Assembly (NCBI GenBank): GCA_937998305.1
Contig: CALLDL010000120.1
Span: forward strand, 1-64,000
From: an uncultured Desulfobacterales bacterium
GTDB lineage: Bacteria; Desulfobacterota; Desulfobacteria; Desulfobacterales; UBA11574
Reading direction: 5' to 3'
Length of the DNA stretch: 64,000 nucleotides
How positions within the stretch are numbered: position 1 is the first letter of the stretch; every line of letters begins with the position of its first letter. Shown here piece after piece: positions 1 through 64,000 of the stretch. The notes below the pieces were generated by a model, which was not told the DNA's origin, searched no databases, and saw nothing but the letters and a program-made list of their open reading frames with translations. The position numbers and the translations under genes are program-made.

Positions 1-3
1 ATT

Positions 4-38
4 TCACCCCTCACCATCACACGAATAGAGAGGGGTGA
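4..38. terminator. Stem-loop (TCACCCCTC...GAGGGGTGA), terminator-like
   Basis: 9-bp perfect inverted repeat at the left edge of a non-coding stretch. Confidence 0.4.
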
Positions 39-374
39 GCCATGTAGGATGGAAACAAAACGAAAGATTATTTTAGCCTTAGGTTTAAAATTATCAGATA
101 GTAACAAAGTTTTTCATTAGGTTAAAGAGTTATATTAAATATCAAAGAGCATATTAACGGATTAATGATCATGAAACTAGTAATTATCTTATTATTTGTC
201 ATCGTAATGATAGCTATTTTGTTGCAGTGTATACGGTCAATGCTTTACAGTGTCAGTGTAGACTATTTCCCCGGTATAAAGGATTTATGACACATCTTGA
301 CATATCACCACGTGGTATTATTTTTTAGACATTAGGTTGAAAATATATTTCTTCATTACCCAACCTCCTTAATG

Positions 375-410
375 ACCCCTGAGAGAGCGGCAACTCTTAG
401 GGGTTCTTTA
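375..410 (+). terminator. Rho-independent terminator-like hairpin
   Basis: CCCCTGAGAG...CTCTTAGGGG followed by TTCTTTATT. Confidence 0.5.
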
Positions 411-561
411 TTACCAAAGTTGCCGGTCCTCTCTCCCTGTTTAAATACATCTTTGCATACCACATTGTGATATTATTCGCGTTAAGATTTTGAGTGTATA
501 TGCCGATATCTTAAAAGAGGGATTTGGATTCTTATTTCTCTCCCTTTTTATCCCCTTGATT

Positions 562-606
562 AACCCCCGAAAATCGTGGGAGGCTACCTTACGTTTTCGG
601 GGGTTT
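562..606 (+). terminator. Strong terminator-like hairpin
   Basis: AACCCCCGAAAA...TTTTCGGGGGTT perfect 12-bp arms, followed by TTTCC. Confidence 0.55.
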
Positions 607-830
607 CCTATTCACAGGACAAGCCCAAAAATCATCCCTTTGTTTTTGCATTGAACCAATTTGATATCACAATATCGTCTATAGTCCAGATACTGGCACC
701 CATTAAAAGGCCCCTGTCAAGAGAAAACACCTCTCCTTTCCATCGAAACTCTTAATTCATTGCTACTGCAATGTGACATATTCACATCAGAATTATTACG
801 CAATACTATGTAAATAATGTAATAATTTTT

Positions 831-854
831 ATGTAATTTGCCCCACAATTACAT
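831..854. promoter_or_regulatory. Inverted repeat ATGTAATT-N8-AATTACAT, candidate activator (EBP) site
   Basis: Perfect 8-bp arms about 90 bp upstream of a sigma-54-like promoter; related TGTAAT/ATTACA half-sites occur upstream of the second PEP-CTERM cassette. Confidence 0.45.
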
Positions 855-944
855 AGTTTTTTCTATGAGTTTGCATACCTATTTTTCATCAAATTTATAT
901 TAACCATTTGATAAATCTATTATTAATAGACAACTTATTATTTT

Positions 945-960
945 TGCACGATTGTTGCAT
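945..960 (+). promoter_or_regulatory. Sigma-54-like -24/-12 promoter (TTGCACG-ATTG-TTGCA)
   Basis: One mismatch to TGGCACG-N4-TTGCA; upstream of a PEP-CTERM ORF. Confidence 0.6.
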
Positions 961-1058
961 AATTATAGATTAATAAGTGTATTTATGCGTCCAAAAAAAA
1001 GCCAAACTGAAGACTTTGAATTATTATATTTGCATTTTTATAATAAAAGAGGAAAGGG

Positions 1059-1304
1059 ATGAAGAAATTATTTATGGTTTTATTTGTTGTGATTATGTTT
1101 TTTGGAATTGTAGGCTGCCCTTCGCCTGATGATGGGGGAACCACATCAAGCTTTAAATTAGCAACTTCAACACTAGTTGCTTCTGCTGATGGAACTTTAA
1201 CCGGAGATGCTCCTCTCGCAACACCTGAGCCTGCTACACTTTTTTTGCTGGGCACTGGCTTAGTTGGTCTTGCAGGATTAGGACGCAAAAGATTTAAAAA
1301 GTAG
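1059..1304 (+). CDS. PEP-CTERM sorting domain microprotein (81 aa)
   Basis: N-terminal signal/lipobox-like segment and C-terminal TPEPATLFLLGTGLVGLAGLGRKRFKK. Confidence 0.9.
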   Translation: MKKLFMVLFVVIMFFGIVGCPSPDDGGTTSSFKLATSTLVASADGTLTGDAPLATPEPATLFLLGTGLVGLAGLGRKRFKK

Positions 1305-1310
1305 TTGGGT

Positions 1311-1460
1311 ATGAATCGAATATTGACCGATAATGGAGGAAGACGTTTAGGTATTGAAAGGCGTCAATTCTCTTATGATTTTCACATTCCTGAACGCAGA
1401 TCTGGAAAGGAACGGCGAAGCGGACTCGATAGAAGGCTAAAACCAAGAACATCAGAATAA
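1311..1460 (+). CDS. Arg-rich 49-aa microprotein (MNRILTDNGGRRLGIERRQFSYDFHIPERRSGKERRSGLDRRLKPRTSE)
   Basis: Not in the ORF track (too short); ATG 7 nt after the PEP-CTERM stop; same length as and 31/49 identical to the ORF at 24257. Confidence 0.75.
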   Translation: MNRILTDNGGRRLGIERRQFSYDFHIPERRSGKERRSGLDRRLKPRTSE

Positions 1461-1476
1461 CAAAAATTATTTTAAC

Positions 1477-1507
1477 AGGCAGGATCAGCTAATGGCTCTG
1501 CCTTTTT
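1477..1507 (+). terminator. Terminator of the PEP-CTERM/RR cassette 1
   Basis: GGCAG...CTGCC followed by TTTTT. Confidence 0.75.
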
Positions 1508-1586
1508 AATATCCATATCCTGTAGTTTGAGGTTTTAGAACCTATTGCATGTATCTGCTATGTATCTTGAGTTCTGAAGCTGGAAA

Positions 1587-1714
1587 AAAATTTGTGATAT
1601 CGTTTTTCAATAAGGGCAAATCCATTTTCGGGGGTTTGCTTTTTTTGCATTTCTGTAAGAAATAAGATATATGTATTTGAAATTGAGATGCTTGGACCTG
1701 TTGTTTTGGCAAGA
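1587..1714. repeat. About 125-bp intergenic repeat, copy 1
   Basis: TTGTGATATCGTTTTTCAATAAGGGCAAATCC...GGTTTGC...GTAAGAAATAAGATATATG...GAAATTGAGATGCTTGGACCTGTTGTTTTGGCAAGA; aligns to 2415-2545 and 3180-3298. Confidence 0.85.
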
Positions 1715-1856
1715 AATCACAACTTCCCCTCTTCTAAATCTCCCCAAAAAATAATACCTATAATTGACATTTATTCCTTCGTGAATATTTATGTGCACAT
1801 AATGAATTATTTTTATTTCACAAATTCCAAGAAAGATAATTCGTCAGGAGAAAAAA

Positions 1857-2348
1857 ATGGAAATAATTAAAAAATATAGATTCCTAAGTGTTTTTTTAAT
1901 TGCCCTTATTATCTACAGCTGTGCTTCATGGCAAAAGAACTACGGAAAACTCAGAATTTTACCTGAAAGCCGGAACGAAGTGACCATTCAAAATCTAATA
2001 GACAAATGGAATGATTATAACATTTATTATTCAGACATATATGAAGGATACAACCCTCGAGCAGCTCTGGGGATCATGTTCGATCCGAAAAATAATGAAA
2101 CAACACTGGTGGGTGATCGCTGGAAAAAGGTCAAGGATCAGAAAGATTTGATAGAGATGACCAAGTGGATTTATTCGAACACTCAGTATGAACCTTGGCT
2201 CAACGAGATTTTAGGGCCAGATGGAAAATTTTATGGCTATCTCTATTATTCATATGGATTTGTAACCCTTAAAGTTGTTGATGATAAAACGATGTTTGTG
2301 TTTAACTTAGAGGAACCTCGTGAAAAGGAAAATCGAATCTTCCATTGA
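1857..2348 (+). CDS. Hypothetical lipoprotein
   Basis: 163-aa ORF with hydrophobic N-terminus and lipobox-like IIYSCAS. Confidence 0.7.
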   Translation: MEIIKKYRFLSVFLIALIIYSCASWQKNYGKLRILPESRNEVTIQNLIDKWNDYNIYYSDIYEGYNPRAALGIMFDPKNNETTLVGDRWKKVKDQKDLIEMTKWIYSNTQYEPWLNEILGPDGKFYGYLYYSYGFVTLKVVDDKTMFVFNLEEPREKENRIFH

Positions 2349-2414
2349 TTAGATATAAATTCTCAATTCGGAACTTGCGATCACTGCTATTAAAACACAA
2401 GTATCATATCTAAA

Positions 2415-2545
2415 AAAAATTGTTGTGATATCGTTTTTCAATAAGGGCAAATCCATTTCACCGGGTTTGCCCTTTTTTGCATTTTTGTAAGAAATACGAT
2501 ATATTACCGGGAATTGAGATGCTTGAACCTGTGTTTATGGCAAGA
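2415..2545. repeat. About 125-bp intergenic repeat, copy 2
   Basis: Aligns with copy 1; contains perfect hairpin AAGGGCAAA...TTTGCCCTT and outer arms ATATCGTTTTTC/GAAATACGATAT. Confidence 0.85.
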
Positions 2546-2686
2546 TACATGTAATTTACAGAAAAGCGTATTTCACACTCAGAAAAAGCTCTATACAAGC
2601 AAACATTCCCTGCATGTCCCTCTTTCAAAATAACCAGCCATGCTCTTAACAGAAAGAGGTGTTCTGTAAAGAGTAGAGAGATCACC

Positions 2687-3115
2687 ATGAAGCTTAAAGG
2701 AAAAATAAAGGTATTTGTTCTAATTATAGTAAGTTTATTAGCTGGTTTTTACTTTTATCAAAAGTGGACATCCGAAATCCTCTGGGGAATATTTTTTGTT
2801 ATTATATTTGTTGCGGTACCGATTTTGATAGTGGTAACCATGAGGCTCTGGACGAGGTGTCCTCGGTGCCGCAGATACGGAGCAATACAAAAAATAGGTG
2901 CGGAACTTAAGAAAAAAGGAATCGATCCCGATCTACCTCCAGACCATCCCATTTGGAAAAAAGAAGAAACATCTTTAGATTTATCCATAGATTTATACGA
3001 TCTATTTTGCCGTTACTGGTGCAAGTATTGTAACTTTGAGTGGGAAGAAAAACCGCCACCCAGTTACAGATTCGATTCGCCACCACCCCCGTATGAGACC
3101 GGAAGGGAGGATTGA
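2687..3115 (+). CDS. Membrane protein with two CxxC pairs (Zn-ribbon-like) and proline-rich C-terminus
   Basis: Two TM segments, then CPRC ... CKYC, then PPPSYRFDSPPPPY. Confidence 0.65.
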   Translation: MKLKGKIKVFVLIIVSLLAGFYFYQKWTSEILWGIFFVIIFVAVPILIVVTMRLWTRCPRCRRYGAIQKIGAELKKKGIDPDLPPDHPIWKKEETSLDLSIDLYDLFCRYWCKYCNFEWEEKPPPSYRFDSPPPPYETGRED

Positions 3116-3179
3116 CATCATACTACATTCTCACTTCACTCTCTATTTCTGATATTCTTTGATCTGAAACTTTAACCCC

Positions 3180-3298
3180 AGATTTTGTATATCATAAGGG
3201 CAAATTCTTTTTCGGGGGTTTGCTTTTTTGCATTTCTGTAAAAAATAAGATATATGTACTGGAAATTGAGGTGCTTGAACCTGTTGTACTGGCAAGAT
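3180..3298. repeat. About 125-bp intergenic repeat, copy 3 (overlaps the lgt 3' end)
   Basis: AAGGGCAAATTCTTTTTCGGGGGTTTGC...GTAAAAAATAAGATATATGTACTGGAAATTGAGGTGCTTGAACCTGTTGTACTGGCAAGA. Confidence 0.85.
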
Positions 3299-4379
3299 AT
3301 TTCAAGAAAAAAGCAGGATATAATTTTTGTGATATCATCGGTGAGAAGGACTTTTTTCGAAGAAGATACTTATCCGTTTCTGTTGCATTTGATGTATTCG
3401 TCATATCTGCTGCTTCTATTTTGGGATACAGAATAGAGTAATTTAATCCGTCATGACGTTTCCCGTAGCGCTTTGGAATATCCTGGGTCCAATCACTTGG
3501 AATAATAGTTGGAAATAATAAAAGAATAATGAACACAACCCGTTTGAGGTTCAGCAATCGCGAGGATTCTATTCTCTGTGGACCCGTCGATACAGATGGT
3601 ATTGAATCATCCTCACCGCGTTGGGCCTTTCTGTAAAACCAAAACAGCATTACAATACCCAGCATCGTCATGAGAAGGTTGAATTCCTGGCCCGGAGGGA
3701 AGCCGTATAATTCAGTTCTGTATTCTCGGAAAAAATCTATAGGTATTCGAAGGAAACCATACCATAGTATAAACTGCGCCATGATAACTCCACGAGGCGG
3801 TTTATGTTTTCTTATCAGCAGCAGGAGTGGGATAAGCATGATGTTTTTTAAGCCATCGTATAGTACTACGGCATGTCGAAAACCTTCAGCATCCGGGAAT
3901 CGTACCGCCCACCATACGTCCGTAACACTGCCCACAATTTGGCCGTCTATAAAGTTTCCGATCCGGGCAATTCCCATAACGGCAGCGCCGGCAATTGCCA
4001 ATACATCAGCAACCGCGAGGAAGCTTTTTCTATAAACTTGACAAAATAGCACCATGCCGAGAATGCCGCCAAGAAGAATTCCATGGGTTGACATACCTCC
4101 CAGCCAAACCGCTGGTATGTGCAAAAGGTGAGAGCCGTAATATTCCCACTCGTAAAAAATTACCTCCACCATACGGCCACAAAGCAAAACACCAATGGCC
4201 ATGAAAAGGGTCAGGCTGTAAACTTCGTTTAAGCTCATTTCGAGTTGCTTGCGCGTTCTTTTTAACCAGAAGAAAACTTCGAGGAACCCGACTGTAAAAC
4301 TGGTTCCATAGAACCAGAGATAAAAGCCCCCGACTTTTGCATATATGGGATCTATATTATGTATGAATGGTCCGGGCAT
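3192..4379 (-). CDS. lgt: Prolipoprotein diacylglyceryl transferase, with extended C-terminus
   Basis: MGIARIGNFIDGQIVGSVTDVWWAVRFPD, PRGVIMAQFILWYGFLRIPIDFFRE typical of Lgt. Confidence 0.92.
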   Translation of the reverse strand: MPGPFIHNIDPIYAKVGGFYLWFYGTSFTVGFLEVFFWLKRTRKQLEMSLNEVYSLTLFMAIGVLLCGRMVEVIFYEWEYYGSHLLHIPAVWLGGMSTHGILLGGILGMVLFCQVYRKSFLAVADVLAIAGAAVMGIARIGNFIDGQIVGSVTDVWWAVRFPDAEGFRHAVVLYDGLKNIMLIPLLLLIRKHKPPRGVIMAQFILWYGFLRIPIDFFREYRTELYGFPPGQEFNLLMTMLGIVMLFWFYRKAQRGEDDSIPSVSTGPQRIESSRLLNLKRVVFIILLLFPTIIPSDWTQDIPKRYGKRHDGLNYSILYPKIEAADMTNTSNATETDKYLLRKKSFSPMISQKLYPAFFLKYLASTTGSSTSISSTYILFFTEMQKSKPPKKNLPL

Positions 4380-5149
4380 TGTGTGTGCCTATATGTTCCC
4401 AAAGCGATATCCATCGAAATAAAAAAACAAAGCGATAGCTGAAAAGATTAGTATGAAAAACTCAAAGATATTGGCATTTATTGGTATTCTTTTTTTCATT
4501 GTTAAAATCCTCTAATAGTAATTTTGAACCAATAAATAGCAACTCTCATACCAAAAATGGCAATATCCGTTACATTGTAATTTTAATGTTTTAGTAAATA
4601 TCTATATAGGGATGGCTTAAAAGGATATATTGCTGTAATTTCATCAGGATATGTTTTAGGTTGGAAATAAAATTCAAAATAACAAATTATTATGTTTTGT
4701 TTAACGCAACAGAATCAGTTAGGGAAGAAGTTATCAGAAGGGAGCAACAAAGGTTGACGTCGTCTCTATTATTTTAATTAACTTTCATAATATCAATTAA
4801 TTGAATGATTAAAAAAAGGTTTACAATGCAAAAAAAGTTGCACCGTTTCGGGGAGATGTTAATTGAATTGGTTAGTCGTTTTTATAGTGTTACTCCAGTT
4901 GCGATATTGTAAACGTATGTGATATTTACTTGAACCTGTGTTTACTGCTATGTATCCACCATTTTGACAACGTTTCAATTTGTTGTGATATCATACGCCA
5001 AAATTGAACTGGCATGTGATGTATTGATCCACCTGACGATTCTGTCAAATCAAATTTAGGTCTGGATCAATAATCAGACACCGCATGAAGTTTTTTCAAT
5101 GCTATTTTTGGTGCACTTGCAACTTGAATTCATCTTTTTAGAATAAAAT

Positions 5150-5187
5150 GAAAAAGCGAATAGCCTTTTTTACGACCATCCGCTTTT
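5150..5187 (-). terminator. Degenerate copy of the terminator found at 12974-13008
   Basis: AAAAAGCGAATAGCCTTTTTTACGACCATCCGCTTTT aligns with AAAAAAAGCGGATGGCCGTTTTAACGACCATCCGCTTA. Confidence 0.6.
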
Positions 5188-5208
5188 AAACAATAGGTTG
5201 CAACGAAT

Positions 5209-5297
5209 CTATTTGTGCGGCGCAGGTGCCGGAGATTTTGTCGCTGTCTTTTTCGCTTTTAGTGCTGCGATGTGTTTATCCACAACATCTATTTTTT
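5209..5297 (-). pseudogene. 3'-end remnant duplicating the tail of the histone-like gene 13037..14227
   Basis: Reverse strand encodes DVVDKHIAALKAKKTATKSPAPAPHK*, versus VVDKHIAALKAKKTATKSPAPVPPAKTKSPAPAAPAPHGKPHG* in the intact gene. Confidence 0.85.
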
Positions 5298-5304
5298 TCC
5301 CACA

Positions 5305-5820
5305 TTATGACTTCTTGAGGGATTCTCGTAAATCTTTATCTGTTACAAGTAAAAAGCTTAGAGGGCCCCAGTGAATTTTCCTTATCTTATTAAGGCAATT
5401 CAGAAGTTCCTTATTTTGTAAGTCATTGTAGAGAATCTTCTTTTCTTCGAGAAGAAATGTAATGTGAAAATTGACGATTATGTTTTTAATATCATCAAAT
5501 GTGCTAGAGATTATATCTCCAGACCTATTCATATAAAACCGTAATTGACGAGATTTGAAATCAATGTTTATTTTATACGCACTTTTCTTGAGAAGCTTTT
5601 CCACGCAGTAATATAATAAGCATAAGAGTAATATTGCACAGATCGTAACTATAATATTTAAATTTCCTTTATATACAGCAAGTACTATAATGAGTATAGT
5701 AAGTATAAGAAATTTTCCTAAATGCTTGATCACAAAAATATATCCTGCGGAGTGAGAGAAGCTATACGTTCCCTTAAATTCGTTTTCTTTAATCATTTCT
5801 TTCACTTGTGCGATAAGCAA
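5305..5820 (-). CDS. Small membrane protein, candidate partner/immunity protein of the upstream RHS protein
   Basis: Two TM segments then a soluble domain (YcxB-like appearance); starts 7 bp after the RHS ORF stop on the same strand. Confidence 0.6.
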   Translation of the reverse strand: MLIAQVKEMIKENEFKGTYSFSHSAGYIFVIKHLGKFLILTILIIVLAVYKGNLNIIVTICAILLLCLLYYCVEKLLKKSAYKINIDFKSRQLRFYMNRSGDIISSTFDDIKNIIVNFHITFLLEEKKILYNDLQNKELLNCLNKIRKIHWGPLSFLLVTDKDLRESLKKS

Positions 5821-5826
5821 ATCTCA

Positions 5827-8800
5827 TTAGAAGTCGATCATCCCCACGCCCCAACTGATTGGCGCAGTTGTCATTGCAGTAGTTACGTCCAGAACTGCTC
5901 CTCCTGCTCCAACAATAGTCTCTGTCGCAGCACCAAGTCCTCCGCCAATCGCTCCTGTCAAAGCCCCAATACCAGCGCCTTTGCCAGCCGCCCAAGCTAT
6001 ATCCCCGGTAGATGCACATGGGTTACTCCAGGCTTTACCAAACGCACCACCGAGTGCGCCACCAACTATTCCACCAGCTATTCCACCAACGAATCTTCCT
6101 AGCTGAGGTGCAACAATGCCAACCATGCCGCCAGCAAATCCACCCACAGCACCTGCTGCGATAGCTGTCCATACATTTCCGGATTGTATTCCTGAAAGGA
6201 ATCCACCATAGGCTCCTGCAATTGCGCCAATTACAACTCCAGCCTCACCAGTTGAATCAACTTTATTTATCGGATCGTTTAAGCAATATCCGTATAAGTC
6301 AGTATCTCCTCCAGTGAAAAGAATTGGATCTTTTGCGGTCCACCTACCGGTATCAGGATCATAGTCGCGGTATCCGAACCGAACTAATCCTGTGTCTCTA
6401 TCGTGCAGCCCCCCGGCAAAACAAAATGGCACCAAAAACGACGGATTGGTATCGTCAATGATATTCCCAAAGGAATCGTAATCGATTCTTTTTACCACAT
6501 TACCCGATGCATCTGCAACAATTCTTAAGGAACCCACCTGATCATAGGTGAGATAATAGGTGGAGCCGCCTTTGGTCATGGCAACGGGCGTTCGGCCGTC
6601 TGCATACTCAAATCGCATGAGGAGGTTGTCGCTGCCGTCATAAACTGCCAATAGTCGAGTTAACCCCTGCCAGAGATATTTTTCAGTGATGACACCATTA
6701 ATCTTTTTCACGATCCTTCTGCCTAATGGATCATGGACATGTTCGATGATCCGACCATCAGGGAGCGTAACGCTCAAAAGCTCCCCACGAGAGGAATAGT
6801 CATAAGTGGTGACATCTGATCCGTCGGTCTTGGCCGCTAAAAATCCGTCCAGGTTATAAGAATAAATTACAGAGCCTGCGGTTAACAGATGATCTTCGTC
6901 GTCGTAGGAAAAACTCTTTCCGGCAACCCCTCGTAATGTATTCATCTCATAAATGCGAGTTCCATTGGCATCGTATTGATATTCTTCAATCAGCGTGCTG
7001 TTTTTGGTTACCGTTCGCAGCCGCCCCATGGCATCATAGGTGTAGATGTAATCGGAAGATGTACTGCCGACAGTTTCTGACTTATTCGTTATACTTCCAT
7101 TATTATCCCTAATAAGATTCCATGAGGTTGAGTTTTGGCTATTTATAGTAAAGTCCTGTCCATCTATTTCGCCATAGCCATTAAAACTACGGCTCAGGTT
7201 CAGTGAACCTCCGGTTACGGACTCGGGAAGTCCATTTTGAGCATTGCGGGTGATAGCGAAACTGCCGGCACCGGTTAAAAGCCTGTCGTTGTCGTATGTG
7301 TAATTAACAGTATTGCTCGCATAGGTGAAGCATGTTAGGTCAAAATCATCGTTATAGGTGTAGCCAAAGGTCTGGTTTAACGTACCGCTCAAGGTTTCGA
7401 ACGTAACAAGTTTTCCATCATATCCATACGTAATCGATTCAGATCCCTTTGTGATCGAACCCACCTTTGTACTACATAGATAGGCAAAATCGATATTGCC
7501 TTCCGGGGTCTGGATCTGAGAAAGTCGTGTTGTATCATAGATATTTTTGATCTGGTTTCCGGAAGGAAAGTTGGTTTGTTTCAGTCTCCTGTCCTTGTCA
7601 TACACATAACTGTAGCTGCCGTTCAACGGGGTCTGGTATGCGTTGTTCAGATTGACCTTGTTATAACCAAACCCGTGATTGATGTTTGATGGATTGGTTA
7701 ACACGGTCATGTTGCCGTTTTTGTTGTAGGTTAAACCTATAGAGCTTCCATCTGGGCGGTTGATTCCGGTCATTCTGCCCACTGCATCACAACTGTAACT
7801 TGTTATGTAGTTCTCCGGATCGGTAATGGATTCCAGAAATCCTTGTGCATTATAAGTAAGGTCGGTCCCTCTGGTATTGGTATCCACAGACGTCAGCCTT
7901 CCTCTGGTATCATACCCGTAGGCCGTATCAAAAAGACCGGGTATGCTCATACTTTCTGTCACCAGTGTTGAAGGATCATAAAGCATGGTTATTGTTCTTC
8001 CTTCAGGAGACGTCACCGTTTTTTGAGATTTGAGAACGTTATTCTCAAACGTCGTCGACTTGCCGTTAACTGTCACCGTTTCGGTAATCAGATCCGGAAT
8101 GTCGTCCGTATCCGTATCCTGGTATGTCTTATCCCTGAGTGTAACCTTCTCCAGGGCGGAAGGCGTGGTTTCCATCATTTCTTTAACAAATTTAAATTTG
8201 TACTCAGAATCAAGGCCATATTTAAATTCAAGATCCATACCGCAGGGAAGGGTTTTATTCACGGTCAACCCATCGCCTGATTCACTAAACAGAGCCTGAG
8301 AGCCTGTAGGATCGTTAATGGTGGAAGTGTAAGCCCCGGTTGAGTATGTGTAATCCAAGTAAGAGGTAAGGTTTCCTTCTCCGGTGAGCACCTCTGTTAG
8401 AATATCGCCATTTGCAGAGGCCGTTCTGCTGAATTGCCAGTGTCCGCCTTCCTGATCTATAGCATCCGTCAACTTTCCGTTGGAATCAAACACATGTTCA
8501 AATCGATTTGCTTCAGGCTCTATCTTGGCTGTCATCAGCCCGTCAGGGGTGTACTCAAAGCTGTAGAAACTGCCTTCCGGATAGGTGATGCGGGTAAGAT
8601 GGTTATCGGCTTCTATGGTTAACTGGGTCGTGAGACCATCGAGAGAAGTAATCGATGTCGGCACACCGTTTCCGTTCCGATTGATTGTGGTTTGGTTGCC
8701 AAATTGATCGGTGATGTAGATCAGATTGTTGTTTTCGTCATAGCCGAATTCATGTATTATAGCTCCCGTATCAAGGTCGATGGTGGTTTTGTGAAGACTA

Positions 8801-11800
8801 TCACTGGACATGATATGCCCCAGACCATTCTCCTCTGCAAAGGGGATGTCTCCGCCGACCATTGAGGCTGCAAAAACAGAGGGTGGTCCTACCTTTCGGA
8901 TGCGGGAGCTATCAACGATAAATATATTTCCCGCGCTATCCGTCGCTAATCCTCTAGGATCGAAACCCGCATCCGTGGCAGGGCCGCCGTCTCCGCTAAA
9001 ACCACCGTATCCATTTCCTGCCACGGTGGTGATAATACCACTGGTGTCTACCCTTCTGATGCGGTAGTTCGATTGATCAGCGATAAATATATTTCCGGCG
9101 TTATCCACTGCTACTCCATATGGCATACTAAGACTTGCATTCGTGGCAGGGCCGCCGTCTCCGCTAAAACCATCGTATCCATTCCCCGCCACGGTGGTAA
9201 TAATACCGCTGGTATTCACCTTTCGGACGCGGTGGTTAAACCAATCAGCGATAAATATATTTCCGGCGCTATCCATCGCTAATCCTCTAGGATTGAAACC
9301 CGCATCCGTTGCAGGGCCGCCGTCTCCGCTAAAACCATCGTATCCATTCCCCGCCACGGTCGTGATAATACCGCTGGTGTCCACCTTTCTGATGCGGCGG
9401 TTATAGTAATCAAGGATAAATATATTTCCTGCGCTGTCTACTGCTACTCCACCAGGATCCAAACCTGCATCCGTGGCAGGACCGCCGTCACCGCTAAAAT
9501 CTCTGTTTCCATTCCCCGCCACGGTTGTGATAATACCGTTGGTGTCCACTTTTCGGATGCGTTTGTTAAACCAACACGCGATAAATATATTTCCTGCGCT
9601 ATCTACCGCTACTCCTCTAGGATCGAAACCCGCATCCGTTGCAGGGCCGCCGTCGCCGCTGTAATCCCAGGTTCCATTTCCAGCCACGGTAGTGATAATA
9701 CCACTGGTGTCTACCTTTCGGATGCGGCGGTTACTGGTATCAACGATAAATATATTTCCTGCGCTATCCACTGCTACTCCAAAAGGTTTATTAAGACTCG
9801 CATTCACGGCAGGGCCGCCGTCGCCGCTAAAACCATCGTATCCATTCCCAGCCAAGGTTTTAATGATGAGAATATTATTCGTAATTATTGTTCCGTCGCC
9901 CTTATTCAGGATAGACAAATTCATGGGACTGACTTTATGGTGGGAAGAAAAGGTCCAACCCTCTGCGATGACTCCCCTGCCCCTGACTTCGGAGTAAACA
10001 GTTAGATTGCTGTGCTTCCAGGAGATCAATTCCTGCCTGGCTATGATTGCTGTAATCTCGCTCCCAGCCCGAGCGAATGCCCGGCCGAGATTACTTGCCA
10101 GATAGTATACTGCATCGTAAAGAAAACCCACACTAATGCAGGCAACTACGGGACCCCTGACCGGTTTTCCTAAATGGTCCAACCTGTCCCAGACAAATTC
10201 CGTTTTCTGATTGGGCAGAGGGTTTAATATCTGTTCAAATATACGACCCGCCACCTCAATCTTTACAATTATACTTTTGAGGCTGGCGGGGATCGTTTCC
10301 CCGCTGGCAGGAACGGATATAGCGGTCTTGTAACCTTCTACCCGGTTGTTGGCATAATGAAGGATAGTATCCGTGCCGGGAATGGGAACGTCTTCGTGGA
10401 ATATCCGGCTTCTTTCTTCAACAAAGGAGCCAGTGTGCGATTGACAGTTTTTTGGTTCTTCGGTTTGCTGGTCTGCTGTCGGCATTCCCTCCGGGTTCGC
10501 GGGTATGGCATCTGCCGGGGGCCCATAAGGCCAATTGCAGTCCCAGGGGGTAAAATGGGTTACAGCCACTCGCCAGAAAGTGGAATCCGGTTGGTATGTC
10601 CCGGCATCGTTTAAGCCCGAAACTTCGTCACTGAATAATCCATTATCGTTAAGATCCTCGGGTTGATCATCTCCATCTGCATCCATAGCATCCACAATGC
10701 CGTCCGAATTCGTATCGAGAAGTTTCACAACAACACCGTTATCCGAGGGTACCCATACACCTCTGTCCCGATCGTAGTAGCCCACAGGGACAACCATCCC
10801 CACATCGAATCCAAGGAAATTATCCACCCATATCGTCACTGGTTTTTCAAACCGAACCCTTTGCGCGCCATCCACGCTAAGTTCTGCACAATATGTGTAT
10901 GCAGACGTGGGCGGCAAGACAGCCGGCATGGACTCAGGGGTCGTATACTCGGTGGCCCTGGTGATGATGGTGGTCAGCTCTTGAACATCATTGCCGTTTT
11001 CATCCACCAGATAGGCATGGTTATCTCCGGTAAAAACCATGGTCGCAGACCGGCTCCCGAATTCGTCGGTCACTTGCGTACTCTGGTGCGTAACCACCGT
11101 GTCCGGGTTGCCGTCAAAGGTGATGGTGGTGGCGATCGGGTCCTGGGTAATCATCTGGATGGTCTCGGCAATGGCAATGTCGTTCCAGGGCACATAGACC
11201 TTCCGATGGGCAATTATAAAGCCATCCTTTTCATAGACGACGGTTAACGTCGTTCCGCCTTCAACCGGAAGGGAAAATCGACCCTGTGCATCGGTTGACA
11301 CCGTGCCGTATTCCGGATGACCGTGCAGGGTCACGGAAACATCAGTTATGGGAGAATCGTCAATGGAACGAACCAGGCCGGTGATCAATGAAAATCGTTT
11401 GGAATCGTATTCATCCACCGTGGTATCGGTTGGAATCAGATCTTCATATTGTTCGCCGAAAGACCCTTCCGGCAGAGGCGCTGGATTCCCTGTCACCTGA
11501 ATCTTCGCTTGTGCACTGTTTGAGCCGGTGGGACCGGTTACCGTGATGGTGTAGGTGGTGGTATGGTCCGGTGAAACCGTTGTCGAACCATTCAACGGTA
11601 CGCTACCGACATCATTATCGATAAAGGCGCTTTGTGCTCTTTGAGAGTTCCAGGTCAGGGTTATCGATTCACCCTGAGAAATGCCCGCCGAAGCCGGGGT
11701 CATGGTTACGGTCGGGGGTGCGTTGGGATCGGTCACGGTGATGGTAACGTCAGCTGGGGCCGTGCCGCCGGGGCCGGTGGCGGTAATAGTGTATGTGGTG

Positions 11801-12612
11801 GTTTCTGAAGGTGATATTGACGTAGATGCATTGACTTCAACCGATCCGATACCCGGTTCGATTATGCAGGTACCTGCATGGGTGGAACTCCAGGTGAGGG
11901 TGGAGGATTCACCCAAAAGAATCGCTTCGGGATCGGCACCGATGCTAACGGTAGGCAAAGGTATGTTGACCGATACGGTGACGTTTTCAGTGGTTGTTCC
12001 GCCTGCGCCAACAGCGGTGAGCGTGTAGGTTGTGGTTTCGGCTGGAAAAACCTCATAAGACCCGTTTGGATCAACGCTCCCGATGCCTGGGTCTATGCTG
12101 ATGTTGTCGGCATCGATAACATCCCAGGCCAACGTGCTGGATTCTCCTAGTGTAATGGTCTGCGGATCTGCGGAAAAAGTGATTTCCGGAGGCAGAGCAG
12201 GGGTTCCTTCTGCATTGATCGTTATCGTTACGGAAGCTTCTGGGGTTCCTATGAGGAAAACGGTGATAAAGTTAATGGATCGTAACGTTATTTCTTTTTC
12301 AAACACGATTTCGTCCCCGAATAAAAAATTCCGAAGGGGAACAAGTGTGGTGTTGAAAAGAATAAATCCGCCGCTGGTCGGCTGATCGGGGGTATTTTTG
12401 TTGATGGTGATAATGCCTTCTCCAGGATCTTCGACATTGAACTTATGAACCGATGCGTGGATATGCCACTTTCCAATCTCAAAAGATTTTGGGCCGAATA
12501 CAGTTTGATTGTCTGCATGAATCAATGACGGGAAGGCAGAACAAATGAACAAAAAGATGAAGAGACAACATACTTTTCTATACATGGCGAACCTCCGGAT
12601 GATGTTTGGCAC
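5827..12612 (-). CDS. Giant secreted protein: Ig-like repeats, carboxypeptidase-regulatory-like domain, NHL repeats, YD/RHS repeats and RHS core, Gly-rich C-terminus
   Basis: Signal peptide; three [11 protein letters not shown]...TTTYTxTxxGxxG repeats; six [21 protein letters not shown] repeats; RHS core [41 protein letters not shown]. Confidence 0.93.
   Translation of the reverse strand: [2261 protein letters not shown]
8890..9870 (-). repeat. Six tandem NHL-type repeats (about 168 bp each) inside the RHS ORF
   Basis: Recurring [55 protein letters not shown]. Confidence 0.9.
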
Positions 12613-12840
12613 TTCAACACAATTTCAATCTCGCGGAAATGTTTATGAGCAACGTCCATGCCAAAAAGAAAATTTCTTTTGAAACAGCGGCATTTGAAAC
12701 AGATTTTTTAATCCAAAACTCTTCGCAATCAGTGCCTTGAAAAGGGTTCAGGTGGCCCTGAAAAAAATTGCACTTTTTAGAAAAATGAATGGATCAGATG
12801 AGAGGGAAAGGTTTTAGAAAAGAAAATCAAACAGAGATTT

Positions 12841-12878
12841 GCACACAAAGCTGTGCAGCAATGCACAGCTTTGTGTGC
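12841..12878. promoter_or_regulatory. Perfect 16-bp stem, 6-nt loop hairpin upstream of the RHS gene
   Basis: GCACACAAAGCTGTGC-AGCAAT-GCACAGCTTTGTGTGC. Confidence 0.6.
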
Positions 12879-12973
12879 ATTCTGATAAAGGGTGTGAAGC
12901 AGAAAATAGAAAATACTTTTGGGAAAGACTGTTTTTTAGACGTTGAATGAAAAGATCAATTTTGAGGGAAAAT

Positions 12974-13008
12974 AAAAAAAGCGGATGGCCGTTTTAACGA
13001 CCATCCGC
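12974..13008 (-). terminator. Terminator of the histone-like gene
   Basis: AAGCGGATGGTCGTTAAAACGGCCATCCGCTTTTTTT on the reverse strand. Confidence 0.85.
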
Positions 13009-13036
13009 TTATTAACAATGGGTTACAATCAATCAA

Positions 13037-14227
13037 TTAGCCGTGCGGCTTTCCGTGTGGTGCAGGTGCCGCGGGTGCCGGAGATTTTGTTTTGGCTGGC
13101 GGTACGGGTGCCGGTGATTTTGTCGCTGTCTTTTTTGCTTTTAGTGCTGCGATGTGTTTATCCACAACAGCTATTTTTTGGTGGATCAAATCAAGCTGTA
13201 TATCATCGATATCCAACCGCGAAGCTTCGGAAAGATATCCTTTTGCCTCTTTAAGGTCAGAAAGGGTGGATTTGCTGGCTGCCACATCTGCCTTGTACAA
13301 AAGAATCATCAGATCGATGTTGCTCAAGCGCCTAAAAACGATGTCTTTGGAGGCCGGTGTTACGGCATACGGTGACGCTTTATTTATATACGTTTTAATT
13401 CCTTCAAAATCCGGCAGGCCTGGAACCTTCAATAGGGTGTCAGCCTTTTCCACATAATAGTTGAAAATAATTGGGTAAACATCTGTTTTGGAATAAATGT
13501 CTTTGGCTTTTTCAGGTGCCTGGACACCGGGCAGCGAGATCAAAAGTTTTTCGCCCATGGGAGCAAAACTTCCCTGAAAGACTTCTATTGCACCGTCTGT
13601 GGAATGGATATAATATTTACCCTGGTTGATCATGCTGCTGCCGATAACAAGTGCGATAAGGACTGCAAAAGCGGCAGCCAGATATTTCATTCCCTTTTCC
13701 ATGGGATCAGATGGAATGGTGTCGTCGGAATCGGGTGGTTCATATGATACCGAAACTTCAGGTTCTGCGGTCTTTTCAGCAGCAGCCTTTTCGCCGGCAG
13801 CCTTAATCTCCGCCAGATCATATTTTTTCAGCAGGAGTTCTTTGATTCGCTTCTGTTCTTCTTCCGGGCCCGAGACAAAGGGCGGTGCCGTAAAATCCTT
13901 GGCATCTCCTTTATCCGGAGCGACGGCGTAAAATTTTTCCGGTTTCCACACAGGAAATTTTTTCTTAAGAAGATCTTTCACAGAAACCGGTTTCTTTTTT
14001 GGGGCAGGAGCGGCTTTGGGCTTTGCAACGGCCTTGGCCTTTGCAGCAACTTTGGCCTTTGGAGCGGCTTTGGCTTTAGCGGCAGTTTTGGCCTTTGGTG
14101 CAGCCTTGGTTTTAGCAGCAACTTTGGCCTTAGCAGTGGCTTTGGCTGCGGCCTTTTTTGCTGTTTTTTTCTTTGCGGCGCTTTTTTTCCCTTTGGTCGT
14201 TGATTTAACTAAGCTGTTTTTTCCCAT
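13037..14227 (-). CDS. Lys/Ala/Pro-rich histone H1-like N-terminus fused to a TM segment and a C-terminal domain
   Basis: KKTAKKAAAKATAKAKVAAKTKAAPKAK... then a TM (YLAAAFAVLIALVIGSSMI) and ~200 aa domain. Confidence 0.8.
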   Translation of the reverse strand: MGKNSLVKSTTKGKKSAAKKKTAKKAAAKATAKAKVAAKTKAAPKAKTAAKAKAAPKAKVAAKAKAVAKPKAAPAPKKKPVSVKDLLKKKFPVWKPEKFYAVAPDKGDAKDFTAPPFVSGPEEEQKRIKELLLKKYDLAEIKAAGEKAAAEKTAEPEVSVSYEPPDSDDTIPSDPMEKGMKYLAAAFAVLIALVIGSSMINQGKYYIHSTDGAIEVFQGSFAPMGEKLLISLPGVQAPEKAKDIYSKTDVYPIIFNYYVEKADTLLKVPGLPDFEGIKTYINKASPYAVTPASKDIVFRRLSNIDLMILLYKADVAASKSTLSDLKEAKGYLSEASRLDIDDIQLDLIHQKIAVVDKHIAALKAKKTATKSPAPVPPAKTKSPAPAAPAPHGKPHG

Positions 14228-14434
14228 AAAAAACCTCTTTGAAATTGTTTTTGTTTTTTCCCATAAAATGTAAAATATGTTATATTAAGAAAGATTTTTA
14301 TATATGAATCTACATGTTTTGTAAACATTTTTTTACTGGACGAATTCAGACTTTTTTATTCGTTCAATTTGTTTTATAAATGGGCGTTATGGGTGATATC
14401 CTATTGCGAAAGGAACTTGAGAGAAAATAAAAAT

Positions 14435-15253
14435 ATGGAAACAAATAGCGTGATCAAAAAAAAAGATCATCTGCGTTCAATCTTGAAAGGATATGGATCT
14501 CTTCTTGTGGCATATTCAGGCGGGGTTGACAGCTCCTTTTTGCTGGCAGTGGCACATGAAGCGCTGAATAAAAATCTCCTTGCCGTCACCTCAGCGTCGC
14601 CGCTTCACCCGGAAAGGGAGATCCGCGAAGCAATCGATTTTGCAAAATTGCTGGGTGTGGAGCACATGGTCATTCAATCCAGGGAAATGCAACGGGGTGA
14701 CTTTATATCCAACACAAAAGAGCGGTGCTACCTGTGCAAAAAATACCTTATAGAGGAATTGTTGAAAATCTCAAATCATAGGAACATTCAGCATGTGGCC
14801 CATGGCGCAAATATCGATGATTTAAGCGATTATCGACCCGGATTCGCCGCGGCTCAAGAAATGGGAATCAAAGCGCCGTTGGTGGATGCGGGACTGACAA
14901 AAAACGACATCCGCCGGCTTTCAAAGCAGATGAATTTAATCACCTGGAACAAGCCGCCAATGGCATGTCTTGCCACAAGAATTCCATATGGAACATCAAT
15001 CACCATAAAAGACCTTAAAATGATAGAACAGGCTGAACAGGTTTTAACAAACATTGGTTTCACAGGATGCCGGGTTAGAGTGCATGACAAGGTTGCCAGG
15101 ATCGAGGTCGATGCCGGAGATATTGAAAGAATCATCGATCGAAAGACAAGATCTCTCATTGTAGAAAAATTGAGAAAAATCGGGTTTATTCATGTGGCGG
15201 TTGATCTGGAGGGGTATTGTCAGGGGAGTATGAACAGGGCTTTAAAGCTTTGA
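14435..15253 (+). CDS. larE: ATP-dependent sacrificial sulfur transferase LarE family
   Basis: LLVAYSGGVDSSFLLAVAHEAL, SNTKERCYLCKKYL, GANIDDLSDYRPG; track ORF starts at 14369 but METNSV is the likely start. Confidence 0.9.
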   Translation: METNSVIKKKDHLRSILKGYGSLLVAYSGGVDSSFLLAVAHEALNKNLLAVTSASPLHPEREIREAIDFAKLLGVEHMVIQSREMQRGDFISNTKERCYLCKKYLIEELLKISNHRNIQHVAHGANIDDLSDYRPGFAAAQEMGIKAPLVDAGLTKNDIRRLSKQMNLITWNKPPMACLATRIPYGTSITIKDLKMIEQAEQVLTNIGFTGCRVRVHDKVARIEVDAGDIERIIDRKTRSLIVEKLRKIGFIHVAVDLEGYCQGSMNRALKL

Positions 15254-15301
15254 GACCTTTGAAAAACGGTCCTTTTTTCTCTATGTTAAATAAGTTGCAG
15301 C

Positions 15302-16990
<1,689 letters not shown>

Positions 16991-17026
16991 TTATTCTTTT
17001 TAGGGTTTAATACCCCGCGGAGCAGT

Positions 17027-17869
17027 TCATTTATATATTTTTTTGAATTCGTCTATGGTTTTTTGAACTTCATCCAGTTCCTCTTTATCCCCATTTTTCG
17101 GTTCAGCAGGAGCATCCTGGGGATAAAGCGATTTAAGTTGTTGAATATCAAATAAATCTGCTTGGAAAGAAGGGTTCACCTTAATGTCCTGAACATGGAT
17201 TTCACGGACCAGGTTACCATTTGAAAAAAATTCGATACGCATTGGATACCAGGTCCGATTCAATTTTTTCCAATCAAGATACAAAACTTCCAAGTTTTGT
17301 GTTGCGTTGCCGGTTATTATCCAGCGAAAAGGGAGGAATGTTTTCTTGTCCAGCCATACTTGAGGCAGGGTTTCATCCGGATATTGGGCGCCTAAAACGT
17401 AAGCCGGCCTGCCTTGAAAACGACCAAAGCTTGTAACCTTTACATCCACACCAAGATTTGACAACCGTTCTTGAAGAATTTCTCTGGATCTAAACAGGAT
17501 AAGATCCTTGTAATGATCATAGGAATTTTCAGGTTCATCTGAAATTTTTCCATCAACAACCGTGAATACGCTGCGATCTGATAAGATGCGAATTCTTTGA
17601 ATATTTTCCGAGACGATGTCCGAACGGAATGTTTTCGGGAACTTGAACTTTAAGGTTTCACTGAGTTCATCAGCACTCATGTTCGGGTTGTCATCATGTA
17701 GAACCAGTTTTTGAGTTACCAAGAGACGGTTGGCAATACCGAGATTTTGGGTCATTAATTTCAAAAGGTAAGGGCCTGGCAGAACATAGGCATGTAGAGA
17801 GACCTGCTGAAATCCTAATGTTGCAAGGAAGAAAAAAATGGCTAACGATTTTCTCAGAAAGTATTGCAT
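17027..17869 (-). CDS. Secreted outer-membrane-lipoprotein-sorting-like (LolA-fold) protein
   Basis: Signal peptide; VWLDKKTFLPFRWIITG, LEVLYLDWKKLNRTWYPMRIEFFSNGNLVREIHVQDI. Confidence 0.6.
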   Translation of the reverse strand: MQYFLRKSLAIFFFLATLGFQQVSLHAYVLPGPYLLKLMTQNLGIANRLLVTQKLVLHDDNPNMSADELSETLKFKFPKTFRSDIVSENIQRIRILSDRSVFTVVDGKISDEPENSYDHYKDLILFRSREILQERLSNLGVDVKVTSFGRFQGRPAYVLGAQYPDETLPQVWLDKKTFLPFRWIITGNATQNLEVLYLDWKKLNRTWYPMRIEFFSNGNLVREIHVQDIKVNPSFQADLFDIQQLKSLYPQDAPAEPKNGDKEELDEVQKTIDEFKKIYK

Positions 17870-17907
17870 CCCAGTTTTAAAAACAACTACCTTTTTTAGA
17901 AGAACAC

Positions 17908-19200
17908 TTACAGTATTTCGTCTTCAAAAATTGCGCCTTCTCCGAGTTCTTCTTCAATCCGCATGAGCTGGTTGTATTTCGATACACGATCGCTGCGGGA
18001 CATAGAACCTGTTTTTATCTGGCCGCCGCTAACACCCACAACAAAATCTGAGATAAAGGTATCTTCCGTTTCGCCGGATCTGTGAGAAATGACGGTGGTA
18101 TATCCGGATTGCTTTGCCATCTCAATGGTATCGAGAGTCTCGGTGACCGTGCCGATCTGATTCAACTTTATCAGGATGGAATTGGCAATGCCTTCTTCGA
18201 TCCCTTTTTTGAATATTTTGGGGTTGGTGACAAAGATATCATCGCCGACGATCTGGATGGATCCTTCCAAACGATCTGTCATCAAGGCCCAGCCTTTCCA
18301 ATCCTGCTCTGCAAGACCATCTTCAATAGAGAGAATCGGATATTTATCAATTAAAGTCTGATAATAATCGATCAGCGCTTCGGCAGTCAGTTTTTTATTT
18401 TCTGATTGAAGAATATATTTTCCTTTTTTGTAAAATTCGCTGGCGGCTGAATCCAAAGCCAATCCAATATCACTTCCCGGCTTGTAACCGGCAGATTCGA
18501 TGGCTCTAATGATAAACTGGATGGCTTCTTCATGAGACGCAAAATCCGGCGCAAAACCGCCCTCGTCCCCCACAGCGGTATTGAGACCCTTGTCTTTTAG
18601 TATCTTTTTCAGGCTGTGAAAGGTTTCTGCTCCCATCTGAACGGCCTGGGTGATGGATTTTGCACCCAAGGGTACGATCATAAATTCTTGGATGTCAAGA
18701 TTATTGGCGGCATGGGCACCACCGTTGATGACGTTCATCATGGGAAGGGGGAGCCGCCGGGCATTCATTCCTCCCAGATATTTGTAAAGGGGCAATCCAT
18801 AAGCCTGTGCAGCGGCTCTGGTTGCTGCCATCGATACACTCAGGATTGCATTTGCTCCGAGTTTTGACTTATTGGCCGTACCATCCAGTTTGATCATAAT
18901 GTTGTCTAACACGATTTGATCCGCTGCATCCATTCCTCGAACAGCGGGGAAAATTTTATCCATTACATTTTTAACGGCCGTGGCAACACCTTTGCCCCCA
19001 TATCGCTTTGATCGCTTGTTACGAAGCTCCAAGGCTTCACGTTTTCCTGTAGAAGCGCCGGATGGGACTGCAGCACGACCAACGGCACCACAGGAAACAT
19101 AGACGTCGGATTCAATTGTAGGATTGCCTCTGGAATCGAGTATTTCCCTTGCTTTTATTTCAATTATTTCGGTCATGCTTCCCTCCTGTAAATGTTTCAC
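17908..19200 (-). CDS. eno: Enolase
   Basis: [40 protein letters not shown]; probable start at MTEIIE a few codons in. Confidence 0.98.
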
Positions 19201-19411
19201 CTAATCCGAGTGTTTCAAATTGTGACATGATAAGCTGGGTTTGTGATTGCCCGAAATTGTACGCAACGTCCTGCCATGCATATGTATTTTTGCAACTTGA
19301 CAATTTGGGAATAAATGTTACTCTCCTAATAATTTAATGTCAAGAAGCGGAAATACGATATCTTTTTTAATTTTCAATAATAAATGGCCTGTTCCATTGG
19401 GTTGAACCACC

Positions 19412-19834
19412 ATGCAACATCCTGATTTATATTCCAACGCTCATCTTGTGATTGCAGCCATAAGGATATTCACCCACAAGAATTCAAAACATCCTTCTAT
19501 GAATGAGATTTGCAAAACCCTATCTTTTTCTTTGGAACAAGGCAATCTAATCTGTAAAAAGCTAAAAGATTTAGGGATAATTGACGTGGTCGAAGGTGCC
19601 TTTGAAAATCATCTTTTTATCAAAAACCATTTGAAAATAGAAGAAATCCCCAGGGACAAAAAGGAAGATAGGCTAGAGGATGCGCTTAAAAAATTTAAAG
19701 ATTCAAAAAAAGATTTTTCGAAAAAAATAGAATCTTTTCAGGCCAAACAGGCAGAAAAACAAAAAGCCCTTTTTGCTGAACTGGAAGAAAAGCTGAAAAA
19801 AGATTCAGATAAAACCAAATCCTCACCTGAATAA
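19412..19834 (+). CDS. Hypothetical wHTH-like protein with charged coiled-coil C-terminus
   Basis: 140-aa ORF; MNEICKTLSFSLEQGNLICKKLKDLGIIDV resembles a winged-helix reader. Confidence 0.55.
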   Translation: MQHPDLYSNAHLVIAAIRIFTHKNSKHPSMNEICKTLSFSLEQGNLICKKLKDLGIIDVVEGAFENHLFIKNHLKIEEIPRDKKEDRLEDALKKFKDSKKDFSKKIESFQAKQAEKQKALFAELEEKLKKDSDKTKSSPE

Positions 19835-19888
19835 ACACTGGATTCGTATTCGAAATGTGAATCGAGTCGTCAGGCATTAACTTCACAC

Positions 19889-20090
19889 TTATAACCTCCA
19901 GCCCCAGAATTTGAGAAATGTCGCAAAATCCCACATATCCGACGCTTCCCGATTCCAGGGTTTAAGGCTGGTATAAAAGGGATTGTCGGTTTCTTTACTA
20001 TCCGCATAGATCTTGTCGATTCCCACAAAAAAATCAAGACTCCATAGATTCAAAGCAAAAGCTGCTTCATGTTTTATCGGAACGAATGAG
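19889..20090 (-). pseudogene. C-terminal remnant of a decayed gene
   Basis: Reverse strand reads FVPIKHEAAFALNLWSLDFFVGIDKIYADSKETDNPFYTSLKPWNREASDMWDFATFLKFWGWRL*, with no start and an upstream in-frame stop. Confidence 0.45.
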
Positions 20091-20201
20091 AATCAAGAAC
20101 ATTTTTTGATAGACTCTTTGGGGCTATCTTGATATCGATATGCGCTACCCTATAATTTTAAAATTGTGTTTTTATATACTTAAGGAAAGGATTTTTATAA
20201 A

Positions 20202-21041
20202 ATGAGAAATGTAATCCTGACAATCGGAATGATGTTGTGTATATTAACGGCCGGTATTGGATGGACCGGTGAAAAAAAACAAACGGAAAATCCTGTGTAT
20301 GTCATCCAAACAACTCTCGGAGACATTGAAGTGGAACTGTTTCAGAGCGAAACCTCAAAAACCGTCGCCAATTTTATCGGTCTGGCTGAAGGCACCAAGG
20401 AATTTGAGGATAGCAAGACCGGAAAAAAGGTTAAACGGCCCTATTACAACGGCCTGATTTTTCACCGGGTTATCCAGAAATTCATGATCCAGGGCGGATG
20501 TCCTCTGGGTAATGGTCAGGGTGGGCCGGGCTATACTTTTGCCGATGAAATCGATGCCACAGCACTAGGTCTCGGTAAAATAAAAGCGTTCGATTCCCAA
20601 AAGGGCCCCCATCGTTACTTGATGATCCGCAGACAGGAGGACTTTCAGCAAAACATTCTGGTGCCTTTGTTTCGAGCGATGAAAATCAACTCGCAAGAAG
20701 AGCTCGATCAAAGAAAAAAAGAATTTGAGACCAGGCTCGATAAGTTGACGATCAAGGAGGCTTACGAAAATATGGGTTATGTCTATTCCGAAGACGGATC
20801 AGAGCATCCGCCTGTTCGCGGTTCACTGGCTATGGCCAATGCAGGTCCCAATACCAATGGGTCACAATTTTTTATTAATCTGGTGGATACGGACTGGTTG
20901 ACCGGCAAACACACCGTTTTTGGAAAAGTGGTAAAGGGAATGGATGTGGTGGATAAGATCGGAGCGGTCAAAGTCGATTCGAGGCAAAAACCGGTTAAGG
21001 ATGTGAAAATTATTTCCATTTACCGAAAAACATCTTCATAA
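20202..21041 (+). CDS. Cyclophilin-type peptidyl-prolyl cis-trans isomerase, exported
   Basis: [53 protein letters not shown]. Confidence 0.93.
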
Positions 21042-21145
21042 TGTATGATTTTTTGTAGCCTAATTTTTTATTATGGTCGTTAAGTCACGAGAAAAAACGA
21101 TATATTGCCTTTGGTGCGGGGCTTGTTCGGATTTGGAGAATTAAA

Positions 21146-22267
21146 ATGGGGTTTTGTCTTATGGAGGGAAATGAAGCAATAGCCTGGGGGGCGATTGATT
21201 CAGGATGCCGTTTTTTTGCAGGGTATCCCATCACTCCGGCAACAACCATATTTAATACCATGCTTAAGCTTTTGCCACCTCTGGGAGGCATCTGCCTTCA
21301 GGGTGAAGATGAAATCGCTTCCATCGGCTACTGTTTAGGGGCGTCCATGGGGGGCTTGAAGGCCATGACCGCCACATCAGGACCGGGAATAAGCTTGTAT
21401 AGTGAGCATATTTCTTTTGCCATTGGAAGCGAGATTCCCATTGTCATTGTGGATGTCCAACGGCTTGGGCCGTCTACCGGCTCGGCCACCCGGGGTGCTG
21501 ACGGTGATATTCAATTTTTGCGCTGGGGCAACAGCGGAGGATTGCCTGTTATTGTACTGGCCCCTGTGGATGTTAGCGACTGCTATTTGCTGACCATTAA
21601 AGCCTTTAATCTTGCTGAAGAATTTAGGTGTCCGGTATTTATTGCCTCCAACAAAGAGATCGCCATGACCCGTGAAAATCTGAACATGGATGCCGTTGAT
21701 GTGCCCAAAATTATAGAACGTATATCCCCACCGACCGGAAAGCCGTTTATTCCTTTTGAAGTGCCTTTAGAAAGTAGGATTCCTTACTTTTTACCTATCG
21801 GCGGTGATGTGATCGTTCGTCAGACCTCTTCGACGCACGGGGCCGACGGCTACATAACCACCGATTCCGATGAAATTGCCCGGGTTCAGGACAGACTCAA
21901 AACCAAGCTGACCTCTAAAGTTAAAAGGTTCAGTTTTCACGAATCTTTTCTGGAAAAAGATGCGGACACACTTCTTTTGACATATGGGATTACCGCCCGG
22001 GCTGCCCGTGATGTATACCAAGTGTGTAAAAGCTCGGAAAGTCCCATTTCGCTCCTTATTCTCAAAACCCTCTGGCCGGTGCCTGAAGAATTAATTAAGG
22101 AAAAAGCAAAGCATGTTCAGCGGGTTGTTGTGGTGGAGATGAATCTCGGACAGTATGTTCGAGAAATAGAGCGGATTCTGCCAGATAAAACCATCGATTT
22201 TTTGGGCCAAATGGACGGACGTCTGATATCCCCGAACCAAATATTGGAGGCTTTGGCTCATGGGTAG
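21146..22267 (+). CDS. korA: 2-oxoacid:acceptor oxidoreductase subunit alpha
   Basis: GNEAIAWGAIDSGCRFFAGYPITPATTIF, TATSGPGISLYSEHISFA. Confidence 0.88.
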   Translation: MGFCLMEGNEAIAWGAIDSGCRFFAGYPITPATTIFNTMLKLLPPLGGICLQGEDEIASIGYCLGASMGGLKAMTATSGPGISLYSEHISFAIGSEIPIVIVDVQRLGPSTGSATRGADGDIQFLRWGNSGGLPVIVLAPVDVSDCYLLTIKAFNLAEEFRCPVFIASNKEIAMTRENLNMDAVDVPKIIERISPPTGKPFIPFEVPLESRIPYFLPIGGDVIVRQTSSTHGADGYITTDSDEIARVQDRLKTKLTSKVKRFSFHESFLEKDADTLLLTYGITARAARDVYQVCKSSESPISLLILKTLWPVPEELIKEKAKHVQRVVVVEMNLGQYVREIERILPDKTIDFLGQMDGRLISPNQILEALAHG

Positions 22268-23555
22268 TTTGTTAAACAAAAGCAGGCCGCCGGTTTTCTG
22301 TCCGGGGTGTTCTCATGACCGGATAACCCAAACCCTCGATCGAGCTTTTCTGAACATGGGACTGAGAGGAGAAGAGATTGTTATTGTCTCCGACATTGGA
22401 TGTTCAGGACTTTTTGACACCTTTTTTAACACCCATGCATTTCATGGCCTTCACGGCAGGGCGCTGACCTATGCCACTGGTTTGAAAATGGCCCAACCCA
22501 ATCTTCATGTCATCGTAACCATGGGAGACGGAGGTCTGGGTATCGGCGGTGCCCATGTCCTTTCTGCATGTCGTCGCAATCTTGATTTGACACTTTTGGT
22601 ATTGAACAACTTCAATTTTGGGATGACCGGCGGACAGTTTTCGGCAACCACCCCATCGACCGCCCAGGTGGGGTCCGGTTTTTTAAACCGCTTGGAGCTT
22701 CCTTTTGATGTATGCCGGGTCGCAGCATCGGCAGGGGCTGCCTATGTCAGACGCTGTTCCGGGTTTACAAAAAATCTTTGGAAAGAGATAGAAAATGCCG
22801 TTCGTTTTGACGGTTTTTCTGTCCTTGATATCTGGGGAATATGCCCGGGGCGCTACACCAAACGCAACAAACTCACACCACAGATCATTGAAGAATCCCT
22901 CGCCAAAATGCCGCCGATCAAAAATCCGGTGCCTGAAAACCAAAGAGAAGAATATGGGCGCCACTACAGAAACCTGGCTGCCGGACAAAAACAGGTTTCA
23001 CCGCCTAAGAAAATGACGGCGCAATTCGACCCTATTGAACGAAAAAGAATGGATGTGGTTATTCTGGGTAGCGCCGGTCAGCGGATCATCACCGCCGGTG
23101 AAATCTTGTGCCTGGCAGGGCTTACAGCCGGGTTTCAAACCACTCAGAAAAATGAGTACAATATCACCGTTCTTAGGGGGCCTTCCATAACGGAGGTGAT
23201 TCTGTCTCCACAAGCAATCGGTTACACGGGCATCGAACGACCGGATGTTATTCTGGCGTTAAGTCAGGAAGGGGTGGATCACCGGATAGGTCTTTTTGAT
23301 TCGCTGGATAATTCGGTCCTGGTCCTCCAGGCCCCTGGGGTTTCCATTCCATCCTGTAAAGCCGAAATTCTTCAACCAAACTTTAAATCACAAAAAATCA
23401 AATCCACTGACTGGGCCCTGGCCGCCTTAATCGTCCTTGCCAAAATAAAAAGGGTCATTCATCTTGAGATGCTTAAAACTGCCCTTAAATACAAATTCAG
23501 GAATAAAATTATGAATTCTTCGCTTGATCTTATTGAACGAGTTAGGGCAGACTAA
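22260..23555 (+). CDS. 2-oxoacid:acceptor oxidoreductase subunit beta (TPP) fused to gamma domain
   Basis: PPVFCPGCSHDRI, MGDGGLGIGGAHVL, NFNFGMTGGQFSATTP then C-terminal VILGSAGQRIITAGEILCLAGL gamma domain. Confidence 0.88.
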   Translation: MGSLLNKSRPPVFCPGCSHDRITQTLDRAFLNMGLRGEEIVIVSDIGCSGLFDTFFNTHAFHGLHGRALTYATGLKMAQPNLHVIVTMGDGGLGIGGAHVLSACRRNLDLTLLVLNNFNFGMTGGQFSATTPSTAQVGSGFLNRLELPFDVCRVAASAGAAYVRRCSGFTKNLWKEIENAVRFDGFSVLDIWGICPGRYTKRNKLTPQIIEESLAKMPPIKNPVPENQREEYGRHYRNLAAGQKQVSPPKKMTAQFDPIERKRMDVVILGSAGQRIITAGEILCLAGLTAGFQTTQKNEYNITVLRGPSITEVILSPQAIGYTGIERPDVILALSQEGVDHRIGLFDSLDNSVLVLQAPGVSIPSCKAEILQPNFKSQKIKSTDWALAALIVLAKIKRVIHLEMLKTALKYKFRNKIMNSSLDLIERVRAD

Positions 23556-23668
23556 ATTTTTGTAGGATAACGAAAAATTGATCATGGGCATTATGTGAAC
23601 TTTTTTATAGAGCACATTATTCCATCCTGTTTTATTCAATAACTTCCCCTATTTTAACTGTTACCCAA

Positions 23669-23685
23669 ATTACATGTTGTGTAAT
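23669..23685. promoter_or_regulatory. Inverted repeat ATTACA-N5-TGTAAT, candidate activator site
   Basis: About 105 bp upstream of the second sigma-54-like promoter; shares half-sites with 831-854. Confidence 0.4.
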
Positions 23686-23789
23686 AAATGTAATAACAAT
23701 TATGGTGTTTGCTTCATAATTTGTTGTGATATTTTTTTGAAGTTAAAGTAACTACTTGAAATTTAAAGGAGCAAATTAATTGTTTGATT

Positions 23790-23805
23790 TTGCATGATTT
23801 TTGCA
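23790..23805 (+). promoter_or_regulatory. Sigma-54-like promoter (TTGCATG-ATTT-TTGCA)
   Basis: Same spacing and near-same sequence as 945-960, upstream of the second PEP-CTERM ORF. Confidence 0.55.
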
Positions 23806-24061
23806 TGTCCTATAGAGATATAGTCAGTATAAAAAAACTTAACTTCAACCTTTTTGCTGCATTCGATTCTTGGCGAGTTCCTTTTAAACTTCACTGAGAA
23901 ACCCTTAAAATATAGCATGTGTTGCTTTCAACAAAATAATTATTCTTTGTTAGAAGCTTAAAAAATATTCGGTTATCCATTTATCCAAAGTAACACGGAT
24001 GATCTTTTAAACGTTCACCGTGAATCGTTCTTAATATATCTGCTTTGTTTGGAAAAGTATT

Positions 24062-24250
24062 ATGAAAAAAAACTTCGTCGCCTCGGTGCTTTTAATTATA
24101 TATATATTCGGGTTTATAATTATCTCGACAGTTTTTGCTGATAATGGGGTAATTGACTCAATCTCCGTTCCAGAGCCTGCCTCCTTGTTCCTAATGGGAG
24201 TTGGTTTGGTTGGTCTTGCAGGGTTTGGACGCAAAAAATTTAAAAAATAG
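24062..24250 (+). CDS. PEP-CTERM sorting domain microprotein (62 aa)
   Basis: Signal peptide, then VPEPASLFLMGVGLVGLAGFGRKKFKK. Confidence 0.9.
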   Translation: MKKNFVASVLLIIYIFGFIIISTVFADNGVIDSISVPEPASLFLMGVGLVGLAGFGRKKFKK

Positions 24251-24256
24251 CTTACT

Positions 24257-24406
24257 TTGAATACTCCATTGACTAATAATAACGATAGGCGTTCGGGTGT
24301 TGATAGACGTCAATTTTCATATTATGCACATATTCCAGAACGAAGGTCTGGTAAAGAAAGGAGAATTAAGTTCGATAGAAGACTAAAACTGAGCAAATCA
24401 AAATAA
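24257..24406 (+). CDS. Arg-rich 49-aa microprotein, TTG start (LNTPLTNNNDRRSGVDRRQFSYYAHIPERRSGKERRIKFDRRLKLSKSK)
   Basis: Same length as and 31/49 identical to the ORF at 1311; same position 6 nt after the PEP-CTERM ORF. Confidence 0.72.
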   Translation: MNTPLTNNNDRRSGVDRRQFSYYAHIPERRSGKERRIKFDRRLKLSKSK

Positions 24407-24424
24407 TAAAAAGGACTTCAAACC

Positions 24425-24454
24425 GGCAGGGTCAATTATGACGCTGCCTTTTTT
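24425..24454 (+). terminator. Terminator of PEP-CTERM/RR cassette 2
   Basis: GGCAGGGTCAATTATGACGCTGCCTTTTTT. Confidence 0.8.
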
Positions 24455-24619
24455 CAAGCCACCTCAAAAATACATCTAACGCCCAATTACAGCGTTGCGA
24501 GTCTCTTCAAAATGCTCACTACTCCCATGTATGCTCCGCTTTTTCATATGTTACACGTTGACGCCTACGGCGTCTCGCGCCTTGTCCTTGAACGTAATTT
24601 GCATTTTTGAGATGGCTTG
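24455..24619. repeat. MITE-like element with terminal inverted repeats
   Basis: CAAGCCACCTCAAAAATACA ... TGCATTTTTGAGATGGCTTG; internal palindrome GACGCCTACGGCGTC. Confidence 0.65.
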
Positions 24620-24664
24620 TCGTTTTTAGGGACTTATCACCAGAAAAACAAATCCGTTCAATGA

Positions 24665-25516
24665 TTGTATATGCTTAAAAACACATTTCTCCATATTCCG
24701 GGAATCGGAATCAAAACAGAAAAACGATTATGGAAATCCGGAATTTACAACTGGGATTTTTTTTTAAACAATCGGAAAACGGATATACCGCCAAAGAAAC
24801 TCGACACCAGGTCCGAATGTTTAAAAGAATCAATAAATCAAATGGCGTCTTTGAATCCAAACTACTTTGCCGAACTGATACCTGCAAGTCATCACTGGCG
24901 CTTTTTCCCGGAATTTCGAAATGCCACCGTCTATCTGGACATTGAAACCACAGGATTGAATCGTTATTATGAAACCATTACCACCATTTCACTCTATGAT
25001 GGCAAATCGATTTTCTATTATGTCAAAGATCAAAATCTGGACGACTTTCCTGAGGATATAAAACAATACAAAGTCATTGTAACTTATAACGGAAAAAGTT
25101 TTGATGTTCCGTTTATTGAAAGGTATTTTAGCATTCAGTTGAACCAAGCGCACATTGACTTGAGATATATTCTGGCGAGTTTGGGGTATAAAGGGGGTCT
25201 GAAATTTTGTGAAACCCGGTTGGGATTCAACCGGGGAAATTTAACGGATATTGATGGATTTTTCGCAGTCCTGCTTTGGTATGACTATTTGAAAAACCGG
25301 AATGAAAAGGCATTGGAAACTTTGTTGGCTTATAATATTCAAGATGTCCTGACCCTTGAGATGTTGATGGTGATTTCCTACAATTTAAAAATCAAGGACA
25401 CCCCGTTTTACCGAAACAGTTTACCGGAGCCGATTTTACCGAAATCACCCTTTCGTGTGGATATGGAAACGGTGGAGAGGATCCGATCCGAGCAAATCTA
25501 TTTCGGGTTTGCTTGA
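24665..25516 (+). CDS. YprB-like ribonuclease H-like exonuclease domain protein
   Basis: VYLDIETTGLNRYYETITTISLYDG, VTYNGKSFDVPFIERYF, NIQDVLTLEMLM. Confidence 0.85.
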   Translation: MYMLKNTFLHIPGIGIKTEKRLWKSGIYNWDFFLNNRKTDIPPKKLDTRSECLKESINQMASLNPNYFAELIPASHHWRFFPEFRNATVYLDIETTGLNRYYETITTISLYDGKSIFYYVKDQNLDDFPEDIKQYKVIVTYNGKSFDVPFIERYFSIQLNQAHIDLRYILASLGYKGGLKFCETRLGFNRGNLTDIDGFFAVLLWYDYLKNRNEKALETLLAYNIQDVLTLEMLMVISYNLKIKDTPFYRNSLPEPILPKSPFRVDMETVERIRSEQIYFGFA

Positions 25517-25757
25517 ATCTGAAAAAATATGGCGCTGGTCCTTCGAGGATAACATCAGAAAAAAACACAATTATTAAATAAGCTTACATAAACCTAAAAT
25601 TTTTCCACCTTGACACTATCCCTCCATTTATTTATACCTAAGCTGAGCGTTTCAAATTTTAAAAGGGGATAAAATATCTTTTATTTTTAATGAATTATCT
25701 TTATTTATATTTATTGTTTTTATCTCAAATATAATGCCATTTATTGGTTAGGATCAT

Positions 25758-27209
25758 TTGCCCATGCCTTTAAAAAACACAAAAGAATTTATCAAAAAAC
25801 TTGAATCCGAGGGCGAACTGAAAAGGATCTCTGCAGAAGTGGATCCTGTATTGGAAGTGACTGAAATTGCCGATCGGATAAGTAAAAACCATGGCCCGGC
25901 ACTGCTTTTTGAAAATATCAAAGGTTCTTCGTTTCCGCTGATAATTAATGCCTTCGGCAGTTTTCGACGAATGGAGATGGCACTGGGATGCGATTCCTTT
26001 GACGATATCGGCCGACGCATCGAATCACTCATAAAAATGAAACCCCCCGGCAGTTTCACCCAAAAAATTAAAATGCTCCTTGATCTCAAAGCACTGTCGG
26101 GGGTTACACCGAAGAAAGTGAAACGGGCGCCATGCCAGCAGCAGGTCTATGACCTAAAAGGCCCCCTATTGGAAGTGCTTCCCATACTCACCTGCTGGCC
26201 TAAAGATGGCGGCCCGTTTATCACGCTTCCCATTGTCATCACCAAAGATCCGGATACGGGCATTCAGAATTTGGGCATGTACCGCATGCACAAATATGAT
26301 CATGCGACCACCGGCATGCACTGGCAGTACAATAAGGACGGCAACCGCCACTTTGACAAATACAAATCGAGGGAAAAGCGCATGGAGGTGGCGGTGGCCC
26401 TTGGTGGATCACCTCTGGTGACATATTCGGCAACAGCGCCATTGCCCCCTGATATGGACGAGTTGTTACTGGCCGGTTTTATCGGATCAAAACCCATAGA
26501 AATCACCCGGGGCAAAACCATTGACATCTTTGTTCCGGCAGAATCCGATTTTGTCATTGAAGGATATGTGGATCCGAACGAGGATCGTATCGAAGGCCCT
26601 TTTGGAGATCATACCGGATTCTATTCTCCTGCGGACCGTTATCCGGTATTCCATGTCACCTGCATAACTTGCAGAAATGACGCTGTTTATCCGGCGACCA
26701 TCGTGGGAAAGCCCCCCATGGAAGACTGCTACATGGCCAAGGCTACGGAAAGGATTTTTCTGCCGGCAATAAAAATGATCATTCCGGAAATCGTGGATAT
26801 GGAACTCCCCATGGAGGGTGTATTTCACAACTGTGCCCTGATCGCCATTGACAAGAAATTTCCCGGTCAGGCCAAGAAGGTTATCAGCGCCCTCTGGGGG
26901 CTAGGACAGATGGCTTCCACTAAATATATTGCAGTATTTGACAAAGATATCGATTTGCGAGATTCACGGACAGTGGTCTGGAAGCTTTTAAACAATGTCG
27001 ATCCAAAAAGGGATTTATTATTATCGGAAGGCCCCCTGGATGCACTGGACCATTCAGCACCGTATCCGAATTTTGGCGGAAAAATGGGAATAGATGCCAC
27101 GCGGAAAACCCGTGAAGAAGGCATGGGAAGAGAATGGCCCGATGAGATCAACATGTCTGAAGAGATCATAGAAAAAGTTAACAGCCGCTGGAAAGAATAT
27201 GGATTTTAA
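25758..27209 (+). CDS. ubiD: UbiD-family decarboxylase (menaquinone-associated)
   Basis: QNLGMYRMHKYDHATTGMHWQ, EGPFGDHTGFYSPADRYPVFHVTCIT. Confidence 0.92.
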   Translation: MPMPLKNTKEFIKKLESEGELKRISAEVDPVLEVTEIADRISKNHGPALLFENIKGSSFPLIINAFGSFRRMEMALGCDSFDDIGRRIESLIKMKPPGSFTQKIKMLLDLKALSGVTPKKVKRAPCQQQVYDLKGPLLEVLPILTCWPKDGGPFITLPIVITKDPDTGIQNLGMYRMHKYDHATTGMHWQYNKDGNRHFDKYKSREKRMEVAVALGGSPLVTYSATAPLPPDMDELLLAGFIGSKPIEITRGKTIDIFVPAESDFVIEGYVDPNEDRIEGPFGDHTGFYSPADRYPVFHVTCITCRNDAVYPATIVGKPPMEDCYMAKATERIFLPAIKMIIPEIVDMELPMEGVFHNCALIAIDKKFPGQAKKVISALWGLGQMASTKYIAVFDKDIDLRDSRTVVWKLLNNVDPKRDLLLSEGPLDALDHSAPYPNFGGKMGIDATRKTREEGMGREWPDEINMSEEIIEKVNSRWKEYGF

Positions 27210-28041
27210 AAAATTTTCCGAACTGATTATGATCGAACAGACTCTTTTTGCGCTTCCCTTTGCATTACTGGGGGTACTTTTCGCCGGGGGGGGAACTATT
27301 GGGACCTGGTTCTGGGTGATTATTGCAATGGCGGCTGCCAGAACCGCCGGCATGTCTTTTAATCGGGTCATCGATGCGGGTATTGATGCAAAGAATCCAC
27401 GCACCAGGGATCGGTTGATTCCAAAAGGGGAGGTTCGGCCCAAAACAGTGTGGATGACGGCAGTGATTTCTTCGCTGGTGCTTATAGGTGCCTCATTCAT
27501 GCTGAACAGACTCTGTTTTTATCTGTCGTTCCCGGCGGTTTTTATGCTGTTTACCTATTCCTACTTTAAACGCTTCAGTGCTTCATCTCATTTTTATCTG
27601 GGTTTGGTGGAAGCCGTCGCCCCCATCGGCGGATATATTGCCGTGACCGGAGAATTTACGCGTGTTCCCTTTGTACTTGGATTGGTTATTTTCACCTGGA
27701 TCGCCGGACTCGATATTGTGTATGCGATACAGGATATGGAATTCGATATCAAAGAAAACCTTCATTCCATACCGGTTCGAGTGGGAAAGAAAAAGGCGCT
27801 TTTCATCTCTACCGCCTGCTATATGGTTTCCATAAGCGCCATGGTATATGCGGGTTTTTTAACCCATAAGAATGTCTTTTACTGGGCTGCGGTTGTATCC
27901 GTTGGAATGATATTTTTATATCAGCAGCGGTTGGCCAGGAGCCATAACATTGCGTTGGCGGTAAAAAAATTTTTTAAAGCCAATATGTATATATCCCCGA
28001 TACTTTTTATTGGGACATTTACGGATGTCTTTATCTTGTAG
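27199..28041 (+). CDS. UbiA-family prenyltransferase (MqnP/UbiA-like)
   Basis: SFNRVIDAGIDAKNPRTRDR, GLDIVYAIQDMEFD. Confidence 0.9.
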   Translation: MDFKKFSELIMIEQTLFALPFALLGVLFAGGGTIGTWFWVIIAMAAARTAGMSFNRVIDAGIDAKNPRTRDRLIPKGEVRPKTVWMTAVISSLVLIGASFMLNRLCFYLSFPAVFMLFTYSYFKRFSASSHFYLGLVEAVAPIGGYIAVTGEFTRVPFVLGLVIFTWIAGLDIVYAIQDMEFDIKENLHSIPVRVGKKKALFISTACYMVSISAMVYAGFLTHKNVFYWAAVVSVGMIFLYQQRLARSHNIALAVKKFFKANMYISPILFIGTFTDVFIL

Positions 28042-28102
28042 GGATGGAATTTTCTTTTAATTTTGGACGTTGAACTTGGACATCAAATAATAACAGGAGC
28101 AT

Positions 28103-28714
28103 TTGAATAAAATGATCGTTGTTGCAATTTCAGGGGCAAGCGGCCCGATTATCGGAATTCGTTTAATAGAAGAACTCCTCAATTCAAAAGAACGGGTTGC
28201 CGCCATCGTTTCACAACCGGCCGGCCAGATCATCGAATATGAAATGTTATTTGGAAAAGAGCCTTTTTCATCTTTGAAAGCGCTGCTTGAAAAGCGCGAT
28301 ATAGCAAAAAACATCGATCTTTTGAGCGAGTACAAAAACAATGATTTTTTTGCACCGATGGCCAGCGGATCTGCTGAATTTGAAGCGATGGTCGTGATTC
28401 CCTGTTCCATGAAAACACTGTCTGCCATTGTTCATGGATATGCCGATTCGTTGATGAATCGAGCATGTGATGTGGCACTCAAAGAAAAACGAAGATGTAT
28501 TATTGTGCCCAGGGAAACACCGCTTAGCGTCATTCACACTGAAAATTTACACAAGGCAGCGTTGGCTGGAATAGAAATCGTACTGCCGGTGCCGGGATTT
28601 TACACGCGGCCCGAATCCCTTGATGATGTCATTGACTTTGTTGTGGGCAAGGTGTTGAACCTTTTGGGCAGAAAGCACAACCTGTTTGAAAGCTGGGGAA
28701 AGAAGAAAATATAA
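28103..28714 (+). CDS. ubiX: UbiX-family flavin prenyltransferase
   Basis: MIVVAISGASGPIIGIRLIEEL, VVIPCSMKTLSAIVHGYADSLMNRACDVALKEKR. Confidence 0.92.
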   Translation: MNKMIVVAISGASGPIIGIRLIEELLNSKERVAAIVSQPAGQIIEYEMLFGKEPFSSLKALLEKRDIAKNIDLLSEYKNNDFFAPMASGSAEFEAMVVIPCSMKTLSAIVHGYADSLMNRACDVALKEKRRCIIVPRETPLSVIHTENLHKAALAGIEIVLPVPGFYTRPESLDDVIDFVVGKVLNLLGRKHNLFESWGKKKI

Positions 28715-29834
28715 AATGGCGTTCCCGAATAACATACAAAACAAAAAGCTTCGCAGTATCGCTGAAAAGGTCTCCAGCAATGTTCCGGTGACCAAAGAAG
28801 ATGCGCTCTGCATGCTCAAAACAGATGATATTCTGGATCTTGGCGCCATTGCCAACCATATCAGGACAAGATTGCATGGAAACATCGCATACTACGGCGT
28901 TAACATGAATCTGAATTACACCAATATTTGCGAGTTGAGATGCCCGCTATGCGCCTACTCTTGTGATGAGAACGATGAAAATGCATTTTTACTTTCTTTT
29001 AACGAAATCGAAGAGAGGATACGACGTGCGGTTTCTATGGGGATCGACGAAGTTCACATCGTGGGTGGACTCCATCCAAAACTGACGCTGGGTTATTTCG
29101 AAAAGATGATAAGGCTCATTAAAGAGATAAAACCGGATATGCACATTGTTGCATTTACTGCCGTTGAATATGATTACTTTGCCAAAATAAACAAGGTTTC
29201 TCTGGAAGAAGTGTTCAGGAGGCTGATGGATTCAGGTGTCGAAGCGCTTCCCGGCGGTGGGGCCGAAATCTTTTCTGTGCATGTTCGGGATATCATCGCA
29301 CCCAAAAAAATATCCGGGACAAAATGGTTGTCCGTCATGCGGACGGCCCACAAAATGGGCCTTAAAACAAATGCAACCATGCTGTACAATCATATCGAGG
29401 AACCCGAGGATATTGTCGATCACCTGTCGCGGATTCGTGATCTTCAGGATGAAACTGGCGGCTTTAAAACCTTTGTACCCTTACAGTTTCACGGAGAAAA
29501 TACGAAAATCGATGTCAAACGTTTTACAACGGGCTACGATGATATAAGGATCTATGCCACGAGTCGCATTTTCCTTCACAATGTACCTCATTTAAAGGCT
29601 TTGTGGATGTATGTTGGAGAAAAGATGGCCCAGGTGCTCCTCAAGTTCGGCGTCGATGACATCGGTGCCACCTACCACAATGAAAAAGTGGTTCATGCTG
29701 CCGGTGCACAGACACCCGATTTTGGATCCGAATCGTTTTTAAGAAGACTGATCCATAAGGCTCAACTCATGCCTGAACGAACAACCGCCAGCTACCGAAC
29801 TGTTTCAGCCCATCCGAAAGAGGCAGCGATATGA
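28686..29834 (+). CDS. mqnE: Aminofutalosine synthase MqnE (radical SAM)
   Basis: CELRCPLCAYSCDE, EALPGGGAEIFSVHVRDII. Confidence 0.88.
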   Translation: MKAGERRKYKMAFPNNIQNKKLRSIAEKVSSNVPVTKEDALCMLKTDDILDLGAIANHIRTRLHGNIAYYGVNMNLNYTNICELRCPLCAYSCDENDENAFLLSFNEIEERIRRAVSMGIDEVHIVGGLHPKLTLGYFEKMIRLIKEIKPDMHIVAFTAVEYDYFAKINKVSLEEVFRRLMDSGVEALPGGGAEIFSVHVRDIIAPKKISGTKWLSVMRTAHKMGLKTNATMLYNHIEEPEDIVDHLSRIRDLQDETGGFKTFVPLQFHGENTKIDVKRFTTGYDDIRIYATSRIFLHNVPHLKALWMYVGEKMAQVLLKFGVDDIGATYHNEKVVHAAGAQTPDFGSESFLRRLIHKAQLMPERTTASYRTVSAHPKEAAI

Positions 29835-30643
29835 AACTGGGCTACATCGACTATCTCAACTGCTATCCGTTTTATTTTCGCATGTTCGAAAAACAAGCCG
29901 TCAATGGGATCAGCATCTATCCGGGATATCCATGTATGCTCAACAAAATGATGGCGGACCGACAACTCGACATGAGCCCCATTTCCTCTGCAACCTGCGC
30001 AGAAATTGCTGATAATGTAGTTGTGCTGCCGCAATTTTGTTTAAGCTCGGTTGGATATGTCGGTTCGGTGATTCTGGTGAGCAAAATACCCATTGAGGAT
30101 CTGAATCAAAAAAGAGTGGGAATTACCAGTGCTTCACATACTTCTGAAGTACTTTTAAAAGTTCTTCTCAAGCATTTTTACAATTTAGAACCGGTGTATA
30201 TACCGACCCAACCCAGACCCGTTCTCAAAGATATGGATGCGGCTCTGGTCATCGGGAACGATGCCATGGCCATATCTTCCGAACCGATTCCCTATATTTA
30301 TGATCTCGGAGATTTATGGCTGAGAAAAACCGGTTTTCCGGTGGTATTTGCCGTTTTTGCCGTAAGAGAAAGCGTGGTTGAAAAATATTCGTCCCGGATA
30401 AAATCTGTTATTTCTTCTTATCACCGTTCACTTGGCTGCCTTGAAGAAGAAAAAGAACATGTCGTTTCAAAAGCAAGAGCAAAATATCCGGATATTATTT
30501 ACGATATCAATAGTTATTTTGATCTGTTAGAGTTTAAATTAGATGATGAATTAAAAAAAGCCCTGATGTTTTACTATACCGTAGCAGGAGAAATGGGCCT
30601 GCTCAAAAAGGTGACAAAGCTGAACTATTTGGATAAATATTAA
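29831..30643 (+). CDS. mqnA: Chorismate dehydratase
   Basis: MKLGYIDYLNCYPFYF, LDMSPISSATCAEIADN, LVIGNDAMA. Confidence 0.88.
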   Translation: MKLGYIDYLNCYPFYFRMFEKQAVNGISIYPGYPCMLNKMMADRQLDMSPISSATCAEIADNVVVLPQFCLSSVGYVGSVILVSKIPIEDLNQKRVGITSASHTSEVLLKVLLKHFYNLEPVYIPTQPRPVLKDMDAALVIGNDAMAISSEPIPYIYDLGDLWLRKTGFPVVFAVFAVRESVVEKYSSRIKSVISSYHRSLGCLEEEKEHVVSKARAKYPDIIYDINSYFDLLEFKLDDELKKALMFYYTVAGEMGLLKKVTKLNYLDKY

Positions 30644-31728
30644 TGCCTGAATCTTGCCTGAAAATTGATGAGAACCTTTATCATAAGATCTACGAGGGTG
30701 GACGGATCACTCCTGAAGAAGCGCTTGAACTCTTCTCCTGGGACATCATCGAGCTGGGAAATGCCGGGGATATGCGCAGAAAATTAGCATTTCCCGAAGA
30801 AACGGTGGGATTCATTATCGACCGGATTATCAATTTTACCAATATTTGTGAGGCGGCATGTGCGTTTTGCGCATTTCATGCCCGGGCAAATCTTATTGAG
30901 CCTTATGAAGTGACCATGGACGATATTTATCTAAAGATCGAAGAACTTATAACTGCCGGGGGCACTCAGGTCATGCTTCAGGGCGGACTTCATCCCGACT
31001 ATACATTGAACACGTATATCGACATAGTAACATCGGTAAAAAAACGGTTCCCGGACATCTATCTTCACTCTTTTTCTCCTTCAGAGATCGTTCATATTTC
31101 ACGGAAAAGTTCGGCGCCCATCAATGATGTGGTGAAAGCACTTAAATCAGCCGGTCTCGATTCCACGCCCGGTGCGTCCGATCTGCTGGTGGACAGGATC
31201 CGAAACAAAGTCAGCCCGAAAAAAACCACGGTGGATGAATGGCAAGAGGTCATGCGTGCGCTTTATCGGAATGACATGATGTCGTCGGCAACCATGACGT
31301 ATGGAATGGGAGAGACCGATGAAGAAAAGATCGCCCATTTAAAGGTCATCCGGGATATCCAGGATGAAACCGGAATTTTGCAGGCCTTTATTCCCTGGTC
31401 TTTTTCACCGGCAAAGACGCGTATGGAAGATACGCTTCCGGCGACGGGAATCGATTATCTTAAAATACTGGCCATTGCACGGATTTTTCTCGACAATATC
31501 ATCTATATTCAAGCAGGATGGCTAACCGAGGGTCTGAAACTTGCTCAGGTTGCCTTGACCATGGGGGCAAACGATATGGGCGGGGTGCTCATGGAAGAGG
31601 TCGTGGTAAAGGCAACAGGGATAACAACCAGGACCAACGACAAGGAGCTTATCCATATCATTCAAAATGCCGGAAAAATCCCTGTTCAAAGGGATTCCCG
31701 CTATCAGGCGATAAAGGAGTATGTATGA
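30643..31728 (+). CDS. mqnC: Cyclic dehypoxanthinyl futalosine synthase
   Basis: CEAACAFCAFHAR, MLQGGLHPDYTLNTYIDIV, FIPWSFSPAKT. Confidence 0.9.
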   Translation: MPESCLKIDENLYHKIYEGGRITPEEALELFSWDIIELGNAGDMRRKLAFPEETVGFIIDRIINFTNICEAACAFCAFHARANLIEPYEVTMDDIYLKIEELITAGGTQVMLQGGLHPDYTLNTYIDIVTSVKKRFPDIYLHSFSPSEIVHISRKSSAPINDVVKALKSAGLDSTPGASDLLVDRIRNKVSPKKTTVDEWQEVMRALYRNDMMSSATMTYGMGETDEEKIAHLKVIRDIQDETGILQAFIPWSFSPAKTRMEDTLPATGIDYLKILAIARIFLDNIIYIQAGWLTEGLKLAQVALTMGANDMGGVLMEEVVVKATGITTRTNDKELIHIIQNAGKIPVQRDSRYQAIKEYV

Positions 31729-32525
31729 CACGTCTCGATATCGCTTTTTCAACATGCCCAAACGACACGTTTATTTTTCACGCAATGCTTCATGATTGTA
31801 TCGATACAAGAGATTTTCGTTTCATTCCCCATATGCACGATGTGGAAGAATTAAATAAAAAGGCTTTTTCCAAAACATTCCATGTCTCCAAGCTCTCTTT
31901 TTATGCCTATCTTAAACTCAGACAATCCTATGAAATCCTTGATGCAGGATCCGCCTTAGGGTTTGGATGCGGGCCGCTGCTTGTGGGAAGATCAGCGGAT
32001 ATTTCATTTTCAAAAGCAAAAATTGCCGTGCCCGGAGAATACACCACCGCAAATCTTCTCATGAGGTTGTGGAATCCTTCAATACACAATGTCGAAGTCA
32101 CCCGGTTTGACAATATTCTCGAAGGCGTCCAAATCGGAAAATACGATGCCGGACTCATCATTCACGAAGGCCGATTCATCTATCCGGAGTATGACTGTGT
32201 CGAAATCATCGATCTTGGCAAATGGTGGGAGGACGAAACATCGCTTCCCATCCCATTGGGATGTATTGCCGTCAGAAAAGATCCCCCTTTTATCGATTAT
32301 AAACAGGATATGGAATCTGTTCTACGCAATTCGGTGGCGTACGCTTTCAATAACAGGGATGCATCCAGGGAATTTGTGAAATTTCATGCCCAGGAAATGG
32401 ACGATCAGGTGATTGACGGGCACATTGACCTTTATGTCAATAATTTTACCCTATCGTTAGGGGATACAGGAAAAGAAGCCGTTCAGGCCCTTGAGGAGAT
32501 GGCACGTTGGAAACAGATATTGTAA
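31725..32525 (+). CDS. mqnD: 1,4-dihydroxy-6-naphthoate synthase
   Basis: MTRLDIAFSTCPNDTFIFHAMLH; ATGA overlap with the mqnC stop; track ORF from 31518 is over-extended. Confidence 0.9.
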   Translation: MTRLDIAFSTCPNDTFIFHAMLHDCIDTRDFRFIPHMHDVEELNKKAFSKTFHVSKLSFYAYLKLRQSYEILDAGSALGFGCGPLLVGRSADISFSKAKIAVPGEYTTANLLMRLWNPSIHNVEVTRFDNILEGVQIGKYDAGLIIHEGRFIYPEYDCVEIIDLGKWWEDETSLPIPLGCIAVRKDPPFIDYKQDMESVLRNSVAYAFNNRDASREFVKFHAQEMDDQVIDGHIDLYVNNFTLSLGDTGKEAVQALEEMARWKQIL

Positions 32526-33196
32526 CGGCCATTGTCATGGCCACCATGCTTGAGGCAAAGCCATTTGTCCTGGGGATGTCCTTACGGCAGACCCGGAAAA
32601 TTCCTTTCCGATTGTTCCAAAATGACGGAATTTTATTAATTATTTCGGGCATCGGCAAAGCCAATGCCGCCATGGCGACGGCGTATAGCTGTCTGAAATT
32701 CAAGCCGGCCTGCATCTGTAATTTGGGCGCAGCTGGCGCCACACATTCCGGATATGATCTTGGAGAGATATGTCATATTCAGAAAATTGTCGAACCTGAC
32801 CGGCCCGATCTCAAAACCGGGAAACCATGTGTTCACAAACCGGATTTACTGGCAGGATTCAATACCACGATACTGGCCACCAGGGATCGGGCGGTTCTCG
32901 ATCCTAAAGAAAGAAAAGCGATTTCCATAAATGCCGATCTTGTAGACATGGAAGGCGCCTCGGTGGTTCAGGCCTGCAGAACGTTTAAGAAAAATTGTTA
33001 TCTATTCAAATTCGTCAGCGACACACCGGATCATACGCGCGATCAGGATATTGTGAATCATATTCGGCTTTACCGCAAAAAATTTTATGATTTTTTTACG
33101 GATTCCGTAAGGCCGGTGTTGCCTGTCCCTTCCGCGTTCTCCCGCGAAAAGCATGCGGGAGTCGAGGTCTCCCCCACTTCTAAGTCATTGAAATGA
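32507..33196 (+). CDS. mqnB: Futalosine hydrolase, with repeat-derived C-terminal tail
   Basis: IISGIGKANAAMATAYSCLKFKP, VDMEGASVVQACRTF, LFKFVSDTPD; last ~22 codons overlap a repeat also found at ~47030-47110. Confidence 0.82.
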   Translation: METDIVTAIVMATMLEAKPFVLGMSLRQTRKIPFRLFQNDGILLIISGIGKANAAMATAYSCLKFKPACICNLGAAGATHSGYDLGEICHIQKIVEPDRPDLKTGKPCVHKPDLLAGFNTTILATRDRAVLDPKERKAISINADLVDMEGASVVQACRTFKKNCYLFKFVSDTPDHTRDQDIVNHIRLYRKKFYDFFTDSVRPVLPVPSAFSREKHAGVEVSPTSKSLK

Positions 33197-33282
33197 CGAA
33201 GCCACTTCGCCAACTCGCCTGCCATGCAAGGCACGAGCGGGCAGGTATCGTTTCACGAGGAAGCACACCCGGTGAACACATA
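33111..33282. repeat. Half-copy of the nested inverted-repeat element seen at 46955-47170
   Basis: Shared CGTTCTCCCGCGAAAAGCATGCGGGAG...CTAAGTCATTGAAAT..GAAGCCACT.CGCCAA...TATCGTT.CACG.GGAAGC.CAC. Confidence 0.85.
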
Positions 33283-33399
33283 TAAAAAAATGTCGAGTAG
33301 GATTTGTACTCTTTAGTAAGTGTTTATTTTCAGAACTCCAGTGAAAGTCCGTGTTTGAAAACCGATATGATAATAAATTGCCGAGTCGTCAAACACAGT

Positions 33400-34869
33400 T
33401 CAAGTGGCAGATCCTCCGGCAGAACTTGTCGGTGATGACCCTTCCGGCAGCATTGCCGAGTCCACAACAAAAATACCGTCATCTTTTAAGCCGGCCAGTT
33501 CGTTTAATGCCTCCCGGATTTCTGTTGCCCCTCTGTCTCTTACAAGTTTCACAGAACCGAACTCCTTCTTGGTCTGGGCGAGAGAAAATCGTCCGGCTGT
33601 CTTTTCGAGATAGGCATACACGAAGCCTTTCACAGCTTGCCAACTGTCGCGACGCGTCTGATTTTCAAGGGGGGTAAGTTTGTCCAGATCTCTAAGAACA
33701 CGAGAATAAAAACGGGCTGCCCGACGCTTCATGAGCAGGGTGGACCACAGGAAAAATACTATCAAAGCAGCGACACCTCCGACACCTATAAGCATACGCT
33801 GGTCCATGCCCCCTAACATACCGGAGATCATAAGACCGAAAGTTGCGCTTGCGCCGAGAAGAAGACTCACCAAAAAGCCGATAAAGGTGTGTTTCCAGCG
33901 AAATTTGCGCAATCTTCGACGGTAGTTCATCAGGGCTTCAAGGAAATGGCCCAGGCGTTCGCCATGGGTTTCGACAAAGGTGGCCAGGTGATCGAGACGA
34001 TGTCTCGGGGCTTTAAGGATGGCCTTTTTCAATTCCTCGCGCTGATTTTCCAGATGACCTAAAAAACTCATATCCCCTCCGGACCGTTTCCCTGCACGCA
34101 ACATGGCCCGCGGAGAGTAGGTGAGGCAGATGGGGGGGATGTCCTTCCGACCGGTGATCTGAGATAGATTCCAACACAGCGTTCCATAGACCTGCAAAAG
34201 ATCGACAAAGGAGACACATTCATCAATTCGGTTCAAAACAAAGAGCAGACGGTCTTCATAGGTACGGGTCGGCAGGGTTTCTCGAATGCTGATATATGAT
34301 TCACGTACCGTTCCTGCCTTATGGGGATCGAAGACCACCAAAACCAGGTCGGCTATCTGTGCCAATTCACCTATGACTTCTTGATAGTCATACCCGCGAT
34401 CCCGTTCGGTGATACTGTCAAGCATTCCAGGGGTATCAATGATGGCAAGGGTTTCTAAAAAAGGCGCATTCACTTTTTTCAGGCGAAAGTGAGAGGCAAA
34501 TCGTTGTCCGTGTTTTCTCAGTGTTTCAAAGGGATATTCCGGATCATTGAGCAAAAACTTGCCATCTCGTTCTTCAACAACGCGAACGTTTTCCGCGGTA
34601 GTCGCAGAATCGTCATAGGTGATGACGGTAAAGGAATCGTCGGTGGGCGCCTGACCGGTTGCTTGAATATCCGCTCCAAGAAATTCATTGATAAGGGTTG
34701 ATTTGCCGGAAGAATAGTTCCCTAAAACAAGGACAAGTGGCCGCCATTTAATGTTTGTTTCCAAGGGAACATCACTATAACCGTAATGGAGCGCTGCAGG
34801 GGAGAGGTAGTCTGATACCATTTTCACCAGCTCGGTTCGAAGCGAATTAATGTAATTCTGACGATACAT
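33400..34869 (-). CDS. Dynamin-like/Era-like GTPase with C-terminal TM pair
   Basis: GNYSSGKSTLINEFLGADIQATGQAPTDDSFTVI, IIDTPGML; two TM segments. Confidence 0.8.
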   Translation of the reverse strand: MYRQNYINSLRTELVKMVSDYLSPAALHYGYSDVPLETNIKWRPLVLVLGNYSSGKSTLINEFLGADIQATGQAPTDDSFTVITYDDSATTAENVRVVEERDGKFLLNDPEYPFETLRKHGQRFASHFRLKKVNAPFLETLAIIDTPGMLDSITERDRGYDYQEVIGELAQIADLVLVVFDPHKAGTVRESYISIRETLPTRTYEDRLLFVLNRIDECVSFVDLLQVYGTLCWNLSQITGRKDIPPICLTYSPRAMLRAGKRSGGDMSFLGHLENQREELKKAILKAPRHRLDHLATFVETHGERLGHFLEALMNYRRRLRKFRWKHTFIGFLVSLLLGASATFGLMISGMLGGMDQRMLIGVGGVAALIVFFLWSTLLMKRRAARFYSRVLRDLDKLTPLENQTRRDSWQAVKGFVYAYLEKTAGRFSLAQTKKEFGSVKLVRDRGATEIREALNELAGLKDDGIFVVDSAMLPEGSSPTSSAGGSAT

Positions 34870-34908
34870 CGCTATCTCCCATTTATCCGTCTATATCTCA
34901 CTTCTACC

Positions 34909-34945
34909 TAAATTGAGCGTTTGAGACGCTCAGTTTAGGTTCTAT
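34909..34945. terminator. Hairpin CCTAAATTGAGCGTTTGAGACGCTCAGTTTAGG
   Basis: Near-perfect 15-bp stem between convergent/tandem ORFs. Confidence 0.55.
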
Positions 34946-35487
34946 TATTGGGTGTCCTTCACGCTTTTTCGCTTCATCCACCATCGAAGACCTAACAGTG
35001 AAAGCGCCCATCCTAAAAAAATGCTGTCGTCTATTTTTCCCATAATGAAATCCGGCATGAAAAAATAAACAGTAGCCCCAAAAAGAAAGCTGATGAACAA
35101 GGCGGTAGTATAACGCATCCAAGTGAAGATTCTAAAGAAAACCATAAACAGTAATGTCCAGAAAAGATAGAATACCGTGGTGGCTGTGACTCGGTACTTC
35201 ACGGGGATACTTTCTGATACTTTTGATAAGAAAAGGTGAAACCTTTTACTTGGCTTGTGGAGCCGGTAATGGAGGATCTCTTTCACCGTTATTGTTTCAT
35301 CGATGTAACGTCCTGCCGGTATAAGAAAATCGAGAGTTAACGGGAACCCTTGCTCATGGAGACGGTCGTTGGTCTGGCGAAAAGGAAGAGATAGGATCTT
35401 TCGAAATCCTGTGTAAAAGACGCTGATGATCGCTATCAAAGACACCAAAGAAAGCACTGTCCAGAGAATTTTAGCCCGTATAACCAT
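34945..35487 (-). CDS. Hypothetical membrane protein
   Basis: 180-aa ORF with several TM segments. Confidence 0.6.
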   Translation of the reverse strand: MVIRAKILWTVLSLVSLIAIISVFYTGFRKILSLPFRQTNDRLHEQGFPLTLDFLIPAGRYIDETITVKEILHYRLHKPSKRFHLFLSKVSESIPVKYRVTATTVFYLFWTLLFMVFFRIFTWMRYTTALFISFLFGATVYFFMPDFIMGKIDDSIFLGWALSLLGLRWWMKRKSVKDTQ

Positions 35488-35958
35488 CTATGTGCCCTGA
35501 CCTCCAGAGATAAAAATATAAGAACCTGCAGGGGCTTTGATTTTATATCTGAATCTTGCATATGAAAGCCTCCAACTCGTGCAAAATTCAGGTTATAGAA
35601 TCCGTTGGTTGAAAATAGTGAACAAATACTTGTCGTATACAAAATTCCAGTTAACCGTAATATCTAAAACCATTTATTTTAATGCTGACTTGTCTCAAAG
35701 CTACCAGAGGCGATCCAAGGTGTCAACTGACACTTTTGGGTCCGGCTGAAAAACTATGGCCATGCAGATATTGATTTTGCCAATCATAATCCGCCCAACT
35801 ATTTGCATTATCAATTTTACTTATCGTTTATCATTATATTATAGATTCATCACCTTAAATGAATTTTATTCGAAAAGATAAAAAAATAAGAATGGTTGAT
35901 TTTAAGAAAAAAATCGACGGTGTTTTTATAAAAGGTCCAACGTATCGTCGTCACTTTA

Positions 35959-36510
35959 TTGATGGGAAGACAGCGTTCAATGAACGGTCAAGAAGCGGAA
36001 ACAATTAACGGCCGGAAAGAGGAAGGAATATTTGTCCTGATAAATTCTTTTCCGTCTCCCTTAATCTACCATTTGATTCGTATTTTGCTGAGTGTAATTT
36101 TTTTGTGGTCCGGCATTTCAAAGCTGATGGATCCTGCAGAATTTGCCGTAATTATAAATGGATATGGTTTAATGCCCGACGCTTGGATTCTGCCTCTGGC
36201 CATTGCCTTACTTTTGCTGGAAATGGTCTTCGGCTTGGGTCTATTATTGGATATCCGGGGATCTCTGGTCGTCATCACGGGTCTTTTAATGTTGTTTATT
36301 GCTATCCTTAGCTACGGCATCTGGTTGGGGCTCGATATCGACTGCGGCTGTTTCGGTCCTGAAGATCCGGAGGCCAAAGCCTTTCACGGACTTTGGTCGG
36401 CCCTTGTTCGGGATATCATAATGATGCTGGGAATTTTTTATCTTTATTACCATCGGTTTAACCAGATTGTTACTCCTAAACGGTTAAGAAATCTGTTTAA
36501 AATTAATTAA
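35959..36510 (+). CDS. MauE/DoxX-family membrane protein
   Basis: IRILLSVIFLWSGISKLMDPAEFAVIINGYGLMP ... DIDCGCFGPEDPEA. Confidence 0.8.
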   Translation: MMGRQRSMNGQEAETINGRKEEGIFVLINSFPSPLIYHLIRILLSVIFLWSGISKLMDPAEFAVIINGYGLMPDAWILPLAIALLLLEMVFGLGLLLDIRGSLVVITGLLMLFIAILSYGIWLGLDIDCGCFGPEDPEAKAFHGLWSALVRDIIMMLGIFYLYYHRFNQIVTPKRLRNLFKIN

Positions 36511-36524
36511 AAGCAGGAGGATTA

Positions 36525-37058
36525 ATGATGCGAATCGGGAAAACTGTCTTTAGCCTTGTTGTTCTGGGATTGTTTGTGATAGGTCTGACAAGTCCGTCTT
36601 TGGCCAAAAACAAATTCGAAAAAGAAGTGGAGAAAGAACAGGACGCTGTAAAACTGGTCCGGGAAGTTCAGCGAGGAGGTTATGGCGTAATTACCACTAA
36701 AGAACTCAAGGATATGATCGATTCCGGCAAGGATGTTCTCATTGTTGATACCATGCCTTATGAGGCCAGCTATAAAAAAACACACATTCCCGGTGCCGAG
36801 CAGTTTTTATTTCCCATTCCTGAAATGAAAGAATGGAATACTAAGGAGACAGGCGGAAAGACCGTGGATGATTTCAAAGTGCTGCTGGGTCCGGACAAAA
36901 ACATAACTATTGTTGCCTATTGCGGGTTTGTCAAATGTACTCGGAGCCACAACGGGGCCATGTGGGCCGTAAAATTAGGCTACAAGAACGTGTTGCGTTT
37001 TCCGGGCGGCATTTTTGCCTGGAAAGGGGCCAGGTACCCGACAGAAAAAGCCAAATAA
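36525..37058 (+). CDS. Exported rhodanese-like domain protein
   Basis: LIVDTMPYEASYKKTHIPGAEQFLFP, IVAYCGFVKCTRSHNGAMWAVKLGYKNVLRFPGG. Confidence 0.85.
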   Translation: MMRIGKTVFSLVVLGLFVIGLTSPSLAKNKFEKEVEKEQDAVKLVREVQRGGYGVITTKELKDMIDSGKDVLIVDTMPYEASYKKTHIPGAEQFLFPIPEMKEWNTKETGGKTVDDFKVLLGPDKNITIVAYCGFVKCTRSHNGAMWAVKLGYKNVLRFPGGIFAWKGARYPTEKAK

Positions 37059-37167
37059 GGATTCATCTTCGAATGGAGCAACACCGCTCAATTTGAAGAT
37101 ATCCGTTTGTTGTTGTTTTGATACGAATTCTGAGCCGATCAGGGTTCAAGTGACATTATTTCTCATG

Positions 37168-37746
37168 ATACGATTAAATAAAGAAACTAAGTTGTTGGGT
37201 TATAATGGCGAAACGCTGATTAACAAAATCCGGCAGCGTACCGAGAACCTGTTCATGACTGGCCAACTGATGTGTTCCGAAGCAGTATTGACGGTATTGA
37301 ATCAAGGTCTCAAGGGGGGATTATCGCCGGAGATCGCCGTTCGTATTACTTCCGGCCTCCCTGAAGGATTTGGAAAAAGCGGCTGCACTTGCGGCGCATT
37401 AAGTGCCGGTGTTATTGCCCTTGGGTTGTTTCTGGGTCGCAACGGTCCCGGTATCCTGAACAACAGAACGGTTTACACCGCTTCCCGAGAACTCCACGAG
37501 CGGTTCAAAACAAAATTCGGCGCCACCTGCTGCCGGGTGCTGACAAAAAATATCGAAGTCGGTACGAAGAGCCATTTTAGATTTTGTGCTCGGTATGCCG
37601 GAGAAATTTCTGATCAGACCGCACGTATTGTCCTTGACCATGAGCCGGAGCGACTTGAACTGGCGGATTGGACGTATTTGAATCAAACAGATTCCAAAAT
37701 GAGCGCAAGGATCAAACAACTCACCAACATATTTCGATCAAAATAA
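37168..37746 (+). CDS. C_GCAxxG_C_C family (putative redox-active) protein
   Basis: MCSEAVLTVLNQGL, GCTCGALSAGVIALGL, TCCRVL; start MIRLNKET preferred over 37015. Confidence 0.8.
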   Translation: MRLNKETKLLGYNGETLINKIRQRTENLFMTGQLMCSEAVLTVLNQGLKGGLSPEIAVRITSGLPEGFGKSGCTCGALSAGVIALGLFLGRNGPGILNNRTVYTASRELHERFKTKFGATCCRVLTKNIEVGTKSHFRFCARYAGEISDQTARIVLDHEPERLELADWTYLNQTDSKMSARIKQLTNIFRSK

Positions 37747-37883
37747 AACGCGTTTTTCCGGATCAGTCCATTTACTCCATCAAAACCGACAACGTGTTTT
37801 TTTAGCGAAAAAACCTTGACCGGCATTTAAAAGGGAAAGAATAATAAGGATAATCCAAATAAAAATTTAGGAGCATATAGACA

Positions 37884-38942
37884 GTGAAACTGAACTTTTT
37901 TAAAAAACCGACACTGCTGAGCCTTTCAAAAACCTGTGGTTGAGCCGCTAAAATCAACCCGGTCGGGCTTGGCAATTTGTTGGAGAATCTCCCGAAGAAT
38001 AAAGATCCGAACTTGCTGGTGGGCTATGAAACCAGTGATGATGCCGGCGTTTATCGATTGACTGATGATCTGGCCATAATAATGACGGCCGACTACATAA
38101 CACCGCCGGTGAACGACCCGTATATATACGGTCAAATAGCGGCAGCCAACGCCATCAGTGATGTCTACGCCATGGGCGGAAAACCCATCGCATGTCTCAA
38201 CCTGGTCAGTTTTCCCTCTAAAAAGCTGCCTCCGGAAGTCCTTCACCAAATCGTGGCCGGAGCTCTGAGTAAGATTACCGAAGCCGATGCTGTATTGGCG
38301 GGAGGGCATTCCGTGGAAGACGATGAACCCAAATTCGGTCTGGCGGTAACCGGGATCGTGCATCCTGACAAACTTTGGACCAACCAGGGTGCTCAACCCG
38401 GGGATGTGCTGATTCTGACCAAACCCGTCGGGAGCGGTGTTTTGTTTAACGCCAATTTAAAAAAATGGGTTTCCAAAGAGGCCATGGAGACCTGTTTGTC
38501 AATTCTCATAACGCTCAATCGAACCGCTGCTGAGGTTATGTCCGGTTTTGATATCCACGCCGCAACGGATGTCACTGGATTCGGATTGGCCGGGCACGGC
38601 TTTGAAATGGCCAAAGCATCCAGAGTGTGTTTGGAAATCAGTATCAAAGATCTGCCGATCATGGACGAGGCCCTGATGGTGTATAAAAAAGGAATGACCA
38701 CCGGCGTAAATGCTTACAATCGGCAAATGGTAGAACAACATTTGTGGCTTGAGACCGATTTATCCCCCTGGCACGAAGAAATCGTATTTGACCCACAAAC
38801 CAACGGTGGTTTGCTTGTGGCGGTAGCGGAGAACCAGGGAGAAAATCTCGTCAATGCCTTGCATGCCAAAGGAGTGACGGCTGCCAAAATCATCGGTGGT
38901 GTTCATGAACTTAAAGCGGGGATTCATTTGAAATTCAAGTAA
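37884..38942 (+). CDS. selD: Selenide, water dikinase, selenocysteine-containing (TGA at 37941-37943)
   Basis: GTG start; reads VKLNFFKKPTLLSLSKTCG-U-AAKINPVGLGNLLENLPK... in frame with track ORF 37977..38942. Confidence 0.92.
37944..37973 (+). promoter_or_regulatory. Candidate bacterial SECIS hairpin of selD
   Basis: CAACCC-GGUC-GGGCUUG stem-loop starting about 12 nt after the TGA. Confidence 0.6.
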
Positions 38943-39095
38943 ATTAGATGCTGCTGTACCATTTTTACGATCTCGGTTGGCAATAATTATATACCCAAAA
39001 GTATCTTTCCATGTTTAATGAAAGAGGTCGATATCAGGATATGGATACTTTCCGTAAACTCAGATAGAAAAGAAATTTTTATACACCTATTAGAA

Positions 39096-39506
39096 CTACA
39101 GTCGTTCTATTTTTTCAGCGACGATTTTTGGCAAAGGGATTGCCTTCCAGGTGTGATCGATGGCAACGAAGGTAACGTTTCCCTCTGCCATCAACCGGGT
39201 TTCCGGCGGGCGGTAAAAGTGAAACTGAAAGACGATGGCCTTTTCTTTGATTTCTTTTATTGAAGTATGCATTTCAAGTAAATCGCCATAGTAGGCCGGG
39301 GCTATAAAACTGCAGTTGGCAGCCACTTTGGGCATGCCGTATTTTTCTTTTTTATTACGAAAGAAGGTTTCCGGAGGTATGTCGATATACCGGAGAAATT
39401 CTTCAATCCCCTGATGGAAATAGCGAAAATAGGCGACAAAATAAACAACACCATACGGATCAGTATCACCGAAGCGAACCTGTACTTTGGTTTTATGAAT
39501 GAGCAT
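39096..39506 (-). CDS. Acyl-CoA thioesterase (4-hydroxybenzoyl-CoA thioesterase/YbgC-like hotdog)
   Basis: VRFGDTDPYGVVYFVAYFRYFHQGIEEFLR. Confidence 0.82.
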   Translation of the reverse strand: MLIHKTKVQVRFGDTDPYGVVYFVAYFRYFHQGIEEFLRYIDIPPETFFRNKKEKYGMPKVAANCSFIAPAYYGDLLEMHTSIKEIKEKAIVFQFHFYRPPETRLMAEGNVTFVAIDHTWKAIPLPKIVAEKIERL

Positions 39507-39580
39507 GTCATACCTCCTGTGGGTGATGAAATAACTATTTCCTTGATAAAATTATTGGGTGTCCATAAATTAAAGGGGTC

Positions 39581-40480
39581 ATGATGCGATTTGTTAAATG
39601 TTTTTTTCTGATCTGCTTTTTTATTCTTATCGGCGCAAGCCAAACCCCCAGAGCTGCTGAAAACATCGATGTCGATCTGGTCAGATTGCAAACCGAAGAC
39701 GGCGTAAGGCTAACCGGTATTTTACGCCAGCCCCGTATGGCCAAAGCAAAAGCCTGCGTGGTGTTGATTCACGGTTACAGCGGCAACTTTTACTCAGGCA
39801 TTATGGGCTTTCTTCCAGAAACCCTGACAGATAGAGGATTTGCCACTTTGGCGCTCAACATGCGTGATCATGATCGGGGTCCTAAAAAAAACCGGTTTGA
39901 AGAAAACCGTTATAACATTGCGTTAGCCGTCGATAAAATGGCCTAGCTGGGTTATTATTCTATATTCCTTTACGGCCACAGTATGGGTACCAACCGGGTG
40001 CTATATTACATTGCAGCAACCCAGGATCCCAGAATTAAAGGCATACTTCTAACCGGTCCTCCGGGCAATCTTTTCGAGTGGAATATCAGTGTGTTCGGAC
40101 CTGAGACGGCAAACAGCGTCCTCCATCAGGCCCAGGACCTGGTGGCAAAAGGTAAAGGAGATCAATGGATGCTGATCAATCTGGGGCCTTTGGGCAAAGC
40201 GCTTTATACCGCCAATCATGTTGTAAGCCTCAGGGGCCCGAAAACCGTATCTGATCCCTACAAAAACATTTCCAGTATTTTTCAACCCATACTCGTTGTC
40301 CACGGCCTTGCTGATCGCCTGGCCAATCCCGATGTAGCTGACCGCCTCCGAAACAGTGCAACGCCTAAGACAAATGTTACGGTTGTTAAAATTCCCGGTG
40401 CCAACCACCGTTTCAGTAATCACCGAGAAAAACTTGCAAGCATTGTAACCCGATGGATGCTTGAGCATCTGAGTCACTAG
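39581..40480 (+). CDS. Alpha/beta hydrolase with one in-frame TAG (39944-39946)
   Basis: Track ORFs 39581..39946 and 39983..40480 share a frame; CVVLIHGYSGNFYSG ... DKMA*LGYYSIFLYGHSMGTNR ... ILVVHGLADRLANPD ... GANHRFSNH. Confidence 0.75.
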
Positions 40481-40486
40481 TTCGGG

Positions 40487-41062
40487 CTAATATGACTGTT
40501 CAAGATCGCTGATAAGATTTTTAATTTCTGATCTGTTTAATTTAAGTTTAACTTTTCCTCCGCCCGGATGTGCGAGACTTAACGTACAACCTTCGTTGCT
40601 TTTTATTACCGCCCATTTTTGTCCCTTTGGAAGTACAAGAGATTTGTCCAGCCAGTCGTCGGGACTGAACTCGGCAATCTGAATCAGAACACCAAAAGCA
40701 TCTTTGGGATGAATAAAGATCTCTTTCCAAAAGTCGCCGTATTCGTTATGCCCGAAATAAGGAATGTTGTGATCTTCGAGCTTTCGAATCGCATTTTGAA
40801 TATCCGGGGTTTGCAGGGAGATATGATGAAGGCCCCCGTTGTTATTTTTCTTTAGGAACTTTGTCAAAAAAGTTTTTTTCTCAAGTGGGGTTATAAGCTC
40901 GAGACGTGAAAGATCGCCAAATGAAAAAATCTGCCAATGATATTTCATATCATTATTTCGATCACCAGCACCGAAGACCGCCCCAAGTATGTCTTTAAAA
41001 AAATGGAGCGCTGCCGGATAATCTTTCACGGCGATTGAAATATGATCGATCCTTGAAATCAT
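40487..41062 (-). CDS. Methylmalonyl-CoA epimerase-like / VOC family protein
   Basis: ISRIDHISIAVKDYPAALHFFKDILGA, HHISLQTPDIQNAIRKL. Confidence 0.78.
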   Translation of the reverse strand: MISRIDHISIAVKDYPAALHFFKDILGAVFGAGDRNNDMKYHWQIFSFGDLSRLELITPLEKKTFLTKFLKKNNNGGLHHISLQTPDIQNAIRKLEDHNIPYFGHNEYGDFWKEIFIHPKDAFGVLIQIAEFSPDDWLDKSLVLPKGQKWAVIKSNEGCTLSLAHPGGGKVKLKLNRSEIKNLISDLEQSY

Positions 41063-41080
41063 TTTACATTTTTAAAAAGA

Positions 41081-41881
41081 TTAAGAAATCTCCTTTAGAC
41101 TGTTGCGAACTTGTGTATAAATGCCTGGGGCCATAACCAGAAGGCGGTCATTGATCTTTTGGCCGTCCAGATATTCATTGAGAAAAAAGTCGTTTCCATC
41201 TAACTTACAGATCTTTCCGCCTGCCGCCTCAAGAATAATACCGGCTGCAGCAAGATCCTGATACGATTCATTCTCAATTACAGCCGCTTCGGCGCGACCC
41301 GTTGCAACATAACAAATGTGAGCACCGGTGCACCCCAAATCGCGAATTTTCCCCGGAAATGTTGAACGATAACGTTGATGAAATCGTGAATACGTAAAAA
41401 GAAGGCTCTCGTCATTAATGTTTTTCTTGCTCGAAACGCGAATTTCCTTATCTCCCAAGAAAGCTTTTTGATCCGCCCGTGCGTGAAAAAGATCGCCGGT
41501 TGCCGGCATATAGAACACCCCGAAAATAGGCCAGAAATTTTCTATCAGTGCAAGGGAAGTTCCCCATATCGGAATTCCCGCCTGAAAATTGGCCACCCCA
41601 TCTAATGGATCATAAATCCAGATATATCGCTTTCCATCATGGGTGTAGTCTCTGTTCACCTGATTGTTTTTAAATACCTGATGTTCAGGAAAATGGTTGT
41701 CAAGTTGATCCTGAAAAAAATTCATTAAATGGGAATCCGCTTCTGTGACGAGCTCTTCATCAAATTTGATGCGACGATCTCCCTTACCATAATAGGAAAG
41801 TGCTTCCTCCCCGGAACGTCGAATCACTTCCACTGCGAACTGTGTTAAATCTTCAATCCCATGACGTTTAATTTCAGCCAC
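41081..41881 (-). CDS. Inositol monophosphatase family protein
   Basis: IWIYDPLDGVANFQAGIPIWGTSLALI; GTG start (VAEIKRHGIEDL) suggested because the track ORF overlaps the upstream gene. Confidence 0.85.
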   Translation of the reverse strand: MAEIKRHGIEDLTQFAVEVIRRSGEEALSYYGKGDRRIKFDEELVTEADSHLMNFFQDQLDNHFPEHQVFKNNQVNRDYTHDGKRYIWIYDPLDGVANFQAGIPIWGTSLALIENFWPIFGVFYMPATGDLFHARADQKAFLGDKEIRVSSKKNINDESLLFTYSRFHQRYRSTFPGKIRDLGCTGAHICYVATGRAEAAVIENESYQDLAAAGIILEAAGGKICKLDGNDFFLNEYLDGQKINDRLLVMAPGIYTQVRNSLKEIS

Positions 41882-41942
41882 CTTACCCCCTTGTTTGGTC
41901 GTATCCGCGGGTCGAAACTTATTGTGGATGGCAATAAATGTG

Positions 41943-42245
41943 TTAAAATTCGCCCAGCGGTCGTTTGAATGTAAAATCGCCAGGTTCTTTGACCAATTTT
42001 TGGGATGCCTGTTTGGTATTTCCACCTATAGCTGAAAAGGGAAGGGATACAATAAAGACGGCAAAACCCAAAACGGTTGCGACGATTCCCAAAGGCCTGA
42101 CAAGAAGAAGATCAGCGGTCATTAGGGCGCCGCTGTTTTCCTCATCTAGCGTCTGTCCTTGTGCAAGGACAGACGTTCCGAATGGGATAAAAACAAGGGT
42201 TATAATTAACAATAGCACCGTGGATTGTTTTGTAATTTTATTCAT
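41943..42245 (-). CDS. Small exported/membrane protein
   Basis: Signal peptide MNKITKQSTVLLLIITLVFIPFGTSVLAQ plus TM. Confidence 0.65.
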   Translation of the reverse strand: MNKITKQSTVLLLIITLVFIPFGTSVLAQGQTLDEENSGALMTADLLLVRPLGIVATVLGFAVFIVSLPFSAIGGNTKQASQKLVKEPGDFTFKRPLGEF

Positions 42246-42513
42246 GATTTCCTCCTTTAGGTTGGTTTGCTATCTATTAAAATGTTTCTTTATTAAAGTC
42301 GGTGCTTGAAACGTTCCGGTACGGACCGTTTGGGCATGAATGTTTTGGGCGTTTGAATAAGCCAAGGTCTTTAAAACAGGGTTGTTCATGACTGATTTAG
42401 AGATGGTTGAAAAACATTTGTATTAAGGCTATAGTGTTCAAAAGAAAATATTTAAGAAAAATCTAATTTTCACAGACAGTTTGCATATTACAGATTAGAA
42501 AAAAGCTGATGAA

Positions 42514-45027
42514 GTGTCAAGAAAAAAGCCTTCATCTCACATCGGTTTTGCTGCTTATAAAAGGAATTCAGACGGACTGAAAGAAATGACAACGGTATCA
42601 TCTTGTATAGAAGTCGCCATCGCCTTGCCGGTATACAGCACATATGTTTACAGCGTTCCAAAAAACCTGTTAGCGCTGGTTTCGACAGGGAAAAGAGTTC
42701 TTGTACCATTTGGCCGGCGCAGAGTAACGGGATACATTCTGGGTGCATGCAAAAAATCGGATCAGGGGAAGATAAAAAATATTCTTGATATTCTTGATGA
42801 AGAGCCGCTTTTCCCTTCAAGTATGATACATTTTTTCCGATGGACGGCTGATTACTACCTGCATCCCATCGGAGATGTTATCAAATGTGCACTGCCTGCT
42901 GGACTTAATGTTTATGATTTTGCCGCCATTGCCATTACGAAAAAGGGAGAAGAAGCCCTTTCCAGGAATTTTCTTACACCTTTGGAAAGGGAAGTCTTAA
43001 ACTTGTTAAAGGGAGAGTCTTGTGGATTAAAAAAACTTCGCGAAAAACTTAACAACAAAATTCCTAATGCCTTAATCTATGCCATGCAACATCAAGGGTT
43101 CATTGTTCATGAACGGGAGTTAAAAGGCGGGATCATAAAACCAAAAATACAAAGGCATGTGTCATTGATCGATTCAAATATCCCTATGGGCAATCTATCT
43201 GCGTCAAAACAAAAGATCATTGAAGCAATCAGAAGCCAGGGTGAAGTCAGCGTAAGCAAACTAAAAAAACTTGTTCCATCTGCTCCGAAATTAATAAAGC
43301 ATTTAGAAGCGGACAGGTATATTTCTATTTTTAATAAACAGGTTTATCGTGATCCTCTTGGTGAATTTATAAAACCTGATACACCCCACAGGCTTAATGG
43401 AGAACAAAACCGTGTAGTCTCAAAAGTGATAAGGACTCTTGGTGGAAAATTTAGTACCTGGCTTTTAACCGGCGTTACCGGAAGCGGTAAGACAGAAGTT
43501 TACATGCATATTGCAGCAAAGGCGATTGACTCGGGTTATAGCGTTCTGGTTCTGGTTCCTGAAATTGCCCTTATATCCCAGACGGAAAGGCGATTCAGGG
43601 CACGCTTTGGTGATCGTGTTGCTATTCTTCACAGCGGACTTTCTGCTGGAGAGCGTTACGATCAGTGGGTACGTATTGCAAGGGGTGAAGTTTCCATCAC
43701 CATTGGTGCCAGATCCGCTGTTTTTGCACCCTTAACGAATATTGGCATTATTATCGTTGATGAAGAACATGACACATCTTACAAGCAGGATAGCCGTTTG
43801 AGATACAATGCCAGAGATCTTGCCGTGGTAAGGGCAAAGCAACAGAACGCTGTGGCACTTCTGGGGTCTGCCACGCCTTCAATACAATCCTATTATAATG
43901 TAAAAACAGATAAGTTCAAGGGGGTTACATTAACACAGCGGGTTGAAAAAAGATCGCTCCCCAAGGTAACAGTTGTTGATCTTCGTAAAAGCAGAGATGT
44001 TCGGGGAAGTCGACGGTTTATCACTTCGGAGCTTTATGAAGCAATGGAAGCGACACTTGGACGCGGTGAGCAGGCGCTCCTTTTTTTGAACCGGCGTGGC
44101 TTTGCCAGCTATCCGGTTTGCTCAGCCTGCGGTGAAGCGATACGATGTAAAAATTGTGATATTTCTTTGACATTGCATCAAAAGGCCAATGCATACAAAT
44201 GCCATTACTGTGGATTTACACGAGCGTCAGCATCGAACTGCATTTCCTGCGGGTCCTCTAAGATCATGCTTTTAGGGCTTGGGACCGAAAAAGTCGAGGC
44301 GGCGGTAAAGATGCTTTTCCCTCAGGCCTCAGTCGCCAGAATGGATCGTGACACGACGCGACGCAAAGGATCAATGATAAAGATACTTAAAGGTTTAAGA
44401 AACCGGACCATTGATGTTCTGGTGGGGACTCAGATGGTGGCTAAAGGTCATGACTTTCCAAACATTACCCTTGTTGGTATTATCTGTGCGGACCTCTCTT
44501 TGAATTTTCCTGATTTTCGAGCCGGAGAACGTACATTTCAGCTGCTGGCCCAGGTTGCCGGACGCGCCGGGCGAGGGGTTGTGCCCGGACGTGTTATTCT
44601 GCAGACGTATAACCCGGATCATTTCAGCATTTTATCTGCAACCGAGCAGGACTTGAAGCCGTTTTACAAGGTCGAGATCGGGTTTCGAAAGAGCCTGAAT
44701 TATCCTCCATTTTCCAGAGTGGTTCAGATTAAAATATCTGGAAAAAACAAAGAAAAGACCCGGCAGCATGCCCAGACTGTAGGAGATCTTTGCAATACAT
44801 TAAAACAAAAGAACAGATCGTTATCAAGGTCCCTTGAAATATTGGGGCCCATTGAAGCACCGCTTTTCAAGATTGCAAAAAAATACCGGTGGCAGATCCT
44901 TTTAAAAGGTTTGGAGGTCAAACCGCTCCACCGATTTCTTAATAATTTATGGCTCGAGAACAGAGCACTAATAAACCGGCGCGATGTCAAGGTCGTCCTT
45001 GATGTAGATCCGATTTTTATGATGTAA
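42514..45027 (+). CDS. priA: Primosomal protein N' (replication restart helicase)
   Basis: LLTGVTGSGKTEVYMHIAAKAI, VDEEHDTSYKQDSRLRYNARDLAV, Zn-binding CSACGEAIRCKNCDISLTLH. Confidence 0.96.
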   Translation: MSRKKPSSHIGFAAYKRNSDGLKEMTTVSSCIEVAIALPVYSTYVYSVPKNLLALVSTGKRVLVPFGRRRVTGYILGACKKSDQGKIKNILDILDEEPLFPSSMIHFFRWTADYYLHPIGDVIKCALPAGLNVYDFAAIAITKKGEEALSRNFLTPLEREVLNLLKGESCGLKKLREKLNNKIPNALIYAMQHQGFIVHERELKGGIIKPKIQRHVSLIDSNIPMGNLSASKQKIIEAIRSQGEVSVSKLKKLVPSAPKLIKHLEADRYISIFNKQVYRDPLGEFIKPDTPHRLNGEQNRVVSKVIRTLGGKFSTWLLTGVTGSGKTEVYMHIAAKAIDSGYSVLVLVPEIALISQTERRFRARFGDRVAILHSGLSAGERYDQWVRIARGEVSITIGARSAVFAPLTNIGIIIVDEEHDTSYKQDSRLRYNARDLAVVRAKQQNAVALLGSATPSIQSYYNVKTDKFKGVTLTQRVEKRSLPKVTVVDLRKSRDVRGSRRFITSELYEAMEATLGRGEQALLFLNRRGFASYPVCSACGEAIRCKNCDISLTLHQKANAYKCHYCGFTRASASNCISCGSSKIMLLGLGTEKVEAAVKMLFPQASVARMDRDTTRRKGSMIKILKGLRNRTIDVLVGTQMVAKGHDFPNITLVGIICADLSLNFPDFRAGERTFQLLAQVAGRAGRGVVPGRVILQTYNPDHFSILSATEQDLKPFYKVEIGFRKSLNYPPFSRVVQIKISGKNKEKTRQHAQTVGDLCNTLKQKNRSLSRSLEILGPIEAPLFKIAKKYRWQILLKGLEVKPLHRFLNNLWLENRALINRRDVKVVLDVDPIFMM

Positions 45028-45176
45028 AATTAAAATAAAAAGATGCGCCTTGACATTCTATATAATGCACCTTAAATAAGCTGTTCATGCCTTGGCAGCT
45101 TGATGGTTGCTGAGGTCGTGAATCGGATGTTTGAGTCAATATGAACCGGCCAATTTTTTTTAAGGACATTTTTAAC

Positions 45177-45908
45177 ATGAAACTTAAACTTATTTTCATC
45201 TTTTTCGCCGCTATTTGTATTATGTCTTTTAATAGCGGCGCATTCGGCGCTTCGAAACAAACACCTCCATCACCTTCTGTCGTTGTACCCGAAAGCCGGT
45301 ACACATTCCCCACAGTTATAGATGGTACTGAAGTCACACATGATTTTATCATACAAAACAAAGGAGACGCGCCGCTTGCGATTGAAAAAGTCAAAACCGG
45401 CTGAGGGTGTACCGCTGTCTCATATCCGAGACAGATCCCTCCCGGCGGTGAGGGAAAAATTGTTATTAAAGTCGATACAGCGGGATACGGCGGAAAAACA
45501 CTCACCAAAAAAATAACGGTCAAAACCAATTCTCTGAAACATTCTGTGCTCTATTTGACCATTATGGGAAATGTTGAACAATTTGTTGACATTGTTCCAA
45601 AGAGAGTTGTTTTGCGTGGTTTTGCAGGCAATCCAATAAAAGCAAAGGTGAAGATCATTCCGAAAGATAAGTATCCATTCACAATTAAAAAAGCTAAGGC
45701 AACCAATACAAAAAACATTGCCTTCACACTGGATGAAACTAAAAGCTCAGAAAAAACGGAATATGTTCTAACGGTTGAAAATCTGAAAAAAACCAAGGGG
45801 CGCTATGTTGACGCCATAAAATTAAAAACAGACAGCAAGATACGTCCCGAAATTAAAATCCATGTTATCGGGAACATTCTCGACAGGCCGAAAAACGAAA
45901 AACAATAA
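45177..45908 (+). CDS. DUF1573-like exported protein with in-frame TGA (45402-45404), candidate selenoprotein
   Basis: Track ORFs 45141..45404 and 45546..45908 are in one frame with no other stop; reads ...NKGDAPLAIEKVKTG-U-GCTAVSYPRQIPPGGEGKIVIKVDTAGYGGKTLTKKITVKTNS... Confidence 0.8.
45411..45447 (+). promoter_or_regulatory. Candidate SECIS hairpin downstream of the DUF1573-like TGA
   Basis: CTGTCTC-ATATCC-GAGACAG perfect 7-bp stem 10 nt after TGA, with outer ACCG...CGGT pairing. Confidence 0.55.
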
Positions 45909-45910
45909 AG

Positions 45911-46537
45911 ATGGAAAATATCAAAGTTGTCGCTTTTGACTGTGATGGCGTCATGTTTGATACAACGAAAGCAAACAAGGCGTATTATAACGAAATATTG
46001 CAGCATTTCGGTCGGCCAACCTTGACCCCCGATCAGTTTGCGTATTGTCACAGCCACACCGCAGACCAATCGATTGAACGCCTGTTTAGTGATGCAAAAA
46101 GCTTCAGGGAAGCTCAGAATTATCGAAAAAATATGAGTTATGTTCCGTTTTTAAGATATATGGTTTTGGAACCCTATTTAAAACCTCTGCTCGAAAAACT
46201 CAGACCCAGATACAAGACTGCCATTGCGACAAACCGATCGAACACAATGGATCGGGTTCTTAGCGCACATGGTCTGGAAGAATATTTTGACCTGGTTGTT
46301 AGTTCCAATGACGTCGATCGCCCCAAACCTTATCCGGACCCGCTGATCAAAATTCTGGAACATTTTGAAATAGAAGCATATAATACCTTATATGTGGGAG
46401 ATTCGGAACTTGACGAAATTGCTGCAAAAGCGGCGGGTGTGCCGTTTGTGGCGTATCAAAACAGATCTCTTTCCGCCAATTTTCATATCAAGAGCTTAAA
46501 AGAAATTGCTCAGATACTTGATATAAAAATAGCGTAA
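45911..46537 (+). CDS. HAD-superfamily hydrolase (phosphoglycolate phosphatase-like)
   Basis: VVAFDCDGVMFDTTKANKAYY, TLYVGDSELDEIAAKAAGVPFVAY. Confidence 0.88.
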   Translation: MENIKVVAFDCDGVMFDTTKANKAYYNEILQHFGRPTLTPDQFAYCHSHTADQSIERLFSDAKSFREAQNYRKNMSYVPFLRYMVLEPYLKPLLEKLRPRYKTAIATNRSNTMDRVLSAHGLEEYFDLVVSSNDVDRPKPYPDPLIKILEHFEIEAYNTLYVGDSELDEIAAKAAGVPFVAYQNRSLSANFHIKSLKEIAQILDIKIA

Positions 46538-46613
46538 CAATTTTTAATGTTTTTCAATGCAAATTATAACCGATGTTGTTAAAGACGCACAAAAAGCCGC
46601 CGATTTCATCTTC

Positions 46614-46912
46614 ATGAAAGCGGCCCTGCTTGTTGTTGTCGTTGTTTTAGCCCTTTGTTGTGACGGGTTAAAAATAATTCATATTCTAAAGAACCTTTAC
46701 AAAACATTCCCATCGGAGACACGGTTCAAGGTGATGTGGACGACGGATTATGGGACGGTCCGATTCTTTTTTACAAAGGAAACGGAAAGCCCATTCACCT
46801 GATCCTGGTGGAGAAGGCCCTCCAAAAGCTTCACTTATATTTCTATGACGGTCGCTACCAGTTAATAAAGAGCTATGATTGCAGTACCGGAGAACAGCCC
46901 GGGAAAAGACCT
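46614..46912 (+). pseudogene. Truncated, frameshifted L,D-transpeptidase-like gene
   Basis: Signal peptide MKAALLVVVVVLALCCDG in one frame, then GDTVQGDVDDGLWDGPILFYKGNGKPIHLILVEKALQKLHLYFYDGRYQLIKSYDCSTGEQPGKR in another; catalytic region absent, followed by the repeat at 46955. Confidence 0.7.
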
Positions 46913-46954
46913 TATGGTATTACTCAGGCGGGAGTGGAGCGAGGAATGATGGAG

Positions 46955-47170
46955 CGTACGTATTCACGGGGTGCGCTCCCCCGCTTCACTCCGGCGTCTA
47001 CGTGTCCGGTTATTTCAATGACTTAGCATCGGTGGCATTCCTGCCCCTTCCACGTTCTCCCGCGAAAAGCATGCGGGAGCCGCGGTCTCCCCTACTGCTA
47101 AGTCATTGAAATAAAGAAGCCACTCCGCCAATATCGTTACACGGGGAAGCGCACCTCGTGATATGTACGA
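46955..47170. repeat. Nested inverted-repeat (MITE-like) element
   Basis: Outer arms CGTACGTATTCACGGGGTGCGCTCCCCCG / CGGGGAAGCGCACCTCGTGATATGTACG; inner perfect 18-bp arms TATTTCAATGACTTAGCA / TGCTAAGTCATTGAAATA (47011-47028, 47096-47113); core hairpin CTCCCGC...GCGGGAG. Confidence 0.85.
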
Positions 47171-47190
47171 TTGATAGGTGTATGGGAGGT

Positions 47191-47421
47191 TTATTGATTT
47201 CCGAATCCGTTATTTGCACCGCAATCCGGGCACCCCCAGGTTATTCCGTTGCATGACATACCCCAGAAATTTTCCATCATGCATTCCTGACAAATAGCGA
47301 AGTCGCAACGGCATCTCCAGCAAAAAGGTGGATTTTTCCTGCAACAATGACATCCGATTTGCCGGGCTCTATGACGTCTTTGCCTATAAGATGTTTTTTT
47401 TACAGAGTCTGTCATGTTCAA
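47191..47421 (-). CDS. Small Cys-rich (Zn-binding) protein
   Basis: 76 aa with CHCC, CWRCRCDF, CQEC, CPDC. Confidence 0.65.
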   Translation of the reverse strand: MNMTDSVKKTSYRQRRHRARQIGCHCCRKNPPFCWRCRCDFAICQECMMENFWGMSCNGITWGCPDCGANNGFGNQ

Positions 47422-47818
47422 TCTTTATACATTTGTTCATGACGACATCGATGCCCGCTTTTACTAAAAGCGATGCCGCTTTTTGATTTTCGATACCAAG
47501 CTGCATCCAAAAAACCTTGGGTTGCATCCGTATCGCCTCGTGCGCATGGGGTAACATCTGTTTAGAATTTCTAAATACATCCACAATATCCACGTTTTTC
47601 TTGATATCATCGAGGGTGGTATAAGCGCTTTGTCCCAAGATCTCTTCTTGGCCGGGCCTGACCGGAATGATTCTATATCCATGAGCTTTCATATATCTGG
47701 CGACCCTATTGGAATCCCTTTCGGGTTTAGGGCTTAGGCCGAGGATTGCGATGGTCTTGGCATTTTCAAGTATATCTTTTATTTCGCTGTCTTCGCTAAT
47801 TATTTTGCCTGATTTCAT
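47384..47818 (-). CDS. CoA-binding domain protein (YccU-like)
   Basis: TIAILGLSPKPERDSNRVARYMKAHGYRIIPVRPGQEEILGQSAYTTLDDI. Confidence 0.88.
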   Translation of the reverse strand: MKSGKIISEDSEIKDILENAKTIAILGLSPKPERDSNRVARYMKAHGYRIIPVRPGQEEILGQSAYTTLDDIKKNVDIVDVFRNSKQMLPHAHEAIRMQPKVFWMQLGIENQKAASLLVKAGIDVVMNKCIKIEHDRLCKKNIL

Positions 47819-47979
47819 GTGATGACTCCTTAAGCGGCCTTGCTGTCTTATGGAATTAATGATAGGAATAAAAGCTTAACAATTTTTTAAATCGAAATTA
47901 ATGCAACAGTGTATTCTTGTCAACCACTAGCAATCTTTAAAGATATATGGGATGAATATCATCTGCAAACTGAATCCAT

Positions 47980-50658
47980 ATGAAAAATGATAGAACATTA
48001 TATTTGATAGACGGAAGTGCATATATTTATCGTGCCTATCATGCCATAAGGAGTTTGGCCAATTCAAAAGGTTTCCCCACTAACGCAGCATTCGGATTCA
48101 CTCGAATGCTAATCAAACTCATAGAGGATCGATCTCCTGAATATGTGGTCATGTTCTTTGATGCCAAGGGGCCGACCTTCAGGCATGAAATCTACCAGGA
48201 ATACAAGGCGAATCGACCTCCCATGCCCGAGGATTTGTCGATTCAGATTCCTTATATAAAGGAAATAACCCATGGATTCAACATACCGGTTATTGAAATG
48301 CAGGGTTTTGAGGCCGATGATCTTATCGGCACTTTCAGATATCAGGCTGAAAAAGCCGGGTTCTTTGTTGTAATGGTTACCGGGGACAAAGATTTTGTTC
48401 AGCTCGTCACAGACAATGCCGTCATCTGGGATCCCATGAAAGAAAAAACCATTGATATCAAAACGGTTAGAGACGATTTTGGTGTTGAACCTTACCAGAT
48501 GATAGATGTAATGGCGCTTTCAGGTGATGCGTCAGACAATGTGCCCGGTGTTCCCGGTATTGGGCCCAAAACAGCCCTGTCTTTAATCAAAACTTTTGGA
48601 ACCGTGGAACGTCTTTATGAACGCGTTCATACGATTACAAAGAAAAAACAGCATGAAAACCTAGTTCAGTACAAAGAACAGGCTTTTATGAGCAAAGAAC
48701 TGGTTAAAATCAATATTGATGTACCGTTTCCATTTAATCCTGAAAATTTCAATTATAAAACACCGGATAACACCAGGCTGTCAAAACTTTTTAAAAATCT
48801 GGAATTTAGACAATTGCAGCAAGCTTTTCCCAAACGATCCGATCTTTCAAATAAAAATTACCGTGCGATATATGATATGTCGGTGCTGTTTGATCTGATT
48901 GAGCGACTTAAAAAAGCTGAAACATTCGCTATCGATACCGAAACCACCTCAAAAGATCCTATGAAAGCAAATCTTGTGGGGTTGTCGTTTTCAATGGAGC
49001 CTGACGAAGCTTTTTACATCCCGTGTGCCCACGATTATCCAGAGGCCCCGGAACAGCTTGAGCTTAAAAAAGTATTAAGCCAATTGAAACCCGTGCTTGA
49101 AAATCCGGATGTAAAAAAAATTGGGCAGAATATAAAATATGACTGGATGGTGCTTAAACGTCATGGGATAAACCTGGCCGGCGTGATTTTTGACACCATG
49201 CTGGCGTCCTATCTGATTAACCCTTCAAAACGGGCCCACAACCTGGACCAGATCGCTATCGATTTTCTGGATCACAAAACGACGACGTACAAGGAGATTT
49301 CAGGTAAGGGGAAAAAAGATGTGAGTTTTTCCGAAATTTCCCTGGAAAAGGCGGTGCCATATTCCTGTGAAGATGCAGATATTACGTTGATGGCCTATCA
49401 TGTTCTAATGCCTTTGATAGACAGAGCGGGCCTGATGGAACTGTATAATAACGTTGAGTTACCCCTTGTACCGGTTTTAATGAACATGGAAATGACAGGG
49501 GTTTGTGTTGAAAAAGAAAAGCTCGTGGATCTTTCTAAATCTTTTGAAAACCAGCTTGAACAGCTTGAAAGCATGATTTATTTAATTGCTGGAGAAGAAT
49601 TTAATATCAGATCGTCCCAGCAGCTGGGGAGGATACTATTTGAAAAACTCAAGCTGCCGGTTCAAAAAAAGACCAGAAAAAAAACAGGATATTCAACAGA
49701 TGTTAACGTGCTGACAGCCCTTTCAGACAAGCATGAACTTCCGGAGCTTATTTTAAGACACAGAACCCTTGCCAAGTTGAAATCAACCTATACGGATGCC
49801 CTGGTTGATCTTATTCATCCGGAAACCGATAGGATTCATACATCCTACAATCAAACGGTTACCGCTACCGGAAGACTGAGCAGTTCTGCCCCGAACCTTC
49901 AAAATATACCCATCAGGACAGATGAGGGCATGGAAATTCGTAAAGCATTTGTTCCCAGGAAAGAATGGATAATGGTTTCAGCTGATTATTCTCAGATAGA
50001 ACTCCGCATTCTGGCCCATTATTCCGATGATGATATTCTGATAAAGGCATTTAAAAATGATGAGGATATTCACACCCGCACCGCGACCGAAGTATTTCAG
50101 GTTTTTCCCTCATTTGTTACTTCCGAACTGAGACGACAGGCCAAGGTGATTAACTTCGGTATTGTGTATGGTATGAGCCCTTACGGGCTTTCCAAAGAGC
50201 TGGGCATCAGTCGAAAAATGGCCAAAACTTATATAGATAATTATTTTGCCAGATATAAAGGTGTCAAAAGATTTGTTGATCAAACCATCAGCGATGCCAG
50301 AAAAACCAAAAAAACGAGTACCCTCTTGGGCCGCATCAGGCTGCTGCCGGATATCAATAGTCCCAATAAAGTTGTACGGGAATTTGCAGAACGTACGGCC
50401 ATCAACACACCCGTCCAGGGAACTGCCGCTGATCTCATTAAGCTGGCCATGATCCGTGTGGATGCCGCATTCAAAGAAGGCAGTCTAAACAGCGCAATGC
50501 TTCTTTCGGTACATGACGAAATCGTTTTTGAAGTTCCCCCTGAGGAGCTTGCGTCCGTCAAGGTCCTTGTCAAAGAAATCATGGAAGGGATTTGGAATCT
50601 AAAGGTGCCTCTGAAGGTCAATCTGTCATCGGGCAAGAACTGGGCTGAGGCCCATTAA
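47980..50658 (+). CDS. polA: DNA polymerase I
   Basis: 5'-3' exonuclease, 3'-5' exonuclease-like and polymerase motifs (SADYSQIELRILAHYS, RRQAKVINFGIVYGMSPYGL, SVHDEIVFEVP). Confidence 0.97.
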   Translation: MKNDRTLYLIDGSAYIYRAYHAIRSLANSKGFPTNAAFGFTRMLIKLIEDRSPEYVVMFFDAKGPTFRHEIYQEYKANRPPMPEDLSIQIPYIKEITHGFNIPVIEMQGFEADDLIGTFRYQAEKAGFFVVMVTGDKDFVQLVTDNAVIWDPMKEKTIDIKTVRDDFGVEPYQMIDVMALSGDASDNVPGVPGIGPKTALSLIKTFGTVERLYERVHTITKKKQHENLVQYKEQAFMSKELVKINIDVPFPFNPENFNYKTPDNTRLSKLFKNLEFRQLQQAFPKRSDLSNKNYRAIYDMSVLFDLIERLKKAETFAIDTETTSKDPMKANLVGLSFSMEPDEAFYIPCAHDYPEAPEQLELKKVLSQLKPVLENPDVKKIGQNIKYDWMVLKRHGINLAGVIFDTMLASYLINPSKRAHNLDQIAIDFLDHKTTTYKEISGKGKKDVSFSEISLEKAVPYSCEDADITLMAYHVLMPLIDRAGLMELYNNVELPLVPVLMNMEMTGVCVEKEKLVDLSKSFENQLEQLESMIYLIAGEEFNIRSSQQLGRILFEKLKLPVQKKTRKKTGYSTDVNVLTALSDKHELPELILRHRTLAKLKSTYTDALVDLIHPETDRIHTSYNQTVTATGRLSSSAPNLQNIPIRTDEGMEIRKAFVPRKEWIMVSADYSQIELRILAHYSDDDILIKAFKNDEDIHTRTATEVFQVFPSFVTSELRRQAKVINFGIVYGMSPYGLSKELGISRKMAKTYIDNYFARYKGVKRFVDQTISDARKTKKTSTLLGRIRLLPDINSPNKVVREFAERTAINTPVQGTAADLIKLAMIRVDAAFKEGSLNSAMLLSVHDEIVFEVPPEELASVKVLVKEIMEGIWNLKVPLKVNLSSGKNWAEAH

Positions 50659-50710
50659 CCTGAATTTCTCATGAAGAATTTATCTAATCTTAGAACAACG
50701 TTAACACTCG

Positions 50711-50896
50711 CTATTCAGATTGTTCAGCATCCTTATCTTCTTGAAAACCTTTTACAGTTTCTTCAACCGTTTTGTAAACAGCCTTGAATGTTTCTTGAAA
50801 ACCAGCCGGTCCCACTCTGCCCGTTTCAATAAATTTTACGACGATTTCTTTGGTTGATCTGAGAATCAGTTCATCAATTGAGCTCATTTTTGACAC
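50711..50896 (-). CDS. Small conserved-looking hypothetical protein
   Basis: 61-aa ORF MSKMSSIDELILRSTKEIVVKFIETGRVGPAGFQETFKAVYKTVEETVKGFQ. Confidence 0.5.
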   Translation of the reverse strand: MSKMSSIDELILRSTKEIVVKFIETGRVGPAGFQETFKAVYKTVEETVKGFQEDKDAEQSE

Positions 50897-51070
50897 CTTT
50901 GCTTTATTTATAATAATTTTAATTTGTTATCAAAACTAAAGATTCGTGTCAAGATCCCTGCAAAGTTCGATAGGGTCTGCATAAAAAAATCAGGCGGTTT
51001 GTTTGACAGAAAAGGTTTTCTTCATTATTATAGCATTTCTCGAAAAATCGTAAGACTATTTTAAATTAAA

Positions 51071-51499
51071 ATGTCATGGAGCATTAAAAAAGTGTCGGCA
51101 TCATTAGAAAAGGAAATAAAATATACCATTGAAAGTCCGGATATTGTAAAGACTGACGTGCTTGTTCCAATGGAATATCAATATCAAAACCAAAGGGACA
51201 TTGATATTGTCATTCAACAACCTGAGTATACCTCTGTATGCCCAATGACCGGATTGCCGGATGTAGGATGTATAACGATAACCTACCGGCCGTATAACAA
51301 AATCGTTGAATTGAAATCTTTGAAATTTTATCTGCTGCAATATAGAAACGTGGGTATTTTCTATGAACATGTGGTCAACCGGATCCTTGAAGATCTTGTC
51401 GCTGTACTGGAGCCCAAATACATTGAAGTTACAGGAGATTTTACGGCAAGAGGGGGTATTACGACCAAAGTTACAGCCGTGTTCAAAGGGAAAAAATAA
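51071..51499 (+). CDS. queF: NADPH-dependent 7-cyano-7-deazaguanine reductase
   Basis: PEYTSVCPMTGLPDVGCITITYRP, LKSLKFYLLQYRNVGIFYEHVVNRI, DFTARGGI. Confidence 0.93.
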   Translation: MSWSIKKVSASLEKEIKYTIESPDIVKTDVLVPMEYQYQNQRDIDIVIQQPEYTSVCPMTGLPDVGCITITYRPYNKIVELKSLKFYLLQYRNVGIFYEHVVNRILEDLVAVLEPKYIEVTGDFTARGGITTKVTAVFKGKK

Positions 51500-52458
51500 T
51501 GTTTCAAAGATTTAAATCCTTTGCCGTAAAGATTCATCCGGTCGTCGGTATGTTGTTTTTGCTGCTATGTTTAGTTTCGATTACAGGATGTTCCACCGTT
51601 GCTTCGATTGAGAAATCAACCAAGAGAATGGTCAGAGATTTTAGGGCTCCAGATAATGATTTGAAAAAAAGGGTTGGAATACTGTTATTTGAAAATAAAA
51701 CGATTCTTGCTAACAAAGATGTAGAAGAGAAGTTTATAAGAGATCTATCTGAAACCATTGCATCTTCTTGCCCGAACATTCTTTTGGAAAAGCCGGGCGA
51801 TTTCGGCTATCCTGACGATTTGGAAAGGGTGCCAAGGACAAGATCCGGATGGATCGACAACTTGGCCCTGGCCAAGACCGGTCGGCAGCTTGGTCTGAAT
51901 GCCATTGTAACCGGCGCTTTAATAACCATCACACCGAACAAAAAAAAGCAGGGTGTCTTGTGGTTAAAAGATACCCATTATTTTGTCCAAGTGCGAATTG
52001 CCACGGAAGTTTACGATACTGAAACCGGTGCAAAATTACTGGATGAAAGTTTTGTTCACGATATAGAAGTTGATGAAATGGATCTGGAATCAATCAATGC
52101 CGACGGTGAAATGAATGCATTAATAGTGGATGAGGCGTTTGGGACCATTGCAGACAAAATGGGCGAAAAGGTTTGTAATGCCATCGTTTTTCAACCCTGG
52201 AAAGGGTTTATCGCTTCAATTGACTCAGACAAAATTTTTTTAAATTTCGGGGAAAACATTGGCCTAAAAATCGGTGATTTGTTTGAAGTCTTTGATAGCA
52301 GCAGTATATTCGAAGGGCTGGAAGGGCACCGATTCTTTAAACCAGGCCTTAAGACCGGTGAAATCAAAATCACTGCGGTATATCCTGACACTGCTGAAGC
52401 GATTCTTGTTTCAGGTCATGATATACGACCGGGATTTTGTGTTCAGCCAAAGGAATAA
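51499..52458 (+). CDS. Lipoprotein with CsgG/FlgT-like domains
   Basis: LVSITGCSTV lipobox; RVGILLFENKTILANKDVEEKFIRDLSETI. Confidence 0.6.
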   Translation: MFQRFKSFAVKIHPVVGMLFLLLCLVSITGCSTVASIEKSTKRMVRDFRAPDNDLKKRVGILLFENKTILANKDVEEKFIRDLSETIASSCPNILLEKPGDFGYPDDLERVPRTRSGWIDNLALAKTGRQLGLNAIVTGALITITPNKKKQGVLWLKDTHYFVQVRIATEVYDTETGAKLLDESFVHDIEVDEMDLESINADGEMNALIVDEAFGTIADKMGEKVCNAIVFQPWKGFIASIDSDKIFLNFGENIGLKIGDLFEVFDSSSIFEGLEGHRFFKPGLKTGEIKITAVYPDTAEAILVSGHDIRPGFCVQPKE

Positions 52459-52509
52459 AAAAAATTTATTTCGGCCCGCTACTTCAAAGGCTTATCAACT
52501 TAAAAGGAA

Positions 52510-54822
52510 TTATAATTTTTCTATGTGTTCGTAGAGTAGGGAGTGGGTACAGACTTCATAGTATTTTTTATCTGTCTTTCGAATGATGCTAAAATCGTGA
52601 GGGGAAATAACAGATATTCGATCTTCTCGTATAATTAATCTGTGGTACTTGCCGGTTACCGTTGGAAACTTTCCTGTGTGAACTCTAATCTTCTCCGCTT
52701 GTAACTCCGGGATGTGACACTCTAATGGCTTTAGGTCGATTTCTTGTGATAGTTTTTCAAAACCCTCGGCATTCAATTCAATACCGTTAACATTATGGCG
52801 CAACAATATATCATCTGTCGGTGTGGCGGTGCTATTTTCTGATGCTTTTTGAAAGACATATAGATTAAACGGGTTTTTTAGGTTTGAGATTGCTTGAGAT
52901 AATGGTTTCGTACATTTGGACATTCGATCCGCCGCATTAATAGCAGGTGAGATCATGATGCGGTTACTTTCATCAAAGAGAAATGTCGGAGGGCTGTTAT
53001 TATAACTTATTCCGATGCCCAGTTCGAGTACCGGAAGTTTATGTTTTTCGCTTTTTGAGTTATATTTCTGTACAATCTGAAGTGTTTTCCTTGCTATGCC
53101 ACAAGCCCGTGCGACACAATACCATTCTTCAGGTGTATCTTCATGTTCAGATATTGCCAGGATAATTGCATCACCTTCGAGGAATACCTTTTCGGCCGAA
53201 TAATCAAATAAAATACTGGTAATGGGAACAAAAAAATTAAGACTGAAAAAGGATGCCGGGTTTAATCCTTTTTCTTTCATTTTAAGCGTAATATGTGTGG
53301 AATCACGCAGGTCCGCCTTGATAATCACATGATGCATGATCGGTTTTTCTTCTGGTGGCTGTTCGTCGGGCAGTAAAAATTCATACAGAATATTATTTTC
53401 ACGTGAAAGGTCGATGATCTTTTGTTCCGATACCAGATTAATGCTGTCCATGGCGCCTTTGAGCATCAAATAATTTTGAAAATCTCTGTGATAACGGGCA
53501 AAGTCATTTATAAATTGAATTAAATACTTTTTTTTCTCTCGAACGGTAATTTTTCTCAGATCTGCAATCTTTTTTTTCAAAAGTACAAGGGAGAAAGATT
53601 TACCATAAAATCCTTTTACACGAGAAAGTTGACTTGCGATATTCTTCCTTTGTTTGGGTTGAATCAGAAACTGTAAAACCTGATGAGGTACCAAAGGCGG
53701 ACAATACTCAAGATAGACAGGTTTCATTTCATAAAAAGCGGTAATCCTTTTCATAAGGCCGGTCTTGTTAAATTTTTTATAGAAAAAATTTAACAGTCTT
53801 TCTTGGTTTTTGGCCAGTTTCTTGAGATTTTCGATGTCCTTTCGAGCCTTTTTTTGTTTTTTTAGTGATTGATAACGCTCCCTGGATTTAAAGCTGTTAA
53901 ATAACAAATCGATATTATCAACATGATTTAACCATATATCTATGGTGTCATAGCGGGTATCCTGATAATATTTTTCAGATTTACCATACGCCTTTTGGGT
54001 AATTATTGCTTGATTTATAGATCCGCCCGCAACAGATGAATCAGTTAAAAAAATTTTTAAAAGAATTTTTCTTAATAGACTTCTGATTAAAGACAACAAA
54101 TTTTCATAACTATCCGGATCCTCAAAACGGTGGCCGATCAATACGTATTCATCCATCATAAATAGATCTTCAAATGGGTTCTCTGCATGGATGATGGGAT
54201 TGGAAAAGACATCATCAGGAAGAATTGTCTCGGGTCCCAGGATCGACTCGCGCATCTCTGTTATGTTTTCGTGTTGAACTTCTATCAGATACTGAAACAG
54301 CTCTGCAGCAACGTTAAGTAAAATGGATTTCTTATTCTGCTGTATCTCGGATAGTTTCTCTTTTATTTTGATATAGCTGTTTAACCCTTCGCTGGACGCG
54401 ATTTCATGTCTTTGAGCATTATCATTAAAGTTTTCAATCAATGCGTTGTATTGGCATGGAATGTCTTGGGCTAATTTTTTGACAATGGTTATCTGGGCCA
54501 ATAGATCGATTTGGATTTCTGAAGCAGACTTTGCCTGATTGACAGCCGTATGCAATACATCGCGGCAAAGATGTTTGAACTCGTCTCGTTCAGTGGCCAA
54601 ACTCGATGTGGGGTCGATAGTCAATATTTTTTGGGCTTTGGCATGTTTTAAAAAAAGTTGGTAAACTAATTTGCTGATTGATTTACAAAAATCCGGACTT
54701 AATAGAACATCATGACGGATATTGTCCACACCCGGAGTCAGTCGGTCCAATGGGAATCTTACCGAATAAGCTTTGAGAGGAAGTCCTATAAGATCTGAAA
54801 AATTTGAAAACAATGTAAACAT
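52510..54822 (-). CDS. Large protein with a C-terminal class III nucleotidyl cyclase-like domain
   Basis: HHVIIKADLRDSTHITLKMKEKG...FFVPITSILFDYSAEKVFLEGDAIILAI...GIGISYNNSPPTFLFDESNRIMISPAINAADRMSK. Confidence 0.6.
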   Translation of the reverse strand: MFTLFSNFSDLIGLPLKAYSVRFPLDRLTPGVDNIRHDVLLSPDFCKSISKLVYQLFLKHAKAQKILTIDPTSSLATERDEFKHLCRDVLHTAVNQAKSASEIQIDLLAQITIVKKLAQDIPCQYNALIENFNDNAQRHEIASSEGLNSYIKIKEKLSEIQQNKKSILLNVAAELFQYLIEVQHENITEMRESILGPETILPDDVFSNPIIHAENPFEDLFMMDEYVLIGHRFEDPDSYENLLSLIRSLLRKILLKIFLTDSSVAGGSINQAIITQKAYGKSEKYYQDTRYDTIDIWLNHVDNIDLLFNSFKSRERYQSLKKQKKARKDIENLKKLAKNQERLLNFFYKKFNKTGLMKRITAFYEMKPVYLEYCPPLVPHQVLQFLIQPKQRKNIASQLSRVKGFYGKSFSLVLLKKKIADLRKITVREKKKYLIQFINDFARYHRDFQNYLMLKGAMDSINLVSEQKIIDLSRENNILYEFLLPDEQPPEEKPIMHHVIIKADLRDSTHITLKMKEKGLNPASFFSLNFFVPITSILFDYSAEKVFLEGDAIILAISEHEDTPEEWYCVARACGIARKTLQIVQKYNSKSEKHKLPVLELGIGISYNNSPPTFLFDESNRIMISPAINAADRMSKCTKPLSQAISNLKNPFNLYVFQKASENSTATPTDDILLRHNVNGIELNAEGFEKLSQEIDLKPLECHIPELQAEKIRVHTGKFPTVTGKYHRLIIREDRISVISPHDFSIIRKTDKKYYEVCTHSLLYEHIEKL

Positions 54823-55138
54823 TATCTTAAATTTATGCGTCGTTTTGTAAAATATAAACTTTTAATAAAGAATTTAGATCCAATATTGTTATTCTGGCTC
54901 TGATTTGAATGCCAGATATTTTTTTTAACGTTGTGATTATATCATGAAAATTCATATTTCTCAAGATTTACACATTTCTTAAAAACATTATCGACATTAG
55001 ATATTATTGCCTTAAGTGGTATTAATTCTCCCTGATACGGAATATGAGATGATGTTTTACAAGGAATGGGTATTATGATAAAAATATCCTGATCCTTAAG
55101 CTATATTTAATAATTTGCTTTTAATAAGGAGGTCCCAA

Positions 55139-55822
55139 ATGACACTAAAAATAACGTGGTATGGACATGCATGTTTTTTAATTGAAGCAGGTAAAACAAA
55201 GCTGCTGACCGATCCCTTTATTACCGGCAACCCCTTGTCTCCAGTCCAAGCAGATGAGGTTGAGGCGGATTATATCCTTGTTTCACACGGACACGGGGAT
55301 CATTTAGGGGATACTCTGGACATTGCAGCAAGAACCGGAGCGACCGTGATTTCAAACTATGAAATTCAAAACTGGGTCGTAAATCAGGGATTCGAAAATG
55401 TTCATCCGCAGCATATCGGCGGCGGCTTTGATTACCCTTGGGGTCGTGTTAAATTGACGATTGCCCAGCACGGATCAGCGCTTCCGGATGGCACCTACGG
55501 CGGTAATCCTTGTGGCTTTCTGTTTTACATCCATGGGAAAAAGATTTATCATGCCTGCGATACAGGCCTTTTTTACGATATGAAGCTTATCGGCGAAGAG
55601 GGAATCGATTTAGCGATTTTACCCATTGGTGATAACTTTACCATGGGACCGGATGATGCCTTGCGAGCGGTAAAACTGATTGAACCGACACACGTCATTC
55701 CGATTCACTATAACACATTTGATGTGATCAAACAGGATCCGCATGCTTGGGCCGATAAAGTGAAAGAAGAAACCTCGGCCAAAGTAACGGTAATGAAACC
55801 AGGAGACGTTCTTGAGCTTTAG
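55139..55822 (+). CDS. UPF0173 metal-dependent hydrolase (metallo-beta-lactamase fold)
   Basis: MTLKITWYGHACFLIEAGKTKLLTDPFITGNP, VSHGHGDHLGDTL. Confidence 0.93.
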   Translation: MTLKITWYGHACFLIEAGKTKLLTDPFITGNPLSPVQADEVEADYILVSHGHGDHLGDTLDIAARTGATVISNYEIQNWVVNQGFENVHPQHIGGGFDYPWGRVKLTIAQHGSALPDGTYGGNPCGFLFYIHGKKIYHACDTGLFYDMKLIGEEGIDLAILPIGDNFTMGPDDALRAVKLIEPTHVIPIHYNTFDVIKQDPHAWADKVKEETSAKVTVMKPGDVLEL

Positions 55823-55949
55823 CTTTTATCACTTTAGAATCCAATTCGGCGATATTCGTTATTGTTTGTTTAAGATCATATGATGCGTATTTTAGGTGAG
55901 TTAGAGTCAGCAATAATTTGTTCATTGACTTTAAAGAATTTGTAATATT

Positions 55950-56756
55950 ATGCCGCAAAGAGATTATTATCAGATATTGGGTGTGAAAAAAGATGCCGGA
56001 CCGAAAGAAATCAAGGAGGCCTACCGGCAGTTGGCCTTTAAATACCATCCAGACCGAAATAAAGAGAATCCGGAATCTTCTGAAGAAATGAAATCTGTTA
56101 ATGAAGCCTACGCTGTCCTTTCGGATACGGCGAAAAGACATGAATACGATATTTTGAGGCAGCGGTTTGGGTCCTCTGCTCATCACCAGTTTAGAAGCAA
56201 CTACTCTGAACAGGATATTTTCAGTGGCTCAGATATCAACCATGTTTTTGAAGAAATGGCAAAGGCATTTGGATTCAGGGGGGTTGATGATATTTTCAGG
56301 GAATTTTACGGGAAGGAATACCGAACATTTCAGTTTAAACGTCCCGGCATTTTTGCCGGAGGATTTATATTTACCGGTCCCCTTAAAAGAGGCGAATACG
56401 GTCAATCCGTGTTACCCCGGTCGGGCAAACTTGGAAAACTCTCCAGATTTTTGTTAAAACAAATCAGTGGGTTCCAAATGGCAAAAAACGGTAAGGATGT
56501 GGATGACGTCATTCGCTTGACCCCCGAGCAGGCACTGAAGGGAGGTCCTTATGCATATTTTTTGCGAAAAAAATCCAAGAAACTGGTGGTGAAGATCCCA
56601 CCGGGAGTCCGTGAAGGGCAGCGAATACGGCTTGCGGGAATGGGGGAAGACGGGAAAGGTGGGGGAACGTCCGGAGATCTTTATCTAAAAATTCAGATCA
56701 AAAGACCTCTCATTCAGAAAATAAAAAAATCGATTACCGATCTTCGCAAAAGGTGA
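55950..56756 (+). CDS. J-domain (DnaJ-like/CbpA-like) protein
   Basis: [37 protein letters not shown]-terminal [22 protein letters not shown]. Confidence 0.93.
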
Positions 56757-56794
56757 ATAGTGCATTAGCGTAAGGTGCCAGAACAAACTATTCT

Positions 56795-57373
56795 TCAGAC
56801 GACCCCTTTTAAACCGATTTCTTCGGCAACTTCCCGCATGCCCATAATTGTATCCGTAATCAGTTCTGTCCGTTCCATACCCAGCATTTGGGCACCCTTA
56901 TCAATGATAGATCGATCGACGCCGGCGGCAAAACGTTGATCCTTCCATTTCTTTTTTACGGATTTGGCTTTTAAATCCATAACACTTTTTGAAGGGCGCA
57001 CCAAGGCTGTTGTTACCACCAGACCGGTAAGTTCATCGATGGCATAAAGCACCTTTTCGAGTTCTGTTTTCGGCTCAACATCCGAGCAAATCCCCCATCC
57101 GTGACTGACCACCGCACGGATGTATTCTTGGGGCCAGTTATTTTCCTTTAAAATCTCCTCGGTTTTGCGACAGTGTTCTTCTGGAAACTGCTCATAATCG
57201 AGGTCATGAATCAGGCCGATAATTCCCCATTTTTCTTCGTCTTCTCCTCGTTTTCGGGCAAAATAGCACATCACACCCTCCACGGCCAGCGCGTGTTTAA
57301 TAAGGTTTTCATTTTTATTATATATTTTTAGAAGGTTAAGGGCCTGTTCACGGGTTGGAATATTTGGATTCAT
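56795..57373 (-). CDS. HDIG/HD domain hydrolase
   Basis: LIKHALAVEGVMCYFARKRGEDEEKWGIIGLIHDLDYEQFPEEH. Confidence 0.88.
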   Translation of the reverse strand: MNPNIPTREQALNLLKIYNKNENLIKHALAVEGVMCYFARKRGEDEEKWGIIGLIHDLDYEQFPEEHCRKTEEILKENNWPQEYIRAVVSHGWGICSDVEPKTELEKVLYAIDELTGLVVTTALVRPSKSVMDLKAKSVKKKWKDQRFAAGVDRSIIDKGAQMLGMERTELITDTIMGMREVAEEIGLKGVV

Positions 57374-57479
57374 TTTTTATCTCCTATGGTAAGGGTGTCA
57401 AACTGCATTGCCAGGAACTATACTCATGAATTTGTTTTATTGTAAATACCGATATAGAAAAACCTCTTGACAGGCGCTA

Positions 57480-57705
57480 GCATATCCTTTAGAAAATTTG
57501 GCAAGGTGCCTGTTAAAGGCTTAATAGGGAATCCCGTGAGAATCGGGAGCGGTCCCGCCGCTGTAATCCTGCCCCTTTTTCATAAAGGGAACCTTTTTAG
57601 CAAATATGTGTCACTTTTCCGATAAATTGGAATGGGAAGGCCGCTAAAAGGGCGGGAAAGTCAGAAGACCTGCCTGAACAATATAGACACACCTCCGCGG
57701 CATGA
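57480..57705 (+). ncRNA. Cobalamin riboswitch
   Basis: AATAGGGAATCCCGTGAGAATCGGGAGCGGTCCCGCCGCTGTAATCCTG ... GGGAAGGCCGCTAAAAGGGCGGGAAAGTCAGAAGACCTGCCTG (B12 box). Confidence 0.92.
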
Positions 57706-57751
57706 CGGGGTGATGTGGCTTCAGAAAAATAGGGTCAAGTAAACTGGGTGC

Positions 57752-57792
57752 AGCCCTTCAATCTTTTGTTATGAGATTGAAGGGCTTTTTTA
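57752..57792 (+). terminator. Intrinsic terminator between riboswitch and ORF
   Basis: AGCCCTTCAATCT-N9-AGATTGAAGGGCTTTTTTATT. Confidence 0.9.
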
Positions 57793-57852
57793 TTTGTATG
57801 TATAAGGCATCTTCGGCGGGGCTGAAAAAAATAGTGAAAGGAGGTGAGAGCA

Positions 57853-58113
57853 ATGAAAACGGGATTAATTGTGTATGTTGTTGGAACAGAGCCTGTCGAT
57901 TGGGATGCGGATTCTGAATTGAGAGCCATCCAGCAAAGCAGTCGAGCTGACCTGGTTGAGATCATCACCGTCAAATCGGGTCATTTTGATGTTTTGGATG
58001 CCTGGTGGTCCCTTTTGACCAGAGGAATGAAGCGAATTGTCTGTATCATTGGAGAATTTACTCCAAACGGCAATCTGACCCTTAAGGGACGTAAGCTTTG
58101 TCTGTGTGAATAG
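57853..58113 (+). CDS. Small protein of unknown function controlled by a cobalamin riboswitch
   Basis: MKTGLIVYVVGTEPVDWDADSELRAIQQSSRADLVEIITVKSGHFDVLDAWWSLLTRGMKRIVCIIGEFTPNGNLTLKGRKLCLCE; strong RBS AAAGGAGGTG. Confidence 0.82.
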   Translation: MKTGLIVYVVGTEPVDWDADSELRAIQQSSRADLVEIITVKSGHFDVLDAWWSLLTRGMKRIVCIIGEFTPNGNLTLKGRKLCLCE

Positions 58114-58174
58114 GAAATAGGGCGGTTGTCATATTCAGACGATGTTTTTAGCGGATTAGAATACAAACCTCAAC

Positions 58175-58209
58175 ACCCCCGATTGAGGCCTTGGCCCAAT
58201 TGGGGGTTT
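58175..58209 (+). terminator. Terminator of the riboswitch-controlled transcript
   Basis: ACCCCCGATTGAGGCCTTGGCCCAATTGGGGGTTT. Confidence 0.6.
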
Positions 58210-58213
58210 AACT

Positions 58214-58392
58214 AGTTTCCATCCATAAATGGCCTTTATCAGCAATCTCGGCGCTTACCCTGTGAAATGCGAAGCCTATTTCTCTGGGGTCAATCTGCGG
58301 GATTCCTTGTGCGACGTACTATAGTACGTCTCTTCGTAATCCCCTGATTTCCTTGATCTTGCGCAAAAATTCTAATTTCTGGATTGGAAACT
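58214..58392. repeat. MITE-like element with AGTTTCCA...TGGAAACT termini and central palindrome
   Basis: AGTTTCCATCCATAAAT / ATTTCTGGATTGGAAACT ends; nested GGGATT...AATCCC around perfect 18-bp palindrome GACGTACTATAGTACGTC (58313-58330). Confidence 0.65.
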
Positions 58393-58425
58393 CAATAGTG
58401 TCCAATATTTATTCGTGGATGGACA

Positions 58426-59238
58426 TTAACCAAGATCATAAAGTTCAGGTCTTCTGTTGGGCAAAAAGTATCGCATCCGGTGCTCTCTTACTCGGTCGAG
58501 GTCTTCGGATTTTAGATCAGCAAGAACAAGACTTTCCTTGTCGCTCAAAATTTTATTAATAACGTTTCCGGATGGCCCAATGATCACTGCGATACCTGGA
58601 AAACGAAGCCCTTTTTCATTTTCCCCGGTTTGGTTGCAGGCGACGATAAATAGGCCGTTATCAAACGCTCTTGCTGTGAGATGGCGCATCCATGATCTGT
58701 ATTTCTCTTCGGGTGTTCCTCTTGGGGAGGCATGAGGAATAAAAATCAGATCAGCACCTTTTATTGCCATGTGGGTGGAAAGCTCAGGGAAATGGGCATC
58801 ATAACAAAGTTGTATGCCGAACTTGACGCCCCTTGCATCAAACAAAGGAATCGTATCGCCTGGTGTGAAAATGTCTTGTTCAGGAGGGGCGATGTGTAAC
58901 TTTCGATAGACGCCCACAAACCCGTCTGGTTTTATGACCAGGTGGCTGGAAAAAATATGACCTTTTACATCTTTTTCAACAATTCCTGCCAAAATGATAA
59001 TCTTTTGGGATTTGGACAAATTTGAAAGATCTTCGGTTATAGGACCGGGAACAGGTTCTGCCGCATTCTTAATCCCCTTAAGATTACTGTAGCCCGTGAT
59101 ATTCAATTCAGGAAAACATATGACTTGGGCACCTTCATTTTTTGATATCTTTATCCAGTGGACCATGGCGTCAAGATTACGACGCACATCTCCTGAAACT
59201 GAACGAAAGATCATGGCTGCAATACGGATGTCTTGCAT
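58426..59238 (-). CDS. Carbon-nitrogen hydrolase (nitrilase superfamily)
   Basis: VICFPELNITGYSN, YRKLHIAPPEQDIFTPGD, GIQLCYDAHFPELS. Confidence 0.92.
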   Translation of the reverse strand: MQDIRIAAMIFRSVSGDVRRNLDAMVHWIKISKNEGAQVICFPELNITGYSNLKGIKNAAEPVPGPITEDLSNLSKSQKIIILAGIVEKDVKGHIFSSHLVIKPDGFVGVYRKLHIAPPEQDIFTPGDTIPLFDARGVKFGIQLCYDAHFPELSTHMAIKGADLIFIPHASPRGTPEEKYRSWMRHLTARAFDNGLFIVACNQTGENEKGLRFPGIAVIIGPSGNVINKILSDKESLVLADLKSEDLDRVREHRMRYFLPNRRPELYDLG

Positions 59239-59320
59239 AACGAATTTAGTACCTCAGTTGAGACAATACTGTCGGTTGTAGGGTATGATACGATGAATCC
59301 GGGTAATTGATGTATAAAAA

Positions 59321-59776
59321 TTAAAGATCAAAATGTGCTTTAATTTTATACATTTTGGTTGCAGGCAGGTTTATAATTCCCTTTACACTTGTCTCCTGAG
59401 AGATATTTTCAAGGTTATTTTTTATTTCATCCATGGATTGAGCGATAAAGGTGAACCAGATGTTATACTTATTATCCCGCCGGTAGTTATGGGTTACTCC
59501 CGGATAACGGTTAACGGCCCTGGCAAAACGGTCAATTTTGCCTTGGGAGACCTTTGCCGCACAGAGAGTACTGACAAATCCTAATTTTTCAGGAACAAAA
59601 TTGCCGCCGATCCGGCGGATAATTCCTTTTTTCTTCAGCCGTTTTAGTCTCTTGATAACTTGATCTTCCGAAAGATTAAGGTTTTCAGCAATTGAAAGAT
59701 AGGGGCGTGTTGTTATAGGAAAGTCGGATTGAATCCGATTGAGTATCATTCGGTCAATTTCATCTATTGACAGCAT
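59321..59776 (-). CDS. AsnC/Lrp-like protein of the siroheme decarboxylase (AhbA/AhbB) type
   Basis: Two-part HTH plus PGVTHNYRRDNKYNIWFTFIA signature. Confidence 0.78.
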   Translation of the reverse strand: MLSIDEIDRMILNRIQSDFPITTRPYLSIAENLNLSEDQVIKRLKRLKKKGIIRRIGGNFVPEKLGFVSTLCAAKVSQGKIDRFARAVNRYPGVTHNYRRDNKYNIWFTFIAQSMDEIKNNLENISQETSVKGIINLPATKMYKIKAHFDL

Positions 59777-59779
59777 GGT

Positions 59780-60184
59780 TTACTCCTGAAATTGTTCTTT
59801 TATCAAACGCACATGGACCTTTCTGGTTCGGGGGCCGTCAAATTCACAGAAAAATATTCCCTGCCACGTACCCAGGATCAGTCGGTCATTTTCTACGGCG
59901 ATCAGTTCTGAAGGCCCGATAAGAGTGGATTTGATATGGGCCGGCGAATTTCCTTCCAGATGACGATATCCCGCCTTCCAGGGTATAATGGTGTTGATGA
60001 CCATTAAGATATCATCTTTAACACTCGGATCAGCACTTTCATTAATAGTTATGGCAGCAGTTGTGTGCGGGACATAAAGCATACAGAGCCCCTGGTCGAT
60101 GCCTGCAGAAAGGACGATATCCTGAATTTTAGAAGTAATATCGATTAGTTCCGTCCTGTTTGTCGATTTGATTGTGCAGATCAT
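59780..60184 (-). CDS. YjbQ/UPF0047 family protein
   Basis: LCMLYVPHTTAAITINESADPSVKDDI, GTWQGIFFCEFDGPRTRKV. Confidence 0.9.
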   Translation of the reverse strand: MICTIKSTNRTELIDITSKIQDIVLSAGIDQGLCMLYVPHTTAAITINESADPSVKDDILMVINTIIPWKAGYRHLEGNSPAHIKSTLIGPSELIAVENDRLILGTWQGIFFCEFDGPRTRKVHVRLIKEQFQE

Positions 60185-60202
60185 ATCATCTCTCCATTAC
60201 AA

Positions 60203-60238
60203 AAAAAAGCTCTGCAAAAATGCAGAGCTTTTTTTTGT
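60203..60238. terminator. Bidirectional terminator
   Basis: AAAAAAAAGCTCTGCAAAAATGCAGAGCTTTTTTTT. Confidence 0.88.
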
Positions 60239-60269
60239 AAAATGGGTAAACTAATTTTCGTCTTTTTTA

Positions 60270-60587
60270 TTAGACACATCCCGTGGGCTTCGGAAGACCG
60301 GCCATCTTACATGCTCCCTTGCCGGGGCCTGAAGGGAACAGTTCATAAATATGTTTCAGTTTAAAACCAGTTACTTTTGAGAGGATCCGAACCATGGGAG
60401 CAATCCCATTTTTTTCATAGTATTCCTGAAGAACCGTAATCACCTTCTTGTGCTCATCATTCAATTCTTCAATCCCTTCCTGATGCTTTACCCACTGCAC
60501 CCACTCTTCACAATAGCTTTCGTAGGTATCGATAAAGCCGTCTTCATCTACGGTAAATGTCTTTCCCATATACTCAACTGTTGCCAT
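60270..60587 (-). CDS. dsrC: DsrC/TusE family sulfur relay protein
   Basis: C-terminal arm PSGPGKGACKMAGLPKPTGCV with both conserved cysteines. Confidence 0.93.
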   Translation of the reverse strand: MATVEYMGKTFTVDEDGFIDTYESYCEEWVQWVKHQEGIEELNDEHKKVITVLQEYYEKNGIAPMVRILSKVTGFKLKHIYELFPSGPGKGACKMAGLPKPTGCV

Positions 60588-60833
60588 TCAAAACCTCCTT
60601 TTTACTTTAATTATTTTTTTGGCGTTCTGCCTATACCTTTCTTTAAAAAGAATTAAAACAATTATCTGATTGATTTGTCAATGTCAATATGAAAAATATA
60701 AATACTTTTTATTTGATAAAGATAATGTATTTTAAATTTTTGATTGCTTTAACTGCAATGCTGATTTTATTTGAAAGCAAAAAAGATATCCTGTAAGTGA
60801 TGCTTAATTTGAAAAACTTGAAAAGGATAATCG

Positions 60834-61769
60834 ATGTATTTTAAGGGTGTTAAGCCAAAGGTGATTGTAATATGCGGACCAACGGCTTTGGGGAAAACAT
60901 CTACGGCCATTCATCTTGCAAAACACTTCGATGGTGAGATTATCGGCGCTGATTCAATGCAAATATACAGATATATGGATATCGGAACAGCCAAGCCCAC
61001 ATTGGACGAGCAAGCTCGTGTCAAACACCATATGATTGATTTCGTAAATCCGGATGAACATTTTGATGCCAGGAAGTATGCAAGCCTGTCCCGTGAAAAG
61101 GTTATGGAACTTTGTGGACAAAAGATAATCCCTTTTGTTGTCGGGGGGACAGGACTTTATATCAAAGCACTCTTTCACGGTCTTTTTAAAACCGAAGCAT
61201 CAGACTCCGATATCCGTGGCCGTTTAAAAGCCGAAGTTCAGGCCCGCGGAAACGATTATTTATACAAAAGATTATGTCGGCAGGATCCCGACACTGCAAA
61301 AAAGATACACCCTAACGACACATACAGGATCGTGAGAGCTTTGGAAGTATACGCCTTAACTGGAAAAACGCTTTCGGAACTCCACCAGGTCCATGGTTTT
61401 AAAGACAGTCCGTTTGTCGTTCTGAAAATCGGTCTTCATATCCATCGGGAAATACTTTATGATCGTATTAACAAAAGAGTGGAGATAATGATCAACAGTG
61501 GTTTTGTTAACGAGGTAAAACGACTGCTGGCAATGAGGTATTCGCCGGAGCTGAAATCCATGCAGTCTATCGGTTATCGTCATATCGTCAATTTTATAGA
61601 AGGTCATTGCACATGGGATGAGACGGTAAGGACGCTGAAGCGGGATACAAGAAGATATGCAAAACGTCAAATGACATGGTTCAAAGCGGATCCGGAAGTC
61701 ATATGGAAAGAACCGGAAGCCTTAGAGGATATCAAAGGGTTGATAAAAAAATTCTTGCAAGAAGGATAG
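60834..61769 (+). CDS. miaA: tRNA dimethylallyltransferase
   Basis: VICGPTALGKTSTAIHLAKHFDGEIIGADSMQIYRYMDIGTAKPT. Confidence 0.96.
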   Translation: MYFKGVKPKVIVICGPTALGKTSTAIHLAKHFDGEIIGADSMQIYRYMDIGTAKPTLDEQARVKHHMIDFVNPDEHFDARKYASLSREKVMELCGQKIIPFVVGGTGLYIKALFHGLFKTEASDSDIRGRLKAEVQARGNDYLYKRLCRQDPDTAKKIHPNDTYRIVRALEVYALTGKTLSELHQVHGFKDSPFVVLKIGLHIHREILYDRINKRVEIMINSGFVNEVKRLLAMRYSPELKSMQSIGYRHIVNFIEGHCTWDETVRTLKRDTRRYAKRQMTWFKADPEVIWKEPEALEDIKGLIKKFLQEG

Positions 61770-61872
61770 AGATATATCAATAAGTAAAGAATCCTGGCCC
61801 GGAGGACCGGGCATTGGTTTGTCCCTGATAAGGGGCAGTTTGTCACCGAATCGATTCAGTGTGAAGTGACTA

Positions 61873-61982
61873 AAGTGAGCTAAAGTGCCTATTTATCCCT
61901 TATTCATCGGGGAAGTTAAGGCGTTGCTTTACTCCACTGGTTTTTTATATAATTGGCAGAATTCCTTAACTTTAGCTCACTT
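61873..61982. repeat. Long inverted-repeat structure upstream of nadE
   Basis: AAGTGAGCTAAAGT (61873-61886) / ACTTTAGCTCACTT (61969-61982) perfect 14-bp arms; inner AAGTTAAGG / CCTTAACTT. Confidence 0.65.
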
Positions 61983-62069
61983 CAAACTTTTATCCTGATT
62001 CGTATGGCAGAGCCAATTAACTCTGGCCACGCCCACAAAACGTGGTTTTCAAGGTTTAAATGGATTATC

Positions 62070-63728
62070 ATGAAAATAGCCATAGCACAGATAAATCCGA
62101 TTATCGGCGACTTTAAACACAATTTTGACAAGATGAAGCATTTTGCAAATCAGGCCATAAAGCTTCAATGTGATCTTGTTGTCTTTTCAGAACTCGTGGT
62201 TACAGGATACCCACCTCGAGATCTTCTTGAAAGAAGGGATTTTATCGATGCGAATCTTGCCTGTTTAGAACGGCTGATGACCTCCATCCGCGGAATCGGG
62301 GTGATATGCGGCTTTGTGGACAAAAATCCTGCGGGAAAAGGAAAACCGTTATATAATACGGCCGTTCTTTTTGAAGACGGCAACATTGTTCATAAGGTTC
62401 ATAAAAGGTTACTGCCGACGTATGATATATTTGATGAGCGGCGATACTTTGAACCCGGCAGGAAAAGTCTGCCATGTTCGTACAAGGGACACAGAATAGG
62501 GCTTACAATTTGTGAAGATGCTTGGAATGACGAAGATATTTTTCAAAAGAGAATTTATGCTCATGACCCCGTGGCTCAGAATGTTCAAGCCGGGGCTGAT
62601 CTGGTGATCAATATTGCCGCATCTCCTTATTATCTGGGACAAGATAAATTCAGGCAAAACATGTTCGCGTTTATGGCACAAAAATTCAGGCTTCCCTTTA
62701 TGTTTGCCAACCAGGTTGGCGGCAATGACAGCATTCTTTTCGACGGGTCAAGTTCTGTTTTCGACAAAAATGGTAAAGTGATTGCCAGGGCTTCAGACTT
62801 TTCAGAAGATATTGTGATCTTTGATTCAAAAACATTACAAGCCAGCAAAGACAGCATCCACAACATTTCACAATCGGATACGGAATCTATATTAAAGGCC
62901 TTGGTTATGGGAACCCATAACTATGTGACCAAATGCGGTTTTTCCAAAGTGGTTATCGGTTTGAGTGGGGGTATAGATTCAGCTCTGACCGCATGCATTG
63001 CAGTCAGGGCTTTGGGTCCAGAGAATGTTTCTGTGGTTTTTATGCCGTCTCCGTATACATCTAAAGAAAATTTTGAAGATACACAAAAGCTGGCCGCGAA
63101 CCTGGGTGTGGTTCTGACCACCATCCCCATTAAAAGCATGTTTAAAGAATTTTTAAGGTTTCTCTCACCTGCGTTTAAAGACACCGAACCGGATATTACG
63201 GAACAAAACATCCAGGCCAGAATCAGAGGCACCATCCTTATGGCACTTTCCAACAAACATGGTGCACTTGTTCTCTCCACAGGCAACAAGTCTGAACTTG
63301 CCGTTGGGTATTGTACGCTCTATGGCGATATGACCGGCGGCTTGGCTGTCATTTCGGACATTCCAAAAACCATGGTTTATGATCTTGCGCATTTTATTAA
63401 TCAGAAAAAAGAGTTAATTCCTCCCCGAATCATTACCAAAGCGCCTTCCGCCGAACTCAAACCTGATCAAATCGACCAGGATGACCTGCCGCCTTATGAC
63501 ATTCTGGATGCGATTTTAAAAGGGTACATCGAAGAGGTTAAGGGAATCGAAGATCTGGTTCAAATGGGGTTTGATAAAAGGGTTGTCGAGGATGTTATTT
63601 TCAGGGTTGACAGGAATGAATATAAACGGCATCAGGCGGCGCCGGGTCTTAAGGTGACGTCAAAGGCGTTTGGTTATGGCAGAAGATATCCACTGGCGCA
63701 GCGGTACACAGGAAAATCCAAACTATAG
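62070..63728 (+). CDS. nadE: Glutamine-dependent NAD+ synthetase
   Basis: MKIAIAQINPIIGDF nitrilase domain; VVIGLSGGIDSALTACIAVRALG; track start 61953 lies in a repeat so 62070 preferred. Confidence 0.94.
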   Translation: MKIAIAQINPIIGDFKHNFDKMKHFANQAIKLQCDLVVFSELVVTGYPPRDLLERRDFIDANLACLERLMTSIRGIGVICGFVDKNPAGKGKPLYNTAVLFEDGNIVHKVHKRLLPTYDIFDERRYFEPGRKSLPCSYKGHRIGLTICEDAWNDEDIFQKRIYAHDPVAQNVQAGADLVINIAASPYYLGQDKFRQNMFAFMAQKFRLPFMFANQVGGNDSILFDGSSSVFDKNGKVIARASDFSEDIVIFDSKTLQASKDSIHNISQSDTESILKALVMGTHNYVTKCGFSKVVIGLSGGIDSALTACIAVRALGPENVSVVFMPSPYTSKENFEDTQKLAANLGVVLTTIPIKSMFKEFLRFLSPAFKDTEPDITEQNIQARIRGTILMALSNKHGALVLSTGNKSELAVGYCTLYGDMTGGLAVISDIPKTMVYDLAHFINQKKELIPPRIITKAPSAELKPDQIDQDDLPPYDILDAILKGYIEEVKGIEDLVQMGFDKRVVEDVIFRVDRNEYKRHQAAPGLKVTSKAFGYGRRYPLAQRYTGKSKL

Positions 63729-63729
63729 G

Positions 63730-64000
63730 TTAACCATCAACATGCTTTCCCTGCCATGAATTCCTTTTTTCAAGCGTTTCTCTAATTTGAGCGATGGTTT
63801 CCATCTTTTTAAGGGACCATGTGGGTGCCACCAGTTCATTTGGATGTGGATCTCCGGTAAGACGTTGAATAATCACATGTTTTGGAATACGTTCCAAAAA
63901 ATCACAGACGATATCTATGTATTCATTTTGCTCCAGACATTTGTATTTGTTCGTGCGGTAAAGCGTATCCAGTTTTGTGCCCTTTACAACGTAAAGGAGA
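63730..64000 (-). CDS. TIGR01212-like (YhcC-type) radical SAM protein, C-terminal part only
   Basis: Reverse strand reads ...LYVVKGTKLDTLYRTNKYKCLEQNEYIDIVCDFLERIPKHVIIQRLTGDPHPNELVAPTWSLKKMETIAQIRETLEKRNSWQGKHVDG*; runs off the window. Confidence 0.78.
   Translation of the reverse strand, partial: LLYVVKGTKLDTLYRTNKYKCLEQNEYIDIVCDFLERIPKHVIIQRLTGDPHPNELVAPTWSLKKMETIAQIRETLEKRNSWQGKHVDG

Follow-up and report, generated by a model that had tools for sequence, protein, structure and literature searches.

An arginine-rich microprotein of Desulfobacterales encoded behind a -24/-12 promoter element, with relatives resembling the c-di-GMP-binding region of CleD

Background

The arginine-rich region (ARR) of the Caulobacter protein CleD is sufficient alone to bind c-di-GMP, and the core of the Cle ARR is a tandem [Y/F]xGP[D/E][R/K]R motif (PMC5677366). 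Published ARR homologues are almost entirely alphaproteobacterial (294 of 302), and 5% of them are without known domains (PMC5677366). In CleA-CleE of Caulobacter (PDB 6sft) the ARR forms the tail of a CheY-like receiver. For PEP-CTERM genes, Haft and others, 2006 (PMC1569441), described a sigma-54 element accompanied by an activator box further upstream, and RpoN dependence has been demonstrated for one pepA gene (PMC9850573).

Here we analyse a gene family represented twice in the window, i.e. the whole 64-kb stretch of DNA under study from an uncultured Desulfobacterales bacterium. Its product, the RR microprotein, resembles the Cle ARR in being a short Arg-rich peptide. In contrast to the Cle ARR, it stands alone instead of forming a C-terminal receiver tail, is 49 aa long, occurs in multiple copies and belongs to Desulfobacterales; moreover, its window form has extra RRSGxDRR repeats.

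Two operons in the window and further copies in the genome

A sequence-only reading of this DNA had proposed a 49-aa ORF at 1311-1460, starting 6 nt after the stop codon of a PEP-CTERM ORF and preceding a terminator, with a same-length counterpart 23 kb away. The ORF has exactly the sequence reported there, the preceding ORF ends 6 nt ahead of it, and both the hairpin with its T run and the counterpart on the same strand were located (Table 1). An in-frame TTG is present at 1305, 6 nt upstream of the ATG. The hairpin was not among the listings of a simple terminator scan, and promoter and terminator scans of the window gave nothing of note. Both copies share one operon build, in which a -24/-12 site is followed by a tiny PEP-CTERM ORF, a gap that is again 6 nt in the second operon, the RR microprotein as the final ORF, and a hairpin. 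The two RR copies match each other far beyond chance (E 4.8e-14), with pS of 0.69 versus pN of 0.19.

Table 1. Features of the two RR operons in the window
Feature	Position	Strand	Evidence or remarks
TGTAA/TTACA repeats, candidate activator (enhancer) site	809..857	.	about 95-140 nt upstream of the -24/-12 element
-24/-12 (sigma-54-like) element TTGCACGATTGTTGCAT	944..960	+	shared with upstream stretches of other RR ORFs
Tiny PEP-CTERM protein, 81 aa	1059..1304	+	PF07589 E 1.9e-6, above cut-off
RR microprotein, 49 aa, ATG start, core GGRRLGIERRQFSYDFHIPERRSGKERRSGLDRR	1311..1460	+	homologues and purifying selection
Terminator-like hairpin, then T run	1477..1508	+	-12.2 kcal/mol, z -2.2 on folding
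-24/-12 (sigma-54-like) element TTGCATGATTTTTGCAT, second operon	23790..23806	+	motif match
Tiny PEP-CTERM protein, 62 aa, second operon	24062..24250	+	PF07589 E 5.1e-8, above cut-off
RR microprotein, 49 aa, TTG start, second operon	24257..24406	+	similarity to the 1311-1460 ORF
Terminator-like hairpin, then T run, second operon	24425..24454	+	-18.5 kcal/mol, z -3.5 on folding

Four more RR matches were found in the same genome outside the window: a stand-alone copy (C33), a motif at the C-terminus of an XRE-HTH protein (C64), a partial copy (C225) and a decayed copy with an internal stop (C22). Neither these copies nor the promoter element had figured in the sequence-only reading, which also put forward no function for the protein.

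At the window edge, positions 1-119 hold the 3' end of an XRE-HTH gene similar to the HTH-RR fusion in L005; it ends in ..KLSDSNKVFH without an RR tail, and its Pfam match is only indicative, the query residues before ISPLTITRIERGEP not being taken from the window. At four loci (L061, L075, L080 and L083) the RR gene is followed directly downstream by a member of a second small Arg-rich family (MSAYPYLQKERRSG..YYSGPERRSGMDRR).

Phylogenetic spread and codon-level selection

RR homologues were detected in 33 of 60 related genomes, at 1 to 13 copies each. The family is rare in the wider phylum (at least 11 of 396 genomes), and named matches come from Desulfobacterales and Deltaproteobacteria MAGs, Desulfosarcina widdelii and Desulfatitalea alkaliphila. 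The consensus of the listed ORFs reads DNGGRRxGIDRRQFSYxxHIPERRSGKxRRSGxDRR, and R17, R18, Y22, P27, R30, R35, R36 and R42 are invariant among 36 representatives.

Across 85 RR cores, mean pS and pN are 0.72 and 0.21, and the median dN/dS equals 0.157 (1850 usable pairs). Nine of the ten Arg columns of the core are written in all six codons with the amino acid hardly varying. Stops occur in most of the alternative frames, but one antisense frame stays open in 69 of the 85 cores. Since selection acts at the codon level, we take the ORF to be translated, in agreement with the earlier proposal. Either disrupted reading frames in relatives or a lack of purifying selection would have spoken against it; selection is evident, and decayed copies are few, with stops in C22 of the source genome and in some copies of relatives. 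We judge it nearly certain that this ORF is a genuine gene, conserved and present in multiple copies in Desulfobacterales. It lies below common ORF cut-offs, would escape standard annotation and is missed by family libraries: Pfam and NCBIfam scans returned no matching family model, and a literature search with motif strings found unrelated words only.

A rare -24/-12 element common to RR, PEP-CTERM and PilZ genes

An element like that of the second operon occurs at most 600 nt upstream of 34 of 103 RR ORFs, where about 2.6 would be expected from its overall density, although the stricter motif behind this count was read off the same loci and the enrichment is thus partly selected. With a looser sigma-54 scoring, tried earlier, the signal was diluted by chance matches. 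A whole-genome count provides the cleaner test: the TGCAYGNNNNTTGCAT form has nine sites in the 3.35-Mb genome, compared to none for the backwards control. The window contains only two such sites, one upstream of each operon. Of the remaining sites, one precedes a solo RR gene, one an ORF of unknown family followed by a decayed RR copy, one another PEP-CTERM ORF, and one a PilZ protein (PF07238, E 3.5e-8). Two others are upstream of a secreted protein with weak beta-propeller matches and of a protein with weak ferredoxin matches, and the last is at a contig end. Several RR copies stand alone behind the promoter element, without a PEP-CTERM neighbour. The RR gene, which is real and under purifying selection, has a rare promoter element in common with PEP-CTERM and PilZ genes, and it very probably belongs to one promoter set with them.

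The arrangement recalls the PrsK/PrsR sigma-54 regulon (Haft 2006; floc-forming bacteria), in that PEP-CTERM genes have a long leader and are preceded by a -24/-12 element, with a repeat upstream. The element found upstream here fits the -24/-12 spacing, with TG on the -24 side where GG is usual. TGTAA/TTACA repeats upstream of it are listed for both window operons and may be compared with the TTTACA motif of Haft 2006 (PMC1569441). In contrast to the PrsK/PrsR regulon, RR and PilZ genes have the element here too. A search of the source genome (88.6% complete) for PrsR (TIGR02915) gave nothing over the cut-off, the best score being 424 bits versus 502.6. The spacing of the element suggests that the RR operons are sigma-54 dependent.

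The ORFs upstream of the decayed C22 copy and in L006 looked PilZ-like by eye but matched no Pfam family.

PEP-CTERM neighbours and exosortase

The proposed pairing with a PEP-CTERM microprotein extends beyond the window. For 20 of 102 RR ORFs, the 700 nt upstream include the end of a PEP-CTERM ORF; among control stretches this holds for 58 of 3000. The source genome contains four PEP-CTERM ORFs. No EpsH exosortase (PF09721) was detected in five genomes of the genus (drafts, 68-89% complete) or in the single-contig genome G008, and the RR family is encoded in these genomes (G000 to G004 and G008). Among relatives, exosortase is present in 8 of 33 RR-positive and 13 of 27 RR-negative genomes. 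Because it is rarer in the RR-positive group, membership of RR in the exosortase system was rejected. The PEP-CTERM tails in the source genome may have a role other than exosortase sorting.

At L116 (3400-3765), the RR motif shares a single ORF with a charged stretch and a hydrophobic segment of PEP-CTERM-like character, although the PF07589 match of this ORF reaches only E 0.038.

Similarity of RR relatives to the CleD ARR

Distant same-length microproteins related to the RR family carry ERRQFNDLNYKGPERRSG, and a second family adjoining some RR genes carries DRRQKNDPYYSGPERRSGMDRR. We searched 177,635 PDB sequences with profiles of the RR family itself (A1), of the second family beside some RR genes (A2) and of the YKGPERR microproteins (A3). 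The sole match of A3 was CleD (6sft_A, E 0.0021). CleD was also the only match at E<=10 both for a single relative, L185/L201 (E 0.047), and for A2 (E 0.18). Not one of 19846 shuffled CleD peptides reached the A3 score, nor did any of 400 column-shuffled A3 profiles match the real score versus CleD. The A3 members were chosen for YxGPERR or for nearness to such sequences, which favours a CleD match, a bias that is not fully common to the single-sequence search and the shuffles. In the alignment of GAERRQFNDLNYKGPERR from L201 with GPDRRRFNSADYKGPRKR from CleD, identity is 53% over 19 columns.

The A3 family is in turn close to the window family: A1 and A3 align at an hhalign probability of 97.6 (39 columns, 51% identity), and A3 matches the window RR ORF at E 1.3e-7. 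Neither the window ORF nor the A1 profile had a match in the same PDB set. The link between the window protein and CleD is only transitive, since their direct comparison is weak: of the 18,599 shuffles scored, 250 do at least as well, and hhalign gives A1 versus CleD a probability of 13. The window ORF has GIERR and HIPERR in place of the tandem [Y/F]xGP[D/E][R/K]R core, and the bridging relatives contain one literal YKGPERR or YSGPERR each. Compared to CleD, HIPERR is one residue nearer to the preceding ERR, and the tyrosine and glycine of YxGP are missing. Because it lacks the tandem YxGP motif, the RR protein is not filed as a member of the Cle ARR family; by hypothesis it works like one.

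A CleD match from a probe written on the published consensus was not counted as evidence, as opposed to the searches with natural sequences; the chimeric probe was used solely to obtain further CleD residues. When the CleD peptide, the window ORF and the L201 sequence served as tblastn queries against plasmids, none gave a match.

Fusions and signalling context

RR-related motifs are fused to PilZ in L233 and L235, with PilZ on either side, and to a receiver domain in L232, where the motif precedes the receiver; a receiver fusion is thus a further likeness to the Cle proteins. Other fusion partners include XRE-HTH, a ParA-like ATPase and HIRAN, and L184 and L192 combine the motif with a C-terminal hydrophobic segment. 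Relatives of the RR motif accordingly both resemble the CleD ARR and are joined to signalling domains. Judged from these sequences, the PilZ and receiver partners, a small set, would fit c-di-GMP signalling. The RR motif is linked to PilZ c-di-GMP receptors by these fusions and by the common promoter element, but the microprotein has no PilZ match itself. GGDEF domains are encoded in the source genome and in 60 of 60 relatives, RR-positive or not, and are therefore uninformative for RR function. The predicted structure of the RR protein has a pLDDT of 66, no helix of four residues, no strand and no fold.

Proposed function and alternative explanations

We propose that the RR gene encodes a small cytosolic peptide, probably disordered, of the CleD ARR kind, albeit a stand-alone one. 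It would probably bind c-di-GMP through the core GGRRxGIDRRQFSYxxHIPERRSGxxRRSGxDRR, folding around the ligand, and act as a c-di-GMP effector or sink. A sigma-54 activator would turn on a small gene set comprising RR, the tiny PEP-CTERM surface proteins and the PilZ protein, and the peptide would couple the c-di-GMP level to this PEP-CTERM/PilZ surface or attachment programme. From sequence comparison, we consider the chances about even that the RR microprotein is a stand-alone c-di-GMP-binding ARR-like peptide made together with PEP-CTERM and PilZ products; both the ligand and the downstream target are inferred. Short Arg-rich motifs can converge, which counts against kinship with CleD.

The high Arg content, the predicted absence of stable structure and the XRE-HTH fusions would also suit an Arg-rich RNA- or DNA-binding peptide, unconnected with c-di-GMP, that might serve as a small chaperone or as an autoregulator; on this view each XRE-HTH fusion would unite two DNA-binding parts in a single protein. 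This explanation appears unlikely, given that charge alone does not account for the conserved spacing or for the Y, P, D/E and G positions, that relatives match one c-di-GMP-binding PDB peptide and no other chain, and that PilZ and receiver domains are among the other fusions. The recurrence of upstream PEP-CTERM ORFs, often at identical short spacing, and the composite ORF of L116 would instead suggest that the RR microprotein partners the tiny PEP-CTERM protein, as a peptide associated with polyanions, lipids or the membrane and interacting with the basic cytosolic tail or the maturation of that protein. We regard such a partnership as improbable, however, since most RR copies are without a PEP-CTERM neighbour, several are solo behind the promoter, and RR shows no tie to exosortase. 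A regulatory leader peptide or non-coding element, for which translation or RNA matters and the protein does not, could be suggested by the short ORF, the TTG start in one copy and the downstream hairpin, but codons change while amino acids stay, RR is the last ORF ahead of the hairpin in both window operons, and the motif is also a tail on larger proteins, all of which makes a leader exceedingly improbable.

Returning to the c-di-GMP-binding reading, its broader form is more tentative, and we lean slightly against it: a stand-alone, multi-copy family of c-di-GMP-binding micropeptides outside Alphaproteobacteria, under one sigma-54 promoter class with PEP-CTERM and PilZ genes, whose motif would have spread as a portable c-di-GMP module, forming tails of HTH, PilZ, receiver and ParA-like proteins. 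If c-di-GMP is bound, the family would provide second-messenger receptors about 50 residues long, with as many as 13 copies in one genome, and these would be reused as tails of other regulators. Binding would, in addition, point to a role for the unannotated Arg-rich tails of Desulfobacterota and to a connection of c-di-GMP with PEP-CTERM proteins where a genome has no detected exosortase.

Other observations in the window

By eye, an intergenic stretch (ataagggcaaatcc..gggtttgc) is repeated at about 1600-1640, 2420-2480 and 3190-3230. On the minus strand, a 2261-aa ORF at 5827-12612 appears, again by eye, RHS-repeat-like with NHL-like repeats.
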